From Wenzhouxiangella sp. XN201 (lineage in GTDB: Bacteria > Pseudomonadota > Gammaproteobacteria > Xanthomonadales > Wenzhouxiangellaceae), in assembly GCF_011008905.1 (NCBI RefSeq), contig NZ_JAAIVI010000017.1, positions 682,001 to 746,000 of the forward strand: a stretch of DNA of 64,000 nt, in the 5' to 3' direction. Numbering within the stretch: the stretch's first letter is position 1; each line of letters begins with the position of its first letter. The translations under genes and the position numbers were made by a program. The notes under the pieces are model-generated. The model did no database searches. It had not been told where the DNA came from and saw only the letters and a program-made list of their open reading frames with translations. Shown here in pieces: positions 1 to 64,000 of the stretch.

Positions 1-1
1 C

Positions 2-307
2 AAGCAACTGACCGACCTGGCGGCCGAGCGGGTACGCGGCAGCGACACGCTGGCGCGCATCGGCGGCGAGGAATTCGCATTGATTCTTCCCGACACCACC
101 GCCGAAGAAGCCTGGCAATTGGCCGAGTCCATTCGCCAGACCATTGCCGGGACGAGCTTTCGCATCGGTGAGGAAGAAAAGCCCATCACACTTTCGGCCG
201 GGGTCGCGACCTGGCAACCGGAAATGGAAAGCATCAGCGAGCTTTTGCGCGCCGCCGACCGACAGCTTTATAAGGCCAAGTCATCCGGCCGCAACCTCGT
301 TTGTTAG
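2..307 (+). CDS. GGDEF diguanylate cyclase, C-terminal part (5' end outside window)
   Basis: The reading frame is already open at the window edge, so only the last 101 residues are visible. They form the C-terminal half of a GGDEF domain: the signature GGEEF lies near base 65, preceded by RGSD five residues upstream, which fits the RxxD product-inhibition (I) site. The end resembles the usual close of the domain (ADRQLYKAKSSGRN). The family condenses two GTP into cyclic di-GMP. The sensory N-terminus cannot be seen. Its stop codon overlaps the stop of the convergent gene to its right by 3 bases, leaving no room for a separate terminator. Confidence 0.9.
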   Translation, partial: KQLTDLAAERVRGSDTLARIGGEEFALILPDTTAEEAWQLAESIRQTIAGTSFRIGEEEKPITLSAGVATWQPEMESISELLRAADRQLYKAKSSGRNLVC

Positions 308-3300
308 TTGTCAGCGTCCAGCGGATTCGGGAAGCTGCTCTCGATCACGATCTCGCCCGCTGCCACCAGGCTCTCCAGATCCGACTTGAGACGGCGTAGA
401 AATTCCTGTGCATCATCGACTCGGGCTTTCTCCGTACCGTGGATCGCCACCCAGCCATTGCGCCCGAGCCGTTTGGCCATGTAGATTGCGCAATCGGCCA
501 CATCAACGATCTGTTCCCAGTTCATCGCGTCCGGTTCGCTCTGCACGAACGGGAAGTGGCATATACCGATCGAACAGGTACAGCGCAATCCACCCTTGAC
601 GCCGTCGACCTCGAATACCGCATCGCGGGCCTCGGTCATCATGCGCTCGGCAATGACATCGAGACGCTTGGCCTCGGTCTGACGAGCCACGACCAGAAAC
701 TCCTCCCCGCCCCAGCGCACGACATAGTCCGAGGTGCGCAACTGGCGGCGCAGGATATCCGAGTAGCCGCGCAATACCAGGTCACCCACCAAGTGACCGT
801 GTTCGTCATTGATTTGCTTGAAGTTATCCAGGTCGATCATCATGAAAACGATATCGCGGTTGGGATGTTCCTTGTCGCCGACGTAGGCACGCCGAGATTG
901 TGCGATATCGGCAATGATCTGATTCATCAGAAATCGACGGTTGTGCAGCCCGGTCAGCGGATCCGTGATCGATGCCGCTTCAAGTTTTTTATTGGCCTTT
1001 TCAAGGTCCCGGGTGCGTTCGATCACCTGGGCCTCGAGTTCTCGCCGCCGGAGCTCACTCGCGCGCAGCTTCAGCCGGACCAGCGCCCAGACCAAAAGAC
1101 CGCCCAAGACAATCGTCAGTGCCCAGAACCAGGCCGTGGCCCAGAAATGCGGGCGTACGCTGAAAGCGAATTGCGCCGGCTGCACCGTCCACGGTCCCTC
1201 GCCATACTGCGCCTGCACTTCAAACACATATTCGCCACCACTGAGATTGCCGAAGGTTACCGGGCGGTATTCCATGGGTTCCGACCAGCTCTCATCACCG
1301 CCTGCCAGCCGGTAGCGATAGCGCAACGCATCCTCAGAGCGAAAGCTCATGGCGGCATAGTGGATGTCCATGTTGCCGGCCCCTGGCGGCAGGGTTTCCC
1401 CCTCGGTGACCAAGCGCCCCTCGTGAGTGACGCGTTCCACGACCACATGTGGTGGTTGCATTTCGGAGTGGATGTATTCCGGGTCGTAGCGCATCAGACC
1501 ATCGGCCGAAGCAAACCAGAGATTGCCGTCATGGCTTTCCCAGGCGCCGGTAGCACCTCCCTCGACATGCAGCAGGCCGTCGTCGCGGCCGAAATTCCGG
1601 AACTCCATGCCGTCGTAACGGGACAATCCACGGTTGGTATAGGCCCAGACATGTCCCCGGCTATCCTCGAGTACCTGCCAGACAAAATTGTCCGACAAAC
1701 CGTCGGCCTCGGTAAGTTGCTCGGCTGAGCCGTCGGCATGCACCCGGAACAGCCCGTCTCCGTTGCTGCCGATCCACATGCTGTTGTCGCCGGCCGGGGA
1801 GAGATCCCAGATGGTTTCATCGGTGACGCCGTCGGCCGCACCGAATTGAGTGAATTTGCCGTTGGCAAGGACAAACAGTCCATTGTCACGTGTCCCGAAC
1901 CAAACTCGCCCGGCTTCATCCTCGCGAATCCGGAAAGCGTAAGCACCGGCCAATGTCGGATCGTCGACCGGCCGGATCTCGCCGTCTTCCATGAACACCG
2001 TGCCCAGATTGGTGCCAATCCAGACCCCGCCGGAATGATCCACCATTACCGATTGGGTATTGTTGGTCGGTAGACCGTCCGCATCGGTGATGATCTCGAC
2101 GATCCCTTCATCCTCGCGCCAGCGGGCCACACCGTTGTCGGTTGCGATCAAGGCTTGTCCGGGGCCGGGAAAGGCCACGGCGTAAACGCGATCGTCCAGC
2201 AGGCCGTCGGCTACCGTCAGGGTCCGGGCCGAATCAAAATTCCAGTCACCATCTTCGCGAGCGACAATCTGCACGCCCGAGCGCGTTCCAAGCCACAGTC
2301 GGCCCTGATTGTCCTCGGTAATCGAGCGAACGAAATTGTCGATCAGGCCGTGGCTGGTGAGATAGCCGGTAAACGCACTGGGAATCCACTTGCTCAGTCC
2401 GTCGTCGTGACCAATCCAGACCAGCCCTTCCCGATCCATGAAGATCGTGTGAGCGATTTCATTGGTCAGGCCATTGCTGCGATCGAGAAAAGCCTGCTCT
2501 CCGTTGGCCCTCTGCCAGTACACGCCCTGGTTTGATGCCACCCACAACTCACCCGTATCGTTACTGACAATGCCGCTGATATCGGCATTGGCAAGATCGG
2601 ATGGAATATCGTCAAGGCGCTGGACGCCGCCGTCGAGATGGCGATACAGGCCGGAGCTGGTCCCTATCCAGAGGTGATCGCCGTCGGCGTGCAATGCAGT
2701 CACGGAAGTCGCGGAATTGTTCGGTAGTGACACAGCCTGAAATTTATCGCTTGCTGGGCCCTGACGCAGCAAGCCATCCGCCGTCCCGACCCACAAACTG
2801 CCCGTGTGGTCCTGGGCCAGACTCTGGATGTTGGCGCTGGCAGAGTCCTCGATCCGACTGATCTGATCGCCCTGCACCCGGTAGAGGCCGCGATCAGTGC
2901 CGGCCCAAAGCGCATTATCGTTCGTCATCAAGGTATTGACATGCGCCTGCTCCAGGCCTTCGCCTTGTGGACAATGAAAATGTTCCTCATCTGCATTGAA
3001 GCGGCATAGACCCGACCCGGTTCCCGCCCACAAGTGGCCTTCGGGGCCGACGGCCAGCGCCGACACCAGATTGGCGCCGAGGCCATCGAGCTTGGAAAAA
3101 TTCTGGAACTGCCGGCCGTTGTAGCGCCCCAAGCCGCTGTAGGTGCCAACCCAGAGGTAACCCTCGGCATCCTGGGCAATGGCGAAGACCTGAACCTGCG
3201 GTAACCCGTCGTCAGCGCCGAAGTGATGGAAGTTGTACGTCTGAGCACTCGAGACGCTGCTGAGGGCACCGCCGATGATCAGCATTGCCCCGAGCCATAA

Positions 3301-3405
3301 ACGCCGGAATGCGGTCTGGCGGGCAACGGATTGCGGTTGTGTTTCTCCCGGATCGAGAGTCAGAAGGAATGCAGATTGATGGCTGGTATAAATGGAGACA
3401 ATCAT
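304..3405 (-). CDS. Propeller-sensor diguanylate cyclase (Reg_prop / Y_Y_Y / TM / GGDEF), paralogue 1
   Basis: A 1033-residue protein. A hydrophobic N-terminal segment (about residues 37-55, signal peptide or anchor) precedes many short repeats of the form LWVGT..GL.R.(N/D)G, typical of two-component regulator propeller blades, to about residue 640. A Y_Y_Y-like beta domain follows (about 655-740), then one membrane helix (about 755-775), a charged coiled linker and a C-terminal GGDEF domain with GGEEF near residue 898. RTSD five residues before the motif fits an I-site. The expected role is periplasmic ligand sensing coupled to cytoplasmic cyclic di-GMP synthesis; the ligand is unknown. It is the last gene of a minus-strand run behind prlC, 121 bp away. 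The start is uncertain: an ATG near 3285 would leave only a short signal peptide. Confidence 0.88.
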   Translation of the reverse strand: MIVSIYTSHQSAFLLTLDPGETQPQSVARQTAFRRLWLGAMLIIGGALSSVSSAQTYNFHHFGADDGLPQVQVFAIAQDAEGYLWVGTYSGLGRYNGRQFQNFSKLDGLGANLVSALAVGPEGHLWAGTGSGLCRFNADEEHFHCPQGEGLEQAHVNTLMTNDNALWAGTDRGLYRVQGDQISRIEDSASANIQSLAQDHTGSLWVGTADGLLRQGPASDKFQAVSLPNNSATSVTALHADGDHLWIGTSSGLYRHLDGGVQRLDDIPSDLANADISGIVSNDTGELWVASNQGVYWQRANGEQAFLDRSNGLTNEIAHTIFMDREGLVWIGHDDGLSKWIPSAFTGYLTSHGLIDNFVRSITEDNQGRLWLGTRSGVQIVAREDGDWNFDSARTLTVADGLLDDRVYAVAFPGPGQALIATDNGVARWREDEGIVEIITDADGLPTNNTQSVMVDHSGGVWIGTNLGTVFMEDGEIRPVDDPTLAGAYAFRIREDEAGRVWFGTRDNGLFVLANGKFTQFGAADGVTDETIWDLSPAGDNSMWIGSNGDGLFRVHADGSAEQLTEADGLSDNFVWQVLEDSRGHVWAYTNRGLSRYDGMEFRNFGRDDGLLHVEGGATGAWESHDGNLWFASADGLMRYDPEYIHSEMQPPHVVVERVTHEGRLVTEGETLPPGAGNMDIHYAAMSFRSEDALRYRYRLAGGDESWSEPMEYRPVTFGNLSGGEYVFEVQAQYGEGPWTVQPAQFAFSVRPHFWATAWFWALTIVLGGLLVWALVRLKLRASELRRRELEAQVIERTRDLEKANKKLEAASITDPLTGLHNRRFLMNQIIADIAQSRRAYVGDKEHPNRDIVFMMIDLDNFKQINDEHGHLVGDLVLRGYSDILRRQLRTSDYVVRWGGEEFLVVARQTEAKRLDVIAERMMTEARDAVFEVDGVKGGLRCTCSIGICHFPFVQSEPDAMNWEQIVDVADCAIYMAKRLGRNGWVAIHGTEKARVDDAQEFLRRLKSDLESLVAAGEIVIESSFPNPLDADN

Positions 3406-3526
3406 CGTTTCAGCATAGCTTGGGCTGGTGCTGATTGCAGGCGCGGACCGTATATTGCGTAAAGGGGCGACGGATTATATCCGTAACCCCATGAGTTCTC
3501 TCGGAATCGTCTGCTCCGCGAGCTGG

Positions 3527-5563
3527 CTAGGCTGCGATGCCGTAGGAGGCCAGCAAGGGTTCGAGTGCTGGTTCGCGGCCACGGAAGGCCAGCCAGGAAT
3601 CCTGCATGGGGCGGCTCGAGCCCACTTCGAGGATTTCGCGCGCCAGTCGGTGTCCGGTATCCGAATCGAACAGACCCTTGTCGCGGAACAGGTCGAAGGC
3701 GTCCCGCGCCAGCAGCTCGGCCCACAGGTAGCTGTAGTAACCGGCCGCGTAGCCGCCGTCGAACAAGTGGCTGAAACTCATCAGGAAGCGGTTGTAGGCG
3801 GGCATGGGCAGCACCGCGATGCGATCGTTCACTTCGTGCATGACGTCGATCGGATCGGCACCCGGCCGGGTGTGGAGCGCAAGGTCGCACAGCGCGAACT
3901 CGATCTGGCGCACCAGCGCCATCGCACCCAGAAACTGTTGGTTGGCCTTGAGTCCGGCTAGCATCTCTTCCGGCAGAGGTTCGCCGGTATCCACATGGCG
4001 CGCGTAGCGCTCGAGTGACTCGGCCTCCCAGGCCCAGCCCTCCATCAGTTGACTCGGCAATTCCACAGCGTCCCATTCCACGCCGTTGATTCCGGCCACG
4101 CCGGGCAGGTCGATGCGGGTAAGCAGGTGGTGCAGGCAGTGCCCGAATTCATGGAAGAGGGTGACGACATCGTCGTGCGTGAGCAAACTCGGCTGGTCCT
4201 GCCCGGGTGGGGCGAAATTGCAGGTCAGGTAGGCGATCGGCAATTGTTCAATGCCGCCGACACGCATGCGTGCTCGGCAGACATCCATCCATGCGCCGCC
4301 GGACTTGCGCGGCCGGCTGTAGAGGTCGAGGTAGAGGCCGGCCGTTTTCTCCCCGCTCTCATCGAGTACGTGGAAGAAATGCACGTCTTCGTGCCAGGTA
4401 TCGATCCGCTCGTCGGCTTCGAAGCGCAGCCCGAACAGTTCGCCGGCGGTGGTGAACAGGCCGTCGAAGACGCGCTGGAGTTCGAACCAGGGCTTGAGCA
4501 TGGATTCGTTGATGCCGAGCTTCTGTTCACGCAGCTTCTCGCTGTAGTAGGCGATATCCCAGGGCTCCAGCGGCGTTTCTGCACCCAGGTCGCCGGCAAA
4601 CCCGTTCAGTTCCTCGAGCTGTGCTTTGGCCTGCGGCCGCGCGCGTTCGGCCAGATGGTTCAGAAAACCCTCGACTTCTTCGGCTGTGTCGGCCATGCGC
4701 GTTGAAAGCCGCATTGCCGCATGATGTTCGAAATCCAGCAGCCTGGCTTGCTCGTCGCGCAGGGCGAGCATCTCGCGCATGACCGGGCCATTGTCGAACT
4801 GCCCTCCCTGAGGGCCGGTCTCCGAGGCACGGGTGGCGAAGGCGCGGTGGAAGCGCTGGCGCAAGTCGCGGTCGTCGGCATAGGTAATGACGGCGCGATA
4901 GGCCGGAAAGCTGAGATTGGCCATCCAGCCGTCCTGACCGGCATCGCGGGCCATGCCGGCGAGCAATTCCAGCTCGGATTCGGGCAGGCCGGCGAGCTGT
5001 TCGGCTTCGTCGAAGGTCTCGCTGTAGGCTTCGGTGGCATCGAGCACGTGATTGCCGAAGCGGTTGCCCAACTCGGAAAGGCGCAGGCTGGTCTCGCCGA
5101 AGCGCTTGCGCTCGGATTCGGGCAGGTCGACGCCGGCGAGATGGAAATTGCGCAGTTCATGTTCGACGGTGGCTCTCAGGGCGGCATCTTGCGTGACAAA
5201 ATCCTCGCGCTCGGCCAGCGCCTTGTAAGCGGCCCAAAGCTTTCGGTTCTGCCCGCGTTCAGTATGAAAGCGGGTCATTGGCGCCAGGCAGGCCTGGTAA
5301 GCATCGCGCCACTCGGGCGTGTTGATGACAGCATGCAGGTGCGAGATGGCCGACCAGGTATTGGCCAGAGCGTTGTCGGCCAGGGTTTCGGCCACGACGA
5401 CGTTGCCGTAGTCGACTTCCTTGTCGAGGGACTCGATACGTTCGATCACTTCGAGATAGTCGGCCAGCCGTTTCTCCAGGGCGGGCAAAGCGTGTTCCGG
5501 CCGGATCTTCGAAAAGGCCGGCAGGCCGCCATCGAGCAGGGGGTTTTCGAGATCAGTCTTCAT
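3527..5563 (-). CDS. prlC: Oligopeptidase A (M3 family zinc metallopeptidase)
   Basis: A 678-residue protein, the normal length for bacterial oligopeptidase A. The zinc motif HEFGHCLHH is near residue 468 (HExxH), followed by the expected downstream glutamate region. The N-terminus (NPLLDGGLPAFSKIRPEHALPALE) matches the family well. It degrades short peptides in the cytoplasm, including cleaved signal peptides, and takes part in the late steps of protein turnover. Its start codon lies 11 bases inside the end of the upstream propeller-GGDEF gene, so translational coupling is likely. It therefore sits between two paralogous cyclic di-GMP sensor genes, an unusual neighbourhood for a housekeeping peptidase. 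Confidence 0.95.
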   Translation of the reverse strand: MKTDLENPLLDGGLPAFSKIRPEHALPALEKRLADYLEVIERIESLDKEVDYGNVVVAETLADNALANTWSAISHLHAVINTPEWRDAYQACLAPMTRFHTERGQNRKLWAAYKALAEREDFVTQDAALRATVEHELRNFHLAGVDLPESERKRFGETSLRLSELGNRFGNHVLDATEAYSETFDEAEQLAGLPESELELLAGMARDAGQDGWMANLSFPAYRAVITYADDRDLRQRFHRAFATRASETGPQGGQFDNGPVMREMLALRDEQARLLDFEHHAAMRLSTRMADTAEEVEGFLNHLAERARPQAKAQLEELNGFAGDLGAETPLEPWDIAYYSEKLREQKLGINESMLKPWFELQRVFDGLFTTAGELFGLRFEADERIDTWHEDVHFFHVLDESGEKTAGLYLDLYSRPRKSGGAWMDVCRARMRVGGIEQLPIAYLTCNFAPPGQDQPSLLTHDDVVTLFHEFGHCLHHLLTRIDLPGVAGINGVEWDAVELPSQLMEGWAWEAESLERYARHVDTGEPLPEEMLAGLKANQQFLGAMALVRQIEFALCDLALHTRPGADPIDVMHEVNDRIAVLPMPAYNRFLMSFSHLFDGGYAAGYYSYLWAELLARDAFDLFRDKGLFDSDTGHRLAREILEVGSSRPMQDSWLAFRGREPALEPLLASYGIAA

Positions 5564-8500
5564 GAGCTTGCCGCAATTCAGTGTTTCGGGTTGGGTGGAA
5601 TTGGATCTGCACGTCGCCGCGTGCTATGCAGGCGGGCAGGTCATTGCGCAGGGCGTTCAGTAGCCGCCGGGCGTCTTGCTCGCGTTCCGGCCTGAGAATG
5701 GCCCAGCCGTCCCGGCCATGTCGCTTGACCTGGTAAAGCGCCCGGTCAGCCAGTTCGACGACGGTCTCCCAGTCGGATTTTACGACCGCATCGTTTGATA
5801 CCAGTGGTAGTTCGGCATAGCCAACCGAGACGGTGATGGTTTGTCGGCGCTCTCCGTCGATGGAGTAGGGACGATCTCTCAGCCCGGCCTGCAAACGATG
5901 CAGGGTCGTGTCCGCATCGGTCCGGTCGAGGCCTGGTAATACGATGAGAAACTCCTCGCCGCCCCAGCGGATGGCGTAGTCAGTGTCGCGAACCAGTTGG
6001 CGCAGACGCTCTCCCATCTGTTCGAGAATCTGGTCGCCGGCTCGGTGTCCGATCTGGTCGTTGATGTTCTTGAAGTGATCGACGTCGATCAGGGCAAAGC
6101 CGATCACCGGGTCGCTGCTTGAACGAGACTGCTCACGCAGGCGTTCGAGGCGGCTGGCTTCGAGCGGCATACGCTGCTCGAGATAGCGGCGGTTGTGCAG
6201 GCCGGTCAGGCTGTCACGCTCGCTCAAGCGCTTGAGTGCCCGGTTGGCTTGCTGTAGCTGCACATTACTCTCGCGCAGCGCTTCGGTCTGCCGCTCGACT
6301 TCCTGCTCGAGCGCCTGTTGCCGCCGCTGCCACTGGTGCTTGCGCCAATAGTAGGCGAGCCAGAGCAGGCCTGCGGCTGCCAGTGCTATCAGCAGGTAAA
6401 ACCCGGACGTTTCCGAGAAGCGGGCAGGAATCGCCAGATCGACGCCTGCGGCTTGCGATGCCCGGATGCCCACGCCGTTGGCTGCCCGGATCTCGAAGCG
6501 GTAGCGGCCGGGCGGCAGGTTGGTGTACTCGACCCGCTGCTGCTCGATCGAGGGCAGTTGACGCCAGTCGTGAAAGTTCTGCAGGCGATAGTCGAGTTGC
6601 ACGCCCTGGGGATCCCTGAGGCTGATGGCGGCGAACTCGAAGGCAAGATCCCGAGCGCCCAGGTCGAGCTGTAGCGGGCCATTCTGCGGTAGCTCCCGCC
6701 ATTGCTCGCCCACACGCACACGCTCGACATGAAGCGCCGGAGGTGGCATGGATGTATCGATTGAATCGGGCCGAAGGCGAATCACGCCGTCACGAGTCGG
6801 CAGCCACAATCCGTCCGCACGCAAAAGGCCCTTGGCGTGTCCCGCGCCATTGCAGCAAAAGCCCTGCTGACTGCCCCGGTGCTGGCCACTTTCGCTGATC
6901 AGCATTTGCGCATCGACAGTCTCCGGCCGTTGCTCCGGGGAGAATCCGATGTCCTCGACCGGTACGCGGTAGACACCCTGGAAGCTGGCCACCCACAGAA
7001 AGCCGTGTTCATCGTCAGTAATGAAATAACTCGAATCACTCGGCAAGCCCTGTGACCGTGTCAGACGGGCGAACTGCACGCCATCGCCCACGAACAGGCC
7101 CCGATCCATCGAGCCGATGACGATTCGATTCGCGTCGACGATGTGCAGGGCCATGACCGTCAGGTTGGCCGGCAGGCCATGCTTCTCCCCCAACACTGTC
7201 CAGGCACCGGGCCGGCCGCGAAAGACGCCGCTCTCGGTGGCCACCAACAGGGATTCGTCCGGCAGGGTCTGCAGTTGCCGAACGCTGCGTGTGCCGATTG
7301 TTCGATCCAGATGCTCAAGTCGGCCGTCGTCGTGCTGCAGGTACAGGCCATTACTGGTCAGATAGAAGTAGCGGCCATGGCGGCGGGCCGGGACGATACC
7401 GTTGATCTGGTAAGGGTCGAGCGCTTTCAGGGTCTCGGGACGGCTCAGCGTTCCGGTTGCGGGATCGAGCCCAATCAGGCCGCGGCGCGTGCCGATCCAG
7501 AGCCGGTCGGATTCCGCGAGCAACGTGTAGGCATGGGGGTGTGGCAGTTCGTGGCCCGACAGGACCGGCTTAAAGCGCCCATCGCGCAATTGTGCCAGGC
7601 CATCGGTAGTGCCGACCCACAACGCGCCTTCATCGGCCGGCGCCAGACTCCAGGTCAACGCCTCGTTCAATCCTTCCGCTACGCTGTAGCGATCGGCCCG
7701 TCCCGGCCAGTAGCGTGCAAGCCCGTTGACTGCGCTGCCCATCCAGAGATTGCCTTCGACATCCTCGAACAGCGCCTGAATCTGCGGGTGATAGCCAGGG
7801 TAGCGATCATCAATGCGCTCGACCAATTGCCCGTCTCGCAGCCGGAACAGGGATTGTTCGGTGGCGATCCAGGTATCGCCGAGGCCGTCGGCCAACTGTG
7901 CGGTGATCGGTGTATTGTTCAGCCCCGGATGCAGAGCCACCGCCTCGGGACCCGGTCCCGCATGCTGGAACAGGCCGTTTGTGCTCGCCAGCCAGAGTCC
8001 GTCGGGCCGGGCCACGAATCCGGTGATCAGTGTGGCCGACAGGGACTCCGGCAGGGACCATTCGCTGATGTTTCCGTCTTCGCCCATCGACCAGTAGCGG
8101 CCGAGCCCACCAATCCAGATTCGCTTCTCGATCTGCGCGAGGCCGCCGATGCGATCGGAACGTTCGCGGGTCGCCTGTACGGAATCGCCGTCGATCCGGA
8201 AAAGGCCCTCGTCCGTGCCGGCCAGGATGACGCCGCTGCGCATCTCCAGCAGGGCATTGACCACGGTCTCGCCATCATTCGACGCGGCCAGGGGAAGCTC
8301 GACCTGGCGGAACATGTCGTTCTCGCGGACCGACAGGCCCTTGCGGGTGCCGACCCACAGGCGGCCGGCTTCATCGCTGAGCAGGCTGCTGATGTCGTTG
8401 CCGACCAGGCCCGGATGATCCTCGACGACATACTCGCGAAATTGCTGGCCGTCGAAGCGCGACAATCCGTGTTGCGTGCCCAGCCACAGGTAACGACCAT

Positions 8501-8672
8501 GGTCCTGCGCAATGGCCATGACCGAGCGTTGCGGCAGCCCGCTTTCCAGCGACCAGGTGGCCTGATCGAAGTCCGCGAAGTCACTCCCTGTCGCGGTGAC
8601 TGCCAGCAAGGCCAGGACAGACCCGGCCAGTGCATTGCCGGCAATGCACATCCACGGTGATCGGGATTTCAT
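5553..8672 (-). CDS. Propeller-sensor diguanylate cyclase (Reg_prop / Y_Y_Y / TM / GGDEF), paralogue 2
   Basis: A 1039-residue protein with the same architecture as the gene at 304-3405. The start was set at the ATG at 8672 (MKSRSPW) because it opens directly into a signal peptide; a longer frame to 8798 would run into the aminotransferase gene. Propeller blades (LWLGT..GLSRFDGQQF and variants) fill about residues 40-640. A Y_Y_Y-like domain, a membrane helix near 756-777, a long coiled segment and a GGDEF domain with GGEEF near residue 903 follow. RDTD five residues before GGEEF fits an I-site. It probably senses an exported or imported compound and makes cyclic di-GMP. It overlaps prlC by 11 bases. 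Confidence 0.88.
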   Translation of the reverse strand: MKSRSPWMCIAGNALAGSVLALLAVTATGSDFADFDQATWSLESGLPQRSVMAIAQDHGRYLWLGTQHGLSRFDGQQFREYVVEDHPGLVGNDISSLLSDEAGRLWVGTRKGLSVRENDMFRQVELPLAASNDGETVVNALLEMRSGVILAGTDEGLFRIDGDSVQATRERSDRIGGLAQIEKRIWIGGLGRYWSMGEDGNISEWSLPESLSATLITGFVARPDGLWLASTNGLFQHAGPGPEAVALHPGLNNTPITAQLADGLGDTWIATEQSLFRLRDGQLVERIDDRYPGYHPQIQALFEDVEGNLWMGSAVNGLARYWPGRADRYSVAEGLNEALTWSLAPADEGALWVGTTDGLAQLRDGRFKPVLSGHELPHPHAYTLLAESDRLWIGTRRGLIGLDPATGTLSRPETLKALDPYQINGIVPARRHGRYFYLTSNGLYLQHDDGRLEHLDRTIGTRSVRQLQTLPDESLLVATESGVFRGRPGAWTVLGEKHGLPANLTVMALHIVDANRIVIGSMDRGLFVGDGVQFARLTRSQGLPSDSSYFITDDEHGFLWVASFQGVYRVPVEDIGFSPEQRPETVDAQMLISESGQHRGSQQGFCCNGAGHAKGLLRADGLWLPTRDGVIRLRPDSIDTSMPPPALHVERVRVGEQWRELPQNGPLQLDLGARDLAFEFAAISLRDPQGVQLDYRLQNFHDWRQLPSIEQQRVEYTNLPPGRYRFEIRAANGVGIRASQAAGVDLAIPARFSETSGFYLLIALAAAGLLWLAYYWRKHQWQRRQQALEQEVERQTEALRESNVQLQQANRALKRLSERDSLTGLHNRRYLEQRMPLEASRLERLREQSRSSSDPVIGFALIDVDHFKNINDQIGHRAGDQILEQMGERLRQLVRDTDYAIRWGGEEFLIVLPGLDRTDADTTLHRLQAGLRDRPYSIDGERRQTITVSVGYAELPLVSNDAVVKSDWETVVELADRALYQVKRHGRDGWAILRPEREQDARRLLNALRNDLPACIARGDVQIQFHPTRNTELRQAHED

Positions 8673-8730
8673 GCGCTTGGGGTCTGTGCGGAAATGCTGA
8701 TCCCCCCTGGAATCGGTGCGTATAAACCGT

Positions 8731-9975
8731 TCATTGTACCGCTCGGATGCGCTGCGGTTCGTCAGCCAGTTCCTCGAGCAGGTTCTCGATGCGCTCAAAG
8801 GCTTCGGTCAGCTGTTCGGCCTCGGGCAACAGCGTGATTCGGAAGTGATTGCGTTGGGGAATGTTGAAGCTCGATCCGGGAACGACCAGAATGTGCTTGT
8901 GCTCGAGCAGTTCGGCGGCGAAGCGATGGTCGTCGAAGTCGCCGAAGACTTCGGTGCGCACCGACGGGAAGGCATACATGGCCCCCATCGGCTTGACCAG
9001 TTCGAGAAACCGGCTCTTGCTGCAGGCTTCGATCACCGCCTGGCGCGACTCGAACAGTCGGCCGTCGCGGCCGACCAGGTCGGCGATGGACTGATAGCCG
9101 CCGAGTGCGGTCTGTACCGCCCATTGGCCGGGTACGTTGGCCGACAGCCTCAGCGCAGCCAGTTTTTCCACCGCCAGCATGTAGTTCTCGGCGCGCTCCA
9201 GCGCGCCGGTGAATACCGCCCAGCCCACGCGCCAGCCGCAGGCCCGGTAAACCTTCGACAATCCGCCGAAGGACACGCACAGGGTCTCGGGCGCGAGCGG
9301 CGCCATCGGCACGAAGCGCGCGTCCTCGTAGCAGATGCTGTCGTAAATCTCGTCGGAGAAGATGATCAGGTCGTGGCGGGTGGCCAGGTCGGCGAGAGCC
9401 TGGAGTGACTCTTCCGGGTAGACGGCGCCGGTGGGATTGTTGGGATTGATCACCACGATGGCGCGCGTCTTGGGCGTGATTTGCCGTTCGATCTGCGCGA
9501 TGTTCGGGATGAAGCCGTCGGCAGCCTGACACGGATAGTGCACGGCCCGGCCGCCATTGAGCATGACCGCGGCCGTCCACAGCGGGTAGTCCGGTGCGGG
9601 GACGAGCACCTCATCGCCGGGTTCGAGCAGTGAACGCAGGGTCAGGTCGACGAGTTCGGATACCCCGTTGCCGATGATGACCTGATCGTAGCGGGTGTCG
9701 GTCAGCCCGCGTGACTGGAACTGCATGGCCACCGCCTCGCGCGCCGGAAAGATGCCGGCCTGCGGTCCGTACCCTTCCGAGAAGGGCAGATTGCGGATGA
9801 TCGCCCGGCGCATGGTTTCGGGTGTACGAAAACCGAAGGCGCCGGGGTTGCCGATGTTCAGATGCAGAATGTCGTTGCCGGCCTGCTCGAGCTCTCGCGC
9901 ACGTCGGGCGAGGGCGCCGCGAATCTCGTAGCGCACCGCCTCGAGCCGGCCAGCGGTCTGGAAGGGCGGTTTCAT
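8731..9975 (-). CDS. alaA: Class I/II pyridoxal-phosphate aminotransferase, AlaA-like
   Basis: A 414-residue fold-type I aminotransferase. The Schiff-base lysine is K241 in SFGGLSKVYRACGWRVGW. The substrate and cofactor segments NPNNPTGAVYPEE and SDEIYDSICYED are well conserved. The N-terminus (HLNIGNPGAFGFRTPE) resembles the AlaA/AlaC alanine transaminases more than aspartate aminotransferase, so alanine-pyruvate-glutamate transamination is the best guess; the exact substrate cannot be fixed from sequence. It heads a minus-strand run with the propeller-GGDEF and prlC genes, 58 bp upstream of the next start. Confidence 0.85.
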   Translation of the reverse strand: MKPPFQTAGRLEAVRYEIRGALARRARELEQAGNDILHLNIGNPGAFGFRTPETMRRAIIRNLPFSEGYGPQAGIFPAREAVAMQFQSRGLTDTRYDQVIIGNGVSELVDLTLRSLLEPGDEVLVPAPDYPLWTAAVMLNGGRAVHYPCQAADGFIPNIAQIERQITPKTRAIVVINPNNPTGAVYPEESLQALADLATRHDLIIFSDEIYDSICYEDARFVPMAPLAPETLCVSFGGLSKVYRACGWRVGWAVFTGALERAENYMLAVEKLAALRLSANVPGQWAVQTALGGYQSIADLVGRDGRLFESRQAVIEACSKSRFLELVKPMGAMYAFPSVRTEVFGDFDDHRFAAELLEHKHILVVPGSSFNIPQRNHFRITLLPEAEQLTEAFERIENLLEELADEPQRIRAVQ

Positions 9976-10083
9976 ACGGGCAATGATACCGTTTCGGTCA
10001 TGCTGCAGAAATGAAGTTTCGTAGAGGCAGATCAGTTAATCTTCGGACCTGACCTTCGCCAATACCCCGAGGAACACCCACCG

Positions 10084-12978
10084 ATGTCACGAGTTCTGCT
10101 GTTTGCCGTCCTGCTTGCGCCGCTGGCGCTCGCTCAGCCCGATACGCCCTATTTCGAGCCCACGCCTTCGCCGCTGGCCGGGCTGGACTATGCGCATTCG
10201 CTGTTTCCCGCTGCGGCTGATCACGATCCCGACCTGCCTCGTCCCCGCGCCGTGCTGGGCTTTGAGGTCGGGCAGCAGGTGGCGACTTCCGAACAGATTG
10301 TCGAATATGCCCGCCGGCTGGCCGGGGCATCGGATCGCGTCGAGCTGGTCGAATACGGCCGGACTTACGAGGGACGTCCGCTGGTCTATCTGGCGATCTC
10401 CTCGCCTGGCAATCTGGCCCGCAGCGACGAGATCAAGGCCGGCATGGCCCGCCTTGCCGACCCGCGCGAGCTGGCTTCTGGCGAGCGCGAAGACCTGATC
10501 GAGGAGTTGCCCGGCGTCGCCTGGATGGGCTATTCCATTCACGGCAACGAAAGTTCGGGGGCCGATGCCGCGCTGGCGGTGATGTATCACCTGGCTGCCG
10601 ACCGTTCCGACGCGACGGCCGGTCTGCTCGAGGACTTGGTCGTCATCGTCGACCCGAACATGAATCCGGACGGGCGCATGCGCTTCGTCAACGGCGTCCA
10701 TCAGGCCCGGGGTGAACATCCGAACGTGGACGATCAGTCGCTGGTCCATAGCGGCTATTGGCCCTACGGGCGCGGCAACCACTACCTGTTCGACCTCAAC
10801 CGCGACTGGATCTATGCCCGCCATCCCGAAACCCGTGGCCGTATTCCTCACGTTATTGACTGGAAGCCGCTTTTGTTCGTCGACGCGCACGAGATGGGCT
10901 CGCAGGACACCTTCCTCTTATCGCCACCGCGCAAGCCGCACAATCCGCATTTGCCGCCTTACGGCCGCGACACCGCCCAGCAGTTTGCCGATGATCAGGC
11001 CCGCGCCTTCGACGAGTTCGGCTACCCCTACTATTCCGGCGAATGGAACGAGAACTGGTATCCGGGCTATTCCGACGCCTGGGCAGCGCTGCGCGGCGCC
11101 CAGGGAATTCTGTATGAACAGGCGCGCATCGCCGAAGACGGCGTGCAGCGGCCGACCCATCTGATCAGCTATCGCCAGGCCGTTCACCACCAGTTTCTGT
11201 CGACCTTCGCCAACCTGGAAACGCTGCGCGAGAACCGCCCTGCGATGCTGACGCAGTACGCCGACGATCGCGCCAATGTCGTTTCCTCGCGCGGTCCCTA
11301 CGGCGAGCGGACTTTCGTCATCCTGCCGTCGGACAACGCGGGCCGGATGAACGATCTCCTCGATCTGTTGCGCATCCAGGAATTCGAGGTACACCGGCTG
11401 ACCGAGTCGATGGAGGTCTCGCGGGCAACCGACCTGCTCGGCCGCGAGCGCCGCCGCTTTGATCTGCCGGCCGGCAGCCTGGTGATTCCCAATCGCCAGC
11501 CCGCGGCCCGGCTGGTCGCGGCGATGTTCGAATTCGACCCGCAGATCAGCGAAGAAGCGCTGGTCGCCGAGCGCGAGCGTATTCTCAAAGAGGGCGGCAG
11601 CACCCTCTACGACACCACTTCGTGGAATATCCCCATGATGTTCGGACTCGACGCGGTCACGGTGCCCGAGCACATCAGCGGCAATCTCGAACCGGTCGAC
11701 TTTGCGTCGGCCGATTCGGCAAGGGCCGCCGAGTGGCCTGAAGACCGGATCGCGCTGGTTGCCAGCGGTGCCGACGACCGGGCGGTTGCCCTGGCCGGTC
11801 GTCTGCTCGAGCGCGGCGTGAACGTGCGCGCCAGCACGCGCGCCTCCGAACTCGACGGCATCGCCTTGCCGGTCGGCTCGATCGCCGTCACGCTGGATGA
11901 CAATCGCGGCAATGAGGACTGGACCGAAGCGGTTCGAACCGTGGCCGACGAGCTCGGCCTGGCGGTGCAGTCTGTCGGTCACGGCCGGGCGCCGGGCGAG
12001 CTGGCCGATCTCGGCGGCGAATACTGGCAGGTGCTTACCGCACCGAAAGTCGCCCTGGTCGGCCGCGGCAGCACGAACATGTCCGATTTCGGCGCGGTCT
12101 GGTACGTGCTCGATCACCGGCTCGGTGTCCGTCACTCTCATATCGACGAGTCGCGCGCCAGCTGGGGCGATCTGCGCCGCTACAACGTGCTCTACCTGCC
12201 CGATCGCTGGGGCGGCGGCGATCTGCCGGAGGGTCTGAGGGCTTCGCTCGGGGAGTGGGTCAAGAACGGCGGCACGCTGGTCGCCACCGATACCGCGGCC
12301 CGGGCGCTGACCGGCGGCGACGAGCCGCTGGTTAAGCTGCGTACGCTTTCGCAGGTCATCGGGGAGGAGCTTTCCGCCTACCAGGATGCCCTCTACCGCG
12401 AATGGCAGGCAGCCAATCAGCCCCTGCCGGATGCCGTGTGGGGGCACGCCGCGCCCGATCAGGCCGACTATCCCTGGAACGGGCTGGACGAGTCGCTGCC
12501 GGATGCCGACGAGCGCAAGCGCCGCGATCAATGGCAGCGTCAGTTCATGCCCTCCGGCGCCATGGTGGCGACCCGCGTCGATACCGAGCACTGGCTGGCT
12601 GCGGGAACCGGCGAGTTCCTGACCGTACTGATGTCGCGCTCGCCCATCCTGATGAGCGAGGATCCGGACCAGACCCCCCTGCGCATCGGCGTGCATCAGT
12701 CCAGTGACGAGCGCGAACACCGCCTGATCAATTGGTCGCCGGTGCCGGCCGGGCAGGAGTTGATCGTACGCGCCGGCGGCCTTTTGTGGCCGGAGGCGCG
12801 CGAGCGCATCGCCAACGGCGCCTGGGTCGCACGCGAAACGGTGGGCCGCGGGCAGGTCATCCTGTTTGCCCATCCGCCGGCTTTCCGCGGTGCTCAGCTC
12901 GGCGCCATCCGCCTGCTGGAGAATGCGCTGATTCTGGGTCCGGGTCTGGGCACGAGCCAGCCCGTCGAACTGCCCTGA
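10084..12978 (+). CDS. Secreted M14 family zinc carboxypeptidase
   Basis: A 964-residue protein beginning with a clear signal peptide (MSRVLLFAVLLAPLALA, cleavage near residue 18). The M14 metal site is visible as HGNE near residue 154 (HxxE) plus the later histidine in VDAHEMG near residue 265. A substrate-type segment DPNMNPDGRMR lies between them. The C-terminal third (about 650-760) looks like a flavodoxin or glutamine-amidotransferase-like fold, as often seen in long M14 proteins. It probably trims peptides in the periplasm or outside the cell. An AG-rich ribosome site (gagga) lies about 10 bases before the ATG. A second secreted peptidase follows 79 bp downstream on the same strand. Confidence 0.85.
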   Translation: MSRVLLFAVLLAPLALAQPDTPYFEPTPSPLAGLDYAHSLFPAAADHDPDLPRPRAVLGFEVGQQVATSEQIVEYARRLAGASDRVELVEYGRTYEGRPLVYLAISSPGNLARSDEIKAGMARLADPRELASGEREDLIEELPGVAWMGYSIHGNESSGADAALAVMYHLAADRSDATAGLLEDLVVIVDPNMNPDGRMRFVNGVHQARGEHPNVDDQSLVHSGYWPYGRGNHYLFDLNRDWIYARHPETRGRIPHVIDWKPLLFVDAHEMGSQDTFLLSPPRKPHNPHLPPYGRDTAQQFADDQARAFDEFGYPYYSGEWNENWYPGYSDAWAALRGAQGILYEQARIAEDGVQRPTHLISYRQAVHHQFLSTFANLETLRENRPAMLTQYADDRANVVSSRGPYGERTFVILPSDNAGRMNDLLDLLRIQEFEVHRLTESMEVSRATDLLGRERRRFDLPAGSLVIPNRQPAARLVAAMFEFDPQISEEALVAERERILKEGGSTLYDTTSWNIPMMFGLDAVTVPEHISGNLEPVDFASADSARAAEWPEDRIALVASGADDRAVALAGRLLERGVNVRASTRASELDGIALPVGSIAVTLDDNRGNEDWTEAVRTVADELGLAVQSVGHGRAPGELADLGGEYWQVLTAPKVALVGRGSTNMSDFGAVWYVLDHRLGVRHSHIDESRASWGDLRRYNVLYLPDRWGGGDLPEGLRASLGEWVKNGGTLVATDTAARALTGGDEPLVKLRTLSQVIGEELSAYQDALYREWQAANQPLPDAVWGHAAPDQADYPWNGLDESLPDADERKRRDQWQRQFMPSGAMVATRVDTEHWLAAGTGEFLTVLMSRSPILMSEDPDQTPLRIGVHQSSDEREHRLINWSPVPAGQELIVRAGGLLWPEARERIANGAWVARETVGRGQVILFAHPPAFRGAQLGAIRLLENALILGPGLGTSQPVELP

Positions 12979-13057
12979 GCCGAGGCTTGCAGGCGCCCGC
13001 GTTGACCGACGCGGGCGGCCTGCCTATGCTGGTTGTCCTGTCAACCGGAGTGCGGTT

Positions 13058-15469
13058 ATGAACCGATATTTTCGCGCCGGCCTGGCGCTGCTGGCCGGCA
13101 TCGCCTGGCTGCTGCCCGCCCTGGCCGAGGAACCGGCCCTGCTGCCGGTTGAATTCGACGATGACGATGGCCGCATCCTGCTGCACGTTCGTGCACTCGA
13201 CGAGCCGCTGATCTATCTCAACACCCTGGCGACCGGGCTGGGTACGCCCTCGCCACTGCTCGACCGCGGTGCGACCGGCGATAGCACTCTGGTGGTGTTC
13301 GAACGCCGTGGCAAGCAGGTGATGCTGGTGCGCGAGAACCCCGCGTATCGGGCGATTACCGACAATCCCGCCCTGGTCCGGTCGGTGCACGAGTCCTTCC
13401 CGCGTTCGGTGCTGGCCGCCATGCCGGTGGTCGAGACGCGTGACGAAGGTCTGCTCGTCGATGCCACGGATTTTCTGCTCTCCGACGTGCACGGCGTGGC
13501 GGCGCAATTGACGGCGGCGGAACTGGGCAAGGTCTCATTGGACCGGAAGCGCAGCTATGCGATGCCCGAGCGCAGCGGCGCGTTCGTGAACAACACGGAG
13601 GTTCGGGTGGCCCTGACCTTCGGCGTCGAGGAACCGGACCCGCGCCTGCATCGCCAGGCCGCCGATGCACGCTCGATCAGCTTCGAGCAGCAGCACAGTT
13701 TCCTGGCGCTGCCCGATGACGACTATTCCCCGCGTGACTATCATCCGCGCTCCGGGGTATTTCCGCAGGTGTTCTTCGATTTCGCCCAGCCGCTTGAGAG
13801 CGGCTACGAAAAACGCTGGATCTGGCGCTGGCGCCTCGAGCCGTCCGACCCGGAAGCCTATCTGGCCGGTGAGCTGGTCGAACCGGTCGAGCCGATCGTG
13901 TTCCATCTCGATCCCGCCATTCCCGAACCGTACCGCTCGGCCTTTCGCGAGGGCGGCAACTGGTGGGCCCAAGCCTTCGAGGCGGCCGGCTTTGCCAACG
14001 CCTTTGAAGTGCGCGACCTGCCCGAGGGTGCCGACCCCATGGACAGCCGCTACAACATGCTGGTGTGGGTCCACCGCAACGAGCGCGGTCCTTCGATCGG
14101 GCCCAACTACCGTGATCCGCGCAGCGGCGAGATCGTCACCGCCAAGACGCGCATGGATTCCTACCGCTCGCTGGTCAACCACGACCTCTGGATGGGATTC
14201 CGGCCGGCGCTGGGCGAGGGCTCCGATGCGATGTCGTCGGAAGAGATGGCCATGATGCGCCGCCGCCAGCATGCCGCCCACGAGATCGGGCATTCGCTCG
14301 GCATGGCGCACAACTTCATGGCGGCGACCCGCGACCGGGCCTCGGTCATGGACTACCCGGTGCCGCTGGTGCGCCTGGACGACGACGGTCGGCTTGATCT
14401 CTCGCAGGTCTATGCCGAGGGCATCGGCGAGTTCGACAAGTTGGCCATCCGTTACGCCTATACCTGGTATCCGGATGCAGAGTCCGAGCGCGAAGGTCTG
14501 GCCGCGATCCTCGAGGAGATGGCCGAGCGCGATCTCGAGTTCATCACCGGCGGCCATGCCAGTGAGGCCGGCAGCTACCCCGATGCCACGGTCTGGGTCG
14601 AGGGCGAGGACATGTTCTCAGCGCTCGAGCGCACTCGCGCGGTCCGCCGCGTGCTGATCGAACACTTCGACGAGCGCGCCCTGGGTCCCGACGAGCCTTA
14701 CGTGGTGCTCAATCGGCGTTTTGCGCATGTTTACACGCACCATCGAACGGCCTTGATCGGCGTGATCAAGCACATCGGCGGGATGCGGTTTTCCTATGCA
14801 CTCAAGCGCGACGGGTTGGAGCCGACGCAGCCGGTTCCCGCATCGGATCAGCAGCGGGCGCTCGATGCGGTCGTCAGCGCTCTCGATCCGGCCGAGTTGC
14901 ACATTCCTGAGCGAATTGTCGATCTGATGGCGCCGGCACCGATGGGCTGGGATGCCGGCTGGCAGTGGTACGTCGACCCCGGCGCAATGGATTCGCCGGG
15001 TGGTCCGCGTTTCGATCCCGTACACGTTGCCCATCGCCTGGCCTTCGAGATCGCCAGCCGCTTGCTCGAGCCCTCGCGCATGGCGCGCGCCGCCAGCCTC
15101 AATGCCCGCGATGCCGAAGTGCCTGCGCCCCAAGCGATCATGACTCGCCTGGTCGAGGCGAGCTGGCAGCGTGAAGTGAAGGACGAAGGCCAGGAACTCG
15201 CCATCGCGCGCGTCGTCGAACGCAGTGTGCTCGATGCGCTGCTCGACCTGGCCGGCAATGGACAGGCCACGGCGCAGGTGCGTGCGGCAGCCCGGCTGCA
15301 GTTGGAGCGACTGGCCGATGACGTGGCGCCGCAGCGTCGTCAGCGCCTGAGCGCGGTCGAGGAGGCGCACCGACGCATGGCGCACGCCGACATCCAGCGT
15401 TTCCTGGATGGTCGCGACGAACCCGAGAACCGGCCGCGCCCGGAATTCATCTCACTGCCCTGGCCCTGA
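13058..15469 (+). CDS. Secreted zinc-dependent metalloprotease of the DUF5117/DUF4953 type
   Basis: An 803-residue protein with a signal peptide (about residues 1-24, ending PALAEE). The zinc motif HEIGHSLGMAHN near residue 408 is a complete HExxHxxGxxH. It is followed by SVMDYP, a plausible Met-turn, which places the protein among metzincin-like zincins. The flanking regions (LLDRGATGDS, VFFDFAQPLESGYEKRWIWRW, PEPYRSAFREGGNWW) match the family that carries DUF5117, DUF5118 and DUF4953 domains. Its substrates are not known. It follows the M14 gene and precedes dapA by only 19 bp, so the three may be one transcript ending at the hairpin near 16430. Confidence 0.85.
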   Translation: MNRYFRAGLALLAGIAWLLPALAEEPALLPVEFDDDDGRILLHVRALDEPLIYLNTLATGLGTPSPLLDRGATGDSTLVVFERRGKQVMLVRENPAYRAITDNPALVRSVHESFPRSVLAAMPVVETRDEGLLVDATDFLLSDVHGVAAQLTAAELGKVSLDRKRSYAMPERSGAFVNNTEVRVALTFGVEEPDPRLHRQAADARSISFEQQHSFLALPDDDYSPRDYHPRSGVFPQVFFDFAQPLESGYEKRWIWRWRLEPSDPEAYLAGELVEPVEPIVFHLDPAIPEPYRSAFREGGNWWAQAFEAAGFANAFEVRDLPEGADPMDSRYNMLVWVHRNERGPSIGPNYRDPRSGEIVTAKTRMDSYRSLVNHDLWMGFRPALGEGSDAMSSEEMAMMRRRQHAAHEIGHSLGMAHNFMAATRDRASVMDYPVPLVRLDDDGRLDLSQVYAEGIGEFDKLAIRYAYTWYPDAESEREGLAAILEEMAERDLEFITGGHASEAGSYPDATVWVEGEDMFSALERTRAVRRVLIEHFDERALGPDEPYVVLNRRFAHVYTHHRTALIGVIKHIGGMRFSYALKRDGLEPTQPVPASDQQRALDAVVSALDPAELHIPERIVDLMAPAPMGWDAGWQWYVDPGAMDSPGGPRFDPVHVAHRLAFEIASRLLEPSRMARAASLNARDAEVPAPQAIMTRLVEASWQREVKDEGQELAIARVVERSVLDALLDLAGNGQATAQVRAAARLQLERLADDVAPQRRQRLSAVEEAHRRMAHADIQRFLDGRDEPENRPRPEFISLPWP

Positions 15470-15488
15470 AACACGATCACGGAGCGAC

Positions 15489-16385
15489 ATGTTGCAAGTC
15501 AAAGGAGTCTATACCGCGCTGGTCACGCCTTTCGACCAGGCCGGCGAGGTCAACTACGAAGCGCTCGGCGAGATTCTGGAAAAGCAGATCGCCGCCGGTG
15601 TGTCTGGCGTGGTGCCAATGGGCACGACCGGTGAATCACCGACGATGTTCAACGCCGAGCATGACGGCGTCATCCGCTACACGGTCGAAAAGGTGGCCGG
15701 TCGGGTGCAGGTGTGGGCCGGCACGGGTTCAAACAATACTCAGCAGGCCATCCGCACCACGCGCGAGGCGCAGGAGGCCGGTGCCGACGGCGTGCTGGTC
15801 GTTACGCCCTACTACAACAAGCCGTCCCAGGCCGGCCTGCAGCGTTATTTCCGGGAGATTGCCGAATCCACCGAGTTGCCCATCATCGTCTACAACATCA
15901 AGGGGCGAACCGCGGTCAATGTCGAGACCGAAACCCTGGCCGAAATCGCGAAGATTCCCAATGTCATCGCGGTCAAGGAAGCCTCGGGAGACATCGGCCA
16001 GATGGCTGATGTGATCGATCGCATCTGTCAGCGTCATGATGAGCCGTTCTGGGTGGTCTCCGGCGACGACGCGCTGACCTTGCCCTTGATGAGTATCGGC
16101 GGCCACGGCGTGATCTCGGTGGTTTCCAACCTGGTGCCTGAACGCATGGTCGCGCTGGTTGACGCTGCGGCAAAAGGCGACTTTGAAACCGCCCGTGCCA
16201 TCCATTTCGAGCTGCTTCCGCTGTTCAAGGCAGCCTTTATCGAGACCAACCCGGTGCCGATCAAGGCGGCAATGAATCTCTGCGGAATCGATGTGGGCAG
16301 CGTGCGCAGCCCGCTGGCGCCGCTGACCGATGCCAGTCGGGAGCGGCTGGTCGCGACACTGGAGGCGATGGGGATGATCGACTGA
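15489..16385 (+). CDS. dapA: 4-hydroxy-tetrahydrodipicolinate synthase
   Basis: A 298-residue protein of typical DapA length. The start at 15489 (MLQVKGVYTALVTPF) was chosen because it has the family N-terminus and ggag a few bases upstream. The motif GTTGESPT, the pyruvate-binding YYNKPSQ and the Schiff-base lysine in NVIAVKEASGD are all present. It condenses pyruvate with aspartate semialdehyde, the first committed step of lysine and meso-diaminopimelate synthesis. Placement behind two secreted peptidase genes is unusual. Confidence 0.96.
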   Translation: MLQVKGVYTALVTPFDQAGEVNYEALGEILEKQIAAGVSGVVPMGTTGESPTMFNAEHDGVIRYTVEKVAGRVQVWAGTGSNNTQQAIRTTREAQEAGADGVLVVTPYYNKPSQAGLQRYFREIAESTELPIIVYNIKGRTAVNVETETLAEIAKIPNVIAVKEASGDIGQMADVIDRICQRHDEPFWVVSGDDALTLPLMSIGGHGVISVVSNLVPERMVALVDAAAKGDFETARAIHFELLPLFKAAFIETNPVPIKAAMNLCGIDVGSVRSPLAPLTDASRERLVATLEAMGMID

Positions 16386-16417
16386 AGGGGAGTATCGTTG
16401 AGGTAACGCAGACCACG

Positions 16418-16446
16418 AAAAAGGCCGCCCGCAGGCGGCCTTTTCG
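16418..16446. terminator. Bidirectional intrinsic terminator
   Basis: A GC-rich stem (ggccgcc / ggcggcc) with a short cgca loop is flanked by AAAAA on the left and TTTTC on the right, so it can act in both directions. It sits between convergent dapA and the gene ending at 16463. Confidence 0.85.
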
Positions 16447-16462
16447 AATCTTGGTCATTCGA

Positions 16463-17296
16463 TCAATGGTGATCGTTGCCGTGCCCCGGTACCCAGGTCA
16501 CGTACGTGATATGCATGGTGCCGTCGGGGTCGATGCGCACGAAAGTTTCGAGGTTGCCGCGGCGCCCGATTGAGGCACCCCAGCCGATATCGCCGTTGTT
16601 GCCGGTATCCGACTTGTTGCAGCCCTTGCCCGGGGGTGCGTTGCAGCCGTTGCCACCGCCGTCACCGCCATCATCGCCGCCGCCATCGGTCGTGGCGTAG
16701 GAGTTGTAGGAATCCGTGTGGCTGTACATCGTATCGAGCTGTTCGAAGTCATGAGCATTCGCATACTCATAAGGCGGATCCTGGTAGTCCATGCAGGAGA
16801 AGAGCGATTCGTTGTCGAAGTCCTCGTCCTGGTGGCCCAGGCCGATGTTGTGGCCCAGTTCCTGGCAGGTCACGCTCAGCTTCCAGTCCGGCGAATCGTA
16901 GTAGGCTTGGTCAAAGTAGGTGTCGTTGAGCTTGGTGTAGCCCGTGGAAATATGCCCGTTGTTATCCAGCGAGATACCAGCGATGCCCAGCCAGCCGGTG
17001 TTGCCGTAGTCCAGGTTGCAGATGCGTACCGTGCCGTCCCCGCCATTGCATTTGCGACGAGTTTGCCTGTTGGTGTCGCCGGTGACGTCCTCGACGAAAT
17101 TGAGGTTGCTGGACGATGACCAGTCCGCGACCGCATCGGCGACGTAGCCGTCCCAATCCGACGTCGTCGAGTTGATCAGTACCAGGTCGAATGAACTGGT
17201 GGTGCGAGCCCAGTGATAGTCACTCCAGGAATGTTCCGCGACAGCGGCCGTTGACAAGCATGCGGCGGCAATCACCGCAAAGAGTTTTGTTTTCAT
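16463..17296 (-). CDS. Secreted metzincin-like protein with QExxHxxGxxH in place of HExxHxxGxxH
   Basis: A 277-residue protein with a signal peptide (about residues 1-20). Its core resembles matrixin-type metzincins: CQELGHNIGLGHQDE at residues 144-158, followed by SCMDY as a likely Met-turn. The first zinc ligand position is Q145, not His; E146, H149 and H155 are present. The DNA codon is clearly cag. Several cysteines suggest disulfides. The last 75 residues are Gly/Asp/Asn-rich low complexity followed by a beta-like tail. It may be a protease with altered metal binding or a non-catalytic binding protein; I recall similar QExGH variants but cannot confirm that here. A gggaga ribosome site precedes the start. 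Confidence 0.7.
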   Translation of the reverse strand: MKTKLFAVIAAACLSTAAVAEHSWSDYHWARTTSSFDLVLINSTTSDWDGYVADAVADWSSSSNLNFVEDVTGDTNRQTRRKCNGGDGTVRICNLDYGNTGWLGIAGISLDNNGHISTGYTKLNDTYFDQAYYDSPDWKLSVTCQELGHNIGLGHQDEDFDNESLFSCMDYQDPPYEYANAHDFEQLDTMYSHTDSYNSYATTDGGGDDGGDGGGNGCNAPPGKGCNKSDTGNNGDIGWGASIGRRGNLETFVRIDPDGTMHITYVTWVPGHGNDHH

Positions 17297-17489
17297 GTTG
17301 ATCTCCCTCTAACTAGAGATGAATGTGACTGAATCCGCGGGACGTCCGAGTTCGACTGGACGCGCCGACGAAACGGCGGGAGAGGGAGTGGCCGCCCAAA
17401 CAGGAGGATGGCCACAGCCAGTCCCCCCACGGGCGCCTTGCGAGTATAGGTCTGCTTGTTTCCCACATTCAAGCGTGCGGGGAATGCAT

Positions 17490-18248
17490 CTATTCGACGT
17501 CTTCGCCCTTGTCGACTTGCCGGGTTGCCGAGATCCGGAAGCGAACCAGCACTTCGTCGGAGACGCGCAGGGCGCCACCGGCGGCCGAATAGGGGGTCAG
17601 GCCGAAGTCGCTCTGGCGGATGACGAAGCGGCCGGTGGCGGTCAGTCGGTCTCCGGTCATTGCCAGGGCAACCGGGACGGTCAGTTTTCGCGTCTCGCCG
17701 GCCAGGGTAACCAGCGCCTCGATGTCCGGCTGCCAGCGTGGGCCGGTAATACCGATCGATTCGATCCGGATTTCGGGATGATCCTCGGCATCGAGAAGTT
17801 CGGACGAGAGCATATTGCGGCGGGTACCGGCGATGTCGGATTCCTCGACGTCCGGTTCGAACCCCTCGGCCTGTAGCCACTCGGCCTCATCGACCTGCAG
17901 GTCCCTGACATCGATGGTCAGTCTGAGTGCTGAGTCGCGAAATGGATTGGCCAGCAGCACTTCACCGTTGATCGCGCTGCCGCCGATGACGTGCGGATGG
18001 CCAAGGCGGGCCATCGGCCCTTCGGCCCGAACGATCAGGCGCAGTCGAGAAGACTCCTCGTCGACGACAAAGTGTTGCCCGTCCGGCCATTCCGGTGCGG
18101 ATTCCTGTGTTGGGCGTGCCGGGCTGATGCCATCCGGCGCCGGCGGCATGGACTGGCAACCGGCCAGCGCCAGCAGCAGGAGCGCTGATGACAGGATCTT
18201 CCTGCCGGCGCTATAGTCTCGTAACGGAAGTTCAGACGAGTTGTGCAT
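17490..18248 (-). CDS. YceI-family lipoprotein
   Basis: A 252-residue protein. A hydrophobic signal with the lipobox LAGC (Cys at residue 31) predicts a lipid-anchored periplasmic protein. The mature part matches the YceI fold, an isoprenoid- or lipid-binding beta-barrel: FVVDEESSRLRLIVRAEG, then LTIDVRDLQVDE, then GRFVIRQSDFGLTPYSAAGGALRVSDEV. YceI proteins often accompany cytochrome b561 and are thought to bind quinone-like isoprenoids. The ATG at 18248 overlaps by two bases the ATG of the divergent b561 gene; no convincing internal start lies ahead of the lipoprotein signal. Confidence 0.82.
   Translation of the reverse strand: MHNSSELPLRDYSAGRKILSSALLLLALAGCQSMPPAPDGISPARPTQESAPEWPDGQHFVVDEESSRLRLIVRAEGPMARLGHPHVIGGSAINGEVLLANPFRDSALRLTIDVRDLQVDEAEWLQAEGFEPDVEESDIAGTRRNMLSSELLDAEDHPEIRIESIGITGPRWQPDIEALVTLAGETRKLTVPVALAMTGDRLTATGRFVIRQSDFGLTPYSAAGGALRVSDEVLVRFRISATRQVDKGEDVE
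18188..18217 (+). promoter_or_regulatory. Predicted sigma-70 promoter for cytochrome b561 - yceI
   Basis: ATGACA and TATAGT are separated by 18 bp. The start of transcription would fall near 18224, giving a leader of about 23 bases before the ATG at 18247. The promoter would lie inside the signal-peptide codons of the divergent YceI lipoprotein gene. Confidence 0.4.
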
Positions 18249-18807
18249 GGGTCTACCGCTTCGCAATACTGAACGGTCCTACGGACTGGTCAGCCAGGTA
18301 TTTCACTGGCTGGTCGTGGTGCTGGTTATCATCCAGTATATCTGGGCCTGGCGCATCGATGAAATCGACGGCTTGCGCGCCCGGCTGGAGCTGGTGACCC
18401 AGCACAAGACCTTCGGTATGACCATCCTGTCCCTGGCGGTGCTTCGGCTGCTATGGCGGCTATTCAATCGGCCGCCACCGCTGCCCGCCCGGCTGCCACG
18501 CTGGGAACAAATGGCGGCCCATGGCAGTCACTGGTTACTGTATGGCCTGATATTAGCCATTCCGCTTTCGGGCTGGGCTTATTCCTCGGCGGCCGGATTC
18601 GGCGACTACTGGTGGGGTCCGGTCGATTTTCCCAGCATCGTGGCAAAAAGCGAGGCATTGGAAGATTTGTTCGGGGAAGTCCACGAGTGGCTGACGACCG
18701 CGCTGGCGGTGGTTGCCATTGGCCATGCGCTCGCCGCGCTGCGTCACCACATCTGGCTCAAGAACGACGTACTCAAAAGGATGTTGCCGCTATGGCGAAG
18801 GGATTGA
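18247..18807 (+). CDS. Cytochrome b561 (YceJ/CybB-like)
   Basis: A 186-residue membrane protein with four predicted helices. Heme-ligand histidines are expected in SQVFHWL (near residue 20), TQHKTFG (near 52), and the later HGSHWLL and EVHEWL segments. It fits the dihydro-heme b561 family that oxidises membrane quinol. Two starts are possible at the 5' end (TTG 18241, ATG 18247); the ATG is favoured. It overlaps the following yceI by 16 bases, the same pairing as E. coli yceJ-yceI. Confidence 0.9.
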   Translation: MGLPLRNTERSYGLVSQVFHWLVVVLVIIQYIWAWRIDEIDGLRARLELVTQHKTFGMTILSLAVLRLLWRLFNRPPPLPARLPRWEQMAAHGSHWLLYGLILAIPLSGWAYSSAAGFGDYWWGPVDFPSIVAKSEALEDLFGEVHEWLTTALAVVAIGHALAALRHHIWLKNDVLKRMLPLWRRD

Positions 18808-19358
18808 AACTTGCATTTCTGGCGCTGCTGATCCTGCCGGGCCTGGGCCTGGCCGATTGCTTCCGGGCGAACCAGGACGACGGTGAGTTGAAGTTCATCG
18901 GTGAGGCGGAAGGCAGCACTTTCACCGGCAGCTTTGGTGAGTTCGAGGTCTCGCTGTGTATGGTCGAGCGCGATCTGGCGACCGCCGGTATCGAAGTCAT
19001 CGTTCAGACGGCCTCGGCCGATACCGGAAATGACGACCGCGATGGCGAAATGTTGGGCGAGAATTTCTTCGATGTCGAGGCGTATCCCGAAGCAACCTGG
19101 AAAAGCGGCGAGATACGTGCCGAGGATGCCGGCTACATCGCCGAAGGTAAGCTGACACTGCGTGGTGTCACAGCCGATCAAACGGTTCGACTGAACCTGT
19201 CGGACGGCAAGCCGCCGGTGCTGACTGGCAGCGCCGAGATCATGCGCCTGGACTGGAACGTCGGCACCGGCGACGAGGATCTCGAGGACACCGATTTCAT
19301 TCGCAATCGGGTCGATCTCGAGTTCGAACTCCAGCTCAAGCCTTACTCAAGCAGGTAG
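18792..19358 (+). CDS. YceI-family periplasmic protein
   Basis: A 188-residue protein with a signal peptide (residues 1-21, ending GLGLA) and a YceI domain: GSTFTGSFGEF, ASADTGNDDRDGEML, FFDVEAYPEATWKS, GKLTLRGVTADQTVRL. The start at 18792 gives the signal peptide and overlaps the b561 stop by 16 bases. It probably binds a lipid or quinone and works with b561. This is the second YceI protein here; unlike the divergent lipoprotein it lacks a lipobox. Confidence 0.88.
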   Translation: MAKGLKLAFLALLILPGLGLADCFRANQDDGELKFIGEAEGSTFTGSFGEFEVSLCMVERDLATAGIEVIVQTASADTGNDDRDGEMLGENFFDVEAYPEATWKSGEIRAEDAGYIAEGKLTLRGVTADQTVRLNLSDGKPPVLTGSAEIMRLDWNVGTGDEDLEDTDFIRNRVDLEFELQLKPYSSR

Positions 19359-19381
19359 AAAGCAGGGCATGTTGAGTCCTG

Positions 19382-19463
19382 GAAACCGCAGATTTCGCAG
19401 ATGAACGCGGATTTTCAGTATTCCAATCACTAATCTGCGTTCATCTGCGTAATCTGCGGTTTC
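19382..19463. repeat. Inverted repeat with 10-bp units (CGCAGAT family)
   Basis: Two 31-base arms, 19382-19412 and 19433-19463, match in 29 of 31 positions when one is reversed, around a 20-base loop. Each arm holds three imperfect copies of a 10-base unit close to CGCAGATGAA. It lies between convergent yceI and the ferredoxin reductase gene, so it could also act as a transcript end. Confidence 0.85.
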
Positions 19464-19491
19464 AAAAAACACGCCGTGCACTAATGCCCCA

Positions 19492-20520
19492 TTAGTCGTC
19501 CGCGACGCCCAATCGCTTGTGCATGATCGGTGAGGTCGTCGTGTACTGCACGAACTGGCGCTGCTCAGGATAGACGTACTTCTGCACGCCGAAAGCCGCC
19601 AGGGCAGCTTCGTGAAAGCCCGACAGGATGAACTTCTTCTTGCCCGGGTAGGTGTTGACGTCGCCAATGGCGAATACGCCCTCGACCGAGGTCTGGAACT
19701 TCTCGGTGTCGACCGGAATCTGCTTTTTTTCCAGGTCAAGGCCCCATTCGGCGATCGGCCCCAGGTCGGGTGCCAGGCCCCAGAACACCAGAACCTCGTC
19801 GCCATCGACACTGAATTTATTGCGCTCGAGGTCCATCATGTCGAAGCGGATGCCGCCATCGTCCGTGCTCTCCGCTCGGGTGATGATGCCCTGGCGCTCG
19901 CGCACCTTGCCCTCGGCGGCGAGCGCGCGTACTTTCTCGGCCGAGGCGGCCGCGCCGCGGTACTCGTTGCGGCGGTGAATCAATTCCACGGATTCGGCGA
20001 TTTCGGCCAGGTCCATGGTCCAGTCCAGTGCCGAGTCGCCGCCGCCGAGAATCAGCAGGCGTTTGCCGCGAAATCGCTCGCGTTCGGTCACCCGGTAGTG
20101 AATTCGCCCGGCATCGAGCTCGTCGGTGCCCTTGGCCTTGAGCTTGCGCGGCTGGAAAGCGCCCAGCCCGGCGGCGATGATGACAGCGCCGGCATCGAAT
20201 TCGGTGCCGGCGGACGTGACGACCGTAAACCGTCCGTCATCACGCCTTTCAAACTTCTCCACGCGCTGCCCGAGATGGATGCCGGCATGGAAAGGCTCGA
20301 TCTGCTCTATCAGTTTATCAACCAGCTCCTGGGCACCGATCACCGGCCAGGCGGGGATGTCGTAAATGGGCTTTTCGGGGTAAAGCTCGGCGCACTGGCC
20401 GCCGACCTGCGGTAAGGAGTCGATCAGCTCGGCCTTCAGGCCCAGCAGGCCGAGTTCAAAGACCTGGAACAGGCCGACGGGGCCGGCGCCGACGATGACC
20501 GCATCGGTCTGGATGGACAT
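19492..20520 (-). CDS. Ferredoxin/flavodoxin-NADP+ reductase, thioredoxin-reductase-like type
   Basis: A 342-residue flavoprotein. The FAD-binding GAGPVGL near residue 9 and the NADPH-binding GGGDSALDW in the middle are both clear. It lacks the CxxC redox pair of thioredoxin reductase, and the QVGGQCAELYPEKPIYDIPAWP segment matches type-2 ferredoxin-NADP+ reductases. The start at 20520 (MSIQTDAVIVGAG) was chosen because ggaga lies 8 bases upstream; 12 extra codons are possible. It passes electrons between NADPH and ferredoxin or flavodoxin. Confidence 0.9.
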   Translation of the reverse strand: MSIQTDAVIVGAGPVGLFQVFELGLLGLKAELIDSLPQVGGQCAELYPEKPIYDIPAWPVIGAQELVDKLIEQIEPFHAGIHLGQRVEKFERRDDGRFTVVTSAGTEFDAGAVIIAAGLGAFQPRKLKAKGTDELDAGRIHYRVTERERFRGKRLLILGGGDSALDWTMDLAEIAESVELIHRRNEYRGAAASAEKVRALAAEGKVRERQGIITRAESTDDGGIRFDMMDLERNKFSVDGDEVLVFWGLAPDLGPIAEWGLDLEKKQIPVDTEKFQTSVEGVFAIGDVNTYPGKKKFILSGFHEAALAAFGVQKYVYPEQRQFVQYTTTSPIMHKRLGVADD

Positions 20521-20585
20521 GGGTGTCTCCGGAGACTTTGGGGTGGATTCATGCACGTGCTGCCTTATGATAACCGGGAGTCCGT

Positions 20586-20664
20586 GTTGGCTGGTTCGCT
20601 GGTTGGCTTGTCAGCTAGTTGAAACCACAACCAGCCAACCCGCAAACAATCGAACCAGCCAACC
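20586..20664. repeat. Inverted GGTTGGCT-family repeat upstream of ung
   Basis: The outer 13 bases of the two arms are perfectly complementary (GTTGGCTGGTTCG near 20586 and its reverse complement ending at 20664). Inside, both arms carry degenerate copies of the 8-base unit GGTTGGCT. It occupies the divergent spacer between the ferredoxin reductase and ung, ending 2 bases before the ung ATG. The same unit recurs at 49082 and 62697. Confidence 0.8.
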
Positions 20665-20666
20665 TT

Positions 20667-21350
20667 ATGCCAGAGCAACGCGACATCCAACTCCACCCCG
20701 AGTGGCTCGAAGTCCTGGGCGGTGAATTCGACCGCGACTACATGCAACGCCTGCGTGCTTTCCTGTTGGCGCGCAAGCAGGCCGGGGCGACCGTGTACCC
20801 GCCCGGGCCGCAGATCTTCAACGCACTGGATTCCACGCCGCTGTCGAGCGTGAAGGCTGTCATCCTCGGCCAGGACCCCTACCACGGCCCGGGCCAGGCA
20901 CACGGGCTGTGCTTTTCGGTTCAGAAAGGGGTCAGGCCACCGCCGTCGCTGGTCAATATCTTCAAGGAAATCGAGTCCGACCTGGGTTTGCCGGTACCGC
21001 CGCATGGCTGCCTGCAGGCCTGGGCCGACCGGGGGGTACTGCTGCTCAATGCCGTACTCACGGTCGAGCGCGGCAACGCCGGGGCGCATCAGGGCAAGGG
21101 CTGGGAACAGTTCACCGATGCCGTCGTTCAGGCCGTCAACGCGCGCTGCGAGAACGTCGTCTTCCTGCTCTGGGGCAGCCACGCCCAGAAAAAGGGCGCC
21201 GGCATCGACCGCAATCGCCATCTCGTGCTCAAGGCCCCGCACCCTTCGCCCTTGTCGGCCCACCGCGGCTTCTTTGGTTGCCGGCATTTCTCGAAGGCCA
21301 ACGAGTGGCTTCGGAGTCGGGGAGTGGAGCCGATCGACTGGCAGCTTTAG
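20667..21350 (+). CDS. ung: Uracil-DNA glycosylase
   Basis: A 227-residue family 1 enzyme. The catalytic water-activating Asp is in [18 protein letters not shown], and the Leu-loop is [21 protein letters not shown]. It removes uracil from DNA to start base-excision repair. The ATG at 20667 was chosen because the upstream codons are only translated repeat. No clear ribosome site is visible, since the repeat array ends 2 bases before the ATG. Confidence 0.95.
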
Positions 21351-21368
21351 GCGTGTTTGCGGGTGGTA

Positions 21369-21496
21369 TGCCTCACGCCAAGGCGCCAAGGTGCGAAGGT
21401 CGCCAAGAAAAACAGGTGGTTCAATCGGCTGGTGGCGGAAGTACGAACTGAAGGGTCGTGGCTAGTTAGATTCTTTTTCAAACTTGGCGTGAGGCA
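21369..21496. repeat. Inverted repeat element (ACGCCAAGG family)
   Basis: Terminal 14-base arms, 21369-21382 and 21483-21496, are perfectly inverted. The left arm continues with units near CGCCAAGG (period 8-9) for about 30 bases; the right arm appears shortened. It fills the spacer between convergent ung and the EamA transporter gene. Confidence 0.75.
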
Positions 21497-21519
21497 GAAG
21501 GAATCTGATTCCACGTTCA

Positions 21520-22413
21520 CTAACTAAGCTTTCTCCTCGAAGCGGAACGCAGCCCCAGATAGATGCCGACCAGGGCCAGGGCGATGCCGGTCAGCTGCCA
21601 GGCGTCCAGCCTGAGGCCGAAGATGAGGTAGTCCCACAGCACCGAGGAGGCCGGCTGGATGAGCAGCAGCAGCCCGACGATGCCGGCCGGGAGGAAGGGC
21701 ATGCCGCGCGTGATCGACAGCCAGCCCAGCACCTGGCAGACCACGCCCAGGCCGACCAGCGAGGCCAGTGCCTGCCAGGTCGGAATGTCGAATGAATTGC
21801 CCTCGAACAGATTGGCCAGCCCCAGGATCAGGCCACAGAACAGGGTCGACTGCAGCAGGCGCGCCTCGGGCCGGATATGGCCGTGGCGAATCTGGAAGCC
21901 CCTGAGACTGAGCAGGTAGAGCGCATAGGCCAGGGCGGTGAGCAGGCCGAGGATCACGCCCATGCGATAGTCCGGCGGCAGGTTGGCCCAGTCGCGGCCG
22001 AAAAGCAGCCACAGGCCGCCCATGGCCAGCCCCAGGCCCGAGGCGAAGCGCCAGCCGACGCGCTCGCGCAGCCAGAGCACGCCGATGGCGGTCAGCAGAA
22101 ACACCTGGAAATTGGCCAGCAGGGTCGAAAGTCCCGGGCCGATGTATTCGATGGCGCGGTGCCAGAACCAGATATCAGCAGCGAAGAAGGCGCCGATCAG
22201 CAAGGAGCCCGACCAGTTGTCGCGCCATCCGACGCGCATTTCCGGGCGCAGGGCCAGCAGGACGGCGAAGGCGAGCACACCGAAGACCATTCGGTAGAAA
22301 CCCGACGTGGTCGGCGGCATGCCGCTCAAGCGCGCGAAGATGGCCGCGAAGCTGAGCATGATGGCACCCGCCAGTACCAGCAGGGCGGCCTTGAGCGGCG
22401 AGGGCGCGTTCAT
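21520..22413 (-). CDS. EamA (DMT superfamily) transporter
   Basis: A 297-residue protein with about ten hydrophobic helices in two repeated EamA halves, as in metabolite exporters and nucleotide-sugar-like transporters. No substrate can be inferred. It overlaps the upstream ubiquinone hydroxylase gene by 4 bases and is the last gene of the pepP-ubiH-ubiI run, so it is probably cotranscribed with them. Confidence 0.85.
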   Translation of the reverse strand: MNAPSPLKAALLVLAGAIMLSFAAIFARLSGMPPTTSGFYRMVFGVLAFAVLLALRPEMRVGWRDNWSGSLLIGAFFAADIWFWHRAIEYIGPGLSTLLANFQVFLLTAIGVLWLRERVGWRFASGLGLAMGGLWLLFGRDWANLPPDYRMGVILGLLTALAYALYLLSLRGFQIRHGHIRPEARLLQSTLFCGLILGLANLFEGNSFDIPTWQALASLVGLGVVCQVLGWLSITRGMPFLPAGIVGLLLLIQPASSVLWDYLIFGLRLDAWQLTGIALALVGIYLGLRSASRRKLS

Positions 22414-23603
22414 CGGGCGCTGCGGGCGAGTTTCGGGCTGTCGCGGTCGAGGCCGCAGGCGTGTTCGACGAATGCTTCCCGCAGCGGCCAGAGTCGGCCG
22501 GCCACCGAAAAGCCCACGCCGGCCAGGGCACGCCCCGGACCGGCGCGGGTGAACTCGTTGATGGCGTGAATGCCGCCGGCCACCAGGCTGCCGCCGCTCA
22601 TGCGCCAGCGATCATAGTGCCGGAGAATGCGTGCCGGATCGTCATCGCCGGTCCAGTCGGCCAGCACCTCGGCCAGGGCGGCGGCGTCCATCAGGCCGAG
22701 ATTGAGGCCCTGGCCGGCCAGGGGATGGACATTGCGGGCGGCATCGCCTAACAGGACGAGGCGACCCGAGACCAGCCTCTTCGCCTGCCGTCGGATCAGG
22801 GGAAAGCCATAGCGACGTGTTGCTGAAGTGGCCTCACCGAAGGGGCTGTCCAGACAGCAGTTGAGTTCGGCCAGGAATGCGGCCTCGTCGAGGGCTGTCA
22901 GCTCGGCCACGCGCCGTTCGGGTTGCGACCACACGATCGAGGAGCGGCCGTCGGCCAGGGGCAGCAGGGCGAGCGGGCCGTGCTCGGTGAAACGCTGCCA
23001 GGCGATGCCGTCGTTGGGCCGCTCGGTGGCGACGTGGCAGACCAGCGCCTGCTGGTTGTAGTGCCACATTTCCGTTTCGATGCCGGCCATCTGCCGAAGC
23101 CGGCTGCGGGCGCCGTCGGCGGCGACCAGCAATCGGGCACGCAGGGTCTTGCCGTCGTCGCGTTCAATGCGGACGTGATCTTCGCGCTGGCTGAAGTCTT
23201 TCACGCCGGCGGGCGCGATCAGCTCGACGCCGTCGACTCCGGCCAGTGCCTGCCAGGCGCAGGCCTGCAGCCAGGGCACTTCGACGATCCAGCCCAGTTG
23301 CGCCAGGCCGTGCTCGGAGGCCCGAAAGACGATTTCGCCGCCATCGGCGTGAACCTGCATACGATCGTAGGGACCCAGGCGTTCGGCCGGGAGGCGTTCC
23401 CAGGCGCCGGCGGCATCCAGCGCCGCGGCTGAACCGGGTGCGATGGCGACCACGCGCGGGTCGAAGTCCGAGCTGGGGTCGAGATCCTTCGGCCGCTGGC
23501 GATCGATCAATGCGACGCGATGCCCCGACTGTGCCAGCAGGGCGGCTGCCGTGGCACCGGCAACCCCGCCGCCGGCGATGACGATGTCGTGGTCGATTCT
23601 CAT
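22410..23603 (-). CDS. ubiI: UbiH/UbiI/VisC-family FAD-dependent hydroxylase
   Basis: A 397-residue flavoprotein monooxygenase. It shows the N-terminal dinucleotide fold (IVIAGGGVAGATAAALL), the DG motif (VAADGARSRLRQ) and the C-terminal GDAARNVHPLAGQGLNLGLMD. This group hydroxylates the benzoquinone ring during ubiquinone synthesis. By gene order (pepP, ubiH, this gene, as in E. coli pepP-ubiH-visC) the C5 hydroxylase UbiI is the best assignment, but sequence alone does not exclude UbiF. It overlaps both neighbours by 4 bases. Confidence 0.85.
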   Translation of the reverse strand: MRIDHDIVIAGGGVAGATAAALLAQSGHRVALIDRQRPKDLDPSSDFDPRVVAIAPGSAAALDAAGAWERLPAERLGPYDRMQVHADGGEIVFRASEHGLAQLGWIVEVPWLQACAWQALAGVDGVELIAPAGVKDFSQREDHVRIERDDGKTLRARLLVAADGARSRLRQMAGIETEMWHYNQQALVCHVATERPNDGIAWQRFTEHGPLALLPLADGRSSIVWSQPERRVAELTALDEAAFLAELNCCLDSPFGEATSATRRYGFPLIRRQAKRLVSGRLVLLGDAARNVHPLAGQGLNLGLMDAAALAEVLADWTGDDDPARILRHYDRWRMSGGSLVAGGIHAINEFTRAGPGRALAGVGFSVAGRLWPLREAFVEHACGLDRDSPKLARSAR

Positions 23604-24793
23604 CGAACGCGCTCCACCGCCAGCGAACTGACCGGCTCGCGAAAGCCCATGGCCGCACGAACCAGGCGTCGCGACAGCGCGGGTATAGCGGCGTGGGCGA
23701 ACAGGCCCAGACCGGTGCCCAGGCGGATGATCGAGGCGGGGTTGGAAAAAGCCCGCGCCAGGGTGTCGGTGTAACGCACGGTTGCCGCTTGATCGGATTG
23801 ACGGTCGGCGTACCAGGCCGACAGCACGTTGTGGTGACCGGGGTCGTCGGCCTGCCCGGCATGATCGATCAGGGCGGCGACATCGCGCAGGCCCAGGTTG
23901 AAGCCCTGGGCCGAGACCGGGTGAATCGTATTGGCGGCATTGCCGACCAGGGCCACGCGCCGGCCCAGCGGACGGGGCGTGCGGGTGAGCGCCAGCGGGT
24001 AACTCACGCGCTTGCCGGGCGAAGCGAAACCGCCGGGTGTGTGGCCGCTACGCAACTCGAGCTTCTCGAGCAGTGCCCCGTTGTCCAGCGCCAGTGCGGA
24101 ATCAATCTGCTCGCTGGTATCGATCCAGACCACGCCCAGACGGTCCTGTGGCTGGGGCAGTAAGGCTAGCGGGCCGGTCGTCGTGAAACGCTCCCAGGCG
24201 GTATCGGCCGCCCGGTCGGGGCAGCTGACGTTGAAAATCATGGCCGACTGGCCGTAGTCGTGGTGTTGACTCTCGATGCCGGCCAGGCGGCGGACCGTGG
24301 AGTTGGTGCCGTCCGAGCCGACCAGCAACCGCCCCCGGAGCCGTTTGCCGCTGTCGAGTTGGATATCGATCTGTTCGTCACCGGCGGTAATGCGCGCCAA
24401 TCGCTCGGGGCAGAACGACTCGATGCCGTCGAGGGTCTCGAGCCGTCGTAGCATGGCGGCGCCCAGCTCGCGCGCGACCACCACGGCGCCGAAGCGGTCG
24501 CAGCCGTGCTCCTCGGCCCTGAGCGACAGGTGCCCGGGCGCGCCGGCGCGGCTGATTTCGATGCGCTTGAGCGGGCAGGCCGTGAGGCTTTCGTCGAGGA
24601 TGCCGAGGTTGGACAGAATATTGAGTGAGGCGGCGTTGATCACCAGGGTGCGGTCGTCAAAGCTCGGTCGTGCGTCGGTTTTCGGCGCGAAAGCCTCGAT
24701 CAGTGCGATGCGCCGGCCGGCCTGGGCCAGCCCGATCGCCAGGGCCGATCCGGCCAGCCCCCCGCCAACGATAACGACGTCGAAGTCGGTCAT
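23600..24793 (-). CDS. ubiH: 2-octaprenyl-6-methoxyphenol hydroxylase
   Basis: A 397-residue FAD monooxygenase, paralogous to the gene after it. GGGLAGSALAIGLAQAG, the DG motif (LVGSDGTNSTVRRLAG) and GNAANTIHPVSAQGFNLGLRD are present. It carries out one of the ring hydroxylations of ubiquinone synthesis. The position directly after pepP matches the conserved ygfB-pepP-ubiH order. It overlaps pepP by 4 bases. Confidence 0.88.
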   Translation of the reverse strand: MTDFDVVIVGGGLAGSALAIGLAQAGRRIALIEAFAPKTDARPSFDDRTLVINAASLNILSNLGILDESLTACPLKRIEISRAGAPGHLSLRAEEHGCDRFGAVVVARELGAAMLRRLETLDGIESFCPERLARITAGDEQIDIQLDSGKRLRGRLLVGSDGTNSTVRRLAGIESQHHDYGQSAMIFNVSCPDRAADTAWERFTTTGPLALLPQPQDRLGVVWIDTSEQIDSALALDNGALLEKLELRSGHTPGGFASPGKRVSYPLALTRTPRPLGRRVALVGNAANTIHPVSAQGFNLGLRDVAALIDHAGQADDPGHHNVLSAWYADRQSDQAATVRYTDTLARAFSNPASIIRLGTGLGLFAHAAIPALSRRLVRAAMGFREPVSSLAVERVR

Positions 24794-26091
24794 GACCGCA
24801 TGAGCGCCTCGATTTCGTCCGGGTCGGTGGGCACGCCCGAGGTCAGGTTTTCCGGCTCGTCGTCGGTCACTCGAATATCGTCTTCGATGCGGATGCCGAT
24901 ATTGCGGAAATACTCGGGAATGTCTTCGCCGGCGTCGACATAGAGCCCCGGCTCGACGGTCGTGACCATGTTCTTCTCGAGCACACGCGACTGCTCGTCG
25001 ATGCGGTAGTCGCCCACATCGTGCACGTCCAGGCCCAGCCAGTGGCCGGTCTTGTGCATGTAGAAGCGGCGAAAGTGTTCCTGTGACAGGTTTTCGTCCA
25101 GGCTTCCCTGAAGCAATCCCAGGTCGATCAGGCCTTGGGTCAATGCCTCCACGGCAGCCTCGTGAAAGGCCTCGAAGGGCTTGCCCGGTCGGACCTGGTC
25201 GATGGCTGCGTGCTGGGCGGCGAGTACGACCTCGTAGAGATCACGCTGTGGGCCCGAAAATCGTCCGTTAACGGGGAAAGTGCGCGAAATATCGGCGGCG
25301 TAGCCCTGGAATTCGCAGCCGGCGTCGATCAAAAGCAGGCCGTCGTCGGGCAGCGGCTGGTCGTTGGCGATGTAGTGCAGTACGCAGGCGTTCGCACCGC
25401 CGGCGACGATCGGCAGGTAGGCAGGCGGGCAGCCATTGCGAGTGTATTCATGGAAAAGCTCGGCCGTGATCACGGCCTCGTTGGTACCGGGTCCGGCGGC
25501 CTGCATGGCCCGCCTCATGGCTGCGGCCGAGACTTTCGCGGCCCGGCGCATGGCGCGAATCTCGTCGCGCGACTTGACCAGGCGCTGCTCGTGCAACAGC
25601 GGTTCGAGCGAGACGATTTCGCCCGGACCGTGGCTGTCGCGGCTTTCAGCGCGCAGGCGATTGCGCCAGTCGATGATGCGCCGATCGAGTTGCGCGTCCT
25701 TGCCCACCAGATGGTAAATGTGCCGGCAGCGCTCCATCAGGCCTGGCAGGATCTCGTCGAGATCGCCGATCGGGAACGCATCGTCCATGCCGAGCTGGTT
25801 GATCGCGCCTTCCAGACCCAGGCGCGGACCATCCCAGCGCTCGCGATCGGGGTCGCGTTCGCGCAGGAACAGGATCTGCTCGCCACTATCTCGGCCACGC
25901 CGCAGCGCCAGCACGGCCTCGGGCTCGGACAAGCCGGTCAGATAGAGGAAGTCGCTGTCCTGGCGGTAGGGATAGTGGCTGTCGCCGTTGCGCAGTTTCT
26001 CCGGCGCGGCGGCCAGAACGATCAGGCTTTCATCGCCGGCTTCGGTCATCAGGCGCTGCCGTCGCCGGGCGAATTCATCCGGGCTGATCAT
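24790..26091 (-). CDS. pepP: Xaa-Pro aminopeptidase P
   Basis: A 433-residue creatinase-fold peptidase. The dinuclear metal ligands are visible: DAG...ADISRTFP, HKTGHWLGLDVHDVG, TVEPGLY and RIEDDIRVTD. The N-terminal domain (YPYRQDSDFLYLTGLSEPEAVL) matches AMP_N. It removes N-terminal residues preceding proline. It begins 14 bp after the ygfB-family gene ends and overlaps ubiH by 4 bases, one conserved cluster. Confidence 0.94.
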   Translation of the reverse strand: MISPDEFARRRQRLMTEAGDESLIVLAAAPEKLRNGDSHYPYRQDSDFLYLTGLSEPEAVLALRRGRDSGEQILFLRERDPDRERWDGPRLGLEGAINQLGMDDAFPIGDLDEILPGLMERCRHIYHLVGKDAQLDRRIIDWRNRLRAESRDSHGPGEIVSLEPLLHEQRLVKSRDEIRAMRRAAKVSAAAMRRAMQAAGPGTNEAVITAELFHEYTRNGCPPAYLPIVAGGANACVLHYIANDQPLPDDGLLLIDAGCEFQGYAADISRTFPVNGRFSGPQRDLYEVVLAAQHAAIDQVRPGKPFEAFHEAAVEALTQGLIDLGLLQGSLDENLSQEHFRRFYMHKTGHWLGLDVHDVGDYRIDEQSRVLEKNMVTTVEPGLYVDAGEDIPEYFRNIGIRIEDDIRVTDDEPENLTSGVPTDPDEIEALMRS

Positions 26092-26105
26092 CGGCGCTGT
26101 CGTGC

Positions 26106-26645
26106 TCAGGGTCGGGTGGTGCCGGCCAGGGATTCCTCGCGCAGCATCAGGACGGCCACGCGCACGAATTCGACCAGTTCGATGTAGGCCCCTTCCTCGG
26201 CCTCCTGGTCCGATTCAGAATCGGTGGCAGCCCGGGCGATTTGTTCGAGCATGCGCAGGGCATCAGAGGCCTCCTCGGAGCGGATGGTCGGCGAAGCGGC
26301 ACCGAATCCGGTCAGAAATCCCGAGCACCAGTGGGCCAGGCAGCGTGTGCGCTCTTCCAGTGGCCGGTCCTCGGTCGGCAGCAGCAGGCGGAAATCCATG
26401 TCGGCCGAGGACAGTTCGTTGCGCAACACGCCCAGGGCCGGACCGAGCTGATCCAGAATCCGTTCAGACGTCCAGTCACCGACCTGCAGGGCGGCGAGGT
26501 GGGTCGCCAGTTCCCGGTCCTCCTGTCCGGGTCGGGCGCAGAGCAGGCCGGTAACCACCGCGTGCGTTTCGGCGACTGTCTCCGGGGTGTTGTCGGCGGC
26601 CAGAGCCAGCAGCCAGGCCAGCTTGGATTCCTGTTCGGTCGTCAT
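26106..26645 (-). CDS. ygfB: UPF0149 (YgfB/YecA-like) family protein
   Basis: A 179-residue acidic, helical protein. The segment HWCSGFLTGFG followed by Glu-rich helices and an EEGAYIELVEFVRVAVLML tail is characteristic of UPF0149. Its biochemical role is poorly defined. The position, divergent from zapA and ahead of pepP-ubiH, matches ygfB in E. coli and strongly supports the call. Confidence 0.85.
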   Translation of the reverse strand: MTTEQESKLAWLLALAADNTPETVAETHAVVTGLLCARPGQEDRELATHLAALQVGDWTSERILDQLGPALGVLRNELSSADMDFRLLLPTEDRPLEERTRCLAHWCSGFLTGFGAASPTIRSEEASDALRMLEQIARAATDSESDQEAEEGAYIELVEFVRVAVLMLREESLAGTTRP

Positions 26646-26708
26646 GCAGTTTCCTGCGCTTTTCCAAGCTGCTCAGTTTATCACCGGGACGCCCCTCAAC
26701 GAGGGTAG

Positions 26709-26737
26709 TTGTTAAGTGGCTTGTCAGGTTCTATGAT
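26709..26737 (+). promoter_or_regulatory. Predicted sigma-70 promoter for the zapB-like - zapA operon
   Basis: TTGTTA and TATGAT are separated by 17 bp. Transcription would begin near 26744, about 27 bases before the ATG at 26771, with a ggggac ribosome site in the leader. Confidence 0.6.
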
Positions 26738-26770
26738 TAAGCCCTTGTAAATACTCAAATCGGGGACATC

Positions 26771-26995
26771 ATGGACTCGCTGGAGCAGACAACCCGCAGC
26801 CTTGACCGGCTCGAGCAGCGCGTCAAGGAGCTGTTCGACCGCGTCGAACGGCTCGAGGACGAGAACAATTCCCTGCGCGCGCGGCAGGAATCATTGGTCG
26901 CCGAGCGGGCGACGCTGGTGCAGCGCAACGAGGAGGCCCGGACACGGGTCGAGGCCATGATCGAGCGCCTCAAGGCGCTGGAGAACGCAGGATAG
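26771..26995 (+). CDS. TIGR02449-type small coiled-coil protein (ZapB-like)
   Basis: A 74-residue protein that is almost entirely heptad-patterned coiled coil (LEQRVKELFDRVERLEDENNSL and onward). It fits the short coiled-coil family (TIGR02449) found immediately upstream of zapA in many gammaproteobacteria. A role with the FtsZ ring is inferred from position and from resemblance to ZapB; no catalytic feature exists. It ends 4 bases before zapA. Confidence 0.8.
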   Translation: MDSLEQTTRSLDRLEQRVKELFDRVERLEDENNSLRARQESLVAERATLVQRNEEARTRVEAMIERLKALENAG

Positions 26996-26999
26996 CCCC

Positions 27000-27299
27000 A
27001 TGAGTGAGTCACCCGAACCGGTAACCGTGCGCATCGTTGACCGCGAGTATCGCGTGATGTGCACACCCGACCAGCGTCGCACTCTGATGGAGTCGGCGCT
27101 GTTTCTCGATCAGCAGATGCGCGAGATTCGCGATTCCGGCAAGGTCTCTTCGATGGACAAGATTGCCGTCATGGCGGCGCTCAACCTGGCCGAGGAAGTC
27201 CTCAGGCTGCGTCAGAATGTGCTCGACCGGCGTGACAAGGTGGACGCGCGAGTGCGCGATCTGGCTGATCGGCTTGATCGGGCTCTGGAGCAGGACTAG
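27000..27299 (+). CDS. zapA: Cell division protein ZapA
   Basis: A 99-residue protein with the ZapA globular head (VTVRIVDREYRVMCTPDQRRTL) and a C-terminal coiled coil. ZapA crosslinks FtsZ filaments at midcell. Downstream is 6S RNA, the conserved zapA-ssrS-fau arrangement of gammaproteobacteria. Confidence 0.92.
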   Translation: MSESPEPVTVRIVDREYRVMCTPDQRRTLMESALFLDQQMREIRDSGKVSSMDKIAVMAALNLAEEVLRLRQNVLDRRDKVDARVRDLADRLDRALEQD

Positions 27300-27302
27300 A
27301 CT
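27274..27302 (+). promoter_or_regulatory. Predicted sigma-70 promoter of 6S RNA
   Basis: TTGATC and TAGACT are 17 bp apart, overlapping the last codons of zapA. The start of transcription would be near 27309, exactly where the 6S RNA terminal stem begins. Confidence 0.55.
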
Positions 27303-27309
27303 GGGAGTC

Positions 27310-27498
27310 AGGCGCTCTCTGCGGTGTTCGCCAGCAGGAACGTAATATGCCTTGTCCCTAATGAATGACCTCGGGATGGCGACTTTCCGGCTGGTGTGCA
27401 GTCCGCCAAAGGCGAATTGCCTGAAGGCTGGAAGAGCCAACCCACCTGAACCTTCGGTTCAAGGTCACCGACCTGCAGCGGCACAGGCGGAGAGCGCC
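27310..27498 (+). ncRNA. ssrS: 6S RNA
   Basis: The 237-bp zapA-fau spacer holds a transcript of about 189 bases. Its ends pair (ggcgctctct near 27311 with agagcgcc ending 27498). Near the 3' end, cacctgaaccttcggttc followed by aaggtcaccg and acctgcagcggc closely resembles the same part of E. coli 6S RNA. 6S RNA mimics an open promoter and sequesters sigma-70 RNA polymerase in stationary phase. Both position and sequence support the call; exact ends are estimated. Confidence 0.9.
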
Positions 27499-27536
27499 GC
27501 TCCTGATCCCACCCCGGAGTCGATCGTTTCCGATTG

Positions 27537-28130
27537 ATGTCTTCCGAAAACGGCCCACCCCGCAGCAAGGCCGAGTTGCGTCAGCACCTGATCGAGCGGC
27601 GCCGTACGCTGCCGCCCACGGTTCGAAGGTCCAGCGATGTCGCCATTGCGCAGGGCGTCGCCCAGTTGTGCGGACAGACGCGCTGTCAGCGCTTGGCAGC
27701 CTTCGTGGCTCACGGTGGTGAACCGGATCTGATGCCGGCCCTGGCGAACTTTCACGAAATCGGACACGAGGTCTTTCTGCCGGTGGTTCGCGATCGGCAC
27801 ATGCATTTCCGCCGTTGGCAGCCAGATGACGACATGGTGCCCAATCAATTCGGCATTCCAGAGCCTGTCGATGGCGAAAGTGTTGAACCCATGGCGCTCG
27901 AACTGGTGCTACTGCCGCTGGTCGGATTCGCGCCCGATGGGGCCCGCCTGGGTATGGGCGCCGGCTTCTACGACCGCGCCTTCGCATTTCGTCGCGAACG
28001 CATCGGTCGGCTGCCGCGGCTGGTCGGTGTGGCCTATTCGGTCCAGGAGGTCAATGCCCTGCCAATCGATGACTGGGACATCCCCCTCGACGGCGTCGTG
28101 ACCGAGCGAGGCCTGCAATGGTTCAAGTAA
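27537..28130 (+). CDS. fau: 5-formyltetrahydrofolate cyclo-ligase
   Basis: A 197-residue protein. The substrate and ATP segments VLLPLVGFAPDGARLGMGAGFYDRAFAF are the family signature; an N-terminal RSKAELRQHLIERRRTLPP helix is also typical. It converts 5-formyl-THF to 5,10-methenyl-THF with ATP. The ATG at 27537 was preferred to a TTG one codon earlier. Its place after 6S RNA is conserved (E. coli ygfA). Confidence 0.93.
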   Translation: MSSENGPPRSKAELRQHLIERRRTLPPTVRRSSDVAIAQGVAQLCGQTRCQRLAAFVAHGGEPDLMPALANFHEIGHEVFLPVVRDRHMHFRRWQPDDDMVPNQFGIPEPVDGESVEPMALELVLLPLVGFAPDGARLGMGAGFYDRAFAFRRERIGRLPRLVGVAYSVQEVNALPIDDWDIPLDGVVTERGLQWFK

Positions 28131-28177
28131 ACTTCACAGCCAACGCCTGACACTTCACATTTCACACTTCAAACTCA
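28131..28177. repeat. Short CACTTCA-type degenerate repeat
   Basis: The 51-bp spacer between fau and the EVE gene holds four or five imperfect copies of (C)ACTTCACA. It has no open frame and no obvious hairpin. Confidence 0.5.
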
Positions 28178-28181
28178 ACCC

Positions 28182-28643
28182 ATGAACTATTGGCTGATGA
28201 AATCCGAACCCGACGCCTTCGGCATCGACGACCTCGAGCGCGTCGGCATCGAACCCTGGGACGGCGTGCGCAATTACCAGGCACGCAATTTCATGCGTGA
28301 CGACATGAAGGTTCGTGACAAGATCTTTTTCTACCACTCCAACTGCAAGGAGCCGGGAATCGTCGGCATCGCCGAGGTGGCGAGCAAACCCTATCCGGAC
28401 CCGACGCAGTTCGATCCGGACTCCAAATACTACGACCCGAAGAGCGATCCTGACGACCCGCGCTGGATGCTGGTCGATGTGAAATTCAAGCGGCGAACCC
28501 GGCGCACCATCCCGTTGCGGGAAATTAAGCAGCACGCCGATGCGCTGGACGGGCTACAGTTGATCAAGCGTGGCAATCGCCTGTCGGTGATGCCGATTGA
28601 CAAGCAGCATTGGGACTACCTTCTGGGAATGGAAAAGCTATGA
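28182..28643 (+). CDS. EVE domain protein
   Basis: A 153-residue protein made of a single EVE domain: [17 protein letters not shown] at the start, then [33 protein letters not shown] domains are PUA-related and bind modified bases in nucleic acids. It lies with fau and rpiA, overlapping the rpiA start as ATGA, so the trio is probably one transcript. Confidence 0.92.
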
Positions 28644-29293
28644 GCCAACAACGACTGAAGATCGAAGTGGCGCGCGCAGCCCTGAAATACGTCGAGAACG
28701 GCATGACCCTCGGTGTGGGTACCGGCAGCACCGTCAATGCCTTCATCGACGAGCTGGCGTCCTCCGGCAAGCGCCCGGAGGCGGCCGTGTCCTCTTCGAA
28801 GGCGACCACTGAACGGCTGGAGGCGATCGGAGTACGAGTGATCGATCTGAATCACACCGACGATCTCGAGCTTTACATCGACGGCGCCGACGAGGTCGAT
28901 GGCCACAAGCGCCTGATCAAGGGCGGAGGCGGAGCTTTGACTCGCGAGAAGATCATTGCCGCGGCCAGCCGCAAGTTCGTCTGCATTGTCGACGAGTCCA
29001 AGTGCGTGGACGTGCTTGGCGAGTTTCCGCTACCGGTAGAGGTCATTCCCATGGCCCGCGCGATGGTCGCGCGCAAGCTCGTCGGCCTGGGTGGCCGGCC
29101 GGAACTGCGCGAGGATTTCACGACCGACAACGGCAACCTGATCCTTGACGTGCGTAACCTGGACCTGGTCGATCCGGTCAAGGTCGAAACGGAGATCAAC
29201 CAGATTCCGGGCGTGGTGACCTGCGGGCTTTTTGCCCGGCGCGGTGCTGACGTGGTGCTGGTGGCTACAGAGGGCGGCATCGACGAGCGTTGA
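28640..29293 (+). CDS. rpiA: Ribose-5-phosphate isomerase A
   Basis: A 217-residue protein. [13 protein letters not shown], the phosphate and catalytic loop [20 protein letters not shown] with its Asp/Lys residues, and [14 protein letters not shown] are family hallmarks. It interconverts ribose-5-phosphate and ribulose-5-phosphate in the pentose-phosphate pathway. The ATG at 28640 overlaps the EVE stop by 4 bases and starts in the usual place ([14 protein letters not shown]). Confidence 0.95.
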
Positions 29294-29323
29294 GGCTTAG
29301 GAGCCTCTGAACAACTCTGCGGC

Positions 29324-30358
29324 TCAGGACATCACCAGGCGGTCACGCCCCTCGTTCTTGGCCTGGTAGAGCGCACGGTCGGCGCGGGCCAGCCACTGTG
29401 ACCAGTTCTCTCCGGTAACAAGGGTGGCGGCGCCGGCCGAAAACCGCAGTGGGCCTTCCGGGCTGTCGACGCGACCGCTCAGACGCTCGTGCAGTTCGCG
29501 CAGGTTGGTCTGGGCCGTTTGCGGGTCCATGTCACGCAACAACACAACGAATTCTTCACCACCCAGGCGGTAGAGGCCATCCTCGGTTCGGAGTGTCTTG
29601 CGAACCATGGTCACGAACTGCTCGAGTACCTGATCGCCTGCCTCGTGCCCGTGGTTGTCGTTGATGTGCTTGAAGTGATCGAGATCGAGCACCATCAGGG
29701 TGCTGTCGCGGCGTGCCCGCCGATTTTCGGCAATGGCTCTTTCCAGGTCACGCTGAAGCAGCCGGCGATTGCCGGCACCGGTGAGCGGGTCGAGGGTGGC
29801 CAGTTGCGAGAGCATGCGCCGCTGGGCCTTGAGCTCATTGGTGAACACCAGGCTGAATCCCGAAATCAGCACGGCCACGGTAATCCAGCTGATGTGCTGC
29901 AGCAGATCGTCGAACAACCAGACATTGGCGGCCAGAATGACGGTCACCAGCAGATTCAGCACAATGGCCACGCTGCGTGGCAGTACCAGGAAGTTGATCC
30001 ACAACACCAGGTAGGTCCAGAGCAGCCCATTGGGGCTGACCAGCAGCGCGCTCATCAGGCACGAGGCCGTGATGATCGACCCGAAGGCGATCAGCGCTTG
30101 TGGCTTGAAGCGCGGTATGCGACCGAGCAGGATCGTGCTGACAAGCAGTACGACGATAATCGCGTTGATCAGGGCGCCGAAGGGATCGCCGGTGAGAAAC
30201 CGATAGACCACGAAGCCGAAGACGACCGCAACGGTCGTCCAGCCACAGTAGTTCATGACGGTGGTTTCTAGTCGAGCGGGCCCGAGTTCGTCGGGCCAAT
30301 CGATGGACAAGCGGTGTCGGGGCCGCCTGTCGCCGTCTGAGTCCGGTCTATCCGGCAC
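29324..30358 (-). CDS. Membrane-bound GGDEF diguanylate cyclase
   Basis: About 344 residues. Five or six N-terminal membrane helices are followed by a GGDEF domain with GGEEF and an RTED I-site five residues before it. No extracellular sensor domain is evident. The start is uncertain: GTG at 30358 has a GGGGG ribosome-like site 6 bases upstream and is preferred. A TTG at 30391 would extend it and an ATG at 30256 would shorten it to just before the first helix. It is convergent with rpiA and divergent from dusA. Confidence 0.85.
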   Translation of the reverse strand: MPDRPDSDGDRRPRHRLSIDWPDELGPARLETTVMNYCGWTTVAVVFGFVVYRFLTGDPFGALINAIIVVLLVSTILLGRIPRFKPQALIAFGSIITASCLMSALLVSPNGLLWTYLVLWINFLVLPRSVAIVLNLLVTVILAANVWLFDDLLQHISWITVAVLISGFSLVFTNELKAQRRMLSQLATLDPLTGAGNRRLLQRDLERAIAENRRARRDSTLMVLDLDHFKHINDNHGHEAGDQVLEQFVTMVRKTLRTEDGLYRLGGEEFVVLLRDMDPQTAQTNLRELHERLSGRVDSPEGPLRFSAGAATLVTGENWSQWLARADRALYQAKNEGRDRLVMS

Positions 30359-30500
30359 AAATACCCCCAAGAAATCGGCAAATGCTGCCAAATTGCATTA
30401 TGTGATCTTTTGAATATGCCACAGGGCCGGAGCGAACGGCAAGCGGGCCGTTTAGAATGCAGCGTTGCATTCGATCAGCCGCGAGACTTCGCTTTCCCCC

Positions 30501-31460
30501 ATGCCCGCAGCCTCTCCATATCTGCTTTGCGTCGCCCCGATGATGGACTGGACCGACCGCCACTGCCGGTATTTCCATCGTCTGCTTGCGCCAGAAGTGC
30601 GGCTCTACACCGAGATGGTGACCACCGGTGCGGTCATTCACGGGGATCGTGAGCGACTGCTGGGCTTTGATCCGGCCGAGCGCCCGGTTGCCCTGCAGCT
30701 TGGCGGCAGTGAACCGGATGAGCTGGCGCGGGCGGCGCGAATCGGCGCGGAATGCGGTTATGACGAGATCAATCTCAACGTGGGTTGCCCCTCCGACCGG
30801 GTGCAGAAGGGCCGATTTGGCGCCTGCCTGATGAAGGAGCCGGCGCTGGTTCGCGACTGCCTGGCCGCGATGCGCGCGGCCGTCGACGTGCCGGTGACGG
30901 TCAAGACACGGATCGGGGTCGATGAATTGGAGGGCGAAGACTTTCTGCTGGAATTCGTCGATACGGTGTCGGAAAGTGGTATCGACACGATCATCGTCCA
31001 CGCGCGCAAGGCCTGGCTCCAGGGTCTGAGTCCGAAGGAAAATCGTGAAATTCCGCCCTTGGCCTATGAGCAGGTCCATGCGCTCAAGCGGCGCTTTCCG
31101 GAACTGAACGTCGTCCTCAATGGCGGCATCGTCACAATCGAGCAGGCACTAGAGCAACTCGAGCAGGTCGACGGCATCATGCTCGGCCGGGCCGCCTACC
31201 AGAATCCCTGGATCCTCGCCGAGCTGAGCGGCGCTCTGGGCTTGCCGAGTGCGGGTTCTCGCCACGCAGTGGTCGAAGCCATGCAAGCCTATGCCCGGCT
31301 GCATATCGAAGGCGGGGGTCGGCTCCATCACGTCGGGCGGCATATGCTCGGCCTGTTCCATGGCCAGCCGGGGGCGCGCTCGTGGCGTCGGATGCTCAGC
31401 CAGAACATGCACCGGGCAGATGCCGGGCCGGAATTGTTTTTCGATGCCCTGCCGGAGTGA
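30501..31460 (+). CDS. dusA: tRNA-dihydrouridine synthase A
   Basis: A 319-residue FMN enzyme. VAPMMDWTDRHCRYFHR, NLNVGCPSDRVQKGRFGACLM (catalytic Cys in the last part) and VKTRIGVDE are typical of DusA. It reduces uridines in the D-loop of tRNA. The ATG at 30501 (MPAASPY) was preferred to a longer start at 30465. Confidence 0.93.
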   Translation: MPAASPYLLCVAPMMDWTDRHCRYFHRLLAPEVRLYTEMVTTGAVIHGDRERLLGFDPAERPVALQLGGSEPDELARAARIGAECGYDEINLNVGCPSDRVQKGRFGACLMKEPALVRDCLAAMRAAVDVPVTVKTRIGVDELEGEDFLLEFVDTVSESGIDTIIVHARKAWLQGLSPKENREIPPLAYEQVHALKRRFPELNVVLNGGIVTIEQALEQLEQVDGIMLGRAAYQNPWILAELSGALGLPSAGSRHAVVEAMQAYARLHIEGGGRLHHVGRHMLGLFHGQPGARSWRRMLSQNMHRADAGPELFFDALPE

Positions 31461-31531
31461 CCGGAACTGCGCTTGACCTAAAGCTCCGGCATACGCATAT
31501 TGACCACCCTTTTACCGCAGTTCGGAGAATC

Positions 31532-32455
31532 TTGACCTTGATCGTTCGCAGCCCCCAGGAATTCCGTACCCAGATCGATGCCGGCTGGCTCAACAGCGAC
31601 GGCCCGGCCGTGCCGCGTGCCGTGTTTCTCGTCGAGCCCAGCGGTTTTCGCATCTCGACCGAAACGGCGCGCGACAACGAGTACATGGAAGTCGATAGCG
31701 ACGTCGATCCCGGGCGGGCGCTCGATCAGCACCGCCAGCTCAGCGAGCGCATTGGCGAATGCGGTATTCCCGTGGTGCGCTTTCCCGGCAAGCCAGAGAC
31801 CCCCGACGACGTGTTTCCCAATAACGTCTTCGCGACCGCGCCGGGGCGGTTCATTCTCGGCGCCATGCGCTATCCCGGCCGTCAGCGCGAGGCCGAGCGC
31901 AAGGACATTCGCGCCTTCTTCACCGACCTGATGCGCTACGAGACGATCGATCTGTCCGGCCGCGGCCTGGTGGCTGAACTCACCGGTGCCTTGGTGCTCG
32001 ATCGCGCACGCCGCATCGGTTTCTGCGGCATCACCCAGCGCGTTGACGAGTCCGGTTGCCGCGCCATGCACGAGGCCTTCGATCTGGCGCTGACCTTTCA
32101 GTTCGATCTCGACCCACACGAGTATCACACCAATGTGGTCATGGCCGTGCTGGCATCAAGGGCCCTGGTGATCTGTCCGGATGCCTTTGCCGACCCGGAC
32201 GTGCCGCGGGCGATCGCCCATACCTATCCGAGCCACGTGCTCGAGATCACCTCCGAGGAAAAAGAAGCCTTCGCCGGTAACGTCATCGCACTTTCATTCC
32301 AGGATCTTTTCATGAGCCAGACGGCGATCGATGCCCTGGCACCTGAAAAGCTGAAGCAACTCGAGGACTGGGGCTTCGTCATCCACGGTATCGAGCTCGA
32401 CGAGATCGAGAAAGCCGGCGGCAGCCTGAGATGCTGTGTGGCCGAGATCTTCTGA
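31532..32455 (+). CDS. Amidinotransferase-fold hydrolase (arginine deiminase/CtlX-like)
   Basis: About 307 residues. PDDVFPNNVFAT, the catalytic His region EYHTNVVMAVL and a C-terminal GGSLRCCVAEIF with the likely nucleophile Cys place it in the guanidino-modifying superfamily (arginine deiminase, DDAH, citrulline-utilisation CtlX). The substrate is probably a guanidino or ureido compound, not proven. No ATG lies near the N-terminus; a TTG at 31532 with cggag 6-10 bases before it is the best start, and a second TTG at 31538 is possible. Confidence 0.78.
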   Translation: MTLIVRSPQEFRTQIDAGWLNSDGPAVPRAVFLVEPSGFRISTETARDNEYMEVDSDVDPGRALDQHRQLSERIGECGIPVVRFPGKPETPDDVFPNNVFATAPGRFILGAMRYPGRQREAERKDIRAFFTDLMRYETIDLSGRGLVAELTGALVLDRARRIGFCGITQRVDESGCRAMHEAFDLALTFQFDLDPHEYHTNVVMAVLASRALVICPDAFADPDVPRAIAHTYPSHVLEITSEEKEAFAGNVIALSFQDLFMSQTAIDALAPEKLKQLEDWGFVIHGIELDEIEKAGGSLRCCVAEIF

Positions 32456-32461
32456 AGGAGT

Positions 32462-32499
32462 CCGGGATCAGGATTCAGGGGTCAGGGCGCAGGGTTCAG
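32462..32499. repeat. GGTTCAGG-type degenerate repeat
   Basis: About four imperfect copies of a 7-8 base unit near GGATTCAGG lie between the hydrolase gene and the PepSY gene. A similar run occurs at 61273. Confidence 0.5.
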
Positions 32500-32553
32500 C
32501 ACCGATTAATCCCCCCGCGCTAGAATCCCTGTGTCACCGACCGATAGACCGCC

Positions 32554-32787
32554 ATGCACCGACTGCTCAAGAAGCTTCTGATTTCGCTCACCCTGGCCGC
32601 TGCGCTGGTGGCTTCGGCCTGGGCAATTACGCTCGAGGAGGCGGCGCGCAAGGTGGCCGAGAAATACGATGCCCGGGTGGTTTCGGCGCAAACGGTCGAG
32701 CAGCGCGGACGCCGCATTCACGTGATTCGCATCCTGACCCGCGATGGCGTCGTGCGCACCGTGCGCGTGCCTGCCGACGAGGACTGA
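32554..32787 (+). CDS. Small exported PepSY-domain protein
   Basis: A 77-residue protein with a signal peptide (about residues 1-24, ending SAWA) and a mature part (LEEAARKVAEKYDARVVSAQTVE...) matching a single PepSY repeat. PepSY proteins often accompany two-component systems or peptidases and may inhibit or sense them. It ends 3 bases before the response-regulator gene, so it is very likely part of the same signalling operon. Confidence 0.8.
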   Translation: MHRLLKKLLISLTLAAALVASAWAITLEEAARKVAEKYDARVVSAQTVEQRGRRIHVIRILTRDGVVRTVRVPADED

Positions 32788-32790
32788 GCC

Positions 32791-33468
32791 ATGCGCATCC
32801 TGGTGGTCGAAGACGAAACCGAGCTGCGCGAACTGCTCGGCCGGGCGCTCAAGCGCCAGGGCCATGCCGTGGACCTGGCCGCCGATGGAATCGATGGCCT
32901 GCACCTGGCCACCGAGTATCCGATCGACCTGGCCATCATCGATCTGGGCCTGCCCGGTCAGAGCGGTCTGGAGATCGTCCGGCAGCTGCGCAAGCGAGAG
33001 CTTGACTATCCCGTGCTCATCCTGACCGCGCGATCCGACTGGCAGGACAAGGTCGAGGCGCTCGAACTGGGTGCCGACGACTACGTCACCAAGCCGTTTC
33101 GCATCGAGGAACTGATGGCGCGTATCAACGCCTTGCTGCGGCGCTCGGCCGGGCATGCCGCGCCCGAGGTGCGCATCGGCCCGCTGGAGGTCAACCTGTC
33201 GAGCCAGATCGTGCGCATGGCCGGCGAGACGCTGGAGCTGACTACCTTCGAGTACAAGGTGCTCGAGTACTTCATGCTCCATCCCGGGCAGGTGGTTTCC
33301 AAGATGGAACTCAACGAGCATCTCTACGACGAGGACGCCGACCCCGAAAGCAACGTGATCGAGGTGCTGATCGGCCGGCTGCGCCGCAAGCTCGACCCCG
33401 AAGGGGACTGGCAGCCGATCGAGACCCTGCGCGGCCGCGGATACCGCTTTCGCCAGGACGAAGACTGA
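32791..33468 (+). CDS. OmpR/PhoP-family response regulator
   Basis: A 225-residue protein: receiver domain with phospho-acceptor D51 (LAIIDLGLPG), switch Thr in ILTARSD and Lys in DDYVTKPF, then a winged-helix DNA-binding domain ending RGRGYRF. It resembles PhoP-type regulators. It is transcribed with the PepSY gene before and the histidine kinase after it; the signal is not evident. Confidence 0.92.
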   Translation: MRILVVEDETELRELLGRALKRQGHAVDLAADGIDGLHLATEYPIDLAIIDLGLPGQSGLEIVRQLRKRELDYPVLILTARSDWQDKVEALELGADDYVTKPFRIEELMARINALLRRSAGHAAPEVRIGPLEVNLSSQIVRMAGETLELTTFEYKVLEYFMLHPGQVVSKMELNEHLYDEDADPESNVIEVLIGRLRRKLDPEGDWQPIETLRGRGYRFRQDED

Positions 33469-33476
33469 CCCGCGGC

Positions 33477-34841
33477 GTGATCTTCCGCTCCCGGTCATCG
33501 CCCTCGCTCCTGGTACGCCTGCTGCTGGGGGCAAGCCTGGCGCTGCTGATCGCCCTGGCCGTGGTCGGCATTGCCATCGACCGGGTGTTCACCAACGCCG
33601 CCGAGGCGAGTATGAAAGAGCGGCTCGAAGCCGTCGTCTACCTGATCCTCTCGACCGTGGAGGTCGACGCCGACGGGCAGCCGCGCGTGCCTGAATCCCT
33701 GGCGGAACCGCGGCTGAATCAGCCCGGGTCAACCCTGCACGGTGGCGCCATGACGCCAGCCGGCGAGTGGCGCTCACCCTCGCTGGTGGGCGTGAGGCCG
33801 GAACCGAATGCCCGCCTGATCGAGCGTGGCCGCGAACTGTTTCGCGGCATCGAGGCCGAAGGAAACTGGAACGTATTCGCCATCGGCCTGGGCTGGGAGC
33901 TGCCCGGCGGCGAGATCGTCGACCTGACCATCTGGGCGGCCGAAGACCCCAACCGGCTGCGCATGGAACTGGCCGGCTTTCGGACTGACCTGTGGCGCTG
34001 GCTGGGCCTGGCCGCGGTGCTGATCATCATCGGTCAGGTCGTCATCCTTTTTATCCTGCTGCGCCCGCTCCGGCGCGTGGCCATCGAGGTGGCCGAAATC
34101 GAGGCCGGTCGGCGGGAGCGGCTCGCAGGCCATTATCCGCGCGAGCTCCAGCCATTGACCGGAAACCTCAACGCCCTGCTGTCGTCCGAGCGCGACAATG
34201 CGCGCCGCTACTCGCGCGCCCTGGCCGACCTGGCGCATGCGCTCAAAACGCCGCTGGCCGTCATTCGGACACGCATCGAGTCGGCGCCCGAGGCGCCGGC
34301 CAGGCAACTGGGCGAGACCGTCGACGACATGGAACAGATCATCCGCCGACAGCTTGAACGCGCGCAGCGTTCGACCCGGCTGGCCTTGCCCGGCCTGGTT
34401 GCCGTGCGGCCGATTCTCGAGCGCACTGCCGAGTCGCTCGAGCGCCTCTATGCCGGTGATGAACTGGTCACGGAAGTGGTCGGTGATGCCGGCATCGCGG
34501 CGCGTATCGACGAACGCGACCTGTGGGAAATCTGCGGCAACCTGATGGAAAATGCCGCCAAGTACGGCAAAAGCCGACTGCGGGCAAGCGTCGCCGTTGG
34601 CGAGCCCGGGCCGCGCCGCCCCGGCGTCGTGCTCTGCATCGAAGACGACGGGCCGGGTATCGACCCGGACGAGTTCACGCGGCTGATCGAGCGCGGCCGT
34701 CGGGGCGATCAGCGCCGCGAGGGGCAGGGGCTGGGCCTGGCCATTGTGCAGGACCTGGTCGAGGCCAATGGCGGCCGTCTGGAAGTCTGCCGGAGCGAGC
34801 TCGGCGGGGCGGCCGTTCGGGTTATCCTGCCGCCACGATGA
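33477..34841 (+). CDS. Sensor histidine kinase, PhoQ-like
   Basis: A 454-residue protein with GTG start. Two membrane helices (about 10-32 and 178-200) flank a periplasmic sensor of about 145 residues. HAMP-like and dimerisation regions follow, with H254 in LADLAHALKTPLAVI; then an ATPase domain with an N box (LMENAAKYG), DDGPGI and GQGLGLAIV. It pairs with the adjacent response regulator. Its stop overlaps the mazG start as ATGA. Confidence 0.9.
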   Translation: MIFRSRSSPSLLVRLLLGASLALLIALAVVGIAIDRVFTNAAEASMKERLEAVVYLILSTVEVDADGQPRVPESLAEPRLNQPGSTLHGGAMTPAGEWRSPSLVGVRPEPNARLIERGRELFRGIEAEGNWNVFAIGLGWELPGGEIVDLTIWAAEDPNRLRMELAGFRTDLWRWLGLAAVLIIIGQVVILFILLRPLRRVAIEVAEIEAGRRERLAGHYPRELQPLTGNLNALLSSERDNARRYSRALADLAHALKTPLAVIRTRIESAPEAPARQLGETVDDMEQIIRRQLERAQRSTRLALPGLVAVRPILERTAESLERLYAGDELVTEVVGDAGIAARIDERDLWEICGNLMENAAKYGKSRLRASVAVGEPGPRRPGVVLCIEDDGPGIDPDEFTRLIERGRRGDQRREGQGLGLAIVQDLVEANGGRLEVCRSELGGAAVRVILPPR

Positions 34842-35632
34842 ATGACACGACTCCGATGCAGCGACTGATCGCAATCATGGCCCGGCTGCGGGACCCCGAG
34901 CGCGGTTGTCCCTGGGACGTCGAGCAAACATTTCGGACCATCGCGCCCTACACCGTCGAAGAAGCCCACGAAGTGGCCGACGCCATCGAACGAGAAGACT
35001 TCAGCGATTTGCGCGACGAACTCGGCGACCTGCTCTTCCAGGTGGTCTTTCACGCCCGCATGGCCGAAGAGCAATCGATGTTTGGTTTCGATGAGGTGGC
35101 CCAGGCGATCGGCGACAAGCTTATTCGCCGCCACCCCCACGTTTTCGGCGATGCCGAGTTCGCCAGCGCCGAGGAGCAGACCGCCAACTGGGAAGAGATC
35201 AAGGCGGCCGAGCGGGCCGAGAAGGGCCAGGCCGACGAGAGCGCGCTCGACGGCGTCTCGCGTGGACTTCCGGCCCTGCGCCGCGCCGTAAAGCTGCAGA
35301 AGCGCGCTGCTCGCGTTGGCTTCGACTGGCCGGCAGCCGATCCGGTTTTCGACAAGCTTGCAGAGGAGGCCGACGAACTTCGTTCGGCCATTGCCAATGA
35401 AGACCGAGATAACATCGAAGAGGAAGTCGGCGATCTGTTCTTCGCCCTGACCAATCTCGCGCGCAAGCTCAACGTCGATCCGGGCAGCGCGCTCAGGCGT
35501 GGCAATCTCAAGTTCGAACGCCGCTTCCGGGCAATGGAGTCCCTGGCCCGTGAGCGCGGGCTTGATCTGAACGAAATGCCGCAGGAAGAGCAGGAAGTCC
35601 TGTACCGGGAAGTCAAGCAGCGCCTGTCGTAG
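34838..35632 (+). CDS. mazG: Nucleoside triphosphate pyrophosphohydrolase
   Basis: A 264-residue protein with two MazG repeats. The first contains EEAHEVADAI with downstream LRDELGDLLFQVVFH; the second LAEEADELRSAI with IEEEVGDLFFAL, giving the ExxE/ExxD metal sites. It hydrolyses NTPs to NMP and pyrophosphate and limits damaged nucleotides or ppGpp-linked stress. Coupled by 4 bases to the kinase gene. Confidence 0.93.
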   Translation: MNDTTPMQRLIAIMARLRDPERGCPWDVEQTFRTIAPYTVEEAHEVADAIEREDFSDLRDELGDLLFQVVFHARMAEEQSMFGFDEVAQAIGDKLIRRHPHVFGDAEFASAEEQTANWEEIKAAERAEKGQADESALDGVSRGLPALRRAVKLQKRAARVGFDWPAADPVFDKLAEEADELRSAIANEDRDNIEEEVGDLFFALTNLARKLNVDPGSALRRGNLKFERRFRAMESLARERGLDLNEMPQEEQEVLYREVKQRLS

Positions 35633-35640
35633 GTGGGCGA

Positions 35641-36486
35641 ATGGCCATGTCGGCAACGGTTTCTAAAACCGATCACTGGACACAACACGCTCGGCAATGG
35701 CAATTCGTCGGATCGCCGCTGCGCCCCGGAGCGGAGGACATCACGACTGCCGCCCGCTTCATCGAACGGCAGCATGCACGCGGCGGCCGCAGTGGGCTGC
35801 AATCGGTCTTGCTGGGCGTGACCCCGGAACTGGTCAGCATGGCCTGGCCATTGCATACCCGGCTGCTTGCAGTCGATCGCAGTCCGGGAATGATCCGGTC
35901 GGTGCTGCCCGGCCGCTCTGGCACTGATGTGGATGCCGTTTGCGGAAATTGGCTTGATCTGCCCCTGCCCGCCGCGAGTGTCGATTGCGTGGTGGGCGAT
36001 GGCTGCTTTACCGTTCTCGAAAGTCTTGCGGCCCATCGTGCGCTGAGCAGGGAAGTTCGCCGCGTGCTCGATCGGGACGGTTTTTTCGTGATACGGCTGT
36101 TCGTACAGTTGCCGGAGCCTGAAAGTGTTGATCAGGTGTTTGATGAGTTGTCCGCCGGCGCCATCGGCAACTTTCATGTGTTCAAGTGGCGATTGGCGAT
36201 GGCCCTGCAGAGAAGTCAGCAGTCCGGTGTCGGCGTACATGAGATCTGGCGGCGGTGGCAGCAGGCCGGGATTTCGGCGCAATCGCTATCGCAACGCACC
36301 GGCTGGGGGGTCGACGAGATCCGGACGATCGAGGCGTACCGCGATGCGCCGGCCCGTTACACGTTTCCGACGCTGGCGCAGGCTCGCGAGGTGTTGCACG
36401 CTGATTTTCGGGAACTGGCCTGCCATGTTCCGGACTATGAACTGGGGCAGCGGTGTCCAACGCTGCTCCTCGCACCCCTGGACTGA
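35641..36486 (+). CDS. Class I SAM-dependent methyltransferase of unknown substrate
   Basis: A 281-residue Rossmann methyltransferase without signal peptide. VLLGVTPELVSMAWP is a divergent SAM-binding loop, followed by LLAVDRSPGMI and GNWLDLPLPAASVDCVVGDG with the acidic residues of a class I fold. The C-terminal half has a proline- and arginine-rich helical region that may bind the acceptor. It overlaps the following Mur-ligase-like gene by up to 34 bases, so the two products probably act in one pathway. ATG at 35641 or 35647 is possible. Confidence 0.8.
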   Translation: MAMSATVSKTDHWTQHARQWQFVGSPLRPGAEDITTAARFIERQHARGGRSGLQSVLLGVTPELVSMAWPLHTRLLAVDRSPGMIRSVLPGRSGTDVDAVCGNWLDLPLPAASVDCVVGDGCFTVLESLAAHRALSREVRRVLDRDGFFVIRLFVQLPEPESVDQVFDELSAGAIGNFHVFKWRLAMALQRSQQSGVGVHEIWRRWQQAGISAQSLSQRTGWGVDEIRTIEAYRDAPARYTFPTLAQAREVLHADFRELACHVPDYELGQRCPTLLLAPLD

Positions 36487-39005
36487 TAGATCGGATCGTT
36501 GCTCCTGACATGCACGAGCAAGTGACCTTCTACTACGGTGGGCCCAATCGGCGCTCGGACCGGCCCGTCATCGAACGGGTACTTGTCGTGAATGGGGAGG
36601 AACTGGCTTGCTTTGCCGCATCGGATCGGGCGCAGTGGCAGGCACGACTGGGAGACTTGCACGAGGCCCTTGTAGCGGATGCCGCAGACCGGGTCAGGGC
36701 CATCGATTCGCTTTCCACTCCCGATCAACTGGCCCATCTCTACGCGCAGACCTGTATCAGCCTGCAGCGCGCTGCGGGACATCTCGTGCGGGTGACCGGA
36801 CGCGTTGCAACGGCCGAGCCCAATCAGTGCCGGCCGTTTTTCGAGTACGAGGAAGAACAGACTGGAGCGCAGGGCGGCGAGATTGCGCTGCAAGCGCTCA
36901 ATCTCGTCTTCAGTCAGCAGTGCCCGTCATGCCGGGACGATGGGACGGCTGAAACGGTGCCGGACGAGCTCAAGGCGCGCATCGACAATTTTCTGTCCGA
37001 TTGCAGCAGGCGAGCCATGCCGGCCGACAGCCGGGCCATCCTCGAAGCGGCCGCGGAGCGGGGCATTCCCTGCCTGCGCATGGACCGACCGCCCTACGAA
37101 CCCATCGAGGGCAGTTTCAGGCTGCGATACAACGGCCTGTTCCGCCTGGGCCATGGTCACCGCCAGCACACGGTGGACGGCACCTTTTGCGTCAGCCGGT
37201 CCGAATCGGTGTTCTCGCTGGTGCGAGATCGTTCCGCGTTGTTCGAGTGGCTGGCCGCGCAATCCGTTCCGCTGCCCGGAAACTCGCCGGGACAGTGGTG
37301 CCAGTCGGCCGTCCGGGCGGCCAAGGCCGCCGAAAGAATCGGTTATCCAGTGCGCTTGCGTGCCGGGCGTCGCGGCACAGTGCGACAGGCTCCTCGGCAA
37401 CTAGCGGACCGCGATTCGGTGCTCCGGGCAGCCCAGTTCATGATTCAGTACACGCCCGGCCTGCTGGTTCAGGCCAGCGTACCCGGCACGGCTTTCCTGC
37501 TGGTTGTTGCCGGTTGCAGGTTGATCGCGGTATTCGAACGCAACGACGAAGGCGAAGAAACCTGGCGAACCGTCGATGACTTTCATGCGTCGCTGGAGAC
37601 GCTTGCCATCGAGCTTGCCGAATCCCTGTCGGTGGGCCTGATGAGTGTCACCCTGGTTACGCCCGATATCAGGGTGCCGCTCGAACACAGCGGTGGCGCG
37701 GTCGTGGACGTGGAACTCGCGCCCCGGCTCGACCGGCTGTTCGAGCACGATGATCCGCGCCTGCACCGGGCTGCCGGCGCTTTCGTCGACTGGATCTTTC
37801 CCGATCCGGAGCAGTCGCGTATTCCCCTCATCGCGGTGACCGGTACCAACGGCAAGACCACGACATGCCGCTTTCTCGACCGCATTCTTGCCGCTGCGGG
37901 AATGACCTGCGGGCTGGCCTGTTCCGACGGTTCGTTCGTGGCGAGCCGCCAGATTTCGAATTACGAGGATGGCTTCCTGCCGGGTCATATCACTGTCCTC
38001 GACAATCCGGAGGTCGAGGCGGCCGTCCTGGAATCGACCCGCGGAGCGGCCGGTTCCACGGGCCTGGGTTTCGAACGCTGCGACGTCGCGATCTGTCTCA
38101 ATGTGACCGCCGATCACCTCAACGACTTTGTCGGCGTGCGTACGGTCGAACAGCTGGCCGAGCTCAAACGCACGATCCTCGAGCGTGCCCGCCGCGCTGT
38201 CGTCCTGTGTGCCGACGACCCGCATTGCCGAAACATGATCCGCCATTTCGAGGACCGGACCATTGGCCTGGTATCGCTGACCCGGACAGCGGCGGAACTG
38301 ACCGGGCTCGGCGGCGCCGCCTCGGCCGCTGGCGTGCTGGAAGAAGTAGACCATCGGCCCTGGCTCGTCATCCATCACCGCGGACAACGGATTCAGGTTG
38401 CGGCGGTTTCAGACATCCCCCTGGCCTTCGAGGGCGCGGCGGAACACAACGTTCTCAACGCTCTGCACGCGGCAGTGGCTGCGTACCTGACGGATATGCC
38501 GGTCAAGGCCATTGCCTGCGGTCTGTGCGCTCTCGAACCGGTCTATGAATCCGTACCGGGACGGCTGACCTTCTACCGCGAACTGCCGTTCGACGTGTGT
38601 ATGGACTACGCGCACAACCCCGCCGGCGTGCAAACGCTGTGTGATTTTGTCGACAGGCTGCCGGTTGCTGGCCGCCGCATCCTGTGCTTTTCCTGCAGCA
38701 ATGCCAACAGCAACGACTTCATTCGCGAAACCGGTGCGGCTGCGGCCGGGCGGTTCGATCACTACATCTGCAAGAATTTCAGCAAGTTGTTCGGCCGAGA
38801 ACCGCACGAAGGGCCGCGATTGCTGAGCGAGGGCCTGGCGGCGGCCGGCGTTCCCCCTGATGCCATGACCTGTATCGAATCCGAGCCCGAGGCAATCGAT
38901 GCCGCCCTGGCGATGGGCCGGCCAGGCGATCTCGTGGTCATCGTCGGCGGCAAGCGACGCGATGCGCTATGGGAGCAGATCCTCCGATGGAAAACCGAGA
39001 CTTAA
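36453..39005 (+). CDS. Cyanophycin-synthetase-like protein: intact Mur-ligase domain, degenerate ATP-grasp region
   Basis: An 850-residue protein ordered like CphA: an N-terminal domain (HLYAQTCISLQRAAGHLVR and FEYEEEQTG, residues 95-137), an ATP-grasp-like middle (about 215-430) and a C-terminal Mur ligase. The Mur part is well kept: ATP loop TGTNGKTTT at 463-471, NVTADHL at 550-556, LAELKRT near 570, CADDP and DYAHNP at 718-723. The middle lacks expected nucleotide-binding residues: GYPVRLRAGRRG stands where CphA has a VxKP-type lysine, and RDRSALFEWL where a DK..T is expected. The GDRRD-like motif of the last domain reads CSNANSND. The frame opens at GTG 36453; ATG 36510 would remove the overlap with the methyltransferase. 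It may ligate one amino acid to an acceptor. Confidence 0.75.
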   Translation: MSNAAPRTPGLIDRIVAPDMHEQVTFYYGGPNRRSDRPVIERVLVVNGEELACFAASDRAQWQARLGDLHEALVADAADRVRAIDSLSTPDQLAHLYAQTCISLQRAAGHLVRVTGRVATAEPNQCRPFFEYEEEQTGAQGGEIALQALNLVFSQQCPSCRDDGTAETVPDELKARIDNFLSDCSRRAMPADSRAILEAAAERGIPCLRMDRPPYEPIEGSFRLRYNGLFRLGHGHRQHTVDGTFCVSRSESVFSLVRDRSALFEWLAAQSVPLPGNSPGQWCQSAVRAAKAAERIGYPVRLRAGRRGTVRQAPRQLADRDSVLRAAQFMIQYTPGLLVQASVPGTAFLLVVAGCRLIAVFERNDEGEETWRTVDDFHASLETLAIELAESLSVGLMSVTLVTPDIRVPLEHSGGAVVDVELAPRLDRLFEHDDPRLHRAAGAFVDWIFPDPEQSRIPLIAVTGTNGKTTTCRFLDRILAAAGMTCGLACSDGSFVASRQISNYEDGFLPGHITVLDNPEVEAAVLESTRGAAGSTGLGFERCDVAICLNVTADHLNDFVGVRTVEQLAELKRTILERARRAVVLCADDPHCRNMIRHFEDRTIGLVSLTRTAAELTGLGGAASAAGVLEEVDHRPWLVIHHRGQRIQVAAVSDIPLAFEGAAEHNVLNALHAAVAAYLTDMPVKAIACGLCALEPVYESVPGRLTFYRELPFDVCMDYAHNPAGVQTLCDFVDRLPVAGRRILCFSCSNANSNDFIRETGAAAAGRFDHYICKNFSKLFGREPHEGPRLLSEGLAAAGVPPDAMTCIESEPEAIDAALAMGRPGDLVVIVGGKRRDALWEQILRWKTET

Positions 39006-39018
39006 AGCAGGCGGCACG

Positions 39019-39047
39019 TTGAGTCTCGCCGGATTTCGAATTATCAT
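39019..39047 (+). promoter_or_regulatory. Predicted sigma-70 promoter of tRNA-Lys
   Basis: TTGAGT and TATCAT are 17 bp apart, followed by a GC-rich discriminator (gccggc) typical of stable-RNA promoters. Transcription would start about 13 bases before the mature tRNA. Confidence 0.55.
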
Positions 39048-39066
39048 AGCCGGCTTGCTTTGATCC

Positions 39067-39141
39067 GGGCCGTTAGCTCAATGGTAGAGCAGTAGGCTTT
39101 TAACCTATTGGTTGAAGGTTCGAGTCCTTCACGGCCCACCA
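39067..39141 (+). tRNA. tRNA-Lys (anticodon UUU), CCA encoded
   Basis: A complete cloverleaf: acceptor GGGCCGT/ACGGCCC, D-stem GCTC/GAGC, anticodon stem GTAGG/CCTAT with loop CTTTTAA (anticodon TTT) and T-arm GAAGG TTCGAGT CCTTC. Discriminator A is followed by encoded CCA. The variable region contains G46. No terminator is seen before the trmB-like gene 18 bases on. Confidence 0.96.
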
Positions 39142-39159
39142 TTCCCTCCCGGCGTGCCC

Positions 39160-39807
39160 ATGATGCAGTCACGCATCCCGCAGAGCTCGCAGAGCGGACC
39201 GCACCGGCGGCTCGACGAAACCGTCCTGCGCCACTTGCGTCATCATTGGCGTTCGCCCGTTCACGACTACAGCCGCGGCGCCTTCGCCGAACTGGCCGAG
39301 TGGATCGATTCCGAACGTCCGCTGGTACTGGATTCCGGTTGTGGCACCGGTGCCTCGACCAAAGCGCTCGCGGCCAGGCACCCCGACTGTCGAGTGATCG
39401 GCGTCGACAAGAGTGCCGCCAGGCTGGGCCGAGCGCCCGAACTGCCTGACAACGCCCGCCTGATCCGCGCCGACTTGCCCGATCTATGGCGGCTGATGGG
39501 CGAAAGGGGCCGGCGAGTGGCGCATCACTACCTGCTCTACCCCAATCCCTGGCCCAAGGCGGTGCATCTGATGCGCCGCTGGCACGGCCATCCCGTATTC
39601 CCCGACCTGCTGGCACTGGCCGGTCGGCTGGTGTTGCGCAGCAACCATGCCCTGTACATCGAGGAATTTGCTCGCGCACTGTCCCTGGCCGGAGTCATCG
39701 ACGTGAAAGTGGTATCTTTTGAGACCGACGATCCGGTCAGCCCGTTCGAGCGCAAGTACCTGGCCAGCGGGCACCGGCTGTTTCAACTTACGGCAGAACT
39801 GGAGTGA
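39160..39807 (+). CDS. TrmB-like tRNA (guanine-N7)-methyltransferase family protein
   Basis: A 215-residue class I methyltransferase. LVLDSGCGTGASTKALAARHP binds SAM. HHYLLYPNPWPKAVHLMRRWHGHPVFP corresponds to the TrmB signature (usually PDPWPK..H.KRR) but is diverged. TrmB makes m7G46 in tRNA; the tRNA-Lys just upstream carries G46. The frame extends back into the tRNA, so the start was placed at the ATG pair 39160/39163. It overlaps the next gene by 4 bases. Confidence 0.78.
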   Translation: MMQSRIPQSSQSGPHRRLDETVLRHLRHHWRSPVHDYSRGAFAELAEWIDSERPLVLDSGCGTGASTKALAARHPDCRVIGVDKSAARLGRAPELPDNARLIRADLPDLWRLMGERGRRVAHHYLLYPNPWPKAVHLMRRWHGHPVFPDLLALAGRLVLRSNHALYIEEFARALSLAGVIDVKVVSFETDDPVSPFERKYLASGHRLFQLTAELE

Positions 39808-40613
39808 AGATCATGAATGCACTGCGTACAGGCAGTTTGGCGATTTCGGCCTTGTTGCTGGCCGCCCCGGCCCTGGCCGACGACAAGCTCAGGAACGTGA
39901 TCGAAAGCGACGAGCGGCCGGCGGCGGAAGCCGAACGGGACCAGTACCGCAATCCGTACGAGACGCTGACCTTCTTCGGCATCGAGCCGGACATGACGGT
40001 GATCGAGATTTCCCCGGCGGGTGGCTGGTATACCGAGATTCTCGGGCCCTATCTGGCCGAGGAGGGCAAGCTCGTTGCCGCTCACTGGAACATGGAGGCG
40101 GACGAACTGCCAAGCTACTACGAACCGGGCATGGCCAAGTACAAGGAGCGCATTTCCGCCGAACGCTTCGGCGAGGTGGAGATTATCGCTTTCGACCCGC
40201 CCGAAATGGTGAACCTGGGCGAGCCCGGATCGGCCGACATGGTGCTGACCTTCCGCAACGTGCACAGCTACGCCGGCGATGACAGCTTCCGCGACGTGGC
40301 CAAGGCCGCTTTCGAAGTGCTCAAGCCCGGCGGCGTGTTCGGCGTGGTCGGCCATCGCGCGCCAGAGGATGCGGAACACGATCCGCGTACCGGCTACATC
40401 AAGCAAAGCTGGGTCGTGGGCATCGTCGAGTCCTCCGGTTTCGTGCTGGAAGAAGCCGGTGAGGTCAACGCCAACCCGGACGACACCGCCGACCACCCCA
40501 ATGGCGTCTGGACTCTTCCGCCTAGCCTCAACGTGCCCGAAGGCGAAGACGAGGAAAAGTACCGTCAGATCGGTGAAAGCGACCGTTTCACGCTGAAATT
40601 CGTCAAACGTTAA
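39804..40613 (+). CDS. Exported methyltransferase-like protein (COG4798 type)
   Basis: 269 residues from GTG 39804, or 266 from ATG 39813. A signal peptide (ALRTGSLAISALLLAAPALA) precedes a Rossmann methyltransferase-like domain: NPYETLTFFGIEPDMTVIEISPAGGWYTEIL, MVLTFRNVHSY and FEVLKPGGVFGVVGHRA. The usual acidic GxGxG loop is replaced by ISPAGGWYT, as in this exported family. Whether it uses SAM in the periplasm is unclear. It is translationally coupled to the trmB-like gene. Confidence 0.78.
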   Translation: MKIMNALRTGSLAISALLLAAPALADDKLRNVIESDERPAAEAERDQYRNPYETLTFFGIEPDMTVIEISPAGGWYTEILGPYLAEEGKLVAAHWNMEADELPSYYEPGMAKYKERISAERFGEVEIIAFDPPEMVNLGEPGSADMVLTFRNVHSYAGDDSFRDVAKAAFEVLKPGGVFGVVGHRAPEDAEHDPRTGYIKQSWVVGIVESSGFVLEEAGEVNANPDDTADHPNGVWTLPPSLNVPEGEDEEKYRQIGESDRFTLKFVKR

Positions 40614-40640
40614 TTCGCTCGCTGCAAGAGCGAATTAACG
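40608..40640 (+). terminator. Perfect 13-bp hairpin overlapping the stop codon
   Basis: CGTTAATTCGCTC (40608-40620) pairs perfectly with GAGCGAATTAACG (40628-40640) around a 7-base loop. The stem contains the TAA stop at 40611-40613. No T-run follows, so it may be an mRNA-end stabiliser rather than a classical terminator. Confidence 0.55.
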
Positions 40641-40717
40641 TCCCGGCCGCAGCGTAGCGGAGAGCCGGGGCCTGCACCTTCCAGGTGGCTATGAGTCAGG
40701 TTTTGCCACTGCTCACC

Positions 40718-40837
40718 GTGCGAGATCCCGGCTCAAGGCCGGGATGACAGGAGGCCGGTGCGAGATCCCGGCTCAATGCTGCGATGACAGAGGGCAGGTG
40801 CGGGATCCCGGCTCAAGGCCGGGTTGACTGAAGCGTG
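40718..40837. repeat. Three tandem 40-bp units, each with an internal hairpin
   Basis: Units begin at 40718, 40758 and 40798 with GTGCG(A/G)GATCCCGGCTCAA. Units 1 and 3 contain the small palindrome CCCGGCTCAAGGCCGGG; unit 2 has lost its pairing (ATGCTGCG). The copies are contiguous with no spacers. They lie in the 271-bp gap between the exported methyltransferase-like gene and the HTH membrane protein gene. Confidence 0.85.
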
Positions 40838-40884
40838 CGTGCTAGCCTTGGGCTCAGCCCGGACTGGAAACGGAGTCAAGCGCC

Positions 40885-41967
40885 ATGAACATTCGTCCCG
40901 TTCTGACCCTGGATGAAGCGGCCGAAGTGCTGCGCGTTTCAACGGCCGATATCGAGGCCGAAATCGCCGCCGGCCGGTTGGCCGAAGTGGGTATCGGGCG
41001 TTGCCGGCGCATTCTCAGGCGTGATCTTGATGGCTTCGTCCGCACGCAGGGCAGTCGCGGGCTGCCTTGGCAGTTCCCCTGGCGGGCGGCCGTTGCGGTA
41101 ACCGCCCTTTGCGCCGGTCTGGCCTGGGCGGTGGCCGATTTTCCCTTCCCGCACTGGGCGCATATCGAGATCGGACCGCAGGAAGCATTGTTCGTCGACG
41201 ATCAGGCGGCCGGGAGCGCCGACCCGGAACAGTTCATGCCAATCAATGCACCGCTGGACTACCGCCGTTACAACAACGCACCCAATCCCGGCGACACCGG
41301 CTACACGCACACGCTGATGAGCCTGCAGCAACACAACGACGTGCCGCCGGATACCACCTCATATCCGCTGGCCTTCTTCGTCAACCTCGATACCAATCAT
41401 GATCGCGGTGATGCGGTCGGCAGCATCGTCAATCTGCGCAAGCGTGGCGCGGGCTGGGCGGCCGCCTACCACGCCGACGTGTTTGCCTACGGCTCGGGTG
41501 CCGCCATCGGCAGCAATATCGAAACCTACGACATGGGAGACGAGCGTTCCTATCTGATCGGCCTGAACGTTCAGAACAAGGCCTACACGGGCAGCGCCGG
41601 GCTGCAGGTCCAGACCGGCCCCCTTTCCGATGACCACCGATGGTGGGCACCCGGCATGGACGGCAGCTGGATGGCCGGTCTGCGCCTGGCCGGGCAGCCG
41701 GGCGCCGGCTACTACGACACCGGCATCGAATTCGACCGACACACCCACGGCCGGCGCGGGCTCTGGATGAGGGGCCAGTTCGATGTCGGCCTCGATCTCG
41801 GCACCAACTCCATTCGCATGGCCGGCGGCGTGCCGCTGGAACTGGACGGCAGAGCGGGTATCGCCCTGCGCCACAACCCCGACCTGGATCGAATCGAATT
41901 CCTGCAGGACGGGGAAGTGATTGCCTGGCTGGATACGGCAGCTCGCGGGGTCAACCTGACGCATTAA
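40885..41967 (+). CDS. Unrecognised membrane protein with N-terminal excisionase-like HTH and large exported beta-rich domain
   Basis: A 360-residue protein I cannot assign to a family. Residues 5-50 (LTLDEAAEVLRVSTADIEAEIAAGRLAEVGIG...LRRDLDGFV) look like an excisionase/MerR-type helix-turn-helix. A membrane helix follows at about 66-86. The remaining 270 residues would be outside the cytoplasm and are Gly/Asp-rich. Their end (GIEFDR... GVPLELDGRAGIALRHNPDLDRIEFLQDGE) resembles phage tail or surface beta-structure proteins. A transmembrane DNA-binding sensor is one reading; a degenerate HTH used for other binding is another. Confidence 0.65.
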   Translation: MNIRPVLTLDEAAEVLRVSTADIEAEIAAGRLAEVGIGRCRRILRRDLDGFVRTQGSRGLPWQFPWRAAVAVTALCAGLAWAVADFPFPHWAHIEIGPQEALFVDDQAAGSADPEQFMPINAPLDYRRYNNAPNPGDTGYTHTLMSLQQHNDVPPDTTSYPLAFFVNLDTNHDRGDAVGSIVNLRKRGAGWAAAYHADVFAYGSGAAIGSNIETYDMGDERSYLIGLNVQNKAYTGSAGLQVQTGPLSDDHRWWAPGMDGSWMAGLRLAGQPGAGYYDTGIEFDRHTHGRRGLWMRGQFDVGLDLGTNSIRMAGGVPLELDGRAGIALRHNPDLDRIEFLQDGEVIAWLDTAARGVNLTH

Positions 41968-42027
41968 TCCGGTTCTGCTGCCACGAACTGTGGCAGCCGT
42001 AGGCGTCATCGGCGACAATTCGTCGCC

Positions 42028-44277
42028 ATGAGTGAAATCAAACCCGTAACCGGCGACTTCGAACAGCAACCCCTGCGCACCTACGCCGAGCGCGCCTACC
42101 TCGACTACGCAATGTATGTCGTGCTTGACCGCGCCCTGCCCAACTTGTGCGACGGCCTCAAGCCCGTGCAGCGGCGCATCGTCTACGCCATGAGCGAGCT
42201 GGGGCTTTCGGCAGCTTCCAAGCACAAGAAGTCGGCCCGAACGGTCGGCGATGTGATCGGTAAATTCCATCCTCACGGCGACTCGGCCTGCTATGAGGCC
42301 ATGGTGCTGATGGCTCAGCCCTTTTCCTATCGCTATCCGCTGGTCGACGGGCAGGGCAACTTCGGCTCGCCCGACGATCCCAAGTCCTTTGCGGCCATGC
42401 GCTATACCGAGTCGCGTCTGGCGCCCTACGCGAAGAACCTGCTGGCCGAACTGGGGCAGGGCACGGTCGAGTGGGTGCCCAACTTCGACGGCACGTTGAA
42501 AGAACCCAAGTTGCTGCCCGCCCGTCTGCCCAACGTGCTCTTGAACGGCGGCCAGGGGATCGCCGTGGGCATGGCCACCGATATTCCCCCGCACAACCTG
42601 CGTGAGGTGGTCTCGGCCTGCATTCGCCTGCTCGAGGCGCCGAAGAAGACCACCGTGGCCGAGTTGTGTGAGCACATCCCGGCACCTGACTTTCCCGGTG
42701 GGCCGGAAATCATCAGCTCGAGAGAGGAGTTGCTCAACCTCTACGAAACCGGCTCCGGCGGCATCCGCCAGCGCGCCAGGTGGGAGCGGGAAGGTGAGGA
42801 AATCATCATCACGGCCCTGCCGCACCAGGCCTCGCCGGCCAAGGTGCTCGAGCAGATCGCCGGGCAGATGCAGGCCAAGAAGCTGCCCTGGGTTACCGAC
42901 CTGCGCGACGAGTCCGACCACGAGCATCCCACCCGCCTGGTCATCGTGCCGCGCAGCAACCGGGTCGACCTCGATCAGCTCATGGATCACCTGTTCGCGA
43001 CCACCGACCTGGAAAAGAGCGCACGCATGAACCTCAACGTCATCGGCCTCAACGGCCGGCCCGGCGTGCGCAATCTCAAGGACCTGTTGATCGAGTGGCT
43101 CGAATTCCGGCGTCAGACCGTCACCCGGCGCCTGGAGCACCGTCTCGACCAGGTGGTCGATCGCCTGCATATTCTCGACGGCCTGTTGATCGCCTACCTC
43201 AACATCGACGAGGTCATTCACATCATTCGCAGCGAGGACGAGCCCAAACCCGTCCTGATGGAACGCTTCGGCCTGACCGGCACCCAGGCGGAAGCCATCC
43301 TCGAACTCAAGCTACGCAACCTGGCCAAGCTCGAGGAAATGAAGATCCAGGGCGAAAAGGACAAACTCGAGGACGAGCGCAAGCAGATCGAGGAGATCCT
43401 CGATTCGCCCAAGAAACTCACTCGCCTGATTCGCGACGAACTGCTCGAAGACGCCGAGGCCTACGGCGACGAACGCCGTTCCCAGATCGTCGAACGTGCC
43501 GCCGCCCAGGCCCTGAAGGAAACCGACCTGGTTCCATCCGAGCCGGTCACCGTGGTGCTGAGCGACAACGGCTGGGTGCGCGCCGCCAAGGGCCACGATA
43601 TCAAGCCCGAGGAACTCAACTATCGCGCCGGCGACGAGTTCCTGGCCGCCGTCCGTGGCCGTAGCACGCAGACGGCCTGCTTCCTCGATTCCACCGGCCG
43701 CAGCTATTCATTGATCGCCCACGAGCTGCCCTCGGCTCGCAGCCTGGGTGAACCACTGACCGGCCGTTTCAGTCCGAAGTCCGATGCTGTCTTCCGCAGC
43801 CTGGCCATCGGCGCACCCGAAGAACGCGTGCTGCTGGCCAGTGACGCCGGCTATGGTTTCGTCACCCAGCTGGAAAACCTGCACACCCGCCAGAAGGCCG
43901 GCAAGCAGATGCTCACCGTGCCGGCCGGTTCGGACGTGCTGCCCATCGCGCCGGTGACCGAAGACGAGGAAGCCGTGATCGTCTGCGCTACCAGCGAGGG
44001 CTACCTGCTGGCCTTCTACCTGTCCGAAGTGCCTGAACTGTCCAAGGGCAAGGGCAACAAGTTGATCAATATCCCGCCCAAGGCGAAAAAGGCCGGCGAG
44101 AAGATGGCCGGCGCCATCGTCATCGCCGCCGGCGAAGACTGCCTGGTGTGGGCCGGTCAGCGCTACCTGCGGCTTGGCTGGAACGACACCGAAAACTACT
44201 GGGGCGAGCGCGCCCAGCGCGGCAAGAAGCTACCGCGGGGTTTCCAGAAGGTGACGAGGCTGACGCTGGCGGATTAA
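42028..44277 (+). CDS. parC: DNA topoisomerase IV subunit A
   Basis: A 749-residue protein of ParC length. The catalytic Tyr is in [10 protein letters not shown]. The quinolone-determining region [12 protein letters not shown] keeps Ser and Glu at the positions equivalent to E. coli S80 and E84, a sensitive-type sequence. The C-terminal beta-pinwheel has degenerate blades. It decatenates daughter chromosomes with ParE, which is not in this window. A small hairpin (41977-41997) lies just upstream. Confidence 0.96.
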
Positions 44278-44305
44278 GACAACCTACTGAGAGATCACAC
44301 CTAGA

Positions 44306-46279
44306 TCACTGATCCCCGGCTTCGATCTCCAACAACAATGCATCTGCTTCCACAATGTCATCGGCGCTAACGGCGATCTGGGAGACGGCCCCATCCATCG
44401 GCGCCTTGATCGCCAGTTCCATCTTCATCGCTTCCATGATCAGCAGGGTTTCACCTTCGCTGACGGCCTGGCCGGGTTCGACGCGGATCTCGAGGATCTT
44501 GCCGGGCATGGGGGCGAGCAGGCGGCCGTCGCTGGCGCTGCTGTCGACCGCGGCTTCGAAGCGGGCGTGGCGAATGACGGGCCAGCGGCGCCTGTCGAGG
44601 CAGACCTCCAGGCGGTGTTCGCCGGCGGCGTGGATCTGCGCTCGGCGCGCCTGGCCGTCCAGGGTCAGGCTGAACTCGGTGCCGGATAACTGTTGGATGC
44701 GGACCGGGTGGGTCTCACCGTCGATCTGCAAGCGATAGTCGCCAGCAAATCCGGTCGCCTCGACGGTGAGGCGCTGGTCTGCGCTCTCGATATCGAGTGA
44801 ACGCGTGGCCGGCTCCCCCAGGCGCCAGCTATCGCATGTGTCCCAGGGCGTATTCCCGGTCGCATGTGACTCCTGCATCAGCAGCCAGCGGCCGGCGGCC
44901 GCCGCCAGGGTGTCCAGCGGTGGTTCGCCGGCGTCCAGGATGGTTGCAAGCTCGCGATCGAGCAGGCCGGTATCGATGGCCGCATCCGTGAACACCTGCG
45001 AGCCGGCCAGGGCCTGGAGAAACCCCAGGTTGGTGGTCGGGCCGGCGATGAAGCTGGCGGCGAGGGCCTGGTTGAGGCGCGCCAGGCAGGCCTCGCGGGT
45101 GCTGTCGTGGACGATCAGTTTGGCGATCATCGGGTCGTAGTGCATGCTGACCTCGTCGCCAGTGTCCACGCCTGAGTCGACGCGCACCCGACTGCTCTCG
45201 GGTAGCACCAGCGCATCGATTCGTCCGGTCGAGGGCACGAAACCCTGATCGGGATCCTCGGCGTAGATGCGCGCTTCCATGGCGTGGCCGGTCGCGCGGA
45301 TGTCGTCCTGTTTGAGGGGGAGTTCCTCGCCCGCGGCGACGCGGAGCTGCCATTCGACCAGGTCGAGGCCAGTGATGCATTCGGTCACCGGGTGCTCGAC
45401 CTGCAGGCGCGTGTTCATTTCCAGGAAGAAGAACTCGTCGCCGTCGACCAGGAACTCGACCGTGCCGGCACCGACGTAGTCGACAGCCTCGGCCGCGCGC
45501 ACGGCGGCGGCCAGCAGGCTCTGGCGAACCTCGTCGTCGAGCCTGGCGGCCGGGGCTTCCTCGATGATCTTCTGGTGGCGGCGCTGGCTGGAGCAGTCGC
45601 GCTCGAACAGGTGCACGGTGTTGCCGTGGGTATCGGCGAATACCTGCGCTTCGATATGGCGGGGGGTGGGCAGGTAGCGCTCGATGATCATGCGCTCGTC
45701 GCCAAAGGCACCGGAGGCCTCGCGCCGGGCGGCCTTCAGTGCTTCGTCAAAGTCGTCTTTGGAATGCACCACACGCATGCCCTTGCCGCCGCCGCCGGCC
45801 GCCGCTTTCAGCATCAGCGGAAAGCCGACGCGTTCGGCTTCTTCCAGAAGCGTGTCGTCGTCCTGGTCGTCGCCGTGGTAGCCGGGAATCAGCGGCACCT
45901 CGGCGGCTTCCATCTTCGCTTTGGCTGCAGCCTTGGAGCCCATCAGGTCCATGGTTTCCGGGGACGGCCCGATCAGGATGAGATCGGCATCGCGAAGCTT
46001 GCGGGCAAAGCGGGCATTTTCGGCCAGGAAGCCGTAGCCGGGATGAATGGCTTCAGCGCCTGTGTCCTTCGCTGCCTGGATGATGCGATCGATGTCCAGG
46101 TAGGACTCGCGTGCCGCCGCGGCCCCGATATGCACGGCCCGGTCGGCCAGGCGCACGTGCCGTGCATTGGCGTCGGCATCGGAATAGACGGCCACGGTCT
46201 CCACACCCAGGCGGCGACAGGTGGCAATGATGCGGCAGGCGATCTCGCCTCTGTTGGCAATCAGGACGGTCTTGAACAT
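44306..46279 (-). CDS. liuD: Methylcrotonyl-CoA carboxylase, biotin-containing alpha subunit
   Basis: A 657-residue protein: biotin carboxylase N-domain (KTVLIANRGEIACRII), ATP-grasp (KAAAGGGGKGMRVV), the active-site segment FFFLEMNTRLQVEHPVTE, BT linker, and a C-terminal biotinyl domain with EAMKMEL. With the beta subunit it carboxylates 3-methylcrotonyl-CoA in leucine degradation. The ATG at 46279 was chosen; the frame upstream is only translated repeat. It is separated from liuC by a hairpin element. Confidence 0.93.
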   Translation of the reverse strand: MFKTVLIANRGEIACRIIATCRRLGVETVAVYSDADANARHVRLADRAVHIGAAAARESYLDIDRIIQAAKDTGAEAIHPGYGFLAENARFARKLRDADLILIGPSPETMDLMGSKAAAKAKMEAAEVPLIPGYHGDDQDDDTLLEEAERVGFPLMLKAAAGGGGKGMRVVHSKDDFDEALKAARREASGAFGDERMIIERYLPTPRHIEAQVFADTHGNTVHLFERDCSSQRRHQKIIEEAPAARLDDEVRQSLLAAAVRAAEAVDYVGAGTVEFLVDGDEFFFLEMNTRLQVEHPVTECITGLDLVEWQLRVAAGEELPLKQDDIRATGHAMEARIYAEDPDQGFVPSTGRIDALVLPESSRVRVDSGVDTGDEVSMHYDPMIAKLIVHDSTREACLARLNQALAASFIAGPTTNLGFLQALAGSQVFTDAAIDTGLLDRELATILDAGEPPLDTLAAAAGRWLLMQESHATGNTPWDTCDSWRLGEPATRSLDIESADQRLTVEATGFAGDYRLQIDGETHPVRIQQLSGTEFSLTLDGQARRAQIHAAGEHRLEVCLDRRRWPVIRHARFEAAVDSSASDGRLLAPMPGKILEIRVEPGQAVSEGETLLIMEAMKMELAIKAPMDGAVSQIAVSADDIVEADALLLEIEAGDQ

Positions 46280-46297
46280 GGTCACCCAATAATAAAA

Positions 46298-46447
46298 TTG
46301 TCCACAGATGAACACAGATGAACACAGATAAAAGAAAAGTCCTGGTAAGGGCGCTGGAGCGTCGACGCGATAGCTACCCCACCTGTCACTTCCAGCTTGC
46401 CTCTTGTTGATTTCAATCTGTGTTTATCTGTGTTCATCTGTGGACAA
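46298..46447. repeat. Hairpin element, copy 1 (CACAGATGAA family), between liuC and liuD
   Basis: Arms 46298-46330 and 46415-46447 are inverted with 31 of 33 matches. Each arm contains three units of a 10-base motif near CACAGATGAA. The 84-base centre shares blocks at the same offsets as the copy at 47278, so the two elements are homologous. It fills nearly the entire spacer of the liu operon. Confidence 0.9.
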
Positions 46448-46456
46448 ATAGGTTTT

Positions 46457-47251
46457 TCAGGAATCGCCCGCAATCCACGAAGGCTTGCGCTTTTCGAGGA
46501 AGGCATTGAGACCTTCCTGACCTTCGCGCGAGACGCGCAGGGCCGCGATCAGTTCGGAGGTGCGGCGGTCGGTTTCGGCCTCGTCGTGCTGACCGCTGGC
46601 AATCCTGTGGATCAGTTCCTTGCAGTGTGCCTGGGCGTGTGGGCCGCCGGCGAGCAGCAGATCGACCAGGTCGGCCACGTGGCCGTCGAGCTGGCCGTTG
46701 GGTACGGTGTCGCTGACAAGTCCGATGCGTACAGCGCGTTCGGCATCGATGCGTTCACCGGTCAGCATGTAGTGGCGGGCGTTGTTGACGCCGATGCGCG
46801 GAATCACAAACGGCGCGATGGTCGCCGGCGCCAGGCCCAGACGCACTTCGGTCAGGCCGAACTTGGCGGTTTCCAGCGCCACGGCCAGGTCGCAGCAGGC
46901 GATCAGCCCGACGCCGCCGCCGAAGGCGTGACCATTGACCCGAGCAATGGTCGGGCAGGGCAGCTGGTCGAGTTTGCGCAGCATGGCCGCCAGGCGCCGG
47001 GCGTCGTTGCGGTTTTCGTTCTCGGAAGCCTCGGCCATGGCGCGCATCCAGTTCAGATCGGCCCCGGCAGAGAAGGAATGACCTTCACCGGTGAGGATCA
47101 TCGCCCGCGCGCCGTCGCTGGCGACCTTGTCGAAGGTCTCCGAAAGATCGGCCACCAGCTCGGCGTTGAAGGCATTGTGCACGTCGGGCCGATTGAGCGT
47201 CACCGTGGCCACGCCGCGGTCGTCGATGTCGAGTTTCAATAGTTCAGTCAT
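46457..47251 (-). CDS. liuC: 3-Methylglutaconyl-CoA hydratase (enoyl-CoA hydratase family)
   Basis: A 264-residue crotonase-fold protein. NRPDVHNAFNAELVADL, the oxyanion segment FSAGADLNWM, and RVNGHAFGGGVGLIACCDLAVA are typical. Placed between the two methylcrotonyl-CoA carboxylase genes, it is best read as the hydratase acting on their product in leucine degradation. The ATG at 47251 was used; the longer frame is repeat. Confidence 0.9.
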   Translation of the reverse strand: MTELLKLDIDDRGVATVTLNRPDVHNAFNAELVADLSETFDKVASDGARAMILTGEGHSFSAGADLNWMRAMAEASENENRNDARRLAAMLRKLDQLPCPTIARVNGHAFGGGVGLIACCDLAVALETAKFGLTEVRLGLAPATIAPFVIPRIGVNNARHYMLTGERIDAERAVRIGLVSDTVPNGQLDGHVADLVDLLLAGGPHAQAHCKELIHRIASGQHDEAETDRRTSELIAALRVSREGQEGLNAFLEKRKPSWIAGDS

Positions 47252-47277
47252 GGCGGGTACTTGATTCAAAAAATGAA

Positions 47278-47422
47278 TTGTCCACAGATGAACACAGATG
47301 AACACGGATAAAGAAAGAAATTGGAAACGGGCGCGTAAACGAATAGTCGATAGCGACCCGAAGCGAGGCTCCTGGCGCGTCTCTCGTTCTTTAATCTGTG
47401 TTTATCTGTGTTCATCTGTGGA
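47278..47422. repeat. Hairpin element, copy 2 (CACAGATGAA family), between liuB and liuC
   Basis: Arms 47281-47309 and 47394-47422 match inverted in 27 of 29 positions, with three 10-base units each. The centre is 84 bases and carries GGCGC, ATAGC, ACCC and a TCT..GTT block at the same offsets as copy 1. It ends 12 bases from the liuB stop and 27 from the liuC start. Confidence 0.9.
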
Positions 47423-47433
47423 TAGTTGATTTC

Positions 47434-49041
<1,608 letters not shown>

Positions 49042-49081
49042 GGGCGCTCCGGTTGGTCAAAGGCAGTAATTGTAGCGTGTT

Positions 49082-49171
49082 GGTTGGCTGGTTGGCTGGT
49101 TGGCTGGTTGGCTGGTTGGCTGGTTGGCTGGTTGGCTGGTTGGCTGGTTGGCTGGTTCGGCTGGTTCGGCT
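49082..49171. repeat. Octanucleotide array: nine perfect GGTTGGCT plus two 9-base variants
   Basis: Nine exact GGTTGGCT units (49082-49153) are followed by two GGTTCGGCT units. The array occupies the upstream side of the predicted liuB promoter and ends 31 bases before the rpsO -35. It accounts for most of the 312-bp gene-free stretch 49042-49353; the rest is the rpsO promoter and leader. Perfect octamers suggest copy number can change by slippage. Confidence 0.92.
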
Positions 49172-49202
49172 GTGGGCGGGAATCCTGAAGCCTGAAAACT
49201 GG

Positions 49203-49232
49203 TTGCTCCGGCCTCTCGGGGGCGGTTATAAT
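49203..49232 (+). promoter_or_regulatory. Predicted sigma-70 promoter of rpsO
   Basis: TTGCTC and a consensus TATAAT are 18 bp apart. Transcription would start near 49239, leaving a leader of about 115 bases before rpsO, room for the autoregulatory structure S15 uses in other bacteria. Confidence 0.6.
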
Positions 49233-49353
49233 GCCGGGCTTAATGAAATCTGGCGACTGGGGCTTTTGCACAAAGCCCGGCCTGGGGTCCGCCCAGGGGG
49301 TTTTCTGGAAAAGCCCGGTCGCCCTACCGAACTGTTTCAGGAGTAGTTTGAAA

Positions 49354-49623
49354 ATGACTCTGACCGCTGAAGAAAAGAGCCAGGTTGTCAAGGAACACCA
49401 GCTCGCCGAGGGTGATACGGGTTCCCCGGAAGTTCAGGTTGCGCTATTGACTGCGCGCATCCAGGATCTGACCGGGCACTTCGAGAATCACAAGAAGGAC
49501 CATCACTCCCGTCGGGGGCTGCTCAAGCTCGTCAATCAGCGCCGTTCGCTGCTGGACTACGTCAAGAAGAAGGACATCCAGCGCTATCGAAACCTGATCG
49601 AGCGCCTTGGCCTGCGCCGTTAA
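49354..49623 (+). CDS. rpsO: 30S ribosomal protein S15
   Basis: An 89-residue protein of exact family length; [22 protein letters not shown] and [22 protein letters not shown] are diagnostic. It binds 16S rRNA early in 30S assembly. aggag lies about 10 bases before the ATG. It is followed by pnp, the conserved order. Confidence 0.97.
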
Positions 49624-49643
49624 AGCGCGGTTTCTGCCCGATT

Positions 49644-49688
49644 GAAAACGACACCCCGGCGGCCCATGAGCTGATCCGGGGTGTTTTC
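49644..49688 (+). terminator. rpsO-pnp intercistronic hairpin
   Basis: gaaaacg ACACCCCGG pairs with CCGGGGTGTTTTC around an 11-13 base loop, ending in a short T-run. It can partly terminate rpsO transcripts or serve as an RNase III-type processing site, as in E. coli rpsO-pnp. Confidence 0.7.
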
Positions 49689-49717
49689 TATTGCAAGTGC
49701 AAAGTGGAGTGAGTGAA

Positions 49718-51820
49718 GTGGATAAGTTCAGCAAGACGTTCAAATTCGGCGAGCACGACGTGACGCTCGAAACCGGGCACGTCGCACGCCAGGCCGATGG
49801 TGCCGTGCTGGTGACCATGGCCGATACCGTGGTCCTTGTGACTGCCGTGGTGCGCAAGGAAGCCAAGCCGGGTCAGCACTTTTTCCCGCTGACCGTCAAT
49901 TACCAGGAAAAGTATTATTCCGCCGGCCGCATTCCGGGCGGCTTCTTCAAGCGCGAAGGGCGTCCGACCGAGAAGGACACCCTGACCTCGCGCCTGATCG
50001 ACCGACCCATTCGTCCGCTGTTCCCCAAGGGCTTTCTCAACGAAGCCCAGGTCATCGCGACCGTGATGTCGTCCAATCCCGAAGTGGATGCCGACATCCC
50101 CGCCATGATCGGCGCTTCGGCGGCGCTGTCGCTGTCCGGCGCGCCGTTCCAGGGCCCGATCGGTGGTGCCCGGGTCGGTTTCATCAACAACGAGTACGTG
50201 GTCAACCCGACCACCACCCAGCTCGAAGAGTCGAGCCTGAACCTGGTGGTTGCCGGTACCGCCGATGCCGTGCTGATGGTTGAATCCGAGGCCGACCAGC
50301 TCTCCGAAGAGCAGATGCTCGGTGCAGTGACCTTCGGTCACGAGCAGATGCAGGTGGCCATCAAGGCGATCGAGGAGCTTACGGCCGAGGCTGGCAAGCC
50401 CAAGTGGGACTGGCAGGCGCCTGAAGCGCCGGAAGGGCTCGAAGACAAGGTCAAGAGCGCCATCGGCGACGGTCTGGAGAAAGCCTATGACCTGACCGAC
50501 AAGCCGCAGCGCCGCGACGCCATCTCCGAAGTCAAGAACCGCGTTATCGAGCAGCTCTGCAGTGACGATGACGAGAATGCGCTGAGCAGCGACGACGTCT
50601 CCGACGCCTTCGCCGGTATCGAGAAGAAGCTGGTGCGGGAGCGCATCCTGGCCGGCCAGAACCGGATCGACGGTCGTGACCTGACCACCGTGCGTCCGCT
50701 CGACATGCAAGTCAGCGTCTTCCCGCGTACCCACGGTTCGGCCATCTTCACCCGCGGCGAGACCCAGGCCATGTGCGTCGTCACGCTGGGGACCGGCCGC
50801 GACGCGCAGATCATCGATGCCATCGAGGGCGAGTACAAGGAGCAGTTCATGCTCCACTACAACTTCCCCCCGTTCTGCGTCGGCGAGACCAGCTTCATGC
50901 TCGGCCCGAAGCGTCGCGAGATTGGCCACGGCAAGCTGGCCAAACGTGCTCTAGCCGCCGTCGTTCCGAAGGGTGAGGAATTCCCCTACGTCCTGCGCAT
51001 CGTCTCGGAAGTGACCGAATCCAACGGTTCGAGCTCCATGGCGACTGTTTGTGGTTCGTCACTGGCGATGATGGATGCCGGGGTGCCGATCAAGGCACCG
51101 GTCGCCGGTATCGCTATGGGCCTGATCAAGGACGGCGATCGTTTTGCCGTGCTCACCGACATTCTCGGCGACGAAGATCACCTCGGCGACATGGATTTCA
51201 AGGTGGCCGGATCCGCCGACGGCATTACTGCCCTGCAGATGGACATCAAGATCACCGGCATCACCAGGGAGATCATGGAAGTCGCCCTCAAGCAGGCCAA
51301 TGCCGGCCGCGGTCATATCCTCGAGCAGATGAACCAGGTCATCGGCAAGCCGCGCGAGGAAATGAGCGAGTACGCACCGCGCCTGTTCACCATGAAGGTG
51401 CATCCGGACAAGATCCGCGACGTGATCGGCAAGGGCGGCTCGACCATCCGCCAGATCACCGAGGAGACCGGTACCACCATCGACATCCAGGACGACGGCA
51501 CGGTCACCATTGCCTCCGTCAACCAGGCAGCCGCCGACGAGGCGCGCCGCATGATCGAACAGATCACCGCTGATGTCGAAGTGGGGACGGTCTACGAAGG
51601 CACGGTCACCAAGATCATGAACTTCGGTGCGTTCGTGACCATCCTGCCCGGCAAGGACGGCCTGGTGCACATCTCGCAGATCTCCGACGAGCGTGTCGAG
51701 AACGTCACCGACGAACTCCATGAAGGCCAGAAGGTCAAGGTCAAGGTGCTCGAGGTTGACAAGCAGGGCCGCATCCGTCTGAGCATGAAGGCGCTCAAGG
51801 AAGAAGAAGCGCAGTCCTGA
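49718..51820 (+). CDS. pnp: Polyribonucleotide nucleotidyltransferase (PNPase)
   Basis: A 700-residue protein. Two RNase PH domains, a KH domain ([22 protein letters not shown]) and an S1 domain ([32 protein letters not shown]) are present in order. The GTG at 49718 ([22 protein letters not shown]) was chosen because a ggag lies 8 bases upstream. It degrades RNA 3' to 5' using phosphate. Typical members autoregulate through the leader hairpin. Confidence 0.96.
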
Positions 51821-51834
51821 TCGAAAATCGGCGG

Positions 51835-51853
51835 CTGCCCGGACTCCGGGCAG
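51835..51853 (+). terminator. Small hairpin after pnp
   Basis: CTGCCCGG and CCGGGCAG form a perfect 8-bp stem around ACT. No T-run follows, so termination is uncertain. Confidence 0.3.
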
Positions 51854-51875
51854 TCGCAATCGAGAAGAACGACGT

Positions 51876-52265
51876 ATGGAACTGCTGATTCCCGTCTCTC
51901 CCGGTGAGCTGCTCGACAAGCTCGCCATCCTCGAGATCAAGCTCGAGCGCATCGACGATGCGGCCAAGCGGGCCTATATCGAACGCGAGCATGCGTTGCT
52001 TTCGCAGGTCTGGAAGCAGGCCGGTGTTGACGACGAGGTCGTTGCTGAATTTCGCCTGGCATTGCGGCGCGTCAACGAGGCGCTTTGGGACATCGAGAAT
52101 GCCATCCGCAGCCACGAAAGCCGGAGCGATTTCGGCGAGGATTTCGTCCAGCTGGCGCGCTCGGTCTACATTCGCAACGACGAACGGGCCGCGATCAAGA
52201 AGCGCATCAACGAAGCGCTGGGCTCGGATATCCGCGAAGAAAAGTCCTACTCCAGCTATCGCTAG
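51876..52265 (+). CDS. DUF6165-type protein
   Basis: A 129-residue soluble protein beginning IPVSPGELLDKLAILEIKLERI, the recognisable start of the DUF6165 family. The rest is mainly helical and charged. No function is established. It sits between pnp and the OmpA-like gene, 55 bp after pnp. Confidence 0.65.
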   Translation: MELLIPVSPGELLDKLAILEIKLERIDDAAKRAYIEREHALLSQVWKQAGVDDEVVAEFRLALRRVNEALWDIENAIRSHESRSDFGEDFVQLARSVYIRNDERAAIKKRINEALGSDIREEKSYSSYR

Positions 52266-52351
52266 ACGGCCGTGTAGTGCACGAACATTCTGTGCAGTTT
52301 TCACGATTCAGCGTTAGAATTGTCGGTCTGACTCTCGGCAGGGGCATAGCG

Positions 52352-54697
52352 ATGCTGCGCAAACTGATACTTTCGGTCCTATTGGCGACCGGCCTGATCA
52401 CGGTTTCGGCTGCCCAGGTCGAGCCGGACGAGGAATCCCGCTCCGGAGCGGGTACGACCACGTTTCATTTCATTGGTGACCGCTATCGCATCGGCATCGG
52501 GCTCGACAGCGAGTTCGACGTCATTGGCGAGTTCCAGGCGGCCCTGTACGAGTCGCAGCGTTCCAGCTTCATTGGCGACGGCTGGCTCGGCACTGAGGGT
52601 GCCGGCGGGATCAAGCTCAACTATCACTGGCTGGTCAACGAATCCTCCGAGGAAGGCCCGGACGGCCCGGTCTATACCGACGGCAATGTCGCCAAGCTGT
52701 TCATCGCCGCCGACCAGAACCAGTTCGAGGACCGCAAGCTGACCTTTGGCGCCGGCTGGGAAGGCCGCAACTGGGCCTTCTCCGGCTACGGTATGGCGGC
52801 CCTGTCCGATGAACGAATGGTCGATCGTACGATTTCGATCGAGGATCGGCTGGTTTCCGGAGAGATCAACGGTCGCGATTTCACGCGTGTCGATGCCATC
52901 GAGACCGTCACCGAGTGGTTTGAAGAGCCCTACGAAAGGGGCTTGGGCCTGCGCGCCGAACGCTTTTTCGAAGACCCCCTGATTCGCCTGCGAGGCGGTC
53001 TGGACTATGAGGAAGGTGATTTCAGCTCGTCGCAATTGACGGCCTCGCTATCGCTGGACAAGCGCTTTCACAATTCGCCGCACGGTTTGAGTTTCCGCAC
53101 CAGCTATGCGCACAAGGACGGTGATTTCGTCATCGACGACAACGATTTGCGTGGCAGCGTGGTTTACAGCTTCAGCTTCGGCGGAGCGAGCAGTTCCTTC
53201 CGTCCCGCTCGTCAGTATCGCGATGTCGAAGTCGAAGTGCCCGGCGAACCACGTACGGAGGAGCGCGTCACGGTCAATGAAGTGACGCTGACCGATCGCA
53301 CGACTTTCGATTTCGACAAATCGGTGCTCAAGCCTGCTGCCGAGAATACGCTCGATGAAATCCTGGCCGTAATCGACGATGCCGGCCTGGTGGGCGACAT
53401 CCAGATCGTGGGACACACCTGCGATATCGGCACCGAGGAATATAACCAGGGTCTGAGCGAGCGGCGCGCTCGCTCGGTGGTCGACTACCTGACTGCCCGC
53501 GGCGTCGAATCCGGGCAGATCGACTGGCGGGGCGAAGGCGAGACCGAGCCACGCTTCCCCAACGACAGCGAAGAGAATCGCAGCCGCAATCGCCGTGTTG
53601 AGATCAGCTTCGTGACCGAGCGCACCAGCACTCAAACGGTGACCGTCGGGCCGGACGAGCCGGCCACCGAACTCCGTCAGGTCGAAGTGCCGGTCGAGGC
53701 GCCCTGGATTCGGCGCGCGCTGCGCAACCCGGTCCGACACAAGCGCATAGTGGATTACTATCGCTACCAGGAGAGCACGACCAGCGTGACCGAGGGCGAG
53801 ATCGAGTTCGCTAACGAGGCACCGCAGGCCACTGACGATCAGTTCAGCGTCGAAGTTGACTCGATCGACAATGCGCTCGATGTGCTCGCCAACGACAGCG
53901 ATGCCGATGGCGATACGCTCACGATCGTGTCGGTGGGTGAACCAGGCAATGGCCAGGTAACTGTCAGCGGAGGCCAACTGCTGTACACGCCGGATGAAGG
54001 CTTCATCGGCAGTGACAGCTTCAGCTACACCATCGACGACGGCTTTGGCGGCCAGGCAAGTGCCAACGTCAGCGTCACCGTGGAGTCTCCCAATCAGCCG
54101 CCCGTTGTCGGCGACCTGAGCGTTTCGACCCAGCGCAATCAGCCCATCGATATCGACGTGCTGGCCGAAGCCAGCGACCCCGACGGTGATGCGTTGAGCA
54201 TTGCCGGCTTCGCGCAGCCGAGTAACGGCACCGTGACGGAGTCGGGTGGCGTGTTGCGATACCAGCCGGAAGCCGAGTTCTTCGGCAGCGACAGTTTTTC
54301 ATTCACCGTCAGCGACGGGCGCGGTGGCGAGGCTTCGGGCACGGTGAGCATCGAGGTGGTGTTCGCCAACCGTGCGCCGGTCGCCAATCCCGACGAAGCA
54401 ACCACCACGGTGGGCGAGGCCGTGACGGTCGATGTACTGGCCAACGACTTCGATCCGGATGGCGATCCGCTGGAAATCATCGAGGTCGTTCAGTGGTATG
54501 GCGTGCCGGCCGACTACACGATCAACGAGGACGGCACGATTACCTTCCGAATCACCGATTCCTGCAACGGGCGCAACCGCTTCCGCTACACCATCAGCGA
54601 CCCGCACGGGGCCACGGCAACGGCCAACGTCTCGGTCGATCGGGTGGCAGAGGGCGAGTCGAGCGAAGGTGCCGGGACTGAGTGCGTCGGCTGGTGA
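52352..54697 (+). CDS. Outer-membrane OmpA-like protein with C-terminal tandem Ig/cadherin-like repeats
   Basis: A 781-residue protein with a signal peptide (about residues 1-20). The N-terminal 300 residues are rich in alternating aromatic strands and may form a beta-barrel. An OmpA C-terminal domain lies at about 317-423, with YNQGLSERRARSVVDYL. Three repeats of the type DVLANDSDADGDTL...GSDSFSYTIDDGFGG follow (about 490-780), as in bacterial Ig-like/cadherin-like modules. The peptidoglycan-binding Asp of E. coli OmpA (GYTDRIG) is Cys here (GHTCDIG). The domain order, with Ig-like repeats after the OmpA domain, is unusual. Start at 52352 set by the signal peptide. Confidence 0.8.
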   Translation: MLRKLILSVLLATGLITVSAAQVEPDEESRSGAGTTTFHFIGDRYRIGIGLDSEFDVIGEFQAALYESQRSSFIGDGWLGTEGAGGIKLNYHWLVNESSEEGPDGPVYTDGNVAKLFIAADQNQFEDRKLTFGAGWEGRNWAFSGYGMAALSDERMVDRTISIEDRLVSGEINGRDFTRVDAIETVTEWFEEPYERGLGLRAERFFEDPLIRLRGGLDYEEGDFSSSQLTASLSLDKRFHNSPHGLSFRTSYAHKDGDFVIDDNDLRGSVVYSFSFGGASSSFRPARQYRDVEVEVPGEPRTEERVTVNEVTLTDRTTFDFDKSVLKPAAENTLDEILAVIDDAGLVGDIQIVGHTCDIGTEEYNQGLSERRARSVVDYLTARGVESGQIDWRGEGETEPRFPNDSEENRSRNRRVEISFVTERTSTQTVTVGPDEPATELRQVEVPVEAPWIRRALRNPVRHKRIVDYYRYQESTTSVTEGEIEFANEAPQATDDQFSVEVDSIDNALDVLANDSDADGDTLTIVSVGEPGNGQVTVSGGQLLYTPDEGFIGSDSFSYTIDDGFGGQASANVSVTVESPNQPPVVGDLSVSTQRNQPIDIDVLAEASDPDGDALSIAGFAQPSNGTVTESGGVLRYQPEAEFFGSDSFSFTVSDGRGGEASGTVSIEVVFANRAPVANPDEATTTVGEAVTVDVLANDFDPDGDPLEIIEVVQWYGVPADYTINEDGTITFRITDSCNGRNRFRYTISDPHGATATANVSVDRVAEGESSEGAGTECVGW

Positions 54698-55744
54698 TCA
54701 GAGAACAGCTGCTAGCCGTTCGATAACCATGTCCGGGGTGATCAGGTCCATCACCCCGGGTTTTTCGATGCGCTTGCCCCAGCGCAGCTTTTCCGGGGGC
54801 TTTCCGGCGAGTTGCTGAGCGGCCTCTGCGAAGCGGTCCACGGTATGGGCCAGGCTGTCGAGCGGGCCGCTGCGGCGGGCCCAGGTTGCGGCATAGAGCC
54901 CGACCACGGGCGTGCCCATGGCATCGGCGAAGTGGGCCGGACCCGAGTCGGGCGAGATGACGCAGGCCGCACGCTCGAACATCGCCAGCGCCTGTTTGAG
55001 CGTGTCCTGCCCGACCAGGTTGATCGGGCGCTGACGCATCCGCGTCTCGATTGCTTCGGCCAGCATCCGCTCCGTCCCGGACGGTCCGCCCATCAGAATC
55101 ACCGGTCGGCCAGTCTTCTCGATGACCCAGTCGGCGACCTCGGCATAGCCCGCCGCGTGCCAGTTGCGTCGGACGTGGCTGGAGGCCGGGCTGATGATCA
55201 CGGCTTGTCCGGCTTCCGGTTGATGATGCCGGGCAAACTCTCGCGCCTGATCGGGAACCGGCAGCCGCCGATCGACATTCCCGACATCGGCCCCCAGGTG
55301 ACGGGCGAATTCAAGATAGGCGCGGGTCTGGTGCTGAAAGGGCACGGCGGCGATGCGTTCGTTGATGACCAGACCGTGACCGGGCCGCGAACGCGGCCGG
55401 TCGTAACCGACGCGGCGCCCGGCCCGGACGAGCATGGACGCCAGTGCGGCGCGCTGTGAAGTCTGGGTCAGCAGCAGGACATCGAAGCAGCGTCCCTTCA
55501 CCTGGTTCTTCAGCGCCGGGAAGCCCCGCAAACGGCCGTGCTTGTCGAATACAATGAACTCCACCCCGGGCAGGTCGTGAACCAGTCGGTGTTCGGAGCG
55601 CCCGATCACCCAGGTCAGCCGGGTCTCGGGCCAGGTCTGTGTCAGCGCTCGAGCCAGCGGGACGGTGTTGCATACGTCACCCAGCGCCGACAGGCGCAAC
55701 AGGCAGATGGAGCGGGGACGTTCGTAGCGGCTCGTTTCGGGCAC
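54698..55744 (-). CDS. Family 9 glycosyltransferase (heptosyltransferase-like)
   Basis: About 348 residues. The N-terminal LLRLSALGDVCNTVPLARAL and C-terminal VISPDSGPAHFADAMGTPVVGLY are diagnostic of GT9 (WaaC/WaaF/WaaQ) enzymes that add heptose to the LPS inner core. GTG 55744 is favoured as start; the longer frame opens with a TTG inside the divergent kdkA. Divergence from kdkA supports a role in LPS core assembly. Confidence 0.87.
   Translation of the reverse strand: MPETSRYERPRSICLLRLSALGDVCNTVPLARALTQTWPETRLTWVIGRSEHRLVHDLPGVEFIVFDKHGRLRGFPALKNQVKGRCFDVLLLTQTSQRAALASMLVRAGRRVGYDRPRSRPGHGLVINERIAAVPFQHQTRAYLEFARHLGADVGNVDRRLPVPDQAREFARHHQPEAGQAVIISPASSHVRRNWHAAGYAEVADWVIEKTGRPVILMGGPSGTERMLAEAIETRMRQRPINLVGQDTLKQALAMFERAACVISPDSGPAHFADAMGTPVVGLYAATWARRSGPLDSLAHTVDRFAEAAQQLAGKPPEKLRWGKRIEKPGVMDLITPDMVIERLAAVL
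54733..54765 (+). terminator. Strong intrinsic terminator for the OmpA-like gene, inside the convergent GT9 gene
   Basis: CCGGGGTGAT and ATCACCCCGG form a perfect 10-bp stem around a 7-base loop, followed by G and TTTTT. It acts in the plus direction 36 bases after the OmpA stop, yet lies within the last codons of the minus-strand glycosyltransferase gene. Confidence 0.8.
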
Positions 55745-55780
55745 AACAGGAATCCGGAATACCGAGGGCAGAGAAGAAAA

Positions 55781-56452
55781 ATGCCGGAAGCGCAACTGCA
55801 AGCGGGCGCCACCCGTATTCTATACGACCCCTCGGTGCTCGATGTCATCAGTCCGGAATGGCTGGCGCCCGATTTCTGGCGCCAGCGTGATGCCGTGTTG
55901 GCCGAGTTCGGCGGCCGTGGCCAGGCGCTGGCCGTGAGCACCGCCGCCGGTCCGGCCGTCCTGCGCCGCTACCTGCGCGGCGGGCAGATCGCCCGCATCA
56001 GCCGCGATCGCTACCTGTTCACCGGCTATCAGCGCAGCCGCGGCTTTCGCGAGTGGCGCGTCCTCGAACGCCTGCATCAACAGGGCCTGCCCGTGCCGCG
56101 GCCGCTCATGGTTGGCTGCGAGCGCCTCGGCCTGACCGCGCGGGCGGCACTGCTGACCCGCCTGATCGAGGGCGCACACAGCCTGGGCGAGATCGGCAAT
56201 GATCTCGATGCCGGCGATTGGCAGCGCCTGGGCGAGACCCTTGCACGTTTTTTCCGGGCCGGGGTGGTGCATGCCGATCTCAATGCCCACAACCTGTTGA
56301 TCGACGCACACGGCCAGTGGTTCGTGATCGACTTCGACCGAGCCCGCATTCGCCCGGGACCGGTCAGACCTGATCGCATGCTGGCCCGGCTCGAGCGCTC
56401 ACTCGACAAGCTCGGAATCGCCGGTCATCGGAGGGAACTGAGTCAGGGCTGA
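55781..56452 (+). CDS. kdkA: 3-Deoxy-D-manno-octulosonic acid kinase
   Basis: A 223-residue kinase-fold protein. VLRRYLRGGQIARI provides the nucleotide lysine/arginine region and GVVHADLNAHNLLID with VIDFDRARI gives the catalytic HxDxxxxN and DFD motifs. KdkA phosphorylates Kdo in LPS. It lies next to a heptosyltransferase gene. It overlaps the convergent Lon-like gene by 10 bases. Confidence 0.9.
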   Translation: MPEAQLQAGATRILYDPSVLDVISPEWLAPDFWRQRDAVLAEFGGRGQALAVSTAAGPAVLRRYLRGGQIARISRDRYLFTGYQRSRGFREWRVLERLHQQGLPVPRPLMVGCERLGLTARAALLTRLIEGAHSLGEIGNDLDAGDWQRLGETLARFFRAGVVHADLNAHNLLIDAHGQWFVIDFDRARIRPGPVRPDRMLARLERSLDKLGIAGHRRELSQG

Positions 56453-58767
56453 AGCGCTTCTCGCGCTCGTTCCAGGACGGAGTCGGCACTAAAGGCGTTT
56501 TCCTTCCAGGTGCCTGCCGGCTTGCCGGTCAGCAGTTCCAGCGCTTCGCCGATGCCGGCCACGCCATAGACATGGAACTGGTCGTTGGTGCAGGCCTTGA
56601 CGACCGATTTGTCGAGCGCCAGCCGGTTCTGGTTGGCAGCCGGGATGATCACGCCCTGCTTGCCGGTGAGGCCGACATGCTTGCAGGCCTCGAAGAAGCC
56701 CTCGACGCGCTCATTGACGTGATCGACGCCAATCACCTGGCCGCGCGCGTCAAGTGCGCCGATGACGGCGATATCCTGGCGCATCGACAGCCCGGCAAGC
56801 GTCGCGACCAGCCCGCAGGCCTGGCCCAGGAGTGTGGCATCGAGGTCCTCGGCATCGATGTCGGCAGCGATCGAAAGGGTGGCCTGGATCGATGGTACGC
56901 CGGAAAGCTGCAGCATCTCTCCCAGCAGCGGCAGCAGGAACTGGCGTGGCTGGTCGGAACGAGCGCCGTATTCCAGTGATAGCTTTGCGGATTGGGATTT
57001 CACCAGGGCCATGCTCAGGCGTGTCGGCACACCGAAGTACAGGTCGGACTGGCGCTGGCTCACCACCAGATTGACTTGCCCGGCCGAACGGCCCCGCAGC
57101 CGGATGCGCTCGGAGTCGATATCGTCGTGCAACCGGTTCAGCCACTGAACACCGGCACGGCGGCGGATGTGCTCGAACGCTGAATCCACGTGATCGCGGC
57201 TGATTTCCCGGCTGTTGTCACGACCGGCGATGAAGCCAGCTTCGCGGACTACATCCGTCAACTGGCCAACCCGGGTGGTGAGCCGCTGCGTTCGGTCGGC
57301 CAGGCGGTGGCTGACCTCCAGCATGGCCGCGAGTCCCGGTCGGGTCAGCGGAGGAAGCGATTGCTCCTGGACCATGCTGGCCATGAATCGACAGGTCTGC
57401 TCCATGCTCTCGGCATCGCGGGGGATGGTCAGCTCGAGGTCAGCCAGCAGTCGGAATCGGCGCGTGAACTCGGGTGTGATCGCTTCGAGGCGGCGATAGG
57501 CAGCCTGGTCGCCGATCAGGATGACGCCGACATCGACCGGCACGGATTCGGGGCGGAGCGACTGTGAGGAATGGCTCGCGTCGGTGATCGGAGAAGTGAT
57601 CGCGACCTCGCCAGCCCTGAGGATACGCAGCAGCTGGCGAAAGGCTTCCGGCTCGTTGACCAGATCTTCGGCATCAAGAACGAGGAAGCCGCCGTCGGCC
57701 TGGATGAGTGCGCCCGAGCGGATTCCCCGATACGAAGCGACGGCACGGTCGCCGCTGCGCCAGGTCGGATCGACGGTTCCGAAGAGATTCGCCGGCGTGA
57801 CCGTATTGGTCGTGATCAGGGGCAGGTCTTCGTCGTCGCCCCCCATATTGAGAACGTTGACGCCATAGAGGACGGTCGGGTCGGCGAGCTGGCTGGTTTC
57901 GTGCCCGATGCGCTTTTCCAGCACGTCGTCGATGATTTCGCGCAGGTAAGCATCGATGCCCGGCGCCTTGAATCGTTCGGATATTTCGCTGGTCATGTCG
58001 CCCAGGATGCGCGCGGTTTCGGCAACATCAATCTGTTCGATATGCTGCTGGGCCTGCTGCCATTTCTTGCGGATCTGGCGGGCAATTTTCTGCAGCTCAT
58101 CTTCGAATGTGGCGATCCGGGCCTCGATCTTCTTGCGGTCGGCTTCGGTGGCCTGCTTGCGCGCGACCATATTGCGGAATTCTTCCTGGGAGACCGGTTT
58201 TCCCATGAGTTTGATCGACACCTGTAGCCGCGCATTGGGCCCCGCCTGGCTTCGCACCAGGGCCAGGCCTTCGGCGTCGAGCTTGCTTTCGAGCGGGCGC
58301 AGCAGGGCGCGGATGTCGCGCTCGGCCGTCTCGCGTCGGGCTTCCCGACGCGACCGGATCGGGTCATTGGCGAGAATCTCGGGCAGGCGCTCGCGTATGA
58401 ACAAGGCCATGCGATGCATCTGTCGCTGGAACGAGCGGCCTTCGCCGCGCGGCAGTGTGATCAGATGCGGGCGGTCGGGGTTGGAGAAGTTGTGAACGAA
58501 ACAGAAGTCGCGAAACTGACGGGCTTTCGGCTTGAGTGATCCGAACTGGCTCTCGACCAGGCGTTCGCGGCCGCTCCCACGCGGTCCGCGTACGAACACG
58601 TGCTGATTGTGGCCTGGATGCGTGATGCCGTAGCGCAGCGCGTCAGCGGCCGATTCCTGGCCCAGCGTGCCTTCGAGGACCGGCAGATCGCGAGTTGAAT
58701 CGGCGGGCAGCTTTTCTATTTCGGGCTGCCAGCGCAGTCGTTCGGGGGCGATTGCATGTCGAGCCAT
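56443..58767 (-). CDS. Lon/LonB-type (YcbZ-like) protein with both proteolytic dyad residues replaced
   Basis: A 774-residue protein. The N-terminal half is a LonB-type ATPase with a diverged P-loop (GPRGSGRERLV, Arg for Lys) and Walker B-like GGFLVLDAEDL. The C-terminal domain aligns with Lon proteases (VPSIQATLSIA... RQDIAVIGALDARGQVIGVDHVNERVEGFF... TGKQGVIIPAANQN). Where related proteins have GDSASS, this has LDATLL: A644 at the serine nucleophile. Where they have GGVNEK, this has DHVNER: R687 at the catalytic lysine. The 43-residue spacing equals S679-K722 of E. coli Lon, so the positions are secure. It is probably proteolytically inactive and may be an unfoldase or regulator. Confidence 0.82.
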   Translation of the reverse strand: MARHAIAPERLRWQPEIEKLPADSTRDLPVLEGTLGQESAADALRYGITHPGHNQHVFVRGPRGSGRERLVESQFGSLKPKARQFRDFCFVHNFSNPDRPHLITLPRGEGRSFQRQMHRMALFIRERLPEILANDPIRSRREARRETAERDIRALLRPLESKLDAEGLALVRSQAGPNARLQVSIKLMGKPVSQEEFRNMVARKQATEADRKKIEARIATFEDELQKIARQIRKKWQQAQQHIEQIDVAETARILGDMTSEISERFKAPGIDAYLREIIDDVLEKRIGHETSQLADPTVLYGVNVLNMGGDDEDLPLITTNTVTPANLFGTVDPTWRSGDRAVASYRGIRSGALIQADGGFLVLDAEDLVNEPEAFRQLLRILRAGEVAITSPITDASHSSQSLRPESVPVDVGVILIGDQAAYRRLEAITPEFTRRFRLLADLELTIPRDAESMEQTCRFMASMVQEQSLPPLTRPGLAAMLEVSHRLADRTQRLTTRVGQLTDVVREAGFIAGRDNSREISRDHVDSAFEHIRRRAGVQWLNRLHDDIDSERIRLRGRSAGQVNLVVSQRQSDLYFGVPTRLSMALVKSQSAKLSLEYGARSDQPRQFLLPLLGEMLQLSGVPSIQATLSIAADIDAEDLDATLLGQACGLVATLAGLSMRQDIAVIGALDARGQVIGVDHVNERVEGFFEACKHVGLTGKQGVIIPAANQNRLALDKSVVKACTNDQFHVYGVAGIGEALELLTGKPAGTWKENAFSADSVLERAREALQP

Positions 58768-58830
58768 TTCTTTTCCTTCTGAATCGATTAAGCCGGTCCG
58801 TCCCCTTTCGGCCCGTCTATCGAAGATACA

Positions 58831-59787
58831 TCATTCGGCCGGTAGCGTGCGGCGGGATTGCCGAGCCGCCCTGCTGGCAAATGCCAGCCAGGCTTCGGCG
58901 ACTTCGCGCGGGCGTTCCAGCATGGGCAGGTGCCCTGTTTCAGGCAACAGCAGCGTCTGATTGTCGGCCAGCCGTTCGGCCAGAATGTCCAGGCCATCGG
59001 GATGCAGCACCTGGTCCACTTGTCCCCAGACAATCAGGGTCGGGACGTCGAGCCCGTCGGCCAGCTCTTCGAGCGGTGTGGACTCGAAGCGGATGCTGTC
59101 GAAGATGCGCTGGGCGCGAACCGCGTGGCGGCCGGCGCGGTCTGCGAGTACTCGCGCCAGGGGTAGGGGGATCCAGGGGGGGCGGATGAAGCAGTAGTCC
59201 ATCAGTTGACCGAATTCCTTGCGATTGCGGACCACGAGGGCGTTGTGTCCGCCCTCGAAGACCACCTGAAACAATGGCGAGAGCGGCGTGGTTTGCAGGC
59301 CGCCCGGTGCCAGCAGCCACTGCGCACGAACGCGTTCGGGCACCCGGCGCGCCAGCGCACAGGCCAGGTAGCCGCCCATGGAACTGCCGCCGAGGTAGAA
59401 GTTGTGGATGCCCATCTCGTCGAGCAGGGCGAGTAACCGCTCAGCCTGCTGCTCGATGCGGAAGTCGAGTTCCCCTTCGAAACGGGTTTGGCCGAAGCCG
59501 GGCAGGTCGGGGGCAATGATCCGGAAATGCCCATCGAGAAATCGGGCGATGCGGGTAAAGTGATAGCCATCGCCATTGAAGCCATGCAAGAGGATCAGGG
59601 GTTCTCCGTGCCCGCCCTCCAGCACGTGCCAGTCGATACCGGCCGCTTGTACCCGGTGCCGACGCAGCCGTCCGTGACGGCGCTCCAGCAGGAGAAACAG
59701 CCGGGCCAGCGGCCCGGGCCAGAGCCACCAGAACACGATCGCGCCGACGACGAGGGCGGCGGCAAGCGGTAGCAGCCAGGCGGTCAT
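58831..59787 (-). CDS. Alpha/beta hydrolase, membrane-anchored
   Basis: A 318-residue protein. One N-terminal membrane helix (about residues 5-25) is followed by an alpha/beta-hydrolase domain: oxyanion ILLHGFNGDGYHF, nucleophile Ser in GGSSMGG near residue 134, acid in IVWGQVDQVLHPD and His in PETGHLPMLERP. Substrate unknown; similar proteins are esterases or lipases. The ATG at 59787 was chosen because an earlier frame lacks signals. Confidence 0.87.
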   Translation of the reverse strand: MTAWLLPLAAALVVGAIVFWWLWPGPLARLFLLLERRHGRLRRHRVQAAGIDWHVLEGGHGEPLILLHGFNGDGYHFTRIARFLDGHFRIIAPDLPGFGQTRFEGELDFRIEQQAERLLALLDEMGIHNFYLGGSSMGGYLACALARRVPERVRAQWLLAPGGLQTTPLSPLFQVVFEGGHNALVVRNRKEFGQLMDYCFIRPPWIPLPLARVLADRAGRHAVRAQRIFDSIRFESTPLEELADGLDVPTLIVWGQVDQVLHPDGLDILAERLADNQTLLLPETGHLPMLERPREVAEAWLAFASRAARQSRRTLPAE

Positions 59788-59853
59788 GGCGGTTTCGATC
59801 TCCCGGTACAACAGTCCCTGGACGAGCATACCCGATCATTCAGGAGATTTCCG

Positions 59854-60399
59854 ATGGTCGCCCGGACCACTACAATGGCGCCCATTCCGACTCGACACGA
59901 CACGCGCATGCCCTTTCTCGTCCTTGCCATGGTGCTGGTGGTCGCCAGTGCCAATTACCTGGTGCAGTTTCCGGTCAACGACTGGTTGACCTGGGGTGCG
60001 CTGACTTATCCGTTGTCCTATTTCGTGACCGATCTGACCAATCGTCGCTTCGGAAGCGGCGCGGCTCGCCGCGTGGTTTACGTTGGTTTCGCCCTGGCGG
60101 TGGTGGCCTCGGTCTGGCTGGCCAGCCCGAGGATCGCCCTGGCCTCGGGTGCGGCCTTCCTGGTCTCGCAGCTGATGGATGTCGCCATTTTTGATCGCCT
60201 GCGTGGGCGTGCCTGGTGGCAGCCGCCCTTGTTCTCCAGCGTGCTGGGTTCGCTGGTCGACACGGCCCTGTTTTTTGCCCTGGCCTTCTGGGGCACGAGC
60301 ATGCCGTGGGTGACTCTGGCCATCGGCGATTACGGCGTCAAGGTAGCGATCGCGCTGGCGCTGCTGCTTCCCTGGCGCGTGGTCGCCCGACGTGGGTGA
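59854..60399 (+). CDS. VUT-family (YhhQ-like) queuosine-precursor transporter
   Basis: A 181-residue membrane protein with about six helices. LTYPLSYFVTDLTNRRFG and the later LMDVAIFDRLRG are the signature of the VUT family, whose members import queuosine precursors such as preQ0. aggag 8 bases before the ATG supports the start. It overlaps the next transporter gene by 8 bases. Confidence 0.85.
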   Translation: MVARTTTMAPIPTRHDTRMPFLVLAMVLVVASANYLVQFPVNDWLTWGALTYPLSYFVTDLTNRRFGSGAARRVVYVGFALAVVASVWLASPRIALASGAAFLVSQLMDVAIFDRLRGRAWWQPPLFSSVLGSLVDTALFFALAFWGTSMPWVTLAIGDYGVKVAIALALLLPWRVVARRG

Positions 60400-61267
60400 G
60401 TTCTTTTCGGTCGCCTGTGCCGCGTGCTGGGCGCTGGCGGTGGTGCTGTTCCGCCGTTCGGGCGAGACCCTGCCGGCCTTCGAGCTCAATCTCTTCAAGA
60501 ACCTGCTTGCGACCGGGCTGATGGTGCCGACCATCTTGCTGGTCGATGGCCTCGCCTGGCCCGGATACTCGCCGCTGGAATGGTTGATCGTCATGCTTTC
60601 GGGTGTGGTCGGCATTGCCGTGGCCGATACCTGGTACCTGCGTGCGCTCAACCTGATGGGCGCTTCGCGCACTGGCGTGGTGGCGAGCCTTTACTCCCCC
60701 TTCGTCATCCTGCTCTCGATCCTGTTTCTGGGCGAGATGCTGATCTGGTGGCAATACTTCGGTTTCCTGCTGGTGCTTGCCGGCATCCTGCTGGTGACCT
60801 GGCGCCAGAACCGCCGTGACGTGTCCCTGCGCGCGATCCGTCTGGGCGTTGCCTTCGGCGCCGGGGCCGTGTTGCTGATGGCCTGCGGTATCGTCATGGT
60901 CAAGCCGGTGCTGGAAACGCAGTCGTTCATGTGGACCATGGGTGTGCGCCTGGCCGCCGGCGCAACCGGCATGCTGTTGTTCATGCACGTCACCCGTGGC
61001 TGGGAGCGCGTTGCGCGTCACTACCGTTCGCCCCAGCCCTGGGGCATGATCGTCGTCGGCAGTCTGCTGGGCAGTTACCTGTCGATGATGCTGTGGCTGG
61101 CCGGCTACAAGCTGACTCAGGCTTCCGTGGCCTCGGTGCTCAACGAGACCGCGGCCGCCTTCATCGTGCTGTTCGCCTGGTTGTTCCTGAAGGAGGACAT
61201 GAACTGGCGCCGGGTGGCCGGGATCGCGATGACCTTCTCGGGCGTGGGGGTGATGGTGGCGTTTTGA
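60392..61267 (+). CDS. EamA (DMT superfamily) transporter
   Basis: A 291-residue protein with about ten predicted helices in two EamA halves. A GTG start at 60392 overlaps the VUT gene. The substrate is unknown. It is a second EamA transporter in the window, only distantly similar to the one at 21520. Confidence 0.85.
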   Translation: MGEFFSVACAACWALAVVLFRRSGETLPAFELNLFKNLLATGLMVPTILLVDGLAWPGYSPLEWLIVMLSGVVGIAVADTWYLRALNLMGASRTGVVASLYSPFVILLSILFLGEMLIWWQYFGFLLVLAGILLVTWRQNRRDVSLRAIRLGVAFGAGAVLLMACGIVMVKPVLETQSFMWTMGVRLAAGATGMLLFMHVTRGWERVARHYRSPQPWGMIVVGSLLGSYLSMMLWLAGYKLTQASVASVLNETAAAFIVLFAWLFLKEDMNWRRVAGIAMTFSGVGVMVAF

Positions 61268-61272
61268 AAGAA

Positions 61273-61302
61273 GGGTTCAGGTTTCGGGGTTCAGGGTTCA
61301 GG
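61273..61302. repeat. GGTTCAGG-type degenerate repeat
   Basis: Three or four imperfect GGGTTCAG units lie directly after the EamA stop, similar to the run at 32462. Confidence 0.5.
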
Positions 61303-61306
61303 AAAA

Positions 61307-61347
61307 CGCCGCGTAGGTCGGGCATGCGACCCCGACCTACGCTGGCG
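61307..61347. terminator. Hairpin with 12-bp perfect stem between convergent genes
   Basis: GCGTAGGTCGGG (61311-61322) pairs with CCCGACCTACGC (61331-61342); outer CGCC/GGCG extends the stem past one bulge. No T-run on either side. Probably a transcript end or a repeat of the common GTAGGTCGGG palindrome type. Confidence 0.55.
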
Positions 61348-61365
61348 TTCGACCAGTCGGGTGCT

Positions 61366-62652
61366 TCACCCTTGCGCTTCGGTCACGCCCATCTCGGCCA
61401 GGCGCTTGCGGGCGCGCTCTCCGGCGGGGGTGTCGGACTGGGCCGCTATCTTGTAGTGCTCGATCGCCTGCTGGCGGTTGCCGGCGGCGCGTTCTACATT
61501 ACCCAGGTGCAGATGGCCGTCGGCGGTCGGCAACATTTCGAGACTGGCCTGCAGGTCCGTTCGCGCGCCGGACCAGTTGCCGCGCTGTTCGCGCACCATG
61601 CCGCGGCGCAGATGGTGATAGAACCAGCTCGAGTCCCTGGCCAGCGCTTCGGAGAAGGCTCGTTCGGCTGCACCGAAGTTTTCCCGGGTGGCGAATGCAT
61701 CACCGCGCAGCGCGTGAAACAGGGCTTCATCGTCTTCGATCGACAGCGCTTCCTGCGCTTTCTGCAGGGCTTCGTCGACCCGTCCGTCCTGCAGCGCCTT
61801 GCGGCCCTCGTCATGCGCCTTGTAGGCCGGTTCCAGGCGTTTCAGTTTGGCGACTTGCTGACGGTAGGCGTCGCGGGAGATGCGTCCGCCCCGGCCCAGT
61901 TCCTCGGCCCGCCGGCGGTTGTTCTCGACGCGTTCCTGCGAGGGCGGGTGGGAAGCGAACAGGCCGTCGAGCCAGCCCGACTGGCGATTCTCGGACAGTC
62001 GCACGAAGGTTTCCTGGAGATCGACCGCGGCCGCCGGATCATAGCCGGCGAGCTGCATGTAACGCATGCCGTAGTAATCGGCTTCGCGTTCGGCTTCGCG
62101 CGAATAGCGCTGCTGGATGAGCTGGGCGCCGATCATCCCGCCGAGCAGCGCCACCGTGGTGTAGTCGTCATTGTCGGTGCCGGCACCGACGGCAACGGCC
62201 CCGAGAATGACGGCGCCCTGGGCCAGGGCGGCGCGTGATGCCGCCTGTGCACTGTGCCGTGCTGCGGCGTGAACGACCTCATGCCCGAGCACAGCGGCCA
62301 GTTCCGCCTCGGAGTCGAGCTCGGTCAACAGCCCGCGATTGACGGCAATCTTGCCGCCGGGCAGGGCCCAGGCATTGGGTACGGAACTGTTCAGTACCTG
62401 GAATTCGTAGGGCAGTTCGCGATCGGCTGGGTCGGCAACGCTTTGTCCGACACGCTGGACATAGTCGACGAGAGCAGGGTCGAGGACGTAGTCACCGCCC
62501 TGGGCCTGGCGCAGCGGGGCATACTGCTGTTCGCCCACCTGGCGCTCCCAGTTCTCGCCGTAGAGACTGAACTCGCTCTCGCCGGTGACCGGATTGGTGG
62601 CGCAGGCGGCGAGAAAAAGGGGGATGGCGAGGATGCAGATGATTCGATGCAT
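61366..62652 (-). CDS. Lipoprotein M48 zinc metalloprotease with TPR repeats (BepA-like)
   Basis: A 428-residue protein. The lipobox LAAC (Cys near residue 17) and TNPVTGESEF start are typical. HEVVH near residue 124, with the third ligand in REAEREADYYG, defines M48. The C-terminal half (about 260-420) is TPR-like helices. It probably checks outer-membrane protein assembly in the periplasm, as BepA does. Confidence 0.88.
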   Translation of the reverse strand: MHRIICILAIPLFLAACATNPVTGESEFSLYGENWERQVGEQQYAPLRQAQGGDYVLDPALVDYVQRVGQSVADPADRELPYEFQVLNSSVPNAWALPGGKIAVNRGLLTELDSEAELAAVLGHEVVHAAARHSAQAASRAALAQGAVILGAVAVGAGTDNDDYTTVALLGGMIGAQLIQQRYSREAEREADYYGMRYMQLAGYDPAAAVDLQETFVRLSENRQSGWLDGLFASHPPSQERVENNRRRAEELGRGGRISRDAYRQQVAKLKRLEPAYKAHDEGRKALQDGRVDEALQKAQEALSIEDDEALFHALRGDAFATRENFGAAERAFSEALARDSSWFYHHLRRGMVREQRGNWSGARTDLQASLEMLPTADGHLHLGNVERAAGNRQQAIEHYKIAAQSDTPAGERARKRLAEMGVTEAQG

Positions 62653-62696
62653 GGTGGCCTCCGAGCTAAGCGTGATCCTGATTATACGAATCTATG

Positions 62697-62881
62697 GATT
62701 GGTTCGCTTGTTGGCTGGTTAGCTTGTTCGCTGGTTAGCTTGTTCGCTGGTTCGGCCGCCGGTCGTTTTGCGGGGCGGCTTCGCCGCGCCGGGTCTCCAG
62801 GCCACGGATATCATTGGCCAACCAGCCAACCAGCCAACCAGCCAACCAGCCAACCAGCCAACCAGCCAACCAGCCAACCAG
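62697..62881. repeat. Inverted octamer array: degenerate GGTTGGCT arm and eight perfect CCAACCAG units
   Basis: The left arm (62697-62757) has about seven degenerate GGTT(G/C)GCT units. The right arm (62818-62881) is eight exact CCAACCAG copies in the opposite sense. A 60-base GC-rich centre separates them. It fills the spacer between the M48 and DUF3108 genes, reaching 3 bases from the DUF3108 stop. Confidence 0.9.
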
Positions 62882-62883
62882 TT

Positions 62884-63663
62884 TTAACAGCCGTTCAATG
62901 GCAGGTCGGTGTCCAACAGCCGGATGTCGAGCTTGTCCTTGCCGTCTTCCTGGCGCAGGATGCGCACCGGCATCCAGTGGAAGTCGCCGGCGTGCCAGGA
63001 CAGGTTGTTCTTGTCTGATCCGGGGTTTTCGATACGGCGGATCCGTACGGCCTCGAAGCAGCCGGCGGGGACTTCAACGCGCTCTTCACCGTCGAAGGTG
63101 TACTGCTTCTGCTTGATCTCGTCGCGGTCGAGCAGGGTGAAGTCATGTGTTGCGCGGCGCTGTTCGGGGTCGGCCAGGTTGACCGCCAGTTGCAAACGCA
63201 GGCTCAGGGGGTCGACCAGGTTGTCGACCAGTTCCACGGTCTTTGTAATTTCCTCGGTGCGCACCTCTGTGGTCCCAGCCTTCCAGTCCGTGCGGTGCTG
63301 GAAGAAGCGGTTGTTGGCCGGGGCGTGCTGGGCATGGTGGTAGGTCAGCATTGCGATGCGATCGCCGCGCCAGACGAAGTGGGCGGCTTCCTCGGCAGAG
63401 ACGTTCAGTGCCTTGACCCACCAGGCCGTGGCCCGGGTATCGGAACGGTAGTGCCATACGCCGTTTTCGAGTTGCCGGAGGCTGACCGCCAGTTCGCCGA
63501 TTTTCTTGCCGTGGCGCAGGACTTCGTAGTGAGCTTCGTGCGGTGGCAGGGGCGGTTCTTCAGCGGCCATGGCCGGCATCAAGAAGGCCACCGTCGCGAC
63601 CAAGATCGCGATCGAGTAGCAGCGGCTGACGCAGCGGTGTGTCGTCGAGGTGGGTGCTGTCAT
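62884..63663 (-). CDS. DUF3108 exported protein
   Basis: A 259-residue protein with a signal peptide (cleavage after PAMA, about residue 32). The mature part (PPHEAHYEVLRHGKKIGELAVSL...WWVKALNVSAEE) is a typical DUF3108 beta domain of unknown function. Its ATG at 63663 lies 104 bases inside purN; no better start precedes the signal peptide. purN-DUF3108 adjacency is common in gammaproteobacteria. Confidence 0.82.
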   Translation of the reverse strand: MTAPTSTTHRCVSRCYSIAILVATVAFLMPAMAAEEPPLPPHEAHYEVLRHGKKIGELAVSLRQLENGVWHYRSDTRATAWWVKALNVSAEEAAHFVWRGDRIAMLTYHHAQHAPANNRFFQHRTDWKAGTTEVRTEEITKTVELVDNLVDPLSLRLQLAVNLADPEQRRATHDFTLLDRDEIKQKQYTFDGEERVEVPAGCFEAVRIRRIENPGSDKNNLSWHAGDFHWMPVRILRQEDGKDKLDIRLLDTDLPLNGC

Positions 63664-64000
63664 GGTGGAGTTCGACCCGGTGTTTGAGCAAAAGTGCCAG
63701 CGTAGCAGGGTAGAGCAGGTGTTCCAGCGGCAGCAGTCGCTCGGCCAATGCGTCGGCGGTGTCGCCGGGCCGAACCGCCACGCGCGCCTGGCTGATGACC
63801 GGGCCGGCATCCAGGTCTGGCGTGACGAAGTGGACGCTGGCGCCGTGTTCATGTTCGCCCGCGTCGAGAACGCGCCGGTGGGTGTGCAGGCCGCGATGGC
63901 GAGGCAGCAGGGAAGGGTGGATGTTGAGCATTCGCCCGAGATAGTGCTGCACCAGTTCTCGGCCGAGCACACGCATGAAACCGGCCAACACGATAAAGCG
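63560..64000 (-). CDS. purN: Phosphoribosylglycinamide formyltransferase, 5' part outside window
   Basis: The visible 146 residues include LAGFMRVL, the catalytic NIHPSLLPRHRGLHTH (Asn and His) and HFVTPDLDAGPVI (Asp). It transfers formyl from 10-formyl-THF to GAR in purine synthesis. The C-terminus is Asp/Leu/Arg-rich and somewhat extended past the usual end, encoded in the stretch shared with the DUF3108 gene. Confidence 0.93.
   Translation of the reverse strand, partial: RFIVLAGFMRVLGRELVQHYLGRMLNIHPSLLPRHRGLHTHRRVLDAGEHEHGASVHFVTPDLDAGPVISQARVAVRPGDTADALAERLLPLEHLLYPATLALLLKHRVELHHDSTHLDDTPLRQPLLLDRDLGRDGGLLDAGHGR

Follow-up and report, generated by a model that had tools for sequence, protein, structure and literature searches.

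A predicted single-site ligase descended from cyanophycin synthetase beside a methyltransferase gene in Wenzhouxiangella sp. XN201

What can be made by a relative of cyanophycin synthetase (CphA) that seems to have only one joining site left out of two, and whose gene follows that of a methyltransferase? The question is raised by a locus of Wenzhouxiangella sp. XN201 (GCF_011008905.1, contig NZ_JAAIVI010000017.1, positions 682,001 to 746,000 of the forward strand), analyzed here as a window of 64,000 nt, to which all coordinates below refer. Both open reading frames are real and, like all features below, lie on the forward strand: that of a SAM-methyltransferase, MT1 (281 aa, 35641-36486), and that of a CphA-like Mur ligase with a decayed ATP-grasp domain, ending at 39005. 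An earlier note on this DNA had the two genes overlap. The overlap of 34 nt requires a GTG start at 36453, yielding 850 aa, and this codon is not conserved; homologues align from the ATG at 36510 (36510-39005, 831 aa), which leaves a gap of 23 nt. The pair is bordered on the right by tRNA-Lys(TTT) (39067-39141), which has the same position in L041, L042, L175, and L179. No biosynthetic cluster was found around the pair within the 64-kb window.

The best PDB match of the ligase, both by sequence and by comparison of the predicted structure, is CphA1 (7wae_A, TM 0.76, 21% identity), and the next fold matches are MurE. The scores for Mur_ligase_M (69.1 bits, gathering cut-off 24) and Mur_ligase_C (52.9 bits, 28.4) place it in the Mur superfamily, while the cyanophycin synthetase models recognize it at less than half of their cut-offs (NF010623, 377.6 bits vs 877; TIGR02068, 373.4 vs 850). 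The CphA layout, described earlier as kept, is retained in part. The order of the N, ATP-grasp (G), and Mur (M) domains and the fold are those of CphA1, but a stretch of 77 CphA1 residues is reduced to 5-8 and the HxxEH peptidase motif of the N domain is gone, both in 11 of 11 homologues from the genus. Ahead of the G remnant lies a conserved N-terminal block (RMDRPPYEPIEGSFRLR...GHGHRQHTVDGTFC; 37005-37199, residues 185-249 in the 850-aa numbering), partly a low-confidence loop in the predicted model.

Conservation is very uneven along the protein. Among the 11 homologues, 87 of 423 positions (21%) are invariant in the M domain, 23 of 65 in the N-terminal block, 2 of 165 in the N domain, and only 7 of 178 (4%) in the G domain; in canonical CphA1 (15 frames, with four duplicates left out), the respective values are 188/430 (44%) for M and 125/259 (48%) for G. 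One homologue frame, cut at a contig start (G019), and four short relatives with shorter frames (410-659 aa) were kept and counted with gaps. Decay of the gene as a whole was rejected, because all 11 homologues are open frames and the M domain retains its 87 invariant positions.

The G remnant (37200-37733, with LAPRLD at its end) is about 70 residues shorter than in CphA1, and the missing part includes Asn394 of the aspartate site. Residue numbers and roles follow CphA1 as given in PMC9427784 and PMC9262961, and alignment columns were placed by motif. At K220, K261, H267, R309, R323, N394, D431, E450, and R458, the residues found in the window protein are R, R, T, L, R, a gap, T, D, and D. 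As had been noticed earlier, two ATP-grasp lysines are absent, Arg standing at K220 in 11/11 homologues and at K261 in 10/11; this replacement on its own is weak evidence of ATP-grasp loss. The other site residues are kept rarely: H267 in one homologue of 11, R309 in four, R323 in two, D431 in one, N394 and R458 in none. The window protein is one of the two with R323, which lies at the edge of the deletion where the alignment is unsure. Intact ATP-grasp residues at shifted positions were looked for by alignment and rejected.

Arginine in place of both lysines serves ATP use in some ATP-grasp enzymes, e.g., carbamoyl-phosphate synthetase. The predicted fold of the domain is kept and E450 and N452 are Asp or Glu in 11/11 homologues, so that, with Arg at both lysine positions, the remnant could possibly still bind a nucleotide. 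These features favor a domain active on a new substrate, in an enzyme making two bonds. However, the magnesium ligand D431 and the residues H267 and R309 are mostly lost, conservation has collapsed, and much of the domain is missing from most short relatives; hence we consider a second active site improbable. The catalytic residues, the deletion, and the invariance counts in the 11 homologues bear out the proposal that the Asp-adding function was lost and the Mur function retained.

The M domain (37734-39002) is intact, as had been stated. Its P-loop TGTNGKTTT (37839-37865), the DH of NVTADHL (38100-38120; D585/H586 of CphA1), and the AHNP of DYAHNP (38604-38621; H748) are invariant in the 11 homologues, and K499, T500, E558, D585, H586, R731, and H748 are identical in all of them; T522 is replaced by Ser, also in all. 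By contrast, the reading of CSNANSND (38694-38717) as a degenerate ATP-grasp motif does not stand. It follows DYAHNP and aligns with the GDRRDEDI-type sequence of the Mur C-terminal lid, and therefore bears on the choice of the amino acid at the Mur site rather than on ATP-grasp loss. Since both lid motifs of CphA1, GDRRD and DDNRRGR, are replaced, the amine partner of the ligase is probably not arginine.

A working cyanophycin synthetase of unusual sequence, with the polymer made in the strain, would agree with the CphA1-like fold and domain order and with the intact Mur site. Still, it is barely credible given the loss of the aspartate site in 11/11 homologues, the low family scores, and the changes in both lid motifs. 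Moreover, tblastn with the cyanophycinase of the family found nothing similar in the window, in line with the earlier statement. In genomes that have both, cyanophycinase is usually clustered with CphA1 (PMC10206079). The same type of search within the 64-kb window found no iadA-type amidohydrolase and no second CphA1 or CphA'; the lack of a second cphA in the window had also been noted earlier. A further cphA outside the window was considered and rejected, as the best other TIGR02068 matches in the genome are partial and score 57 bits or less. On these sequence comparisons, the large protein is predicted to be a ligase with a single site, derived from cyanophycin synthetase.

A role in the recycling of cell wall or peptides, as a Mur-type ligase without a specialized product, is suggested by the kinship of the Mur core to MurE. 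However, the ligase has a CphA-type N half in place of a UDP-sugar-binding domain and occurs patchily, in 11 of the 43 family genomes, which makes a recycling role quite improbable. A scan of genome contigs yielded one relative, in Wenzhouxiangella sp. 15190, and a class-wide search at E 1e-123, a strict cut-off that would miss weaker relatives, recovered only the genome itself (1/369). In other genera, we considered 13 loci with short relatives (L106-L118), in most of which much of the ATP-grasp domain is deleted. A TauD dioxygenase gene is nearby in three (L106, L107, L114), a P450 gene also in L106, and a third methyltransferase-like gene, at or below Pfam cut-offs, in L108. No papers on this ligase lineage were found by title or abstract start among the matches listed in open-licence PMC literature.

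MT1 is by its profile and fold matches a class-I SAM-methyltransferase, with SAM binding and methyl transfer as predicted activities. It matches Methyltransf_11 above the gathering score (3.4e-9, 37.6 bits, cut-off 21.2); the match covers profile positions 17-95 and thus does not include the motif-I part. Motif I is unusual (LGVTPEL), with LG.TPE in 8/8 aligned homologues. Foldseek hits of the predicted structure are generic small-molecule methyltransferases, and therefore no substrate can be read from them. The MT1 tree has zero branches at 95/80.

Orthologues of MT1 (at least 50% identity) occur in six of the 43 family genomes, each of which is also one of the 11 ligase genomes; with E of at most 0.001, matches appear in 12/43, those beyond the six being weak part-matches. 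MT1 is directly upstream of the ligase in the window, L040, L041, and L042. In three further homologues (L043, L045, L047), this place is taken by F14, a methyltransferase without significant similarity to MT1. F14 orthologues (at least 54% identity) are found in 5/43 family genomes, again all among the 11 (with E of at most 0.001, matches appear in 37/43, the additional ones being weak part-matches). One or both methyltransferases are present in 9/11 family genomes with the ligase and in 0/32 without it (Fisher's test, uncorrected for kinship: MT1, 7.6e-5; F14, 4.8e-4; either, 9.8e-8). Two ligase genomes show neither of them, G020 and G023, which are 89% and 65% complete, respectively.

Ligase and methyltransferase could also be unrelated neighbors, co-occurring through shared ancestry or through joint transfer or loss of a segment. 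MT1 adjoins the ligase in only 4/11 homologues, and a tree-aware test was not significant (three concordant, no discordant, and two uninformative pairs, p 0.25), with 8/11 ligase genomes in the tree. This PNPase tree held 35/43 genomes; left out were G022, G025, G027, G029, G034, and G038, without a match at the cut-off, and the fragments of G011 and G031. Moreover, outside the family there are genomes that have a homologue of MT1 (G260, G103) or of F14 (G269, G289) and lack a window-type ligase; each methyltransferase can therefore act in its absence. The neighbor gene of the MT1 homologue in G260 had no family or PDB sequence match, hence we claim no ligase link there. On the other side, two unrelated methyltransferases each adjoin the ligase in different lineages, at least one of them is present in 9/11 ligase genomes against 0/32 others, and the F14 place lacks the ligase in a genome where the ligase adjoins MT1. 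Within the family, L070 has the order lysS-F14-lipocalin-FAD-oxidoreductase with no ligase in it, and in L071 and L072 it is MT1 alone, again with no ligase, that comes after mazG. In G017, the pair sits away from mazG as a unit (L040, L172), and in L175 it is absent between mazG and tRNA-Lys/trmB. Unrelated neighbors are an unlikely explanation. Homologues whose two genes are not co-located, named in the earlier note as a refutation, do occur, so that this condition applies in part: MT1 adjoins the ligase in only 4/11.

The retention of one joining site with the loss of the other, together with the frequent position beside methyltransferase genes, suggests a small modified peptide rather than a polymer. 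The Mur domain would phosphorylate a carboxylate with ATP and couple the acyl phosphate to an amine, probably not arginine, with the dead ATP-grasp domain as a scaffold and the N-terminal block helping to hold the substrate. The adjacent MT1, or the unrelated methyltransferase in other lineages, would methylate the substrate or the product. The methyl group may be permanent, on N or O, or it may form a transient ester that masks one carboxylate and leaves another to the ligase. The expected product would be a small amide or short peptide. The earlier proposal of a small methylated product instead of cyanophycin is consistent with the Asp-adding loss, the single cphA-like gene, and the methyltransferase link, but a transient ester is equally possible as a lasting methyl. 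On this reading, the protein is an ATP-dependent amide ligase with a single site and probably an amine other than arginine, served by exchangeable methyltransferases and yielding a small methylated or methyl-masked product; we judge the case for it evenly balanced.

More tentatively, and with somewhat less confidence, we propose that decay of the ATP-grasp domain turned a cyanophycin synthetase into a lineage of amide ligases, the decay being partial in Wenzhouxiangella and amounting to large deletion in most short relatives of other genera. This lineage may have been recruited several times into small-molecule pathways, where exchangeable tailoring enzymes (unrelated methyltransferases, TauD dioxygenases, a P450) would lead to peptides that are methylated or masked as methyl esters and contain an amine different from arginine. 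The locus points to uncharacterized Mur-type ligases that may produce small modified peptides and that the models for cyanophycin synthetase recognize only weakly. Where cyanophycin storage is inferred from cphA-like matches without cut-offs, such ligases would be miscounted.

Among known systems, CysG and BelI are SAM-methyltransferases of the cystargolide and belactosin pathways that work with ATP-dependent enzymes, and the methyl ester that CysG forms serves to mask a carboxylate (PMC11427300). Foldseek finds both with MT1, at only 15-20% identity and among many generic hits; unlike the neighbor of MT1, their partners are not Mur ligases. MurE shares the Mur core, whereas the ligase has the CphA-type N half and not the MurE N-terminal domain. 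A second Mur gene of 548-595 aa beside cphA1 in L049-L051, which we take to be CphA', resembles the ligase in having a Mur site without ATP-grasp catalysis; unlike the ligase, it forms its own clade, lacks the N-terminal block, and sits beside cphA1. CphA1 (7WAE, 7LG5, 7LGN, 7LGM) shares the N-G-M order, the overall fold, and the intact M-site residues; the ligase differs from it in the lost G site with some 70 residues, the lost HxxEH, the changed GDRRD and DDNRRGR, and the extra residues in the N-terminal block. CphA2 (8FXI, 7TA5) is likewise a one-site relative of CphA1, without the M-domain P-loop and lid and working with G only (PMC9427784). It is the mirror image of the ligase, which has lost G and keeps M with its P-loop. 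This suggests that a two-site cyanophycin synthetase can decay either way, CphA2 having kept the ATP-grasp site and the ligase lineage the Mur site, and the two directions form a natural experiment on the needs of each site.

The methyltransferase gene (35641-36486) encodes a class-I SAM-methyltransferase of 281 amino acids, MT1 (Methyltransf_11, E 3.4e-9), and the next gene, from 36453 or 36510 to 39005, a Mur ligase related to CphA (Mur_ligase_M, 6.7e-19; Mur_ligase_C, 8.8e-14). The window lies within contig C17 of a 3.13-Mb genome. Against the cyanophycin synthetase models the ligase scores 373-378 bits, the cut-offs being 850 and 877. The two genes had been described as overlapping; however, the ligase homologues align from the ATG at 36510, and therefore the genes are probably separated by a 23-nt gap. 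Elsewhere in the window, the gene at 31382-32455 encodes what, by eye, we take to be a relative of arginine deiminases or dimethylarginine hydrolases; similar genes lie upstream in two loci (L042 and L072), and a class-V aminotransferase gene lies upstream of the MT1-ligase pair in genome G017 (L040, 1706-3034).

The family profile, run on 398 genomes of the order, found window-type proteins (above 1100 bits; next match 598 bits) in 11 places, all in the window's own genus, and the ligase is present in 11 of the 43 family genomes. Next in score come mainly short relatives from another family of the order and from G006, ten of 743-858 aa and four with shorter frames, most of which lack even more of the ATP-grasp (G) domain. 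In a tree of the Mur (M) domain (34 rows), the window-type proteins form a clade (support 100/99), and a branch with support 98/97 separates them, together with the short relatives, from CphA1, CphA' and a third group. Other family members have canonical cphA1 clusters (L049, L050, L051), which carry a peptidase gene of the S51 type, like that of cyanophycinase (Pfam-tested for L049). Another, distinct full-length protein resembling CphA (907-948 aa) is encoded at L055 7494-13494, L054 2457-6832 and L053 7403-11272; it retains the central loop, R309 and D431, while H748 is Gln in all three. The L055 gene adjoins glutamate-cysteine-ligase (GCS2) and ornithine-cyclodeaminase/mu-crystallin genes (both tested), one of which was recognised by similarity in L054 and L053; these loci perhaps represent another peptide pathway.

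We aligned the 11 window-type homologues with CphA1 proteins from the same bacterial family. The CphA1 positions compared, whose roles are tested or structural, come from passages of PMC9427784 and PMC9262961, and, as the published proteins are not among the aligned rows, their columns were located via motifs. All 11 homologues share K499, T500, E558, D585, H586, R731 and H748 of the M domain, and the T522 position is uniformly Ser. In the G domain, the earlier note had found the expected lysines lacking, and they are indeed gone, with Arg at K220 in 11/11 and at K261 in 10/11. As evidence of lost ATP-grasp function this is weak, since Arg takes the lysine places in some ATP-grasp enzymes. H267 and D431 are each retained in one homologue, R309 in four, R323 in two (including the window protein, where it borders the deletion) and N394 in none; E450 is replaced by Asp in ten and kept as Glu in one, N452 is Glu or Asp in all, and R458 is Asp in all. 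The distance from R323 to the STGG motif is 77 residues in family CphA1 versus 5 to 8 in the window-type homologues, and N394 falls inside the lost stretch. A passage of PMC9427784 places N394 in the omega module, for Asp recognition, and the missing stretch would correspond to this module. The Glu of the N-domain HxxEH motif is retained in 0/11.

The motif CSNANSND had been read as a degenerate ATP-grasp motif. Instead, it aligns to GDRRD of CphA1, which sits in the Mur C-terminal lid, beyond DYAHNP, and by this alignment it therefore carries no information on ATP-grasp. In 10/11 homologues, Asn takes the place of the first GDRRD arginine, and only the last Arg of DDNRRGR is retained (11/11). 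The changed lid motifs suggest a different partner for the Mur site than in CphA1. MurE has an amino-acid-binding motif, and the analogy with it would argue against arginine as the amine.

Invariant positions in the window-type set number 2/165 in the N-terminal (N) domain, 23/65 in a conserved block (residues 185-249, 850-aa numbering), 7/178 in the G remnant and 87/423 in the M domain, versus 63/163, 33/53 (corresponding block), 125/259 and 188/430 in 11 canonical CphA1; as the control set is more similar internally (mean pairwise identity 0.70 vs 0.45), ratios were compared within each set only. In CphA1, conservation of G equals that of M, whereas in window-type ligases it is about five times lower, and the constraint on N is also lost. 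In an AlphaFold2 model, the G remnant has pLDDT 69-92, and model residues 191-229, part of the block, are the least confident (36-47 by ten-residue blocks), which would fit a loop ordering on substrate. The top ten Foldseek matches of the model are CphA1 chains (7wae_A, TM 0.76 and 0.73), followed by MurE and CphA2.

The expected pairing with the methyltransferase held in part: MT1 adjoins the ligase in four genomes, while three others have there F14, a 252-aa methyltransferase with no significant similarity to MT1. Orthologues of MT1 (≥50% identity) occur in 6/43 family genomes and those of F14 (≥54%) in 5/43, all among the 11 with the ligase. Hence one or both occur in 9/11 ligase genomes versus 0/32 others (Fisher 9.8e-8, kinship ignored). 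The PNPase tree (35 genomes, including 8 of the 11) implies at least six changes of ligase state; in five independent pairs the methyltransferases were concordant in three, opposite in none and did not differ in two (p 0.25). Against the link, G020 and G023 carry neither methyltransferase, G023 having a GNAT-like gene immediately upstream of the ligase; MT1 lies elsewhere in G029 and G019; and outside the family, homologues of MT1 (G260, G103) and F14 (G269, G289) occur without a window-type ligase. The window's own genome has an F14 copy (54% identity) far from the ligase (C17 1466688-1467434, in L069), adjoining a gene that by eye resembles a heavy-metal ATPase.

Gene order says more than counts. 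In G019 and G029, MT1 comes after mazG just as it does here, with the ligase on a different contig (MT1 being near a contig end in G029). G031 has lysS, F14, lipocalin and FAD oxidoreductase genes in the order seen in G024 and G027, minus the ligase, which adjoins MT1. In G017, the pair and mazG are on separate contigs (L040, L172), and G035 (L175) has no pair between mazG and tRNA-Lys/trmB; a small ORF in this interval has relatives downstream of the ligase in L041 and L042. Thus, the two genes of the MT1-ligase pair behave as a unit, with the ligase adjoining one methyltransferase or the other. The ligase tree sorts by partner (four MT1-linked, 91/95; three F14-linked, 100/100), while the PNPase tree places G037 with G024 and G026 (99/99), a disagreement that hints at transfer or differential loss.

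Near short relatives, TauD-type dioxygenase genes occur in 3/13 loci (L106, L107, L114), in L106 (1318-6579) with a P450 gene abutting the CphA-like gene; an AMP-binding ligase gene occurs in L109 (526-6450, Pfam) and, by eye, L113; and in L108 a third methyltransferase-like gene (Methyltransf_11 barely at cut-off) overlaps the relative. In G269, from another genus of the order, an F14 homologue overlaps a gene matching the D-cycloserine synthetase DcsG, an ATP-grasp ligase (L164 6802-8417; 333 bits, under the cut-off of 360), and G154 has two short relatives and two F14 homologues, not adjoining. These contexts, each seen once or a few times, fit small-molecule biosynthesis. By eye, L109 and L113 also have a small carrier-like protein and epimerase-like and synthase-like genes.

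The Mur site is intact, the Asp site is lost, and the genes are linked. The ligase would couple a carboxylate, via an ATP-dependent reaction of the acyl-phosphate type, with an amine other than Arg, and the methyltransferase would modify its substrate or product. The earlier note proposed a small methylated product, to which a transient ester is a serious alternative, since CysG masks a carboxylate ahead of ATP-dependent steps in cystargolide biosynthesis, as described in a part of PMC11427300. By the tests run on its sequence, the window-type ligase does not appear to be a cyanophycin synthetase; compared with CphA2, it is the mirror image.
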